DNA from: Candidatus Gastranaerophilales bacterium
GTDB lineage: Bacteria; Cyanobacteriota; Vampirovibrionia; Gastranaerophilales; Gastranaerophilaceae
Direction of reading: 5' to 3'
Length of the DNA: 33,787 bases
NCBI GenBank assembly: GCA_947588755.1
Contig: CANPZB010000016.1
Span: 1 to 33,787 of the forward strand
Program-made: the position numbers and the translations under genes
The notes under the pieces: model-generated
Seen by the model: the letters and a program-made list of their open reading frames with translations, nothing else
The model's database searches: none
Told to the model about the DNA's origin: nothing
Shown: positions 1 through 33,787 of the stretch, piece by piece
How positions within the stretch are numbered: the first letter of the stretch is position 1
How the letters are laid out: each line of letters opens with the position of its first letter

Positions 1-48
1 TTAATTGATTTATTTAAAAATTTTTATTTCCCTTTTTTCCCTTTTTTC

Positions 49-73
49 AGACTTACCACGGTAAGTCTTTTTT
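49..73 (+). terminator. Rho-independent terminator of an off-window plus-strand gene
   Basis: An 8-bp perfect stem (AGACTTAC at 49-56 with GTAAGTCT at 61-68, loop CACG) is followed by six T on the plus strand. On the minus strand there is no U tract, so it most likely ends a gene lying to the left of the window rather than the metalloprotease operon that converges on it. Confidence 0.75.
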
Positions 74-74
74 A

Positions 75-1400
75 TTATTTCTTTTTTGAATATTTTGAAT
101 GTTTTATATTCATTATTAATTCTTTGATAATATCGGAATTGGAAATATTTTGTGCTTCTTTTGCGTATTGCATAGCTTTTTCAGGATTATTGTTTTCTAA
201 ATAAACTACAGCTAAATTATATGCGGATATGTATTTTTCATTTTGGGTTCTTGAAAGATTATAAGCTTTTTGAATTGCTTTTATTGCTTCTTTTTTGTTA
301 CCGAGTTCCGAGTAAGCAATACCCAAATCTATATATCCTGCGGGAATATCTGGAGCATTTTTAATATAATTTTTGGCTTCTTTTAATTTACGGCTGTTTA
401 TTTCTTTTCCTGTTCCGAGAATAATAGGCGGATATATTAAATTTTTCCTGTTTAGTTTTTCGGGTGAAGTATTACTGATATCGGGCAAAAATTTGTATAA
501 AAGTTCCATGGTATTTATATCCTGTGACGAAAGGTATTGAAAAGAACTTCTATATGGCACATAAAAGCTGTTATTGTCTTCGCTGTACATATACATTAAA
601 TCGCCGGAACTGTAGCTGTGTCCCATTATACCCATTGCGTGTCCTATTTCATGAAGTATAGTGTTGTAAAGTTCTTTGTCGGAAAAGAAACTGCCTTTGG
701 GGTCTGTGGCATATAAAGTTATTGTCATTTTTTTTAATAAATTACCGCTTATCTCGGGTTTGGTATAGGCAACAATATATTTACAATTATTTTCATTACA
801 TATATCTGAGGGAATATTGGCGATTTTTACCGAAATATTACTGTGCCGTGGGTTATCGGTATAAACAAAACTCAAAAAACCTGTGGATTGCTGCCACTGC
901 GCAAAAGCACGTTTGATTTCCGACTCATAATATTCCGGAACATTTTTCCCGCTTTCGTTATTTATATTGATTTTAAGCGGAAAAGTGTCTTTGTCCCATC
1001 TTACCGTACCTGATTCGAACGGAGTTTGCTCAATGTAATTGTCTCCTATTTTGTAAGCTATTTGGTTTTTCCATTCGTTAATTTGCTGCATTGCCGCTTG
1101 TTGAGCACTGTCATCAAGATTACCGTTTGCGATTTCAAAAAGTTCCTTTTGCACGCTGATATCAGGTGGTAAGTGAATTAGGGCTTGAACGTAGTAATAT
1201 CTGTTATCTTTGTTTTTATTGTCAAAAAAGTATGATTTTTGGAAATTATATCTTGCCCGTGCGTAATCTTGTTTATCAAGCAAGGCTCTGCCTTTTTTAT
1301 AATAAATCATAGGGGCGGATTTATATAAAATGCCCGTAATGATTATGGCGGTACATATTATTATTGTGATTAATCTGTCACGATTTATTTGTAATTTCAT
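75..1400 (-). CDS. Membrane-anchored matrixin-like metalloprotease with TPR repeats
   Basis: A 441-residue protein with one N-terminal membrane segment (about residues 10-26) and the bulk probably outside the membrane. Short helical repeats follow, then a metzincin zinc site, HEIGHAMGIMGH at residues 250-261 with catalytic Glu251 and His250/His254. A Met-turn-like SGDLMYMY follows at about 265-272. The third His lies one position later than in the textbook HExxHxxGxxH; I recall this GH-S variant in cyanobacterial relatives, but that is from memory. The C-terminal 120 residues look like two or three TPRs (ideally spaced Ala/Tyr/Leu, about 320-430). The start overlaps the end of scpB by 23 bases, so it is the last gene of the smc operon. 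The substrate is unknown, and the link to chromosome segregation may be only co-transcription. Confidence 0.85.
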   Translation of the reverse strand: MKLQINRDRLITIIICTAIIITGILYKSAPMIYYKKGRALLDKQDYARARYNFQKSYFFDNKNKDNRYYYVQALIHLPPDISVQKELFEIANGNLDDSAQQAAMQQINEWKNQIAYKIGDNYIEQTPFESGTVRWDKDTFPLKININNESGKNVPEYYESEIKRAFAQWQQSTGFLSFVYTDNPRHSNISVKIANIPSDICNENNCKYIVAYTKPEISGNLLKKMTITLYATDPKGSFFSDKELYNTILHEIGHAMGIMGHSYSSGDLMYMYSEDNNSFYVPYRSSFQYLSSQDINTMELLYKFLPDISNTSPEKLNRKNLIYPPIILGTGKEINSRKLKEAKNYIKNAPDIPAGYIDLGIAYSELGNKKEAIKAIQKAYNLSRTQNEKYISAYNLAVVYLENNNPEKAMQYAKEAQNISNSDIIKELIMNIKHSKYSKKK

Positions 1401-1911
1401 CGTCCTTTATTCCCTTGTCAATTTCCAGAATTTTTGCAAGAGAGCGGGTATCACCTTTAAGTTTAAAATATTCCCGAAATTTTGGAGTAGTTTTTAAATT
1501 GAAACTTCTTCCGTTTTTGTCTCTCGTTTTTGAAATCAACTCTTTTTCTACGAGTTCCTGTACATGTTCATAAGCGTTAGAGCCGCGTAATTCTTTTAAA
1601 TCAGTTTGCCGAATAGGTTCTTTCAGTGCTATGACCGAAAGTGTTCTCAAAACTGCGGGTTTCAAATCTACGGGACAAAGAAGTTCGACCAAGTCCATGT
1701 GTTCTTCTTTTACCTGAAGTATATACCCGTTCTCATCGTCAATTTCCAACGCACCGCTGCGTGATGAATAATCGGCTATTAGTTCAAGCATTGCTTCTTC
1801 AATAGTTTCAGTTTCTTCATCTAATATTGTTGCGATTTCGTCCGGAGAAATTGCTCTTGCCGTAATAAACAAAACAGCTTCAATTCTGGACTTCAACTGT
1901 TCTATGTTCAT
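1378..1911 (-). CDS. scpB: Segregation and condensation protein B
   Basis: A 177-residue kite subunit of the Smc-ScpAB condensin, acting on the nucleoid. The N-terminal pattern (IEAVLFITARAISPDEIATIL at about 10-30) and the later LKELRGSNAYEHVQELVEKELI segment are typical of the two winged-helix domains of ScpB. Its length fits the family. It overlaps scpA upstream by 32 bases and the metalloprotease downstream by 23 bases, which suggests translational coupling. Nothing in it looks degraded. Confidence 0.95.
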   Translation of the reverse strand: MNIEQLKSRIEAVLFITARAISPDEIATILDEETETIEEAMLELIADYSSRSGALEIDDENGYILQVKEEHMDLVELLCPVDLKPAVLRTLSVIALKEPIRQTDLKELRGSNAYEHVQELVEKELISKTRDKNGRSFNLKTTPKFREYFKLKGDTRSLAKILEIDKGIKDDEITNKS

Positions 1912-2719
1912 TTGTGCCGCCTTTTACTACATACAAATCGGAATAAAATTCGTCTTGTTTTAAATCGTAATCAGTTTCTGCGGTCAGAAATAATAATGCT
2001 ATATATGCACTTATTCTGTCCATACCCAGCAGGGTTAATTCGTTTAATTCAATTTTATCGTTTTTGGTAAAAATCTGTGTAAGATTTTCTTTAAGTTTAA
2101 GTACGCAGGATTCTATATATTCTTCATGAGCAAGATTTACTATATCATCGGGTGTAAGTCTTGAATATGATTGAACACGTCTTTTTGCACGTTCATGAGC
2201 ACTTTTTAAAGACTGTTTCTTTTCAAGGTTTTCATAGAATTCCAGTTGTCTTATAAGGTCTTTTAATGTTACAACTCTTTTGTGGTTTAACCTTACGCTG
2301 GTTCTCCGTTGAAGTACTTCATCTATTGAGATTACGTTGTTTGTGGGGATATAATCGTCTTCACCGTAATCAACCACAAAACCGTCATCATCAAATTGCG
2401 GTTCTTCATCTTGAGAATAATTTTCAAATTGGATTAAATCAATGCCTTCAAGAATATTTGATTTTAGCTTTAAAAGTATTGCCGCAAAAAGAAATGTTCT
2501 GCCCGTCAGCCGAAGGTTTTGGGATTTCATTTCGCATATATGAGCAAGATATTTGTCCGTTACGTCAACGATATCTATATTCCAGGGATTAATTTTTCCT
2601 GCCTTAGCCATTTCCACAAGTATACCTATACCTTCACTTTTGTTTTTAAATCCTGAAGGGATATCTAAAGCGGACAGTTCAATATCAATATTATTGTTTG
2701 TTAATGCTTTACTTGTCAT
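1880..2719 (-). CDS. scpA: Segregation and condensation protein A (kleisin)
   Basis: A 279-residue kleisin that bridges the Smc head and neck and recruits ScpB. The segment GILVEMAKAGKINPWNIDIVDVTDKYL (starting near residue 32) and the following LTGRTFLFAAILLKLKS are characteristic ScpA sequence. The C-terminal 70 residues form the predicted winged helix that contacts the Smc head. The usual FxGPLDLLL start of the family is replaced by a diverged stretch, GFKNKSEG. The ATG overlaps the smc stop codon (ATGA), so the two are translationally coupled. Confidence 0.95.
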   Translation of the reverse strand: MTSKALTNNNIDIELSALDIPSGFKNKSEGIGILVEMAKAGKINPWNIDIVDVTDKYLAHICEMKSQNLRLTGRTFLFAAILLKLKSNILEGIDLIQFENYSQDEEPQFDDDGFVVDYGEDDYIPTNNVISIDEVLQRRTSVRLNHKRVVTLKDLIRQLEFYENLEKKQSLKSAHERAKRRVQSYSRLTPDDIVNLAHEEYIESCVLKLKENLTQIFTKNDKIELNELTLLGMDRISAYIALLFLTAETDYDLKQDEFYSDLYVVKGGTNEHRTVEVQN

Positions 2720-5700
2720 ACTTCAATTTCGTCCCTTAACTTAATACCCGTTACTCTGGTAATGCCTTTTTCTTTTTGGGTAACTCCGATTGTTCTATTA
2801 GCTGATTCTATCATAGGTTTTCTGTGACTAACTACTATAAATTGCGTATTTTTTGATTGATTTTGCACCATTTGTGCGATACGTTCAACATTCATTGTAT
2901 CCAAATTAGCGTCGACCTCATCAAATGCATAAAAAGGCGACGGCATATATTTTTGAATGGCAAAGACAAAAGCAAGTGCCGTAAGTGATTTTTCACCGCC
3001 TGACATACTTTCAAGCCTTTGAAGTTTTTTATCTCTGGGTTGTGCTTCTATTGTCATGCCGCCCGATAGAGGATCTTCAGGACATTCAAGCTTTAATTCG
3101 CCTTCGCCTTCGGAAAGTCTGTGGAATACTTCTTTAAAATTCTCATTTATATTATTGTATGTTTTCATAAATGTTTCTTTTTTAAGTTGTTCGTATCCGT
3201 TCATCCTGTCCAGAATTTCTTTTCGTTCCTTGGAAAGTGTTTCAATTTGCTGTTTTAATTCGGTTTGACGTGCCAAAACTTCGTCATAAGCGGCGAGTGC
3301 ACGCATGTTAACATCGCCCAATTCAGACATACGTTTTTCCAAGCGTTGGATTTTGGAGGTAATTTCTTCCGTTGAAATTTGTACAGGCTCAAGCTTTTCA
3401 ACTTCTACACCCGCATTCTCCAAGTCCTGTCTTGCTGTTTCAAATTGCGGTTCAAGTTCACGTCTTCTGGCTTTAAAAGATTCAATTTGCTCTGCAATTC
3501 TTTCTATATCCGCACTATTAATGTGTTTTTGTTTTTCAAGTTCAATAAGTTCTGCGTTAATTTCTTCACGTTCCTGAATAAGTTTGCCGAGTTTTTCTTC
3601 TATCTGAATTATCTGTTCATGAAGAATTTCGGTTTTTTTATTGAGTTCTTCGATATCTTTTTTGTAACGGTTTTTGTCTTCTTCAAGTTTGGAATTGTTA
3701 TGTTCGATATTAACAATTTCTTCTTCTTTAGTTTCTATAAGGCTTTGGTGGAAAGATATTTGTCTGTTCAATTCATTTTTGTCGTTTTGTGCCTTCATCT
3801 GATTTGTTTGCAGACGTTTAATCTCATGTTCCACACCTTCCGTCTTTTCTTTTAATTCTTTCAAATCTTTGTCATTTATAAGCTTCTCAACATCATCAAT
3901 TTCACTCTGACAAACTGCCATTTTATCGTATATTTTTACATTTTCTTCTTCCAGTTTATCAAGCCTTTTATTGAGTTCGGATATTTTTGGCTCGCATTGA
4001 GATATAAATTCCGTTTTTTCTTTTATAACATTTTCACTGTTTTCATAATTTTTATTCATATTTTCAAGTTCAATTTTAGATTTTGAAAACTCACTCATTG
4101 AATCGGAATATTTTGCTCTGACATCTTCAAGTTTTTCTTCCAGAGATTTCTTTTTATTTTCGAGTGAACCCAGTTTTTGCTCCATTTCTTTTAAACGGTC
4201 TTTATATTTGTTGAGTTCTTCATCATCATTCTGGTTAAAGCTTAATCCCGAACGCTTTACTGAACCGCCTGTCATGGAACCTGATTTTTCAAATAATTCA
4301 CCTGACAAAGTTACCATTCTGTATTTGCCGATAAGTTTTTTTGCGGTTTCCATATCTTCAACAACAAGAGTTTCACCTACCGCGTAAAAAAATGCATTTA
4401 TATATTCTTCATCAAAATCAACAAGGTTTATTGCATAATCAATAACCCCCTTGTCTTTTGGTAAAGATAGTCTGGAAGGTGCTTTTACGACTTTATTTAA
4501 CGGTATAAATGTTGCTCTGCCCGCCCCTGAAGATTTAAGAAGTTCAATTGCCACGGAAGCAACATGTTCGTCATCTACAACAACATGAGCCATTCTTCCG
4601 CCGAATGCCACTTCCATTGCCGTTGAATATTCTTTATCAACCGTTCCCAGCTGTACCAGAGGTGCATGAACACCTTTTAACTTAGCATTCATTACGGTAT
4701 CAATGGCACGACCGAAATTCGCTTCTTCGGCAGCTTGTTTTTTAGCTTCCATGGAAGATATTTTTCGGTACGCCATTTGTATGTTGTAATTTATATCGTT
4801 TATTTCATTTTTTACCGTATCTAAATCATGCAAAGTGCTATGCTGTATTTGTTTGAAATCTTCAAGTTCTTTTTCCAATTGTTCTTTCAAACTTTTTTTT
4901 AAATCATAATCAGAAGTAAAATTAGATTTCAATGTATTTAATTCTTCAAGTTTTGTTTTTGCATCCGCAACTTCTTTTTGAAGATTTTTTAACTCATTTT
5001 CCAATGGTAATTTTGTTTGGATAAGTTTTGTTTCCGCATCTTTTAAATTTTCAAGTTCTTTTCTTAAATTGTTGCGTTTTTCAATATGCTGGTCAGCCGT
5101 AGCGTTCAAACCGGTCATATCTTCAAGAATTTTTTTAAGAACTTTTTCCTGTTCTTCAATGTTATTTTGGATTTTTTCGATTTCGTCATCTTTAAGCTTA
5201 ATTTTCAGATTAAAATCTTCAATTTTTTTCTTAAAACCTTCTATGCCGTTTTTGGCATTTTCAATAGAACGCAGTCCGTCGTGAATTTGTTTGTCGGCAT
5301 AATTGGAAGCATTGTTTTTTCGGTCAATTTCGCCTTTAAGAGTTTCTTCCTGTTTTTTAAGTTCAATTTGCTGGGCTTCACCTTTTTCCTTGACAAGCTC
5401 GGAAATTTCCTGATATTTTCCTTTGATAAGGTTTAATTTCTCATCAAGGTCTTTGTTTTTCAATTCTTCTTCTTTTTTCTTTTTGGTAAATTCAAGTATA
5501 TTTTCATGAGCCTGTTCAAGATTGCGTTTGATATCAAAAAACTTGACTTTAATTACCTGACTTTCCAAATCTTGTTTTTCTTCTCTTAATTTTTGGTATT
5601 TAAGTGCTACTTCACGTTCTTCTTTTAACTGTTCAAGTCTGTTGTCAACTTCGTTCAGAATTACCGTGGAACGCTCAACACGCTGTTCAACCGTTTGGAG

Positions 5701-6222
5701 TTCATTTGTTGCCTGCTCTATTCTTCTGTCAAAATCCGCAATTCCTGCTATTTCATCAATTATTTTTCTTCTGTTTTTGGGTGAGCAGTTTGTTATCCCC
5801 ATCACATCGCCCTGCATCATTACGTTGTAACTGTTTGGAGTGACATTGTACTGTTCTAAAAGTGCATGAACGTTAGTTAATGTTGTCGGGCTGTCGTTTA
5901 TGTAGTAAGTACTGACATATCCTTGAGTAGATTTGCGGATTTTTCTTGCTATAGTTAAGTCTTCACCGTTATCGGTATCACCGAATGTAACTTTTACAAA
6001 AGCATCATTTCTTTTAGTGTACGTCGAAATAAAATGTGAAAGGTTTTCGGCACGTAATTCACTTGCATTTGCCAGTCCTAAAGCAAAGAGAACACTGTCG
6101 ATAATGTTGCTTTTACCTGAACCGTTAGGTCCCGATATGGTGGTAAAGCCTTTTAGCATGGGTATTTCCGATTTATTCGCAAATGATTTAAAATTATCAA
6201 TTTCAAGTTGTTTTATGTACAT
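2716..6222 (-). CDS. smc: Chromosome segregation ATPase Smc
   Basis: A full-length 1168-residue SMC protein that organises and segregates the chromosome. The Walker A motif GPNGSGKS sits at residues 31-38, followed by the Q-loop region (QGDVMGITN). Two very long charged coiled coils flank a hinge of about 150 residues (around 510-660, with GVHAPLVQLGTV and GGRMAHVVVDDE). The C-terminal head carries the signature MSGGEKSLTALA near residue 1072 and Walker B/D-loop FYAFDEVDANLD. It is the first gene of an operon with scpA, scpB and a metalloprotease. The ribosome-binding site is weak (an A-rich stretch before ATG). Confidence 0.98.
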   Translation of the reverse strand: MYIKQLEIDNFKSFANKSEIPMLKGFTTISGPNGSGKSNIIDSVLFALGLANASELRAENLSHFISTYTKRNDAFVKVTFGDTDNGEDLTIARKIRKSTQGYVSTYYINDSPTTLTNVHALLEQYNVTPNSYNVMMQGDVMGITNCSPKNRRKIIDEIAGIADFDRRIEQATNELQTVEQRVERSTVILNEVDNRLEQLKEEREVALKYQKLREEKQDLESQVIKVKFFDIKRNLEQAHENILEFTKKKKEEELKNKDLDEKLNLIKGKYQEISELVKEKGEAQQIELKKQEETLKGEIDRKNNASNYADKQIHDGLRSIENAKNGIEGFKKKIEDFNLKIKLKDDEIEKIQNNIEEQEKVLKKILEDMTGLNATADQHIEKRNNLRKELENLKDAETKLIQTKLPLENELKNLQKEVADAKTKLEELNTLKSNFTSDYDLKKSLKEQLEKELEDFKQIQHSTLHDLDTVKNEINDINYNIQMAYRKISSMEAKKQAAEEANFGRAIDTVMNAKLKGVHAPLVQLGTVDKEYSTAMEVAFGGRMAHVVVDDEHVASVAIELLKSSGAGRATFIPLNKVVKAPSRLSLPKDKGVIDYAINLVDFDEEYINAFFYAVGETLVVEDMETAKKLIGKYRMVTLSGELFEKSGSMTGGSVKRSGLSFNQNDDEELNKYKDRLKEMEQKLGSLENKKKSLEEKLEDVRAKYSDSMSEFSKSKIELENMNKNYENSENVIKEKTEFISQCEPKISELNKRLDKLEEENVKIYDKMAVCQSEIDDVEKLINDKDLKELKEKTEGVEHEIKRLQTNQMKAQNDKNELNRQISFHQSLIETKEEEIVNIEHNNSKLEEDKNRYKKDIEELNKKTEILHEQIIQIEEKLGKLIQEREEINAELIELEKQKHINSADIERIAEQIESFKARRRELEPQFETARQDLENAGVEVEKLEPVQISTEEITSKIQRLEKRMSELGDVNMRALAAYDEVLARQTELKQQIETLSKERKEILDRMNGYEQLKKETFMKTYNNINENFKEVFHRLSEGEGELKLECPEDPLSGGMTIEAQPRDKKLQRLESMSGGEKSLTALAFVFAIQKYMPSPFYAFDEVDANLDTMNVERIAQMVQNQSKNTQFIVVSHRKPMIESANRTIGVTQKEKGITRVTGIKLRDEIEV

Positions 6223-6250
6223 TTTTATTTCCGAATATAGTCTCTTTACT

Positions 6251-6279
6251 ATTAGACAATATTATTTGCGGCATGTCAA
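6251..6279 (-). promoter_or_regulatory. Predicted sigma70-type promoter of the smc operon
   Basis: On the minus strand a perfect TTGACA (complement of 6274-6279) is separated by 17 bases from TCTAAT (complement of 6251-6256). It lies about 30 bases upstream of the smc start and is the only good promoter match in this gap. Confidence 0.6.
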
Positions 6280-6315
6280 AATGTTTACAACTTCTTAAAA
6301 CTTCTTATCCATAGC

Positions 6316-6345
6316 AAAAAAGACCGGCAAAATCCGGTCTTTTTT
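6316..6345 (-). terminator. Strong bidirectional terminator after the glucan phosphorylase gene
   Basis: GACCGG and CCGGTC form a perfect stem around the loop CAAAAT, flanked by six A on one side and six T on the other (6316-6345). In the minus-strand direction it reads as a stem followed by a U tract, 15 bases past the phosphorylase stop, and insulates smc from it. Confidence 0.9.
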
Positions 6346-6359
6346 GTGTTATTCAACAT

Positions 6360-8051
6360 TTATTTAATATTTGAAAATGTCCAGGCATCAAATGTCGGGG
6401 TTTCCGAAATTTTCATTTCTTTTTTATCGGAACCTGTGCTTGAATCATCGTGTGCAATAGGTTTATATAACCTGTTGTAGTATTCAACAACCATTCTGTC
6501 GGAATTGAAATATGCTTCCGATGTTCTTATTGCCTGTCTCATTAGTCTTGCCCATTCCGCCTTATTTTCATAATATGTCGGAATGATTTCATTTTCGATG
6601 ATTTCCATAACGCATTCATGGTCTTTCCAATGTCTTTCCTGCCATGGCATTTCATCATCAAGTTCGGGGTATTCAACAGTATAACCGTTAATACCGTTAA
6701 ATGTACCTTCTACAGTCCAGCCGTCATAAATAGAAAGGTGAAGCGCACCGTTCATGTTAGCTGACATTCCCGATGTTCCCGATGCTTCAAACGGTCTGAG
6801 AGGTGTGTTCAACCAGATATCCGAACCGCGTTTAAGCTTAGCCGAAAGCTCGAGTTCGTATCCGGGAAGCACCACAACATTTTTAAGACTGTGCGAACGG
6901 TTCAAAAGCTTGTTAAACATATCTTTTCCCATTACGTCATCGGGATGGAATTTTCCTGCAAATATAATTTGAACTTTATTTTCATCAAGAAGTTTATTTA
7001 TTCTGTCTTTATCCATTAAAATAAGCCAAGCACGTTTGTAATCGGCAAACCTTCTTGCCCATGTAATTGTCAAAACATCAGGGTCAAATCTTTTGCCTGC
7101 TACATTTGCAACGTATTCAAACAGTTCAACTTTCATTTCGCGTTTAACCGCCAAAAGTTCTTCGGGTGTGCTTGCGTTTTTAATACGTTCATCTTGCCAG
7201 TAGTGAAGGTTTACGGCGTTTGTAATTGCTCTAATCGGGCATCTTCCTTCAACCCATTCCCACATTTTGTTTGAAACCAAGCCGTGGAGTTGAGATACGG
7301 CATTTGCTATTCTTGACATTCTTAAAGCTGCAACCGTAAGCGAGAAATTTTCCCCGCCGAGTTGTATTGCCGTTTCTCTTGAACAACCCGCGAAGAAACC
7401 GCCTTCAAGCAGTGTATCTACCCAGTGTACTTCGTTGCCCGCAGCAACCGGTGTGTGGGTTGTAAATACCGTTTTCTTTTTAACGGCTTCCAAATCACCG
7501 TTATACTGTCTTAAAAGTTCAAATGCGGCAGGCAAAGCATGTCCTTCGTTCATGTGTATAACATCAAAGTTATATCCGACTTGCTGTAATATTCTTACAC
7601 CTGCAACACCCAAAACGGTTTCCTGTGCAATTCTTATTTTTTCATTACCGTCATAAAGCTTGTGAGAAATGCTTTTAGCCCAGTCGCTGTTTCCGTCAAT
7701 ATCGGTTGTTAAAAGGTAAACGGGACATGTGCCGAATAATTCGGGATCAACAAGTAAAGCTTTTACTTTTACTTTTTCACCAAAAATATCCACTTCCGTG
7801 GAAACATTTATATCTTTTAAGAAATCATAATATTTTCTTATATAAGCTACTTCAACCTGACCGTCATGTGCTATTCTTTGGTCATAGTAACCGTATGACC
7901 ATAGCATTGTTACACCTACCATAGGCATTTGCAGATAACCTGCCGAAAGCATGTGAGAACCTGCCAAAAATCCAAGACCGCCCGAGTATGTTTTCAATGA
8001 CTGGTCCATTGCTATTTCCATTGAGAAGTATGCTACATTTGGTAATGACAT
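6360..8051 (-). CDS. glgP: Alpha-glucan phosphorylase family protein (GT35-like) lacking the usual PLP lysine
   Basis: A 563-residue protein of the short alpha-glucan phosphorylase type, whose family reaction is phosphorolysis of alpha-1,4-glucan to glucose 1-phosphate. It opens with YFSMEIAM and TYSGGLGFLAGSH. Later come THTPVAAGNE, WARRFADYKRAW, FAGKFHPDD and PFEASGTSGMSANMNGAL. In known family members the GTSGM motif is followed by the lysine that binds pyridoxal phosphate; here residue 430 is Ser (codon complement of 6762-6764). The enzyme may therefore work without PLP, do another reaction, or be inactive as a phosphorylase, although the rest of the active-site pattern is intact. The start has a good SD (AGAGGAAA). 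It is a single-gene unit with its own promoter and terminator. A GH57/DUF3536 protein further right may also act on glucan. Confidence 0.85.
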   Translation of the reverse strand: MSLPNVAYFSMEIAMDQSLKTYSGGLGFLAGSHMLSAGYLQMPMVGVTMLWSYGYYDQRIAHDGQVEVAYIRKYYDFLKDINVSTEVDIFGEKVKVKALLVDPELFGTCPVYLLTTDIDGNSDWAKSISHKLYDGNEKIRIAQETVLGVAGVRILQQVGYNFDVIHMNEGHALPAAFELLRQYNGDLEAVKKKTVFTTHTPVAAGNEVHWVDTLLEGGFFAGCSRETAIQLGGENFSLTVAALRMSRIANAVSQLHGLVSNKMWEWVEGRCPIRAITNAVNLHYWQDERIKNASTPEELLAVKREMKVELFEYVANVAGKRFDPDVLTITWARRFADYKRAWLILMDKDRINKLLDENKVQIIFAGKFHPDDVMGKDMFNKLLNRSHSLKNVVVLPGYELELSAKLKRGSDIWLNTPLRPFEASGTSGMSANMNGALHLSIYDGWTVEGTFNGINGYTVEYPELDDEMPWQERHWKDHECVMEIIENEIIPTYYENKAEWARLMRQAIRTSEAYFNSDRMVVEYYNRLYKPIAHDDSSTGSDKKEMKISETPTFDAWTFSNIK

Positions 8052-8109
8052 ATTAATTTTCCTCTTCTAAACTATAAACGCTTTTACCCTTATGTCATGG
8101 TAATCTAAT

Positions 8110-8139
8110 AATAGAATAACACAAAATAAGTTCTGTCAA
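8110..8139 (-). promoter_or_regulatory. Probable promoter of the glucan phosphorylase gene
   Basis: On the minus strand TTGACA (complement of 8134-8139) is followed after 18 bases by the weak -10 TCTATT (complement of 8110-8115), about 60 bases upstream of the start codon. The -35 is perfect and the -10 assignment is uncertain. Confidence 0.45.
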
Positions 8140-8223
8140 TTTTTAAATACCGCTTATCTTTAAAATTGCCCTGAATAATTGATTTATAAGCAATTTTGAA
8201 CTTTAAAAAACTTAACGAATACT

Positions 8224-8460
8224 CTAAAAAAGACCTAAAAATGTCTTTTTAACATATACATAATACAATTCTCCGTTAGAAAGCTTAATATCGTATTTTA
8301 TGCATTTTTTGTATCTGTTGTCCGGTTTTGCTTCGGATATTTGGGCAACTAAATCATTGTTTGTGATTGAACGCAGTTCACTGACCGATATTTTTTCTTT
8401 CCTGAGAATTTTTACCAGGTTGTTGTATTCATTGTTATCCATAGTATTATTATTCCCCAT
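8224..8460 (-). CDS. Hypothetical 78-residue protein
   Basis: A small Asn-rich-start protein that I do not recognise. It has a short helical part (about residues 10-50: NLVKILRKEKISVSELRSIT) and a beta-like end with the polar-aromatic pattern LSNGELYYVYVKK. It has no signal peptide or membrane segment. It begins 8 bases after the 199-residue gene upstream, so the two are probably co-transcribed and coupled; there is no clear SD. The last codons lie inside the operon terminator. The function is unknown; the case for a real gene rests on the spacing and the terminator position. Confidence 0.6.
   Translation of the reverse strand: MGNNNTMDNNEYNNLVKILRKEKISVSELRSITNNDLVAQISEAKPDNRYKKCIKYDIKLSNGELYYVYVKKTFLGLF
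8226..8250 (-). terminator. Terminator embedded in the 3' end of a coding sequence
   Basis: AAAAAGAC (8227-8234) and GTCTTTTT (8243-8250) pair around the loop CTAAAAAT. Read on the minus strand, the stem is followed by a U run that ends in the TAG stop of the 78-residue gene. The hairpin thus also encodes the C-terminal residues KKTFLGLF. Confidence 0.7.
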
Positions 8461-8468
8461 TTTTATAA

Positions 8469-9068
8469 TTATCTAACATTTTTGAAAAATTCATCCGTTA
8501 TTAACTGTGAGTATTTATTTTTTTCGTTTGCGGAAAGCAAAATTCTCGGTTGTCCGTCTTTGTTATCCGCAACAGAAATAATTCCTGCCACATCGCCTAT
8601 CGGAAGTTTTTTAATTTTAGCTTCAAATTTTACATAGGGTACCTGTTTACCGTAAGAACTCATTGTGCCTCTTTTTGTTACGTGCAGGTCATCTACGGAA
8701 ATCGCCTGATATTTTATTTTGCTTACGGCATTTTTTAATTTTTCTTCCGCATTTGGAGATTTAATGTCATCGGCACTTATAAGTTGTTTTTTATTTGAAT
8801 CGACAACAATCATTTTTTGTCCGGAAGCTTTATGTTCTGCAATTACCGCGTTATAACCGAGAATTCCTGCCGCTTTTTCAAGTTCAAATTCGTCGTTTAT
8901 TTTTGAAAAATCGCCGACTTTTTTTGCACGTTCAACAATTTCGTCTTGCGAAGGATTAAAAAAATTATTAATCATACTGCCTACTAAATCCTTGCCGCCC
9001 AAGGACATAAATCCTACAACGGCAAGAGTTATAAAGACTGCTCTCAATATATTCTTTAAACATCCCAT
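8469..9068 (-). CDS. Hypothetical membrane-anchored protein, 199 residues
   Basis: I do not recognise this protein. It has one N-terminal membrane segment (about residues 6-24, AVFITLAVVGFMSLGG) and then a soluble domain of about 170 residues. That domain alternates helices and strands and ends ILLSANEKNKYSQLITDEFFKN. Cys3 follows Met-Gly and there is no lipobox, so it is more likely a signal anchor than a lipoprotein. The start is supported by the SD GAGGAATT. It is divergent from mutS with only 36 bases between the start codons, and leads a two-gene unit with the 78-residue gene. Confidence 0.7.
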   Translation of the reverse strand: MGCLKNILRAVFITLAVVGFMSLGGKDLVGSMINNFFNPSQDEIVERAKKVGDFSKINDEFELEKAAGILGYNAVIAEHKASGQKMIVVDSNKKQLISADDIKSPNAEEKLKNAVSKIKYQAISVDDLHVTKRGTMSSYGKQVPYVKFEAKIKKLPIGDVAGIISVADNKDGQPRILLSANEKNKYSQLITDEFFKNVR

Positions 9069-9069
9069 A

Positions 9070-9098
9070 TTGAATTCCTCATTGTTTTATATTATCAT
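9070..9098 (+). promoter_or_regulatory. Predicted promoter giving a leaderless mutS transcript
   Basis: TTGAAT (9070-9075), a 17-base spacer and TATCAT (9093-9098) are followed by exactly six bases before the mutS ATG at 9105. No Shine-Dalgarno sequence is present. Initiation about seven bases past the -10 would place the first transcribed base at the A of ATG. Confidence 0.55.
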
Positions 9099-9104
9099 TA
9101 TACT

Positions 9105-11678
9105 ATGAAAAATCAGGAAATCAATTTTATTAAAACATCTGAAATAAAAGTTGAAGAACTTACCCCTGCCATGCAGGAATATATGAAAATTAAGCATAAA
9201 CATCCCGATAAAATTCTTCTTTACAGATTGGGTGATTTTTTTGAAACATTTTTTGAAGATGCCGTTACAATGTCCAAAGAACTTGAAATTACTTTGACGG
9301 GTCGTGAACAAGGCAAATTCGGCAGAATTCCTCTTGCGGGTATTCCCGTAAAGTCGCTGAATAATTATTTGGAAAAACTTGTTCAAAAAAATTTAAAAGT
9401 TATAATCTGTGACCAGCTTGAAGACCCTAAATACGCTAAAGGTATTGTTAAAAGAGGTGTTACAAGAATTGTTACTTCCGGCACTCTTACGGAAAGCGAT
9501 TTGTTGGAAAAAAATTCCAACAACTACATTTGTTCTGTGTTTAAAGATGAAAAATCGGATGTTTACGGATTTTCTTATGCGGATATTTCCACGGGTGAAT
9601 TTAAAGTTACTCAGGCTCCGCTAAATCTCATTATATCCGAATTGGCAAGAATTTCTCCCGCTGAAGTTATCGGGCCTGCAACAAGAGGTGAAATTAAACC
9701 TTTTCAAATTGTTCCCGAAGAAAAAGTAAATTTGCCCGATGATATTACGCAGATATACAATTGTTCAAAAGTCCCTCAATCAGTTTTTGAAGCGGGTTTT
9801 GCTTTAAACAATTTAAAAGCTGTTTTTAATGCTCAAAGTCTTGAAGCTTTCGGATACAATGACTGCAAAATCGGTTTCAGAGCGGCAGGTGCTTTGCTTG
9901 CTTATGTTTGGGAAACTTTAAAAGAAAACATTCCTAAATTTGAAAAAATTGACCGTTACGAACTCTCCGAATTTATGATGTTAGACGGCAGTACGAGAAA
10001 AAACCTTGAACTTGTCGAAACTTTGCGGGAAAAAAATAAATACGGTTCTTTGCTTTGGGCTTTGGATAATACAAAAACAAATATGGGTGCAAGGCTGTTA
10101 AAAAGCTGGCTTTGTCAGCCGTTAAAAAATGTTAATGACATTCTGAAAAGACAAAATTGTATTTCGGAACTTGTATCAAATAATGAAATAAGAAATTCAA
10201 TGTCATCTTTACTTGAAAATGTTTATGACATTCAGCGTCTTGCAACCAGAATTTCAAATTCTTCCGCCAATCCAAAAGATTTTTTAAGCTTAAAAGCTTC
10301 TTTATCGGTTTTCCCTGAACTGGTCAGAGTTTCATCCGAACTGGAAACCGACCCGTTTGCTTGTGTGAACGAATATGAAAGCGATATAAAAGATTTTGCG
10401 GAACTTATTGACAGAACCATTGCCGAAGATGCTTCCGCTCTTATAAAAGAAGGCGGTATTATAAAGTCGGGAGTTTCGGGTGAACTTGATTATTTCCGTG
10501 AACTTTTAACTGGCGGTGAGGACTGGCTCAGAAAATTTGAAGAAAAAGAAAAAGAAAAAACCGGTATAAAGACTTTGAAAGTCGGATTTAATAAAGTTTT
10601 CGGGTATTTTATAGAAATTTCCAATTCTTATTTGCAATATGTACCGCAAAATTATGTCAGAAAACAAACTCTTACAACGGGTGAGAGGTTTATCGTTGAA
10701 GAATTAAAAAATCATGAAGATGATGTTTTGTCGGCAAAATTCAAGTCAACGGAATTGGAATATAAGCTTTTTACCGATTTTCGCGAATATTCAAAGGAAT
10801 TTGTTTCAAGGTTACGTAAGATAGCTGATGTAATAGCTTGCTGTGATGTTTATACGGGACTTGCACAGACTGCCGTTGAGAATAATTACGTAAAGCCGAT
10901 TATTGATGAATCGGGCGATTTTATTGTGAAAAACGGACGTCATCCTGTATTGGAAAAAATTCTTCCGCTCGGTGAATACGTGCCGAATGATTTGGAATTA
11001 AAATCAAATTCTTCTGATGTAACGCAGTTTATGATTTTAACAGGACCTAACATGGCGGGTAAATCTACATATATGCGTCAAAACGCTTTAATTGCTCTTA
11101 TGGCACAAACAGGTTCGTGGGTGCCTGCGGATTTTGCCAAAATAGGCGTTATAGATAAAATTTTCACGCGTGTCGGTGCATCGGATGATTTAACCCTCGG
11201 TCAGTCAACTTTTATGGTTGAAATGATAGAAACGGCATATATATTAAATTCCGCAACGGACAAAAGTCTTATTTTGCTTGATGAGATAGGACGCGGTACA
11301 AGCACATACGACGGTGTTGCCATTGCATGGTCGGTGGCCGAATTTATTGCGGAAAAAATATGTGCAAGATGTATTTTTGCTACTCATTACCATGAATTAA
11401 ATGTTATGACAAAATCATATCCGCAAATAAAAAATTACAGAATTACTATCAGTGAAGAAAACGGAGAAATTGAATTTTTAAGGAAAATAGTTCAGGGCGG
11501 AGCAAGCAAAAGTTACGGTATTCAGGTTGCTAAAATGGCAGGACTGCCGAACAGTGTAATTAAGCGTTCGCAAGATTTGATGCTTAAAATGCAAAAGGAT
11601 TATTCAAATAACCTATCTTCCAAAAAACGAAGTACCGATACCCCCGAAGTCCCGCAGCTTAATCTGTTTGGTGCATAA
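9105..11678 (+). CDS. mutS: DNA mismatch repair protein MutS
   Basis: An 857-residue MutS that recognises mismatches and starts methyl-independent or methyl-directed repair. The mismatch-reading Phe-x-Glu motif is present as GDFFETF (F45, E47). The connector, lever and clamp domains follow. The ATPase has Walker A GPNMAGKST from residue 647 and Walker B LILLDEIGRGTSTYDG near 725. The extreme C-terminus is QLNLF at 851-855, which fits the consensus beta-clamp-binding pentapeptide. The length is normal for the family. No mutL is next to it. There is no SD, and the promoter geometry suggests a leaderless mRNA. No clear terminator follows in the 198-base gap. Confidence 0.98.
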   Translation: MKNQEINFIKTSEIKVEELTPAMQEYMKIKHKHPDKILLYRLGDFFETFFEDAVTMSKELEITLTGREQGKFGRIPLAGIPVKSLNNYLEKLVQKNLKVIICDQLEDPKYAKGIVKRGVTRIVTSGTLTESDLLEKNSNNYICSVFKDEKSDVYGFSYADISTGEFKVTQAPLNLIISELARISPAEVIGPATRGEIKPFQIVPEEKVNLPDDITQIYNCSKVPQSVFEAGFALNNLKAVFNAQSLEAFGYNDCKIGFRAAGALLAYVWETLKENIPKFEKIDRYELSEFMMLDGSTRKNLELVETLREKNKYGSLLWALDNTKTNMGARLLKSWLCQPLKNVNDILKRQNCISELVSNNEIRNSMSSLLENVYDIQRLATRISNSSANPKDFLSLKASLSVFPELVRVSSELETDPFACVNEYESDIKDFAELIDRTIAEDASALIKEGGIIKSGVSGELDYFRELLTGGEDWLRKFEEKEKEKTGIKTLKVGFNKVFGYFIEISNSYLQYVPQNYVRKQTLTTGERFIVEELKNHEDDVLSAKFKSTELEYKLFTDFREYSKEFVSRLRKIADVIACCDVYTGLAQTAVENNYVKPIIDESGDFIVKNGRHPVLEKILPLGEYVPNDLELKSNSSDVTQFMILTGPNMAGKSTYMRQNALIALMAQTGSWVPADFAKIGVIDKIFTRVGASDDLTLGQSTFMVEMIETAYILNSATDKSLILLDEIGRGTSTYDGVAIAWSVAEFIAEKICARCIFATHYHELNVMTKSYPQIKNYRITISEENGEIEFLRKIVQGGASKSYGIQVAKMAGLPNSVIKRSQDLMLKMQKDYSNNLSSKKRSTDTPEVPQLNLFGA

Positions 11679-11823
11679 TTAATTTTAAATACTTTATAAA
11701 AGAAACTTTGTAATTAAGAACAAGTAAATGTTATGAATTGTAAAGACAAAATACTGTTATGATTATTTTTCCCGTAAAAGTATCATACGATTAACAGGGC
11801 ATGCTTTTTTATGGTAATTAAAT

Positions 11824-11852
11824 TTGCAGTATGTACATTATTATGCTATATT
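11824..11852 (+). promoter_or_regulatory. Predicted promoter of the vWA/FHA/TonB-like operon
   Basis: TTGCAG (11824-11829), a 17-base spacer and TATATT (11847-11852) lie 25 bases before the first start codon, which has the SD-like AGGCAGGA. The 198-base gap after mutS otherwise shows only weak dyads and no obvious gene. Confidence 0.55.
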
Positions 11853-11876
11853 ATTTATATAAAATAAGGCAGGAAT

Positions 11877-12551
11877 ATGAGATTAAACAAAAGACTTATA
11901 ACGATAGGTTTAATAATTCTGATTTTTTCGGTTGTCGGAAAATTTTTATGGATTGGTTTTAAAAAGATTAAAATTGATGAATTCAAGCCTGCTGCAGTAA
12001 TTTTTATGATTGATTCATCGGCTTCAAATCAAAAAAATCTTCCCGAGCATAAAAAAATCCTGAGACAGATATGTAATTTGCTTGACCCTGAGGATCAGAT
12101 TAAAATATTACGTGTTTCCGAAGATGCATATTTGATATACGAAGGCGGACCAATGAACGGAAGCGGTATTACAAAAGCTATGGATGCTTTTACCGTTTAT
12201 GATAACCGCGATTACGGCACGGCTTACGGTTTAGGATTAAAAAAAGCATTCGGTCATGTATTGAGTATGAAAAAATTGGGATATACTCCCGCAATAGTCG
12301 TAATCGGTGACTTGGAAAACGAAGGACAGGTTGATAAACAGATTGATTGGGATACTTTGCCCGAAAATGTTTCTAATGTTAAAAAATATGCTCCGGATAT
12401 GGCTATGATGTTTTTGGGTGCACATCCCGAAAAACTTGATATGGTCAAAGAATTGCTCGGCCCGATATTGGGTGAGCAAAAACTTATCGTTTCACCCGAA
12501 CAAAATACGGATAAAGCAATAAGAAGATTTATTCATGCATTAAACAGGTAA
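11877..12551 (+). CDS. Membrane-anchored von Willebrand factor A (vWA) domain protein
   Basis: A 224-residue protein with an N-terminal membrane segment (about 7-27), then a vWA fold exposed on one side of the membrane. The metal-ion-dependent adhesion site is visible. D46-S48-S50 sits in FMIDSSAS, Thr115 lies in RDYGTAYG and Asp145 in VVIGDLEN, matching the DxSxS...T...D pattern. vWA domains bind protein partners in a divalent-metal-dependent way. It is the first gene of a six-gene operon with an FHA-like membrane protein and TonB-like proteins, so it may be a docking or assembly subunit. That role is inferred only from context. Confidence 0.85.
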   Translation: MRLNKRLITIGLIILIFSVVGKFLWIGFKKIKIDEFKPAAVIFMIDSSASNQKNLPEHKKILRQICNLLDPEDQIKILRVSEDAYLIYEGGPMNGSGITKAMDAFTVYDNRDYGTAYGLGLKKAFGHVLSMKKLGYTPAIVVIGDLENEGQVDKQIDWDTLPENVSNVKKYAPDMAMMFLGAHPEKLDMVKELLGPILGEQKLIVSPEQNTDKAIRRFIHALNR

Positions 12552-12571
12552 ATATATAAGGAAAATTTTAT

Positions 12572-14197
12572 ATGGCAATTATAGTTTCATCTTCCACACA
12601 GGAAAAAATTTTTAATAACGGCGATACAATTAACGTGGGAACAAATCCTAATTGTGATATTGTTCTTAATGTTGATTTTGACGTTTTATTAACGATACAA
12701 TACGATTTTAACGAAGAAAAATGTATAATAATGAACACTTTCCACAGTGACCGTGTTCTTTTCAGAGGGAAACCCGTAAAAAAAGTCGAAGCGGGCAATG
12801 TTTGTAAAATTATGCTTGCGGACAGTAATGAATTTGTGAGTGTTAAAGTCTTGCCCGATGCTTCATCAAATGACTTGAAACAGCCCAAAACCGTTACTTC
12901 AATTCAGGAGCAAGATTTTACCGAGGAGGATTTAAAAGGCTTGTACGGCAAAGATGCAAATGCCGCTACGAAAGTTAAAATTGAAAAACAAAGAAATGAT
13001 ATTGAAAAAAGTCGTGTACCGATTATTAAAGAAGTTTCTTATTCCATAAATGATTTAAAATCCAAAATCTCGGCGAACGCAAAAACAAACTTGTTCCTTC
13101 ATATAGCTATGTTTTTCAGTGCATTAATATGTGCATTCGGAGTTTCTAACTATTTAATGGGATTAAGTATTCAGGAATCGGCAAACTATTTGCATTTGCC
13201 TACTAATATAAAAGCGTGGATTGCTTATACCGTAATTATTTACGGAATATGCCTTATTATGAAACAAGGTGTTTATTTGTATCTTTTGAGTGATATTCAA
13301 AAAGAGTCAAACAAAAATTCTAAACTCGCACAGAGTTTTATGCTGCTTTTTTCATTAATATTCATGCTCGGTATTTATATTGTTAACCTTGTTTATTATA
13401 TGAATTTGAATAATTTTATGACGTTTGCAATATTTATATCCTTTTTCTTCTCGGGTATAATGTCCGTACTCGCAATAAGCTGCGGTTATTTCAAGTGCAA
13501 CGGTACGGAATGGTCTGCAGAATTAAATAAATACGAGTACAGAGAAGATTTTGAAGGAGTTATTAAATCTTACAGACAGTGGATTGAACGCTATATTAAC
13601 AGTTTAAGCAATACTAAATTACAATATATTAAAGACAGAATGTTCAATTTACAGCTTAAATCTGTCGGGGAAACAATTATAGGTATTTTAACCGCTCCGT
13701 TTCTGGCTTACGGTGTTTCGAATACTCTCGCAATGTGTTTTCCGGAAGCCGCAGGCTGGATAAGAATTTCAGGATTAAGAATAAGTCCTGTTTTTCTGAC
13801 TTTGGCTACTTTTCTCATTATATTTGCGTTTTTCTCGTTTGTTAATACATTCCTTTGTACCAAGAAAATTCAGGGTTCACAGGTGATAAAACAAGACGGA
13901 TTTAGTGATTATCAGCATCATGGTGTTACTATTTACGGATTGGAAGGCGTAAGAAGGCTTAATTCCGAAAAAGTGCGTTCCATGTCGATAGCATGTTCAA
14001 TTATATTTATTGAATTTGCAATGAATATTTCATATTTTATGACTGAAATCGGCGGTGATTTGCAGGGGATGTTCTTGAGTTTTGTTGCGGCTCTTGTTCC
14101 GACTGCTCTTTTAATCGCCGAAACTTTAATGTTAAGTCAGACTAAATTTGATATTTATGCTTGTGATGAATTACTTGCTAAAGTTGATAAAGATTAG
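12572..14197 (+). CDS. FHA-like domain fused to a polytopic membrane protein
   Basis: A 541-residue protein. Residues 1-95 resemble a small beta-sandwich of FHA type: GDTINVGTNPNCDIVL matches the position of the FHA GR-S loop, but the Arg and Ser are missing, so phosphothreonine binding is doubtful. A charged linker (100-165) leads to eight probable membrane segments, about 172-198, 213-238, 254-277, 282-304, 367-390, 405-428, 468-490 and 499-521. A cytosol-sized charged loop of about 60 residues (308-366) lies between the fourth and fifth. The SD is AAGGAAA and the gap to the vWA gene is 20 bases. I know no named family with this architecture. In the operon it is the obvious inner-membrane core. 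Confidence 0.8.
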   Translation: MAIIVSSSTQEKIFNNGDTINVGTNPNCDIVLNVDFDVLLTIQYDFNEEKCIIMNTFHSDRVLFRGKPVKKVEAGNVCKIMLADSNEFVSVKVLPDASSNDLKQPKTVTSIQEQDFTEEDLKGLYGKDANAATKVKIEKQRNDIEKSRVPIIKEVSYSINDLKSKISANAKTNLFLHIAMFFSALICAFGVSNYLMGLSIQESANYLHLPTNIKAWIAYTVIIYGICLIMKQGVYLYLLSDIQKESNKNSKLAQSFMLLFSLIFMLGIYIVNLVYYMNLNNFMTFAIFISFFFSGIMSVLAISCGYFKCNGTEWSAELNKYEYREDFEGVIKSYRQWIERYINSLSNTKLQYIKDRMFNLQLKSVGETIIGILTAPFLAYGVSNTLAMCFPEAAGWIRISGLRISPVFLTLATFLIIFAFFSFVNTFLCTKKIQGSQVIKQDGFSDYQHHGVTIYGLEGVRRLNSEKVRSMSIACSIIFIEFAMNISYFMTEIGGDLQGMFLSFVAALVPTALLIAETLMLSQTKFDIYACDELLAKVDKD

Positions 14198-14205
14198 ATT
14201 AATAT

Positions 14206-15057
14206 ATGAATGCACTTAAAATATTTACGATAATTTTATTTGTTCTTCTTACAAGTATTGTACTGGCAATTCGTCCCGGTATGCATCAGCCTGTAATTAT
14301 TGAGAATGAAGATTTCAAAATTTACAGGGAAAGCGATACGCTTAATTATAAAGACTATGTGAATGTTCAGCCCGAAAATACGGTTGTTGCTAAAAATGTG
14401 CAGGTTAATGTCCAGCCGCAAACTGAAACTGTTAATAAATATGTTGACTCGAAATCCGATGTCGGGAAAGTTAATGAAAAACGTGTTAACATTGATAATC
14501 AGACGGGCGGAAAAGCCGCAAAAAATAATGACAGTCAGCTGGAAATTTTGCAAAGAATTATTAAAAACACCGAAAATCAACCGAGTAAACCTGATGTTGT
14601 TACCCCTGATATCACTCCTAAGCCTAAAGAAGTCAAGCCGCAGCCTGAAAAAACGGTTGCTGCCAAAAAAAATGAAAATCCTTATATGACCGAGGAGGAA
14701 GAAATAATCGCATGGAATAAATGGCGAAGCAATATTCAAAATTATATAATGAAAAACAGCGGGCCGTTTGATGCTCCTATAGGCACTATTTTTTCTTTTT
14801 CCTGTGTTGTTGATAAATTCGGAAATGTTTCCAATATTAAAGTTATGTCATCAAATCCTAACTATATGACTTTTGCCAAAAATAATATAAAACCCGTAAT
14901 TGCAGGACTTCAAAATAAACCGCTGCTTAATTTTCCTCGCGGAACAAAGAGAACTACAACGGTTTTTACGGGATTTTTCGCAATTTCGGTTGTTGAAAGA
15001 TATTCGACTCCCGAAGATTACCATGATTTTGAAAGGATTATAAAATATGTTCAATAG
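14206..15057 (+). CDS. TonB-like periplasmic-spanning protein
   Basis: A 283-residue protein with an N-terminal membrane anchor (about 4-22), a long polar linker and a Pro/Lys-rich segment at about 127-155 (KPKEVKPQPEKTV). A globular C-terminal domain at about 168-283 resembles the TonB C-terminal fold (FSFSCVVDKFGNVSNIKV then a helix and final strands). TonB-type proteins transmit inner-membrane energy to outer-membrane partners. No ExbB or ExbD is in this window, so the partner may be the membrane protein encoded just upstream. The start lies 8 bases past the upstream stop without a clear SD. The last 11 bases overlap a small downstream gene. Confidence 0.75.
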   Translation: MNALKIFTIILFVLLTSIVLAIRPGMHQPVIIENEDFKIYRESDTLNYKDYVNVQPENTVVAKNVQVNVQPQTETVNKYVDSKSDVGKVNEKRVNIDNQTGGKAAKNNDSQLEILQRIIKNTENQPSKPDVVTPDITPKPKEVKPQPEKTVAAKKNENPYMTEEEEIIAWNKWRSNIQNYIMKNSGPFDAPIGTIFSFSCVVDKFGNVSNIKVMSSNPNYMTFAKNNIKPVIAGLQNKPLLNFPRGTKRTTTVFTGFFAISVVERYSTPEDYHDFERIIKYVQ

Positions 15058-15196
15058 ACGTATACTTGCTGTTTTGGTACTTTTTATACTTATTTTTGTT
15101 ATTTCGACTCTGGCTATAATTGCTTTGAAACCTGAAATGCATAAAAAATTTATACCTCAAATAATAATTATTAAAAAAGAGGTTAACAAAAACTAA
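15047..15196 (+). CDS. Very small single-pass membrane protein (49 aa)
   Basis: A 49-codon reading frame starts MFNRRILAVLVLF, has one hydrophobic segment (about residues 6-27) and a basic tail ending KKEVNKN. It begins inside the end of the TonB-like gene (11-base overlap). Its TAA shares a base with the ATG of the next gene (TAATG), so it is tightly sandwiched. This arrangement and the clean transmembrane profile support a real gene. The function is unknown; its size would suit a small subunit of a membrane complex. Confidence 0.7.
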   Translation: MFNRRILAVLVLFILIFVISTLAIIALKPEMHKKFIPQIIIIKKEVNKN

Positions 15197-15396
15197 TGTT
15201 AAAGTTTTATCATGCAATTATATTTTTGCTGTTCGCTGCTCTTGAAATACCTTTGATTTTTAAGTTTGTAAAATACGGCAGAAATTACGAATTTATCCGC
15301 CAAATTTCAGTCGTAATATTAATGATTTTAACCGCATTAATAATGTTCGGTGTTTATAAAACAGGTTTATTTTTTACGAAATTTGTAGTAAGGTAA
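15196..15396 (+). CDS. Small two-pass membrane protein (66 aa)
   Basis: A 66-residue protein with two hydrophobic segments (about 5-24 and 37-58) joined by a short basic loop (KFVKYGRNYEFIRQ). Both termini would be on the same side. The ATG overlaps the stop of the 49-residue gene by one base and the zinc-ribbon TonB-like gene starts 8 bases downstream. I do not recognise a family. It sits centrally in the six-gene membrane operon, which is the only clue to its job. Confidence 0.7.
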   Translation: MLKFYHAIIFLLFAALEIPLIFKFVKYGRNYEFIRQISVVILMILTALIMFGVYKTGLFFTKFVVR

Positions 15397-15404
15397 ATAT
15401 TATA

Positions 15405-16271
15405 ATGTTTATATGCAAAGAATGTAATGCCGAATATGATGAAAAACCCGATTACTGCTTATGCGGTAACAATACTTTTGAATATATAAAAGTTAAAAAA
15501 TCAAAATTTTCAAATAAAGCAGTTATTGAAAAGATTTTGAAAAATAAAAATGATATTTTATCTGTTTTGTTTTTTTTAATTTGTTTGTTCTTTTCAATCT
15601 ACATCTGGCTGTTTGCTGGAAATTCACTTATCAAAGAACAGATAAATACTTCCGTTAAACCTAAAGCTGAAAAAAAACAGGTTATTCCCGATATAAATTC
15701 GATATGGAAAGAAAAAATGCATACCGAAACCGTTATCGATACAAATGTTCAGCAGAATGGTGTTTATCCTTATCAGGAAACTTTGAAATTAAATTTACCT
15801 GTTGAAAGAGTAACCAAACCTGTGAAAATGACAGAAACCAAACCTGTTCCCAAAAATAATGTTTCTAAACCCGCACCTTCACCCAAACCCGTACAAAAGC
15901 CTAAAAATACAAATCCCGCAAATGTTTCGCCCAAAAACGATAAAGTTTTGATTAAAAGTTATAACCCGAATGACCCAGAATTATTAAGATATAAAAGTGC
16001 TTTGAGAAGTGCTTTGTTTTCAAAATTTGCTGTCGGGAGCATTCAAGGCGGAGGTACATGCATTATAGAATTTACGATTAATACCGAAACGGGTAAACTT
16101 GAAAACAGAAGATTTGTACAAAAATCCGATAATAAACAACTTAATGATGCAATTTATTATATGTTAATGAGTGTTCCTCACTTTGCTGTTCCGCCCGAAA
16201 GTTACGGCGGGGAAAAAATACGAATGAAGTTCTTTTTAAACAGCGGTTATTATGAGGTAAGTTTTATTTAA
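15405..16271 (+). CDS. Zinc-ribbon-headed TonB-like protein
   Basis: A 288-residue protein. Residues 1-25 form a short zinc-ribbon-like Cys cluster (Cys4, Cys7, Cys18, Cys20) that would be cytoplasmic. A membrane segment (about 51-71) follows, then a Pro/Lys-rich spacer (about 90-185, with repeated KP and PK pairs) and a C-terminal TonB-like domain (about 195-288, with CIIEFTINTETGKLENRRF). Placing a zinc ribbon on the inner side of a TonB-like protein is unusual. It is the last gene of the operon and its final 8 bases overlap the end of a convergent gene that also encodes a TonB-like domain. Confidence 0.75.
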   Translation: MFICKECNAEYDEKPDYCLCGNNTFEYIKVKKSKFSNKAVIEKILKNKNDILSVLFFLICLFFSIYIWLFAGNSLIKEQINTSVKPKAEKKQVIPDINSIWKEKMHTETVIDTNVQQNGVYPYQETLKLNLPVERVTKPVKMTETKPVPKNNVSKPAPSPKPVQKPKNTNPANVSPKNDKVLIKSYNPNDPELLRYKSALRSALFSKFAVGSIQGGGTCIIEFTINTETGKLENRRFVQKSDNKQLNDAIYYMLMSVPHFAVPPESYGGEKIRMKFFLNSGYYEVSFI

Positions 16272-17004
16272 CTTTAAAATTGAAATCTAATATAATAACC
16301 AGTTCCGCATTAAAAAATGTATCGGGGAAAGGTTGAAAAGGTGCAGCCGCTCTTATGGCTTTTGTTGCGTTATCATCAAGTTCTTTGATTTTAGATGACT
16401 TTATTATGGTGCAATTTTTTATAAAACCTGTATCGTTAAGTGTTAAAGCAACTTGGACTGGTACTTCTTTTTTGCCGTTCAAAAGAATTGATATGCGTTT
16501 TTTGTCGGGTTCTTTCCAGTTTTTCTTAACTTTTTCTCTGACAATTTTTACATAGGGTTCATAGTTAACATATTTACCGTTTTTATCGAATATAAAGATG
16601 TCTGATTTTGTTTGATATACTTGAATTGCAGCGAGTTCACCCGATGGATAGTCATATAGTATTCTGCAATTCGGGCATTCATTTTTTTTGTAAGAAATAA
16701 ATTTTAGTTCGTTTGTATCTTTATTAAAAATTAATTCAACGTTGTTGTATTTTACATAATAATAGTTAGGATTTTGTGTATCATCGGAGTTTATGCAGGT
16801 AAAATCATGATAAAATTTCGGATACTTATCAGTTTTAACTTTTGTTTTTACTTTATCAAACAATATTGATACCGAGTTGTTAACTTCTTCGTAATATTTT
16901 GTGTCGGCGGAATTGAGTTTTTGCGGCTCAATTTTTTCTGCGGCATAAACACTTAGCTGACATGTCAGTAACATTAATGAAAGCAGTAAAATTAATTTTT
17001 TCAT
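16264..17004 (-). CDS. Secreted TonB-C-terminal-like protein
   Basis: A 246-residue protein with a clear signal peptide (MKKLILLLSLMLLTCQLSVYA then A-E). A central domain of about 130 residues contains CPNCRILYDYPSGELAAIQVY. The C-terminal TonB-like domain is at about 165-246 (VQVALTLNDTGFIKNCTIIKSS, then DDNATKAIRAAAPFQPFP). I chose the start at 17004 because it has an SD (GGAGAG) and begins the signal peptide; an upstream ATG at 17145 would add a non-conserved 47-residue tail. It has no membrane anchor or Pro-rich spacer, unlike the two TonB-like proteins of the convergent operon, with which it overlaps by 8 bases. Confidence 0.8.
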   Translation of the reverse strand: MKKLILLLSLMLLTCQLSVYAAEKIEPQKLNSADTKYYEEVNNSVSILFDKVKTKVKTDKYPKFYHDFTCINSDDTQNPNYYYVKYNNVELIFNKDTNELKFISYKKNECPNCRILYDYPSGELAAIQVYQTKSDIFIFDKNGKYVNYEPYVKIVREKVKKNWKEPDKKRISILLNGKKEVPVQVALTLNDTGFIKNCTIIKSSKIKELDDNATKAIRAAAPFQPFPDTFFNAELVIILDFNFKVK

Positions 17005-17020
17005 AAACTCTCCGTTTTTT

Positions 17021-17048
17021 ATGATAGCATAAACACTTACAAAATCAA
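17021..17048 (-). promoter_or_regulatory. Predicted promoter of the secreted TonB-like gene
   Basis: On the minus strand TTGATT (complement of 17043-17048) is followed after 16 bases by TATCAT (complement of 17021-17026), 16 bases before the chosen ATG. It supports the downstream start and argues against the longer reading frame, which would begin upstream of this promoter. Confidence 0.5.
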
Positions 17049-17172
17049 ATTTTACGGTTTTTAAGGCTTTTTCAGGCTTTTTAATTCTAATTACCTCTGT
17101 TGCATATCTTGTTGAGTAATACATTTTTTTAGTACTTGGTTTCAAGATGTTCTTAAAAGAGATGAGGTAAAA

Positions 17173-19302
17173 ATGAATATAAATAAAAAAATTTTATCGG
17201 CGGTAATGATTATATCGCAGTTTTTTACAATGCAAATATGTTTTGCAAATGAGCAGGTAACGCCGTTTTATAAATATCCAGATTATTCGTATATGTTCAA
17301 CGGAAATGACAAGTTCGAAAAATTTAACAGAAAAGTTTTTAAACTTAACAACAAATTTAACAAATATGCACTTCGCCCCATTCATACGGTATGGACGTCA
17401 ATTCTTCCCGAATATGTCATTGACAGAATACATTCGGCTACTTTAAATATTGAATATCCTATCAGACTCATAAGCACACTTATACAGCGGGATTTTAAAT
17501 CTGCGGGAACGGAAACCGTCAGATTTGCGGCAAATACAACGGTAGGACTCGGCGGGCTTTATGACCCCGCAAAAAGTGTTTTCAAAATTGAGCCTGTATC
17601 CGAAAATATGGAGCAGGCACTTGCAAAATGCCATGTAAAACAAGGTCCTTATATGGTTGTTCCAGTAATATCTTCTACAAGTCCGAGAAACATTACGGGA
17701 AGAATTTTCGATACCGCTTTAAATCCGTCATCTTACATTGCTACTCCTATACTTGCTATGATTAAAGCGGGACTTTTTATCAACAAAAGTTATACTTTTC
17801 AGCCTTTAGTTAAAATGGTGGAATCTAATTTTGCCGATCCTTATGATATTGCCAGAAAAATATACGGAATTGATAACTATATAAAATGCACAAATTTAGA
17901 CAGAAAGAAAAACCTTTTTGATGCCATTAATGCCCAAAATAGTGAAAATACCGAGGAAACCGTAAATAATACCGATAATTCCGGGTTGAATATATTTAAT
18001 GCTTCAAATGAAAATTCCGAAAAAGAGTTAACGGTTAGTGACATTATAAAAGGCGGTGCAAGCATAGATAACCTTATTTTAAAAAGTTATAATACGGACA
18101 ATGCAAATCTTCTGGCTGATATAGTTTTGTTTGATTACAAGCCTCAATCGCCCATTGTGGATGCCATGCGAACTGTTTTATTTGATTTTCCCGAGATAAA
18201 CAATTCGATATGGTCTGAAATTTCTTTATGGAACAGAAGTTTTAGCAGAAGAATAAAAACATCCTCAATAAACATGTTTGAAGGACGTGAAAATTACAAA
18301 TTCAGATATATACTTCAAAAAGACAAAAATTCACCGCTTGCGATTATATATCCGTCAATAGGTGAAAGTATGTCATCACATCACTCGGTTGTGCTTGCAA
18401 AGTTATTTTATGATGAAGGGTATTCTGTTGTCATGCCGGGAAGCCATTTTCAGTGGGAATTTGTAAAGAGTATGCCTGATGATTACAGACCCGGTATTCC
18501 TTCCAAAGATGCCGAACTGCTCCATACATTAACCGTTAAAATGGTCGAAAGCCTTCAAAACAAATACTCTTGCCAATTCGGCGATAAGGTAGTTATAGGG
18601 ACTTCTTTCGGAGCAATGATGACAATGTTTATTGCGGATATTGAATCCCGTAACAATATGCTCGGCAATGCAAAATTTATATCAATTAATCCGCCGATAG
18701 AACTTCTTTATGCAATGCGTCAGATAGATAAAAATAATGAGGATTGGAATAAAAGACCATACGGTTTAAAAGAAAAAGCGGGGCTTGCTGCGGCAAAAGT
18801 TCTTTATTTTTACAACAATATGGAAAAAATAGCTGATAATTCGGATAATATTAATTTACCCGTTACGGATGAGGAAGGAAAATTGATTACAGGTTTTATA
18901 ATGCATCAAAAACTGTCCGATTTGATTTATACAATTGAACATGGGGCAGAATCAAAAAATCCCGAGAAAATTTATGCAATGATTAACAATATGAATTTTG
19001 AAGATTATGCAAAAAAATATCTTTTGTCCGATGAAAACAATTCAACAGATAATTTAAGCAGTGTCACAAGTTTATGGCAAATAAAAGATTATCTGCAAAA
19101 TAACGACAATTATAAAATTTATCATACACTCGATGACTATCTTGTCAACGGCAAACAACTGAAAGAACTAAAGTCTTATACTGGAAACAAAACCGTTTTG
19201 TTCAGTAACGGTTCTCATCTGGGTTGTTTATACAGAAAAGAATTTTTAGACGAATTAAAAAAAGATATTACATTAACAAAAGAACTCGCCGCAGTTCAAT
19301 AA
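17173..19302 (+). CDS. MlaA-like domain fused to an alpha/beta-hydrolase-like domain
   Basis: A 709-residue exported protein (signal peptide about 1-25, with no convincing lipobox). Residues 38-240 match the MlaA/VacJ pattern: FEKFNRKVFKLNNKFNKYALRPI, RFAANTTVGLGGLYDP, MEQALAKCHVKQGPYMVVPV. MlaA removes stray phospholipids from the outer leaflet of the outer membrane. After an Asn-rich linker (about 245-290), the second half looks like an alpha/beta hydrolase. It has IIYPSIGES, the nucleophile elbow GTSFG (Ser478) and a late His682 in NGSHLG that could complete a triad. MlaA is normally a single-domain lipoprotein of about 250 residues. The fusion suggests coupling of lipid removal to lipid hydrolysis, which is inference. 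The SD is GATGAGG. Confidence 0.8.
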   Translation: MNINKKILSAVMIISQFFTMQICFANEQVTPFYKYPDYSYMFNGNDKFEKFNRKVFKLNNKFNKYALRPIHTVWTSILPEYVIDRIHSATLNIEYPIRLISTLIQRDFKSAGTETVRFAANTTVGLGGLYDPAKSVFKIEPVSENMEQALAKCHVKQGPYMVVPVISSTSPRNITGRIFDTALNPSSYIATPILAMIKAGLFINKSYTFQPLVKMVESNFADPYDIARKIYGIDNYIKCTNLDRKKNLFDAINAQNSENTEETVNNTDNSGLNIFNASNENSEKELTVSDIIKGGASIDNLILKSYNTDNANLLADIVLFDYKPQSPIVDAMRTVLFDFPEINNSIWSEISLWNRSFSRRIKTSSINMFEGRENYKFRYILQKDKNSPLAIIYPSIGESMSSHHSVVLAKLFYDEGYSVVMPGSHFQWEFVKSMPDDYRPGIPSKDAELLHTLTVKMVESLQNKYSCQFGDKVVIGTSFGAMMTMFIADIESRNNMLGNAKFISINPPIELLYAMRQIDKNNEDWNKRPYGLKEKAGLAAAKVLYFYNNMEKIADNSDNINLPVTDEEGKLITGFIMHQKLSDLIYTIEHGAESKNPEKIYAMINNMNFEDYAKKYLLSDENNSTDNLSSVTSLWQIKDYLQNNDNYKIYHTLDDYLVNGKQLKELKSYTGNKTVLFSNGSHLGCLYRKEFLDELKKDITLTKELAAVQ

Positions 19303-19313
19303 CAGTCTGCACT

Positions 19314-19342
19314 TTGTAATTTTTTTTAAATTCTGATATATT
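19314..19342 (+). promoter_or_regulatory. Predicted promoter giving a leaderless dtd transcript
   Basis: TTGTAA (19314-19319), 17 bases and TATATT (19337-19342) are followed by exactly six bases before the dtd ATG at 19349. There is no SD in the preceding sequence. Confidence 0.55.
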
Positions 19343-19348
19343 ATTTAT

Positions 19349-19786
19349 ATGAAAGCACTTGTTCAAAGGGTAAAAAACGCTTCCGTACACATTGACGGCG
19401 AATTGTATTCATCAATAAATTACGGTCTGTTAATTTTTGTCGGTGTCGAGAAAAATGATGAGACTTTTAATGCCGATAAGCTTGCCGAAAAAATAATCAA
19501 TTTAAGAATTTTTGAAGATGAAAACGCCAAAATGAATTTGTCCGCACTTGATGTTAAAGCTGAAATACTCATTGTCTCGCAATTTACGTTATGCGGGAGC
19601 TGTAAAAAAGGTACAAGACCGTCGTTTGATAATTCTGCACCTCCTGAAAAAGCTTTACATCTGTATGAATACTTTGTAAATTGTTTTAAAAACAAAAATC
19701 TTGTGATAAAAACGGGTAAATTCAGAGCAATGATGGATGTATCTCTTGTTAATAACGGGCCTGTTACATTTCTTATTGAGAAATAA
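19349..19786 (+). CDS. dtd: D-aminoacyl-tRNA deacylase
   Basis: A 145-residue cytoplasmic enzyme that hydrolyses D-aminoacyl-tRNA to keep D-amino acids out of translation. It starts MKALVQRVKNASVHIDGE and has the catalytic-loop motif SQFTLCGSCKKGTRPSF. The cross-subunit Gly-Pro motif is present as LVNNGPVTFLIE. The usual FGA before it reads FRA here, a mild deviation. The length is exact for the family. It is preceded by a leaderless-type promoter. Confidence 0.96.
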   Translation: MKALVQRVKNASVHIDGELYSSINYGLLIFVGVEKNDETFNADKLAEKIINLRIFEDENAKMNLSALDVKAEILIVSQFTLCGSCKKGTRPSFDNSAPPEKALHLYEYFVNCFKNKNLVIKTGKFRAMMDVSLVNNGPVTFLIEK

Positions 19787-19796
19787 TTATTACTAC

Positions 19797-19824
19797 TTGA
19801 TTTTTTTATAATCCATGCTATAAT
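19797..19824 (+). promoter_or_regulatory. Predicted promoter of the zinc-ribbon/rimM/trmD operon
   Basis: TTGATT (19797-19802), 16 bases and a perfect TATAAT (19819-19824) stand about 110 bases before the start codon. This leaves a long untranslated leader, unusual beside the leaderless neighbours. Confidence 0.6.
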
Positions 19825-19867
19825 GTAACTGCAAGGATATATATTTATATTTTATTGTATTGAGGAG

Positions 19868-19901
19868 CAATATTATTTGGTTTACTAAACCCGTATTATT
19901 G
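19868..19901 (+). promoter_or_regulatory. Possible structured mRNA leader
   Basis: Within the roughly 100-base leader, GGTTT (19879-19883) pairs with AAACC (19887-19891), and CAATA (19868-19872) with TATTG (19897-19901), giving an interrupted hairpin. No U run follows, so it is not a terminator. Autoregulation by the RGG-like product is conceivable but unproven. Confidence 0.25.
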
Positions 19902-19932
19902 AATTATTTTTTAAATTAAGAGGCTATTAATT

Positions 19933-20916
19933 ATGTATGTAAACAAGTGTATCAAGTGTGGTCGTGAGTTTGAAACAAAAAACCCCAAAAGAGTTATTTG
20001 TCCTGATTGTCTTTATCCCGATAAAAAAATGATGATTTCTCAGGACGATTCTCAAACGGAAGTGAAAAATACGGCTCAGGAAGCTGTTTTTGAAGCACAG
20101 GAAGGTTTTGCAAAAACGGAAGAACCCCCGCGTTATTACAGTGCCGGCGGTAACGAACAACAGGATTACAGCCGTAATCAAAGAGCATATAACCAGAATA
20201 ATTATCAACGTGATAACAGACAAGGCGGGTATAACCGCGGAGGTTACAATAATCGTCAGGGTAACAACAGGCAGGGCGGTTATAATCGTTTTAATAATCG
20301 TCAGGGCGGTTATCAAAACAGGCCTCAACAGGGCGGTTTTAACAAGGGCGGATTTCAAAACAGACGTCCTCAGCAGGGCGGTTTCAATAAAGGCGGATTT
20401 AATAAGCGTCATGCAGGCAAAAGCAAGGCTCCGAAACAACTTCTTGTCAGCAAGGAGCAGCTTGAACAAATTGAAATGCTCTATAAGCTTATGCTTCCTT
20501 TACCAAATCCCGATTGTCATGAAACTATCGGCGAAAAAATCGGGCTTGAACCGAGAAAAGTTTTCTTCGGTATTAATTTAGTCAGACAAAAGCTTATGCT
20601 TCCAAAATTACCCTTCCCAAAACGTAAATTGGCTATTTCTCCGGACCAGCTTTTTGCAATTAAGAACTTATATGAACCTTTACTTCCGCTGCCTCCTATC
20701 GGTTGCCATAAAATTATTGCGGCACAACTCAAAATGGATGAGTGGCGTGTCCATGTCGGTATAGGTTTAATTCGTTCTCAAATGGGGCTTCAGCGTTGGA
20801 ATGAGGACAGACCTGATGTACCGGAAGAATTTAAAAAGAAGGATACTGATGCCGCTGCTGATGGTGCAAAAGAAAAGAAAACAAAGCGTAAAAAATCTGA
20901 AACTGCGGAAGAATAG
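19933..20916 (+). CDS. Zinc-ribbon, RGG-like linker and duplicated C-terminal domain protein
   Basis: A 327-residue protein. Cys6-Cys9 and Cys23-Cys26 form a zinc ribbon of the CxxC type. Residues 75-160 are a disordered Gly/Asn/Arg/Gln-rich stretch with about eight NRQGGY- or QGGFNKGGF-like repeats, as in RNA-binding RGG proteins. Two copies of a domain of about 56 residues follow (172-227 and 233-288), sharing S-x-x-QL-x-x-I-x-x-LY-x-x-(L/M)LPLP-x-x-x-CH and GI-x-L(I/V)R. The tail is Lys-rich. I recognise no family for the duplicated domain. It is followed directly by rimM and trmD (ATG right after TAG), so a role in ribosome or tRNA work is plausible from context. The SD is AGAGGCT. Confidence 0.8.
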   Translation: MYVNKCIKCGREFETKNPKRVICPDCLYPDKKMMISQDDSQTEVKNTAQEAVFEAQEGFAKTEEPPRYYSAGGNEQQDYSRNQRAYNQNNYQRDNRQGGYNRGGYNNRQGNNRQGGYNRFNNRQGGYQNRPQQGGFNKGGFQNRRPQQGGFNKGGFNKRHAGKSKAPKQLLVSKEQLEQIEMLYKLMLPLPNPDCHETIGEKIGLEPRKVFFGINLVRQKLMLPKLPFPKRKLAISPDQLFAIKNLYEPLLPLPPIGCHKIIAAQLKMDEWRVHVGIGLIRSQMGLQRWNEDRPDVPEEFKKKDTDAAADGAKEKKTKRKKSETAEE

Positions 20917-21435
20917 ATGGATAAATATATTTCTGTAGGAAAGATTTTAAATTTCCATGGTATTCAAGGCGAAGCTAAAGTTGGCTTTTCAAAGGGCAGG
21001 CAGGATTTTTTCCTTTCTTTGAAAAAAGTTTTTGTTAAAAAAGATAATAACTATATTCCGCTGAATATATTGAATATAAGAATAAGCAAGACTTTTGCCA
21101 TAGTAAAATTTGACGGTATAAATTCAATTAATGATATTGTCGAATTTAAAAATTGTCTTATCTTTACGCAGGAAAAAGAGATTAGAGAAAGACTGGATGA
21201 GGACGAGTTTTTAATAGATGAACTTGTCGGTCTTGAAGTGTTTGACTGTGATGATAAGAAGGTCGGATTTGTTGTCGGAGTTTCCAATAACGGGGCAAAC
21301 GATTTGTTATCCGTAAAAACAAAGTCAGGCAGAATTTCTTTAATTCCGTTTGTAAAAGCGATAGTTACATCGGTTGATATTAAAGGGAAAAAAGTTATTA
21401 TTAATAAAATAGAGGGGCTTATTGATGAAATTTAG
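20917..21435 (+). CDS. rimM: 16S rRNA processing protein RimM
   Basis: A 172-residue factor that assists maturation of the 30S ribosomal head. It starts ISVGKILNFHGIQGEAKVGF, the family signature. The N-terminal RimM domain is followed by a PRC-like beta barrel (about 95-172, DEFLIDELVGLEVFDCDDKKVG, and NDLLSVKTKSGRISLIPFVKAIV). It starts immediately after the stop of the zinc-ribbon gene and overlaps trmD by 11 bases, the usual rimM-trmD pairing. rpsP and the KH-domain gene that often precede it are absent here. Confidence 0.96.
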   Translation: MDKYISVGKILNFHGIQGEAKVGFSKGRQDFFLSLKKVFVKKDNNYIPLNILNIRISKTFAIVKFDGINSINDIVEFKNCLIFTQEKEIRERLDEDEFLIDELVGLEVFDCDDKKVGFVVGVSNNGANDLLSVKTKSGRISLIPFVKAIVTSVDIKGKKVIINKIEGLIDEI

Positions 21436-22114
21436 TATTCTGACCTTGTTTCCCGAGATGATTGAAACGTATTCAAAATACAGTATTCTTAAACGTGCCG
21501 TTGAATTTGGTGCTATTTCTTTGGATATTATTAACCCGAGGGATTATACTCTTGATAAGCACCGAAAAGTTGATGATACACCTTATGGCGGCGGTGCGGG
21601 AATGGTTTTGATGGTACAGCCCTATGTAGATGCCTATGAAAGTATTAATAAATCCGAAAATACCGTAACAGTTATGTTAACCCCGCAGGGAAAACCGTTA
21701 AACGACAAATTGGTTGATGATTTGTCCGAATTTGAACAGATGATTTTGTTATGCGGTCATTATGAGGGCTTTGATGAAAGAATACGAGACATAATAAAGC
21801 CTGTCGAAGTTTCTCTCGGCGATTTTGTATTAACTGGCGGTGAATTACCCGCTTTGTGCCTTATTGATGCAGTTAGCCGTAAAATAGAAGGAACGCTCGG
21901 AAAAATAGAATCCGCACATCAAGACAGCTTTGCTAACGGTTTGCTTGAATATCCGCATTACACCAAGCCGAGAGAATTCAGAAATCTTAAAGTACCCGAA
22001 GTCCTTTTGAACGGTAATCATAAAGACATTGAACAATTCAGAACGGATGAAAGCATTAAGCGTACCAAATTAAAACGTCCCGACCTGTACGAAAAATGGA
22101 AAGCTTCTCACTAG
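21425..22114 (+). CDS. trmD: tRNA (guanine-N1-)-methyltransferase TrmD
   Basis: A 229-residue SPOUT-family enzyme that makes m1G37 in tRNA and prevents frameshifting. It starts MKFSILTLFPEMIETY and contains KVDDTPYGGGAGMVLM, ILLCGHYEGFDERI and SLGDFVLTGGELPAL, which form the knotted SAM site. I start it at the ATG at 21425 rather than a TTG three bases earlier, because the ATG follows a GGGG-containing SD. The usual downstream rplS is missing; a convergent gene follows instead. Confidence 0.97.
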   Translation: MKFSILTLFPEMIETYSKYSILKRAVEFGAISLDIINPRDYTLDKHRKVDDTPYGGGAGMVLMVQPYVDAYESINKSENTVTVMLTPQGKPLNDKLVDDLSEFEQMILLCGHYEGFDERIRDIIKPVEVSLGDFVLTGGELPALCLIDAVSRKIEGTLGKIESAHQDSFANGLLEYPHYTKPREFRNLKVPEVLLNGNHKDIEQFRTDESIKRTKLKRPDLYEKWKASH

Positions 22115-22117
22115 TTA

Positions 22118-22579
22118 CTATTTGTTAAGCGGGTTTTTATGTCCCAGACCTAATCCGTCTTTCAGGAAGGTAAGGAGTGCATATCCGGCAAGTCCTATTG
22201 CACTGCCTTTTGAAAGTACATCTTTTCCGAATAGTGCTGCTGTACCGAGTGTCAGAGGAATTACTTCATTCACAAGCATTGATGTAAATCCTTTAAGGTA
22301 GCCTATTGCCGAGTTAAAAAATCTTCTCCAATTGCTGTTCATTTCAAATCTCAGAACGGATTTTTTCATACCGTCTAATGTATCACTCGGATTTGATAAC
22401 TGCATTGTATCGGTGTATCTTTTTGCCGTAATATTTGCATCTTTGACATTAGAATACGTATCAGCCTGAATTTTGCCGAGAATATGCGAGTCATGTGCTA
22501 TAAAGCCCAGAGCAGTTATCCCTACGCCCTTAGCCAAATACTTATATACATTTTTCTTCGTTAATATTGACAGACTCAT
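22118..22579 (-). CDS. Hypothetical protein with hydrophobic segments, 153 residues
   Basis: I do not recognise this protein. It has an amphipathic start (LTKKNVYKYLAKGVGITALGFIAH), a charged middle (about 35-85) and two hydrophobic stretches near the C-terminus (about 100-120 and 125-140, including the Gly/Ala-rich GSAIGLAGYALLTFL). No signal peptide is evident. It starts 8 bases after the HEAT-repeat gene and its SD is AAGGAATA within that gene's end, so the two form one operon. It ends 3 bases from the convergent trmD stop. Confidence 0.65.
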   Translation of the reverse strand: MSLSILTKKNVYKYLAKGVGITALGFIAHDSHILGKIQADTYSNVKDANITAKRYTDTMQLSNPSDTLDGMKKSVLRFEMNSNWRRFFNSAIGYLKGFTSMLVNEVIPLTLGTAALFGKDVLSKGSAIGLAGYALLTFLKDGLGLGHKNPLNK

Positions 22580-22587
22580 TATTTATA

Positions 22588-23391
22588 TTATTCCTTATTT
22601 TCACTTTTTTGGGTTTTTTCCGGTTTGTTTGTTACATCAAATTCTTTTTCTATTGTTTGCCCCGACATTTTCAACAGAATGTCTGTTGCCTGAAGCGAGT
22701 CATGTCCGTAGCCTTGCGGGTTGTTTTGCATATTCTTGAGAACTCCGACGGTATAGTCATTACCCGTTACCATTCTTGAACTCAATGCTCCTAGTGCAAA
22801 TGTTCTTACCGGAGCGTACGGATCTTGAAGCATTTTATTTATAAGTGCAGTTAATGCCAAATCGTCTTTTCTTGACTCATCTTCTTCAAGTCTGGCAACA
22901 ACTTCTTTTGCCCCCATCATCCTGACTTCTTTATCCTGACTGTTCAGGTAATTTTCCAAATTCTTTATGTATTCATCAGTTAATTGAACAATTTTGCGTT
23001 TTTCGGTTTTCTTGTTTTGCTTTTGTTCATTTTGCCGTGTTGTTTCTTCACTATTATATTTGTTATTAAAGTTTTCGGTATAATAATTTGAAGGATAGCA
23101 TTGTGCTGATGAACATGGCTGTTGTGTGCCGTATGAAGGAGCATTTACGTTATATACAGGCGGCTGGCTTCCGGGAGTGGATACTGACGGATTAAATATT
23201 TGAATGTTTACTCCCGAATAATTGGGCGGCACTTGTGTTGTAAAACTCTGAGCAGCCGGTTGTGCATAACCGTTTTGGTAACACATTGCCGCAGGTTGTA
23301 TATTTGTTTGCGGATTTGATACAACCTGATTTTGTATCTGTTTGACCTGATTTGTTTGAGGCATTTGATTTTGACCTACTGAATTTTGCAT
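22588..23391 (-). CDS. HEAT-repeat protein with a Gln/Asn/Pro-rich N-terminus
   Basis: A 267-residue protein. The first 110 residues are low-complexity and rich in Gln, Asn, Pro and Tyr, probably disordered. From about 130 to 250 there are two or three HEAT-like helix pairs: LENYLNSQDKEVRMMGAKEVVARL, then LINKMLQDPYAPVRTFALGALSS. Such repeats bind proteins. There is no signal peptide or membrane segment. The start is supported by the SD AAGGATA. It is co-transcribed with the 153-residue membrane protein. The function is not known. Confidence 0.75.
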   Translation of the reverse strand: MQNSVGQNQMPQTNQVKQIQNQVVSNPQTNIQPAAMCYQNGYAQPAAQSFTTQVPPNYSGVNIQIFNPSVSTPGSQPPVYNVNAPSYGTQQPCSSAQCYPSNYYTENFNNKYNSEETTRQNEQKQNKKTEKRKIVQLTDEYIKNLENYLNSQDKEVRMMGAKEVVARLEEDESRKDDLALTALINKMLQDPYAPVRTFALGALSSRMVTGNDYTVGVLKNMQNNPQGYGHDSLQATDILLKMSGQTIEKEFDVTNKPEKTQKSENKE

Positions 23392-23506
23392 TTATAACTA
23401 TCCTTATACACTACTTATATAAATAAAGTACTTTTATCTTAAAATATTGCCTTTTTTTCTAAAATTTTAAGAAATATTAAGTAGTTTTATATTTTTATAC
23501 AGAGGA

Positions 23507-23512
23507 TATAAT
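23507..23512 (+). promoter_or_regulatory. Putative -10 box six bases before a start codon
   Basis: A perfect TATAAT is followed by six bases and then the ATG at 23519. The -35 region (about 23484) is poor. GAGG at 23502-23505 could alternatively serve as a distant SD, so a leaderless mRNA is only one reading. Confidence 0.4.
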
Positions 23513-23518
23513 TAGAAT

Positions 23519-24103
23519 ATGGATAATTACGAGGAAAATTACTTAAATCGGCGTCCGCAGGACTTATGTAAAATGTGCGGAAAATGCTGTAAAGTTGTGA
23601 CTACCCCCGTACCTTACGAGGAATTGCTGGAAAAAGCCAAAAATAACGACAAAGCGGCAAAAGATTTTCTTGATATATTTGTGCCGTTTGATTCTATAGA
23701 AGCGGCGAGAGAAAAAGACGCTTCTATTGTAGATAATATTATTGATACAATGAAATCTGATAACCCCGATTTTTCTCCTGAAGGTATGACTTTTTATACC
23801 TGTAAATATTTAGGTAAAGATAATAAATGCACAAACTACGAAGAAAGACCGGCTTTATGCAGACGTTTTCCTGCGACGCCATGGGCTATAACTCCGCCCG
23901 ATTGCGGATTTGAAGGCTGGCTGTTTTGGAAAAGAGAAGAAATTAAAGAAAAAATAAGACACGAAAAAGAAGAATTACTTGAATTAAAACTGCTTAAAAC
24001 CAGAAATGTAAATCAGCAGATTATGGAAAGAATTCAGGTTGTAGAAAACAAAATTCACAAAAACATTGATTTATACAAAAAATACGGTTCTGAATTCTGG
24101 TAA
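23519..24103 (+). CDS. YkgJ-family Cys-cluster protein
   Basis: A 194-residue protein of the YkgJ/zinc- or iron-chelating group (formerly UPF0153). It shows LCKMCGKCCKVV (Cys17, Cys20, Cys23, Cys24 region) and then CKYLGKDNKCTNYEERPALCRRFP with three more Cys, the family layout for binding a metal or Fe-S cluster. A fourth element, PPDCGFEGW, adds another Cys. The C-terminus is a charged helix of about 50 residues. The biochemical role of the family is not settled. It is a single gene between a divergent and a convergent neighbour, 7 bases from the stop of the GH57 gene. Confidence 0.85.
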   Translation: MDNYEENYLNRRPQDLCKMCGKCCKVVTTPVPYEELLEKAKNNDKAAKDFLDIFVPFDSIEAAREKDASIVDNIIDTMKSDNPDFSPEGMTFYTCKYLGKDNKCTNYEERPALCRRFPATPWAITPPDCGFEGWLFWKREEIKEKIRHEKEELLELKLLKTRNVNQQIMERIQVVENKIHKNIDLYKKYGSEFW

Positions 24104-24110
24104 TGAACGG

Positions 24111-26609
24111 TTATTGTAAAAGCATTTTTTCGGATTTTTTTCGATAGAATTCTGTGTTAATATTAAGTTTTGTGCCGATATCCAGAAGTTTCTCAACAAA
24201 TTTTCTGCTTAATGCAGGTTTTGTATCGGTGTTGTTTTCAATAATATCACCTATTCTGTGGTATATTTTGGTGTAAAATATATTCTGTGCTTCCGAAATA
24301 TCTATCTGCAATTCCAGTTTTTCGATAATATCAAAAAGTTCCAGTACAACATCGGCTTGCTGTACTTCAAAACTGTGTACCAGTCTGTTAATATTTTGGA
24401 GTATTTTTTTGCAAAAAATATTGTTTGATTTAGTTTTATCGAGTTTTACTTCCATTCTTGCAGCTTCAAAATTTATATCAGCAGCTTGTTGAATGTTTTC
24501 TTCTTCCATATAACCGCCTGAATGTACTACAATATCGTTGAATTTTCGGCTTAACGCATATTCTGCGGATATTTTAAATTCATCAGGTATTTTAAGCCCG
24601 AGTGATTGCAAGTGGTATATTGAACCTTTACTTTCGTCATACATATCCTGATAAGTAGCGGCAAACTTCCCGAGTTTCCCTTTAAGCATAACTTGAAGAA
24701 TTTTTCTTCTTTCTTCGATAAATATGTCTTTGAGTGTGAAATATTCTTTTCCGAAATATTCGTCCAATGCACGAATTATTTCGGTAATCGGGTTTAACAT
24801 AAATGTTTTTATAAGTGTGGTTTTTATGTCATTAAATTCTTTTTCATCGGAGTATTGCTTTATTGCACAATGGAAATCGGCTCCCGAATACTGCATTAAT
24901 GCAAAAACTAAATTTTGTTTTTGCAGTGTTATTCTTGACTGAATTTCTATATGCCCGATAATAAGTGTTGATGAACCTTTTTGAACTTTTTTGTAAGCGT
25001 GTTTTTTGATATTGTAGCAATAAACATCTTCTTCGTCTTCAAAATCCTGATATAATGAACTTATTGCCCATAAACTTGCAATTTGTTTAACCGTAACAAC
25101 GGAAGGTTTTACAAATCGTTCAAATATATCCTTTCCTGTTCCGTATTCCGCTATGTTGCTTTTAGCTTCGGAAAGTATTTCAAGAAATTTCTTTTCAATA
25201 TTTTTATCGGTAAAATGAGAACATAACTGCATTGCACGAGCTGCATATTTCATTATTTGAACGGTTTCAATACCTGAGATTTCGGAGAAAAACCAACCGC
25301 AGCTTGTATACATAAGAAGTTCCTGACGTTCGATTTCCAAAAGCTCCATTGCTCTGACTTTTTCATCGTCAGACAAATTCGGACGGAAATTATCCTGTTG
25401 GAATTTTTTGACTGACATTTCACTTCTGTCAAGTATAACATCTATATACTTATTTCTTACATCCCATGGATTATCAAAATATTTTACCGCTTCAGCCTCA
25501 AACACTTTTGTAACTTCGTCTCTCAAATAATCCAAAGCATCTCTGAGGGGTTTTCTCCATTTTTGGTTCCATCCCGGATGACCGCCCGTTGAGCATCCGC
25601 AGTCCTCTTTCCAGCGTCCTACGCCGTGAAAACAACTCCAGCTTGATGCCTGTTTTATGTCGACTTCGGTATCGGCACCGAACTTATCAAGAAAATCCGC
25701 ATAATTCGTTATTTGAAATCCTTCATCTTTGGCTTTAATTTGAAGGATATACGCAAGTGCCATGTCTCCGAATTTTGTGTGGTGTCCGTAGCTTTCGCCG
25801 TCCGTTGCAATATTGACTAACTGCGGATAATTTCTGCAATCGGAAACTCCTTCTTTCAGACGTTTTATAAATTTATTACCATCCTTTAAAAGTTCATCAA
25901 AAGCAACAGAACGTGATATTGCACCGTCATAGAAAAATAAATCAATATATTTTCCGGGGGCTGATTTTATATAGTACCTGTAAGCACGTGCAGGGTCAAT
26001 GTTTCCCCAGCTTACATCGACCCAGTCTTTTGAATTTTTTTCTTTAAATTTTAATGCCTGATATGGCGAAAGTATTGTAAATTTTATGCCGTTTTCTTCC
26101 AAAACTCGCAAAGTATCATCATCTACGGCGGTTTCAGCCAGCCACATACCTTCCGGTTTTCGTCCGAAACGGTATTCAAAATCTTTAATACCCCATTTTA
26201 CCTGAGTTTGTTTATCCTGTTCGTTAGCAAGCGGCATTATAATATGGTTGTAAACCTGTGCGATAGCGTTTCCATGTCCGTTGTTAGCGGTCAGACTTTC
26301 AATATCTGCTTTAATTATTCTTTCGTACGTTGCCGGTGCAAACTGTTCCATCCATGATAAAAGTGTCGGTCCGAAGTTAAAGCTGATATGTGCATAGTTA
26401 TTAACCATATCCAATATTCTGTTTCTGTTGTCTACGATTTTGGAAACCGAGTTTGGATTATAGCATTCTTTGTTAATTCTTTCGTTCCAGTCGTGATATG
26501 GCAAAGCACTGTCTTGAAGTTCAATTGCTTCAAGCCATGGGTTTTCTCTGGGCGGTTGATAAAAATGTCCGTGTATCGTTAAAAATATATCCTTCGTTTG
26601 CTCGCTCAT
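24111..26609 (-). CDS. GH57-type glycoside hydrolase with DUF3536
   Basis: An 832-residue cytoplasmic protein. The N-terminal half is a GH57 (beta/alpha)7 barrel. It opens with TIHGHFYQPPRENPW (His13 and His15), carries the probable nucleophile Glu159 in GMWLAETAVDD, and the second acidic group Asp270 in ATDGESYGHH. Residues beyond about 300 match the DUF3536 type, with a CFHGVGRWKEDCGCSTGGHPGWNQKWR Cys/Trp-rich loop near 325-352. GH57 members act on alpha-1,4/1,6-glucans; the exact substrate of this subgroup is uncertain. It is co-transcribed behind a small secreted protein (24-base gap, SD GGAG). With the phosphorylase relative it hints at glucan storage metabolism. Confidence 0.88.
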   Translation of the reverse strand: MSEQTKDIFLTIHGHFYQPPRENPWLEAIELQDSALPYHDWNERINKECYNPNSVSKIVDNRNRILDMVNNYAHISFNFGPTLLSWMEQFAPATYERIIKADIESLTANNGHGNAIAQVYNHIIMPLANEQDKQTQVKWGIKDFEYRFGRKPEGMWLAETAVDDDTLRVLEENGIKFTILSPYQALKFKEKNSKDWVDVSWGNIDPARAYRYYIKSAPGKYIDLFFYDGAISRSVAFDELLKDGNKFIKRLKEGVSDCRNYPQLVNIATDGESYGHHTKFGDMALAYILQIKAKDEGFQITNYADFLDKFGADTEVDIKQASSWSCFHGVGRWKEDCGCSTGGHPGWNQKWRKPLRDALDYLRDEVTKVFEAEAVKYFDNPWDVRNKYIDVILDRSEMSVKKFQQDNFRPNLSDDEKVRAMELLEIERQELLMYTSCGWFFSEISGIETVQIMKYAARAMQLCSHFTDKNIEKKFLEILSEAKSNIAEYGTGKDIFERFVKPSVVTVKQIASLWAISSLYQDFEDEEDVYCYNIKKHAYKKVQKGSSTLIIGHIEIQSRITLQKQNLVFALMQYSGADFHCAIKQYSDEKEFNDIKTTLIKTFMLNPITEIIRALDEYFGKEYFTLKDIFIEERRKILQVMLKGKLGKFAATYQDMYDESKGSIYHLQSLGLKIPDEFKISAEYALSRKFNDIVVHSGGYMEEENIQQAADINFEAARMEVKLDKTKSNNIFCKKILQNINRLVHSFEVQQADVVLELFDIIEKLELQIDISEAQNIFYTKIYHRIGDIIENNTDTKPALSRKFVEKLLDIGTKLNINTEFYRKKSEKMLLQ

Positions 26610-26633
26610 TTCTTAACTCCGTTTTGTGGTTAT

Positions 26634-27128
26634 TTATTTTTCGGTTGTTTTGGGTTTGCTGCTGAGAACCGTAAATTTATCAACATTAATCCAAACATCA
26701 CCGAGTGCGTTAGAAAAAACTTTTCCGCAAAATTCAATATCATCGCCCGAATTCAAATCAATATATTTTTCAGCTTCGGTTCTTTTTAAGAATATTTTCA
26801 TTTCAGAAAGCGGTACATTATGATTTGTTACATCTGGGCGGCGGATAAGAAAGGATATATAATCTTCCGAACTTTTGAATGCCGGCTTGTAGTCAAGTCC
26901 TAAGGTGGAAAATTTATCAAATTTAGCTTTTATCATAATGTTTTTATTCAAATAAAAGTTAGGTTTTGCAACAACGTCAAGCGGATTTACGGCTTGATAA
27001 CTGACATTGTAGGGGAGTGGGTTTTCCAAATTCAAATTAGGAATTCTTGTCGGTTGTTGAGTTACTGCAAAAACGTTAAGCCCGAGTGTAATCATTATCA
27101 TTAATATAAATATTTTCAATTTTTTCAT
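26634..27128 (-). CDS. Small secreted protein of unknown function
   Basis: A 164-residue protein with a Sec signal peptide (MKKLKIFILMIMITLGLNVFA then V-T) and a mature part of about 140 residues rich in beta strands. An OB-like pattern is suggested by FYLNKNIMIKAKFDKFSTL and GDDIEFCGKVFSNALGDVWINVDKF, as in periplasmic proteins that repeat phrases such as nki-v-G-k-v. One Cys is present. I do not recognise a named family. It leads an operon with the GH57 gene and has a good promoter overlapped by a palindrome. Confidence 0.75.
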   Translation of the reverse strand: MKKLKIFILMIMITLGLNVFAVTQQPTRIPNLNLENPLPYNVSYQAVNPLDVVAKPNFYLNKNIMIKAKFDKFSTLGLDYKPAFKSSEDYISFLIRRPDVTNHNVPLSEMKIFLKRTEAEKYIDLNSGDDIEFCGKVFSNALGDVWINVDKFTVLSSKPKTTEK

Positions 27129-27160
27129 TTAAAAGCCCTCTTTTCTGTCTTATTTACACT

Positions 27161-27191
27161 AATATTGTAGCACAATATTTATTTTTTGTAA
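27161..27191 (-). promoter_or_regulatory. Promoter with a 19-bp palindrome over its -10 box
   Basis: On the minus strand TTACAA (complement of 27186-27191), 16 bases and TACAAT (complement of 27164-27169) form the promoter of the secreted protein/GH57 operon. AATATTGT (27161-27168) and ACAATATT (27172-27179) are a perfect inverted repeat with a 3-base centre that covers the -10. This is a likely repressor site. Confidence 0.6.
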
Positions 27192-27228
27192 CTACCTAAC
27201 ACTATATAAGTATAATCAGTTAATTTTC

Positions 27229-27256
27229 TTGACAAAAGTTAAGAAAAGTATATAAT
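27229..27256 (+). promoter_or_regulatory. Strong sigma70-type promoter A
   Basis: Perfect TTGACA (27229-27234), 16 bases and perfect TATAAT (27251-27256) are followed by GTTTATAAA at 27260-27268. The same layout recurs near the right edge (33677-33716). No long gene follows on the plus strand before the prepilin gene; only a 22-codon frame that ends in a G run. Confidence 0.8.
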
Positions 27257-27296
27257 CATGTTTATAAAACGAAGAAATAGGGTATAAGAATATTAT

Positions 27297-27365
27297 ATGG
27301 TAACGAAAAATAGCGGGAAAAATGTACATGTGATGTGTAAAGTCACACAAACGGGGGGGGGGTAA
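27297..27365 (+). CDS. Short frame ending in a poly-G tract (putative, possibly part of a repeat)
   Basis: A 22-codon frame, starting MVTKNSGKNV, ends TGGG-stop directly at the ten-G run (27353-27362, TAA at 27363). With one more G it would join a frame open to 27721. It has no SD. It could be a remnant, a phase-switchable gene or chance; confidence is low. This gap of about 630 bases (27129-27756) otherwise holds two promoters, a hairpin and palindromic repeats. Confidence 0.25.
   Translation: MVTKNSGKNVHVMCKVTQTGGG
27353..27362 (+). repeat. Ten-G homopolymer tract
   Basis: A run of ten G, very unusual in AT-rich DNA, lies 124 bases past the -35 of promoter A. Such tracts slip during replication and can switch genes. 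A sequencing or assembly artefact is an alternative. Confidence 0.85.
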
Positions 27366-27441
27366 ACCGCTCATACCAAAGGTTTTGGCGATTTTTTGAT
27401 TTTTTGACAAGCCCCGAAAAATTGGGTTCTGCCCATGGATT

Positions 27442-27473
27442 TTTTGTGTTTTTGAATGCGTTAAAACACAAAA
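27442..27473. repeat. 11-bp perfect hairpin
   Basis: TTTTGTGTTTT (27442-27452) and AAAACACAAAA (27463-27473) pair around a 10-base loop. No T run follows on either strand, so it is not a typical terminator. Confidence 0.5.
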
Positions 27474-27501
27474 TTTCTGTCATGCTGAACCATGTTGTCA
27501 T

Positions 27502-27518
27502 CCTGAACTTGTTTCAGG
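27502..27518 (-). repeat. Palindromic repeat copy 1 (CCTGAAC/GTTTCAGG family)
   Basis: Core CCTGAACTTGTTTCAGG, flanked by GTCAT and ATCTTAG. It is in opposite orientation to the copies in the prepilin leader. A half copy (GTCATGCTGAAC) lies just before it at 27479-27490. Confidence 0.85.
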
Positions 27519-27674
27519 ATCTTAGCCTTATCAAGTCTTTAAATAGAAAAGAAACTAAACCAAAGTCAATGTCCGCAACTATGGTGAATAACAAGTTCCT
27601 GCACGTATTGGAGCAAATCCAAGACGTTTCAGCATCTTATTTCGTGGCATTGGTTCAGTATTTTATATATAAGA

Positions 27675-27693
27675 CCCTGAAACGAGTTCAGGG
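27675..27693 (+). repeat. Palindromic repeat copy 2
   Basis: CCCTGAAACGAGTTCAGGG followed by TGACATG. It differs from copy 1 in a paired stem position (C-G for T-A) so that base pairing is kept. It lies in the non-coding gap before the first prepilin gene. Confidence 0.85.
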
Positions 27694-27756
27694 TGACATG
27701 TGTAGTTATAGTTTTCAATAAACAGTAATAAATAAATAAAAAGAAAGGAACAAAAA

Positions 27757-28656
27757 ATGAAAAAAGAAATTAAAAACGTGACTATTTTGGAAAAGAAAGT
27801 GAGACTCGAACATGCTAAGATCCTGAAACAAGTTCAGGATGACAGTTTGATTAAAAACGACGGGGCCGAAAAGACAGTGAGACCTGAAAATGGTAAGACC
27901 CTGAAACAAGTTCAGGGTGACATGTGTGGGGTTCAGGATGACATGGGGTGGTTCAGGCGTGGTTTTGGTGCTTTAGCACCCGAAAAGAACCTTTCACTTT
28001 ACACTTCTCACCTTTCACGTAAATCAGCATTCACATTGGCTGAGGTGTTAATCACCCTAGGTATCATCGGCATTGTGGCGGCAATGACCATGCCGACACT
28101 TATTGCAAAAATACAAAGGAATATCTTAAATAATCAGTTTAAAAAGATGTATTCCGTATTAACTACAGCTTTTCAAAAAACAAATTTTGAAATGGACTTT
28201 TTTAACGGTTGCTATTATATTCAGGGGCAAGGTAGTCCTGCAGATTACTCAGGTTGCAAAGATTTTTTTTATAATCATCTTTCAAAAAATCTGAATGTTG
28301 CAAAAATTTGTGATACAAAAGCTTATGAAAACGGTTGTGCACCCGATTATGATTGGAGTAGCTTTCCTTCTGACGGGTGTGAAGGCGGTTTTACATCCGA
28401 TAAAGTTAAAAATAATGGTGCAATAGTCTTAAATGACGGGAGTATTTTATATCTTTTAAATAATGCTGCCATGATAGCATCTGATATTAACGGCAAAAAA
28501 GGACCTAATAAACCGGGATTTGATGTTTATTCATATAAAATATACAGAGTAGGAAGTAATCTGATTTTGAACCCTCCTATTTATGAAGAACGTTCAATAG
28601 TTACACAATGTATGCCTAACGCCGGCGGTGTTCGTTACTATGATGAAATTAAATAA
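27757..28656 (+). CDS. Prepilin-like secreted protein with a repeat-built leader
   Basis: A 299-codon gene for a type IV pilin/pseudopilin-like protein. The prepilin peptidase site is SAFTLAE: cleavage before Phe92 would leave a mature protein of 208 residues with the hydrophobic helix FTLAEVLITLGIIGIVAAM and a Cys-containing globular part (Cys at about 155, 165, 185, 193). The C-terminal pattern IVLNDGSILYLL and DINGKKGPNKPGFDVY is typical of this group. Leaders are usually under about 30 residues; this one is 91, and residues 20-61 are translations of palindromic repeats (KILKQVQDD, KTLKQVQGD, GVQDDM). The distal ATG has a strong SD (AAAGGAAC), but an ATG at 27943, behind AGGATG, would give a normal 28-residue leader. 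Confidence 0.85.
   Translation: MKKEIKNVTILEKKVRLEHAKILKQVQDDSLIKNDGAEKTVRPENGKTLKQVQGDMCGVQDDMGWFRRGFGALAPEKNLSLYTSHLSRKSAFTLAEVLITLGIIGIVAAMTMPTLIAKIQRNILNNQFKKMYSVLTTAFQKTNFEMDFFNGCYYIQGQGSPADYSGCKDFFYNHLSKNLNVAKICDTKAYENGCAPDYDWSSFPSDGCEGGFTSDKVKNNGAIVLNDGSILYLLNNAAMIASDINGKKGPNKPGFDVYSYKIYRVGSNLILNPPIYEERSIVTQCMPNAGGVRYYDEIK
27820..27840 (+). repeat. Palindromic repeat copy 3, inside the prepilin leader
   Basis: A 21-base perfect-stem unit with core CCTGAAACAAGTTCAGG, followed by GACA. It is read in frame as residues of the leader (ILKQVQD). Confidence 0.9.
27898..27918 (+). repeat. Palindromic repeat copy 4, inside the prepilin leader
   Basis: The same unit with the stem changed to ACCC/GGGT, followed by GACATG. 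It is read as TLKQVQG. A half copy, GTTCAGGATGACATG, follows at 27931-27945 and supplies an alternative ATG with an upstream AGGA. Confidence 0.9.
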
Positions 28657-28658
28657 TT

Positions 28659-29726
28659 TTATTCTGTTTTGTCGATTATACCGCCGCCAAGAACAATATC
28701 ATTATCATACAGAACTACCGACTGCCCGATAGCTATTGATTTTTGCAACTCGTCAAATGTAACTTTAACTTCTGAATTTTCAGTGGTTAAGGTTGCATTT
28801 TGCGGGATTTGGGTAGAACGGATTTTTGCCTGTACCTTTAATTCTTGTGCGGGAGGTTCGCCTGATATCCAGTTCATTTTTATTGCGTACAAGGATTTTT
28901 TAAAGGTTTTATCGGCAGGTCCGACAACAACCTCGTTTGTATTTTTTCTTAATTCAAGCACATATAAAGGTTCGGATGCGGAAATTCCTATTCCTTTTCT
29001 CTGCCCGATTGTATAATTCCAAATTCCTTTGTGTTTGCCTAAAATTTTGCCTTCCGTGTCTACTATGCTGCCTTCACAGTCTTTTATTCCCAGTAATTCG
29101 TTGTAATCACCGTCGTAAAAATCCTGACTGTCAGGTTTTTCCGCTGAAATCAGCCCGTTTTCCGCTGCTATTTTGCGAATTTCTTCTTTTGTGTACCCGC
29201 CAAGCGGCAGCAAGATATTTTTTAATTGGTCTTGAGTTAATCTGTATAAAAAGTAAGATTGGTCTTTTTTGGGTGCAATACCGCGTTTTAAAAGGTATTT
29301 ACCGTCAATATTTTCAATTCTTGCATAGTGTCCCGTGGCAAACTTGTCGAATTCTATTCCGTTAAGCTTTGCAAGACGGGGAAATACGCCGAATTTTATA
29401 TAAGCATTGCACCATACACATGGGTTTGGGGTTCTGCCTTGCAAATACTCCGTTTTGAAGTTTTCCAGAACAATTTTTTCGTAATCATCGGCACATTTAA
29501 ACACATGAAACGGTATATCAAGTTGTTTTGCTATGTTACGTGCCGCCTCAATATCTTCTTTTTCATCAGGTCCGTAGCAGGCATTTCCGTGACCGGATTT
29601 TGAAGCCATACCGTCTTTGCCCCAAATTGACATTGTCGCACCGATAACTTCATGTCCTTGCTTTTTAAGTATTAATGCCGTTACGGATGAATCCACTCCG
29701 CCTGATAATCCGACTAATATTTTCAT
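28659..29726 (-). CDS. mnmA: tRNA-specific 2-thiouridylase MnmA (variant without the second Cys)
   Basis: A 355-residue enzyme that thiolates U34 of Lys, Glu and Gln tRNAs. The PP-loop motif SGGVDSS is at residues 8-14, the tRNA-binding HG region at 46, and the sulfur-carrying Cys103 in TPNPCVWCN. The C-terminal beta-barrel contains WNYTIGQRKGIGI and GPADKTF. The second catalytic Cys, normally in DSQDICF, is missing: the segment reads DSQDFYDGDY (199-208). It also has an ACYGPDE insert (Cys50). I recall this as a subgroup seen in other phyla. The gene is convergent with the prepilin gene (2-base gap), and its SD is AGAGGA. Confidence 0.93.
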   Translation of the reverse strand: MKILVGLSGGVDSSVTALILKKQGHEVIGATMSIWGKDGMASKSGHGNACYGPDEKEDIEAARNIAKQLDIPFHVFKCADDYEKIVLENFKTEYLQGRTPNPCVWCNAYIKFGVFPRLAKLNGIEFDKFATGHYARIENIDGKYLLKRGIAPKKDQSYFLYRLTQDQLKNILLPLGGYTKEEIRKIAAENGLISAEKPDSQDFYDGDYNELLGIKDCEGSIVDTEGKILGKHKGIWNYTIGQRKGIGISASEPLYVLELRKNTNEVVVGPADKTFKKSLYAIKMNWISGEPPAQELKVQAKIRSTQIPQNATLTTENSEVKVTFDELQKSIAIGQSVVLYDNDIVLGGGIIDKTE

Positions 29727-29780
29727 AAAATCCTCTTTTGCTATTTGTATGTTAATTCAGAAATAAAATTATATCAAGAA

Positions 29781-30860
29781 TTAGTAGCAATAAGCCAAAA
29801 ATTCGGCTAGACTCATTACTGTGGTCTTTGATTTCAAACGACTTAATCCCTGTTTTAATCCTAATATACATGCAGGACAAGTGGTTACAACATAATTTGC
29901 CCCTGTTTTATCAATATTTTTTGCTTTTTTCTTTGAAAGTAAAAGTGAAATTTTCCTGTTTTTTATTGCAAATTCACCTGCAAATCCGCAGCAGTCGTCA
30001 AATTCAGCCATACGTTTGTATGTAACATTTTTGATATTATTTAGTATTTTTTCTGCATTTTCAGCACTGTCGCCGTGACAGGGCTTATGAAAGGTTACGG
30101 TTACAGGCCGCGGAAATTCAAGTTTATTAATTTTATCAGCAATAAAATCCGTAAAATTTATAATTTTTAAACCGTTTTTGCCCGTAAATTTTTCATAATT
30201 TTTCAAAGTATTTTCACAGCTTGCACAGTCTGTCATAATGTAATCGCAGTCTGAATTAAATAATTCCGAGTTGTGTTTTACGGCTTTCATAAAACGATTT
30301 ATGTTTCCGCTTGACAAAAACGGCAGTCCGCAGCAGTCGAAATTTTTTTCTTCAAGATTTACTTCAAGTTTGGAAAGAATTTTCTTTACGGCATTTTCGG
30401 TTTTAGGATAAATTTCATTAACACAGCCTTTAAAATACAAAATTTTGGTTTTGGTATTTGAAATTTTGTAAGTTTTTCGAATACGGAGAACTCTGTTAAT
30501 CGTACTGATAATTTTTATAATCCCGTTAAAAAATATTTCCGACTGCAATAAAAACGGAATTCTTGCCATAATCGACTTTTTCGCATATTCATATTTAGCA
30601 CAATTGAAAATTTCGCAAACGTCAATTCCAGAAGGACAAAAGTCACTGCATTTGTTGCATTTTAAACATAGGTCAAGATATTTATTAACATTTTTGTTAA
30701 GTTTAATATCACCTTTTAAAACACCGCCGAGCATAATAAATTTTCCGCGAGAAACGGCACAATCGTTTCCCGTAACTTTATAAACGGGACAGACCGACTG
30801 GCAAAGTCCGCATTTGGAACATCTGTTAATTTCTCCGGAATAATCGTTAAGTTCTTTCAT
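29781..30860 (-). CDS. Two-[4Fe-4S] heterodisulfide-reductase/GlcF-like oxidoreductase subunit
   Basis: A 359-residue protein. It has two ferredoxin motifs, C14-C17-C20-C24 (CSKCGLCQSVC) and C65-C68-C71-C75 (CLKCNKCSDFC). Two CCG domains follow, with FDCCGLPFLSSG and FDDCCGFAGEF, each preceded by GC or PC and followed by TDCASC or TTCPAC. This is the HdrD/GlcF/LldE architecture for electron transfer from a flavoprotein dehydrogenase (glycolate or lactate) to a quinone or disulfide. No partner flavoprotein is adjacent, so the substrate is open. There is no SD, and a TATCAT lies six bases before the ATG. Confidence 0.88.
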   Translation of the reverse strand: MKELNDYSGEINRCSKCGLCQSVCPVYKVTGNDCAVSRGKFIMLGGVLKGDIKLNKNVNKYLDLCLKCNKCSDFCPSGIDVCEIFNCAKYEYAKKSIMARIPFLLQSEIFFNGIIKIISTINRVLRIRKTYKISNTKTKILYFKGCVNEIYPKTENAVKKILSKLEVNLEEKNFDCCGLPFLSSGNINRFMKAVKHNSELFNSDCDYIMTDCASCENTLKNYEKFTGKNGLKIINFTDFIADKINKLEFPRPVTVTFHKPCHGDSAENAEKILNNIKNVTYKRMAEFDDCCGFAGEFAIKNRKISLLLSKKKAKNIDKTGANYVVTTCPACILGLKQGLSRLKSKTTVMSLAEFLAYCY

Positions 30861-30866
30861 AAATAA

Positions 30867-30872
30867 ATGATA
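30867..30872 (-). promoter_or_regulatory. -10 box TATCAT six bases before the GlcF-like gene
   Basis: The complement of 30867-30872 is TATCAT, followed by six bases and ATG. A weak -35 (GTTACA or TTACAT) is 17-18 bases upstream. This is consistent with a leaderless mRNA. Confidence 0.45.
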
Positions 30873-30899
30873 GCATATATAAATGTGTTATGTAACCTA

Positions 30900-31121
30900 T
30901 TAATCAAGCGGTAATAAATCATTAAGAGTTTTTTCTAAAGCAACTGCAATATTAGCTACGACAAGAATTGTAGGACATACCTTTGCATTCTCTATTCTGT
31001 ATAAATGCTGCGGGGTAATATTTGCTTTTTCAGCAAGGTATTCCTGAGAATAATTCTTTCTTGCTCTTTCCACACGTATGTTTTCCGCTAATTTGTCCAG
31101 CAGCTTTTCTCTGTCCAACAT
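30900..31121 (-). CDS. Small Xre-family transcription regulator
   Basis: A 73-residue, single-domain Cro/CI-type helix-turn-helix protein. The reading head is visible in KNYSQEYLAEKANITPQHLYRIENAKVCPTI (recognition helix about 36-46). It has no dimerisation or peptidase extension, so it is a short repressor. It is divergent from the FkbM methyltransferase gene; the intergenic region carries palindromes that may be its operators. A -10-like TAAAAT lies exactly six bases before its ATG, with no SD. Confidence 0.9.
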   Translation of the reverse strand: MLDREKLLDKLAENIRVERARKNYSQEYLAEKANITPQHLYRIENAKVCPTILVVANIAVALEKTLNDLLPLD

Positions 31122-31139
31122 TCTTGTATTTTAACTCGC

Positions 31140-31189
31140 TTGACTAAATATTATTACAACATATAATTTAATATATGAACATATATGTT
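31140..31189 (+). promoter_or_regulatory. Promoter and probable operators for the FkbM gene
   Basis: TTGACT (31140-31145), 16 bases and a perfect TATAAT (31162-31167) form the promoter. The perfect 12-bp palindrome AACATATATGTT (31178-31189) sits at about +5 to +16, and a half site AACATATAA overlaps the -10. Roadblock repression by the divergent Xre protein is likely. The binding itself is inferred. Confidence 0.6.
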
Positions 31190-31231
31190 TATATATAGTT
31201 ATTTATATTATAGAATTATGGGGTATATATA

Positions 31232-32179
31232 ATGTTGTTAGAAAAGATTGATGATTTTATAGCTTATTTGAAATACAAAACTATCAGGACAAAATATTAC
31301 AGACTTGCCGGGGAAAGAAAATATTTTGAGGATAATTTTTCAAAAGTAAATCCGGATGATTATGAATTGCTTATAAAAAATCTCGACGAAAAAAGCATTA
31401 GAACCGTAAATAACATTATTGAACGGATAAAATTAATAGTCACAAATCAAGATGCTGAAAAATTTGATTTTTGGGATTTAGATGAAAAAATTGTTTTAAA
31501 CCGTATAAAACATCATTATTGGTCAAGTATAAAAAATCTTCCCAATGGCAGTTATTCATATAAAAATTATATTTTACCGATAAAACATTTTGAAGTTAAT
31601 GTTATATATAATGATTGTAATATTAAAGAATTTAGCGATTTGTCCGACTTGAAAAATCGTTCAATAATTGATGTTGGCGGTTTTATCGGAGATAGTGCCG
31701 TTGTTTTAAGAAAGTATAGCGATGCACCGTTATACGTCTTTGAGCCTGATGACGAAAATTTTGGTTACTTGCAAAAAACAATTGAGTTGAATAATCTTAA
31801 AGATGTTATAACGGAAAAAATTGCACTCGGTGATAAAGAGGCAACGGTTTCTATGTCCGGTGTAAGCTGCTGTGCTAAAATTAATGATACTGACGGTGAT
31901 ATTAAACAAACTACATTAGATGCTTATGTTGAAGAACATAATATAAATGTAGGTTTGATTAAAGCAGATGTTGAAGGATATGAAAAACAACTTATATTAG
32001 GTGCAAAGAATACTATTTTAAAACAAAAACCTAAATTACTAATTTCAATGTATCATAATTATGAACAATTTTTCGGCTTAAAACCTATGATAGAAGATTT
32101 TGGCTATCGTTGTAAAGTTGTTAAACCCACAGACGGTGCTGTTTTACTTGAAACGGTTTTGGTTGCCGAACCTGTATAA
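31232..32179 (+). CDS. FkbM-family methyltransferase
   Basis: A 315-residue SAM-dependent methyltransferase of the FkbM type. The SAM site starts IIDVGGFIGDSA (about 146-157), and YVFEPDDENFGYL binds the ribose. KADVEGYEKQLILGA is the family motif. FkbM enzymes usually O-methylate sugars or polyketides, often in surface-glycan loci. The first 110 residues are an extra helical region. The gene stands alone under an Xre-controlled promoter. Its start has GGGG nine bases upstream. The acceptor is unknown. Confidence 0.9.
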   Translation: MLLEKIDDFIAYLKYKTIRTKYYRLAGERKYFEDNFSKVNPDDYELLIKNLDEKSIRTVNNIIERIKLIVTNQDAEKFDFWDLDEKIVLNRIKHHYWSSIKNLPNGSYSYKNYILPIKHFEVNVIYNDCNIKEFSDLSDLKNRSIIDVGGFIGDSAVVLRKYSDAPLYVFEPDDENFGYLQKTIELNNLKDVITEKIALGDKEATVSMSGVSCCAKINDTDGDIKQTTLDAYVEEHNINVGLIKADVEGYEKQLILGAKNTILKQKPKLLISMYHNYEQFFGLKPMIEDFGYRCKVVKPTDGAVLLETVLVAEPV

Positions 32180-32209
32180 TAAATTTTATTTCATATATAA
32201 AATCAGCAA

Positions 32210-32242
32210 ATAGGTCGAGTTTTACCCTACCTATAAGTTTTT
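32210..32242 (+). terminator. Probable terminator after the FkbM gene
   Basis: ATAGGT (32210-32215) pairs with ACCTAT (32229-32234), followed by AAG and a run of six T reaching the stop codon of the convergent prepilin gene. The stem is short, so strength is moderate. Confidence 0.5.
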
Positions 32243-33312
32243 TATTCGTGTAAGTAATTCAATTTCCCGTTTTGAATAATTGAAGCTGAACATCCCCATC
32301 CGTATGCATTTAAGTGACAGTCATCCTCCGGTATCGGAATTATTCTGTTTGGTTGAAGAAAAAATGAAAAAGTATCCTTGCCTATAGTGTTCGGATTTTT
32401 TTTACCGTTTACATCAACAAACAATACCCCGCAAACATTTTCAACAGGGATTTTGCCCCCTCCTGCCATATCTTTAGAACATATCCCCCTATCATTAACT
32501 CTACCCCAAAAATATGTACCGTCAGCAAGAATTGCTTTTGCGTATTTCGTCAATGTTTCATAATTATTACCAGCTTCACCGTTCAAAGCACGATATTGAA
32601 CATTTGACAAACAACCGGACTTATCACCGCAATACTTCGATATTTTAAGATAGGGAACAAGGTATTGTTCAAACATATTATTAGCAGAGTAAATCTTATT
32701 TTCTTCGTCATATTGCGTAATATTCCATTCATTAACAGGACCGTTATCTTTTATTGAAAGCATTAAAGCCTGACTCATAACCGAATAAAACTTCTTTACT
32801 TTAGAAACCGCAATATGTTCCTGATATTTTTGAATTAATGACGGCAAAGTCATAGCCGCCACAACGCCAATAATTCCGAGGGTGATTAAAACCTCTGCAA
32901 GGGTGAATGCGGCTCTACGTTTGTTGTGTTGCCGGGCTACGTGCGTAGCACCCTCTGCAAGGGTGAAACCGAATTTTCGGTAGGGTGCCGTGTGAGCGAT
33001 AGCGAACCCAACCCGTGAGGTGGAGCGGGACGTTACTCCCGCGACAACCCGAATAATTCGGGAAGCGGCTCTACGTGAAAAGTGAGAAGTGAGGGTATCT
33101 TTGGGTGAAAAGTGAAAGGTGAGAGGTGAAAAGACCTTATCGGCACTTCGTGCAAAATAATTGGCCGGATTGCTTCGCATTCGCTCGCAATGACGAGACA
33201 CCTCCATGTCATCCAGAACAAACATGTCATGCTGAACTTGTTTCAGCATCTTAGCCTTGTCGGGTCTTACAGTCTTTTCCAAAATCGTTGTATTTTTAAT
33301 TCTTTCTTTCAT
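32242..33312 (-). CDS. Prepilin-like secreted protein with a 135-residue mosaic leader
   Basis: A 356-codon gene for a second pilin/pseudopilin-like protein. The true site is RRAAFTLAEVLITLGIIG, so cleavage before Phe136 leaves 221 residues with Cys pairs (CGDKSGC, CSKD, CGV, DDCH, WGCS) and DVNGKKNPNTIGKDTF. The leader's first 30 residues (MKERIKNTTILEK, VRPDKAKMLKQVQHD) match the first prepilin. The rest translates at least three other repeat types, including an in-frame decoy FGFTLAE 20 codons before the real one. No ATG lies within about 90 codons of the real site, so the long leader must be translated unless a non-ATG start is used. The SD is AAGGAGAA. It is divergent from an Xre gene. 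Confidence 0.83.
   Translation of the reverse strand: MKERIKNTTILEKTVRPDKAKMLKQVQHDMFVLDDMEVSRHCERMRSNPANYFARSADKVFSPLTFHFSPKDTLTSHFSRRAASRIIRVVAGVTSRSTSRVGFAIAHTAPYRKFGFTLAEGATHVARQHNKRRAAFTLAEVLITLGIIGVVAAMTLPSLIQKYQEHIAVSKVKKFYSVMSQALMLSIKDNGPVNEWNITQYDEENKIYSANNMFEQYLVPYLKISKYCGDKSGCLSNVQYRALNGEAGNNYETLTKYAKAILADGTYFWGRVNDRGICSKDMAGGGKIPVENVCGVLFVDVNGKKNPNTIGKDTFSFFLQPNRIIPIPEDDCHLNAYGWGCSASIIQNGKLNYLHE
32909..33076 (-). repeat. 156-base in-frame segment bounded by 12-base direct repeats
   Basis: GCGGCTCTACGT occurs at 32909-32920 and 33065-33076. The offset is 156 bases (52 codons), so frame is kept. Inside are hairpins GCGGGA/TCCCGC (33025-33042), CCCGAATAATTCGGG (33048-33062) and ACCGAA/TTCGGT, and a second copy of CCTCTGCAAGGGTGAA (32952-32967, first copy 32892-32907). 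Confidence 0.8.
33166..33196. repeat. GGATTGCTTCGC / GCTCGCAATGACG-type repeat
   Basis: ATTGC (33169-33173) and GCAAT (33187-33191) bracket a GC-rich centre, followed by GACGAG. This is a common type of dispersed bacterial palindrome. Here it is translated as SRHCERMRSNPA within the second prepilin leader. Confidence 0.75.
33229..33249 (-). repeat. Palindromic repeat copy 5, inside the second prepilin leader
   Basis: The unit with core GCTGAACTTGTTTCAGC and flanks AT/AT. The C-G pair of the other copies is replaced by G-C, keeping the stem. It is translated as MLKQVQH on the minus strand. Confidence 0.9.
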
Positions 33313-33324
33313 TGTTCTCCTTTC

Positions 33325-33375
33325 ACCACCTATAGGTGGTAGTTAACTTGACTATAATGTACCACAATAGGTGGT
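33325..33375. promoter_or_regulatory. Two operator-like palindromes between the prepilin and Xre genes
   Basis: ACCACCTATAGGTGGT (33325-33340) is a perfect 16-bp palindrome. ACCACAATAGGTGGT (33361-33375) is a second copy that touches the xre ATG. TATAAT (33353-33358) lies between them on the plus strand. The second site's AGGTG may also act as the xre SD. Autorepression by the Xre protein, and control of the prepilin, is the natural reading. Confidence 0.65.
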
Positions 33376-33615
33376 ATGAGTCAAGACATTAATAAACATA
33401 AAATTCTAAAAAATCTCGGTAATAATATCAGAAAATACCGTAATGAACAGAATATTTCTCAGGAGGAACTGGCGTTCAAAATCAATTCCGCCCGAAATTT
33501 TGTCGGCTGTATTGAACGTGCTGAAAAATCACCGACAATTATTACACTTTGCAAAATCGCTAATGCATTAAACATGAAATTGGAAGAACTTGTCAAAGAT
33601 ATCGACAAGAATTGA
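33376..33615 (+). CDS. Small Xre-family transcription regulator
   Basis: A 79-residue Cro/CI-type helix-turn-helix protein (NIRKYRNEQNISQEELAFKINSARNFVGCIERAEKSPTI, recognition helix about 40-50). It is a single domain with a short charged C-terminus. It is divergent from the second prepilin gene over 63 bases holding two related palindromes. It is similar in size but only distantly similar in sequence to the Xre protein at 30900-31121. The start codon directly abuts one palindrome. The gene after it begins beyond a separate strong promoter. Confidence 0.9.
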   Translation: MSQDINKHKILKNLGNNIRKYRNEQNISQEELAFKINSARNFVGCIERAEKSPTIITLCKIANALNMKLEELVKDIDKN

Positions 33616-33676
33616 GATATTTGAATATAGGCTTATATCTTTAGTTCGCGAGTTTAAATCAGTATTTTTATATTTC

Positions 33677-33705
33677 TTGACAAAACTTAAAGAAAATGTT
33701 AGAAT
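33677..33705 (+). promoter_or_regulatory. Strong sigma70-type promoter B
   Basis: TTGACA (33677-33682), 17 bases and TAGAAT (33700-33705) are followed by GTTTATAAA (33708-33716). It closely matches promoter A at 27229-27268, including TTCTTGACAAAA and TTAA before GAAAA. Confidence 0.75.
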
Positions 33706-33745
33706 TCGTTTATAAATGGGAATAATAAATACAGGGGGTCATGAA

Positions 33746-33787
33746 ATGGCAGATGTAGAGATTAAAAACGGACAAGCGGGGGGGGGG
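33746..33787 (+). CDS. Truncated gene start running into a poly-G tract (partial)
   Basis: Fourteen codons (MADVEIKNGQAGGG) from an ATG with a GGGGG SD-like stretch (33734-33738) reach the window edge inside a ten-G run. Nothing can be said about the product beyond this. The gene is driven by promoter B. Confidence 0.6.
   Translation, partial: MADVEIKNGQAGGG
33778..33787 (+). repeat. Ten-G homopolymer at the right edge
   Basis: The window ends in at least ten G. The tract may continue. Contig breaks at such runs are common, so the true length and the sequence beyond are unknown. Confidence 0.85.

Follow-up and report, generated by a model that had tools for sequence, protein, structure and literature searches.

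A gene cassette conserved among the Gastranaerophilaceae, gut-dwelling and non-photosynthetic relatives of cyanobacteria, was recognised in a 33,787-nucleotide stretch of DNA from Candidatus Gastranaerophilales (hereafter the window), which belongs to a genome of 1.83 Mb that is 99.8% complete. Its constant core comprises a membrane-anchored vWA protein, an eight-helix membrane protein (tm8) and one or more TonB-like arms; the window contains a fuller version with six genes. The reading we favour, at about even odds, is that the cassette specifies a Ton/Tol-like trans-envelope complex, built on tm8 and particular to this family.

The original prediction described six closely packed genes on the plus strand and a seventh converging on them, and the open reading frame coordinates agree with it in position and spacing. 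The vWA gene (11877-12551, +, 224 aa) is followed after 20 bp by tm8 (12572-14197, +, 541 aa) and, 8 bp further on, by tonA (14206-15057, +, 283 aa), which overlaps by 11 bp the gene of a single-TM microprotein, m49 (15047-15196, +). The latter shares 1 bp with the gene of a two-TM microprotein, m66 (15196-15396, +), which is separated by 8 bp from znT (15405-16271, +, 288 aa), and this in turn overlaps by 8 bp the convergent secT (16264-17004, -, 246 aa). The secT start that gives a signal peptide is the ATG at 17004, with a TTG-started frame extending to 17145. A promoter scan returned 33 sites against 27.6 expected.

Immediately upstream of vWA lies a MutS gene (9105-11877), which was rejected as a cassette partner because no mutS match was obtained in any related locus. 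Its presence there, together with the position of a TrbI-like orthologue near a contig end (see below), points to a rearrangement or possibly to an assembly mis-join. A defence role and a mobile or plasmid origin were likewise discarded, as neither PADLOC nor the plasmid search gave a match. The single IMG/VR match (L142) has vWA-tm8-tonA at some 2 kb from a gene that probably encodes a serine recombinase and, given this neighbour, is probably the bacterial flank of a prophage. Downstream of the cassette, a plus-strand gene (17173-19302) encodes an MlaA domain (PF04333, 3e-44) and, after it, some 480 residues devoid of Pfam matches, whose GTSFG motif recalls alpha/beta hydrolases; in 25 loci, a protein of this fusion size is again encoded on the downstream side of the cassette. 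The window also encodes a 327-aa protein (19933-20916) that has a CxxC cluster at its N-terminus and repeats rich in Asn/Arg/Gln/Gly, and two pilin-like proteins (27757-28656 and 32242-33312) with the leaders FTLAEVLITLGIIG(I/V)VAAMT, similar genes being recurrent around many related loci.

Homologues of tm8 were found in 101 of 146 genomes of the same family, 97 of them full length and four restricted to the FHA part; the protein is missing from about a third of the sampled family genomes and is therefore not essential to all of them. Gene neighbourhoods were counted at 79 full-length tm8 loci in related genomes: the gene just ahead of tm8 is vWA in 76 of them, with a median gap of 19 bp, and the next gene after tm8 is tonA in 74, with a median gap of 2 bp, tm8 identity across conserved loci falling as low as 37%. 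Such figures, with a full-length tm8 in 97/146 genomes, indicate that the adjacency is not due to chance. A znT-family gene is found nearby in 66/79 loci, and m49 stands behind tonA in 52 of the 66 loci that could be scored. The gene order that had been proposed as a unit is thus recurrent for vWA-tm8-tonA and mostly so for m49 and znT, but not for m66, which separates m49 from znT in about half of the close-relative loci (L031-L091) and is absent from more distant ones, nor for secT, present in 26/79. Moreover, many genomes carry a second, diverged (paralogous) cassette, in some cases reduced to vWA, tm8 and one TonB-like gene. These recurrence counts and the reduced second cassettes define the core, to which m66 and secT are optional additions, so that the notion of six equal members has to be abandoned. 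Among 386 genomes of the phylum, strong tm8 matches were confined to the Gastranaerophilaceae and the single match outside covers the FHA part only; among the families searched, the cassette was seen in no other. In one genus, stand-alone 99-aa proteins resembling the FHA part of tm8 (L104 5539-5838, L105 5798-6097, L106 6021-6320) adjoin what look like the genes of a TolC/HlyD/MFS efflux system.

The presence of three TonB-like proteins, as originally proposed, was supported. In tonA, a TM anchor and a P-x-M-H-K-type motif precede a disordered linker and a C-terminal domain (residues 160-283) modelled mostly with pLDDT > 90. The 13 best PDB matches of this domain obtained with Foldseek were all TonB/TolA/HasB/FusB C-terminal domains, a uniform list despite modest E-values (best 4e-3), and tonA aligned with the znT profile at an hhalign P of 9e-4. 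As no relevant Pfam match was obtained in 19 homologues, it is on its predicted fold that tonA is called TonB-like. The znT protein combines a cytoplasmic CxxC...CxCGN cluster, a TM segment, a Pro/Lys linker and a TonB_C domain, scoring 24.9 bits against Pfam TonB_2 (cut-off 22), a family matched by 16/18 of its homologues. The Cys cluster noticed earlier was borne out, with C4, C7, C18 and C20 at the N-terminus being invariant among homologues, and it would bind zinc. Finally, secT corresponds to a signal peptide followed by a soluble TonB_C domain (Pfam, 5.4e-9). Both tonA and znT therefore have the layout of transducers: a single N-terminal TM, a disordered or Pro-rich linker and a C-terminal TonB/TolA fold. 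The microprotein m49 shares the PxMHK motif of the tonA anchor, and its profile aligned with tonA N-termini at an hhalign probability of 96.7 (P 3.3e-10; controls 3e-4, 1e-2 and 0.25), which identifies it, at the level of profile comparison, as a stand-alone paralogue of the tonA membrane anchor (TM plus PxMHK).

With regard to outer-membrane partners, the search had a mixed outcome. No match to the TonB-dependent receptor family (PF00593) was found in the source genome, control genomes being positive, and no outer-membrane barrel was consistently linked to the cassette. What did emerge in many relatives was an upstream gene for a secreted protein resembling the C-terminal part of TrbI/VirB10, found near the cassette in 45 loci, its family matching PF03743 at 4.7e-6, which is below Pfam's own cut-off. 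In many loci this gene is the immediate upstream neighbour of vWA or tm8, and in the others the distance is mostly 0.3-2 kb; the source genome has its orthologue outside the window, some 130 bp from the end of contig C72 (L140 130-1011). A TrbI-like gene was also directly upstream of tonB-exbB-exbD-exbD in 9/9 operons examined, that of the source genome (C59) included. This shared neighbour of the cassette and the Ton operon may be taken as the best hint of a Ton/Tol-like system, and the TrbI-like protein, likely Ton/Tol-associated, is an addition of the present analysis. The conserved operon (C59; L116 2944-7223; L129-L134, L138, L139) usually encodes two TrbI-like secreted proteins, TonB, ExbB and two ExbD, and in L138 and L139 it is followed by an ORF of 1,087-1,121 aa that may be AsmA/TamB-like.

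The absence of ExbB/ExbD and TolQR noted in the window is correct for the window itself, but not for the genome, which encodes ExbB, two ExbD and TonB elsewhere in the mentioned operon, with one ExbB-family gene in total, located outside the cassette. The claim that energy would have to come from the 8-TM protein consequently falls, since a full ExbB-ExbD set is available. This raises the alternative that tonA and znT serve as additional TonB/TolA proteins drawing their energy from the housekeeping ExbB-ExbD motor, with tm8 and vWA being regulators or assembly factors. Such a reading would fit the occurrence of ExbB in 144/146 family genomes, nearly all tm8 carriers among them, the complete operon in the source genome and the TrbI-like gene common to both gene sets. 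However, no ExbB/ExbD, TolQ or AglRQS (TolQR-type) motor gene is among the recurrent neighbours of the cassette. In addition, nine ExbB-partnered TonB proteins of family genomes keep an S...H motif at the start of the TM helix, the SHLS-type motif by which TonB docks on ExbB/TolQ, whereas no His at all was present in the TM of the 52 tonA homologues scored, nor in the full-length znT TM segments inspected (L094 being mis-segmented). This difference from the genomes' own TonB argues against the usual coupling of tonA and znT to ExbB/ExbD, and we consider the use of the housekeeping motor unlikely. Extra MotA/ExbB-family genes occur in 25/97 genomes with tm8 vs 32/49 without it (Fisher 5.5e-6, kinship ignored), a negative association that is a lead only, because the genomes are related and the test was not corrected for the tree. 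Two options are considered for the cassette's energy, namely that tm8 is an energising platform or that the complex is a tether.

The structure model of tm8 (AlphaFold2, pLDDT 82) comprises a degenerate FHA domain (residues ~1-95), a linker and eight TM helices in an apparent 4+4 duplication. The two membrane halves align with each other at an hhalign P of 1.7e-4 (reversed control 0.31) and at only 0.022 with a shorter cut, which suggests a duplication with a good though not conclusive signal. Two glutamates inside predicted helices, E481 (TM7) and E517 (TM8), are invariant in the alignment. Kinship with ExbB/MotA was dismissed, given hhalign P values of 0.31-0.33 and the lack of any ExbB/MotA among the best 50 Foldseek matches, none of which was a convincing solved-structure match for the membrane part. 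No Pfam family and no PDB sequence family could be assigned to tm8; matches to DUF4271 and to other Pfam families hit by a single member were regarded as due to chance.

In type IV secretion, outer-membrane channels are built from domains of the TrbI/VirB10 type, and a 4+4 duplication is an architecture typical of transporters. It could be supposed, therefore, that tm8 serves as a transporter or as a channel for export, with the vWA, TonB-like and TrbI-like proteins building a periplasmic conduit to the outer membrane, as the adjoining TrbI-like gene of many relatives would allow. Against this, membership in a known unrelated transporter family, which would have undone the original prediction, was found for tm8 neither in Pfam nor in PDB sequence families nor by fold, and no gene for an ATPase or an outer-membrane channel is constantly linked to the cassette. 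A known transporter was accordingly rejected, and the conduit as a whole appears decidedly unlikely.

The FHA-like character attributed to the beginning of tm8 was supported by Foldseek, in which residues 1-95 matched the FHA domain 6ccd (TMt 0.75, probability 1.00, although the E-value was only 2.6e-3) and nearly all of the top 22 PDB matches were FHA domains. Inspected by eye, the alignment did not reveal the conserved Arg/Ser/Asn residues that bind phosphothreonine, the canonical GR position being mostly GT/GS and not followed by a conserved Ser-Arg. With the usual contacts missing, docking by this domain is probably phospho-independent. In the vWA protein, a TM anchor at the N-terminus precedes a vWA domain, which Pfam VWA_2 matches at 1.7e-5 in the copy encoded by the window and in 20/21 homologues (best 1.5e-11). 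Its MIDAS, read directly from the sequence at the outset, is complete (D46xS48xS50, T115, D145) and conserved in the alignment, with D46 and S48 invariant and S50, T115 and D145 at >= 90%. As the N-terminus is short and positive, the domain is probably periplasmic; the TM segments inspected contain neither His nor Asp. A passive or sensory tether has also to be weighed, in which the vWA and TonB-like domains would signal the envelope state to the cytoplasm by way of the FHA domain and of the Cys cluster, no energy being put in. A cytoplasmic FHA and an invariant Cys cluster are indeed modules of the signalling type, and FHA-only homologues stand alone in one genus, but the FHA of tm8 lacks its phosphothreonine contacts and none of the constant neighbours of the cassette is a kinase, a phosphatase or a regulator, making this highly unlikely.

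Returning to a Ton/Tol-like complex built on tm8, the cassette products would associate into one complex in which tm8 provides the inner-membrane platform, its FHA domain being exposed to the cytoplasm, where it would dock proteins, and the vWA protein would offer a metal-dependent docking site in the periplasm. In this arrangement tonA and znT would be membrane-anchored arms, with long Pro/Lys linkers taking the TonB/TolA-type domains over the periplasm; these domains would reach the outer membrane and grip partner strands there or on the secreted TrbI-like protein. The m49 protein would be a bare anchor of the tonA type, perhaps paired with the tonA TM helix, and the Cys cluster of znT could serve as a cytoplasmic readout or control of the arm. 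We infer that the arms would be moved or energised by tm8, perhaps via E481/E517, and not by the housekeeping ExbB-ExbD. As tm8 has no similarity to ExbB/MotA and its TM part no solved-structure match, a motor role can only be proposed; that tm8 would be a new inner-membrane motor driven by ions, with no evolutionary relationship to ExbB/TolQ/MotA and powering the TonB-like arms, strikes us as a doubtful prospect.

The cassette may work like several known systems but is assigned to none. It resembles the Ton system in its anchored arms with a linker and a TonB-fold C-terminal domain and in the TrbI-like neighbour it has in common with the family's own Ton operon. Unlike that system, it has no ExbB/ExbD and no TM His motif in its arms, the genome encodes no TonB-dependent receptor, and an unrelated 8-TM protein occupies the motor position. 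With Tol-Pal (TolQRA-TolB-Pal) it shares TolA-like C-terminal folds and likely a role other than transport, the source genome encoding two OmpA-domain proteins elsewhere, but it lacks TolQ and TolR and has FHA, vWA and Cys-cluster modules in addition. Compared by parts list, it also resembles the Agl-Glt gliding machinery of Myxococcus xanthus, in which GltJ carries a cytoplasmic zinc ribbon. In that system GltG joins FHA and TonB_C (PMC3169522), and both GltG and GltJ are TolA/TonB-like (PMC5349195). The cassette differs in the absence of the AglRQS motor and in having its FHA fused to the 8-TM protein instead of TonB_C. Membrane-tethered vWA proteins, such as that of the cassette, have been proposed as periplasmic force transducers in TonB/TolA-like machines, those surveyed having either an SHLS motif with a linker or a pore helix with an Asp beside a TolQ-like neighbour (PMC12204202). 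The cassette vWA has neither SHLS nor the pore-helix Asp and adjoins tm8, not TolQ.

A literature search on TonB in Gastranaerophilales/Melainabacteria returned nothing relevant. To our knowledge, all characterised machines driving TonB- or TolA-like arms run on a motor of the ExbB/TolQ type. TonB-like arms combined with an unrelated, duplicated 8-TM protein would represent either another type of motor or a bridge between two membranes that needs no energy, and, should tm8 prove to be an unrelated motor, trans-envelope force transduction would, with this cassette, have been invented twice. The cassette offers a handle on the envelope biology of a gut-dwelling lineage of cyanobacteria that is known chiefly through genome assemblies.
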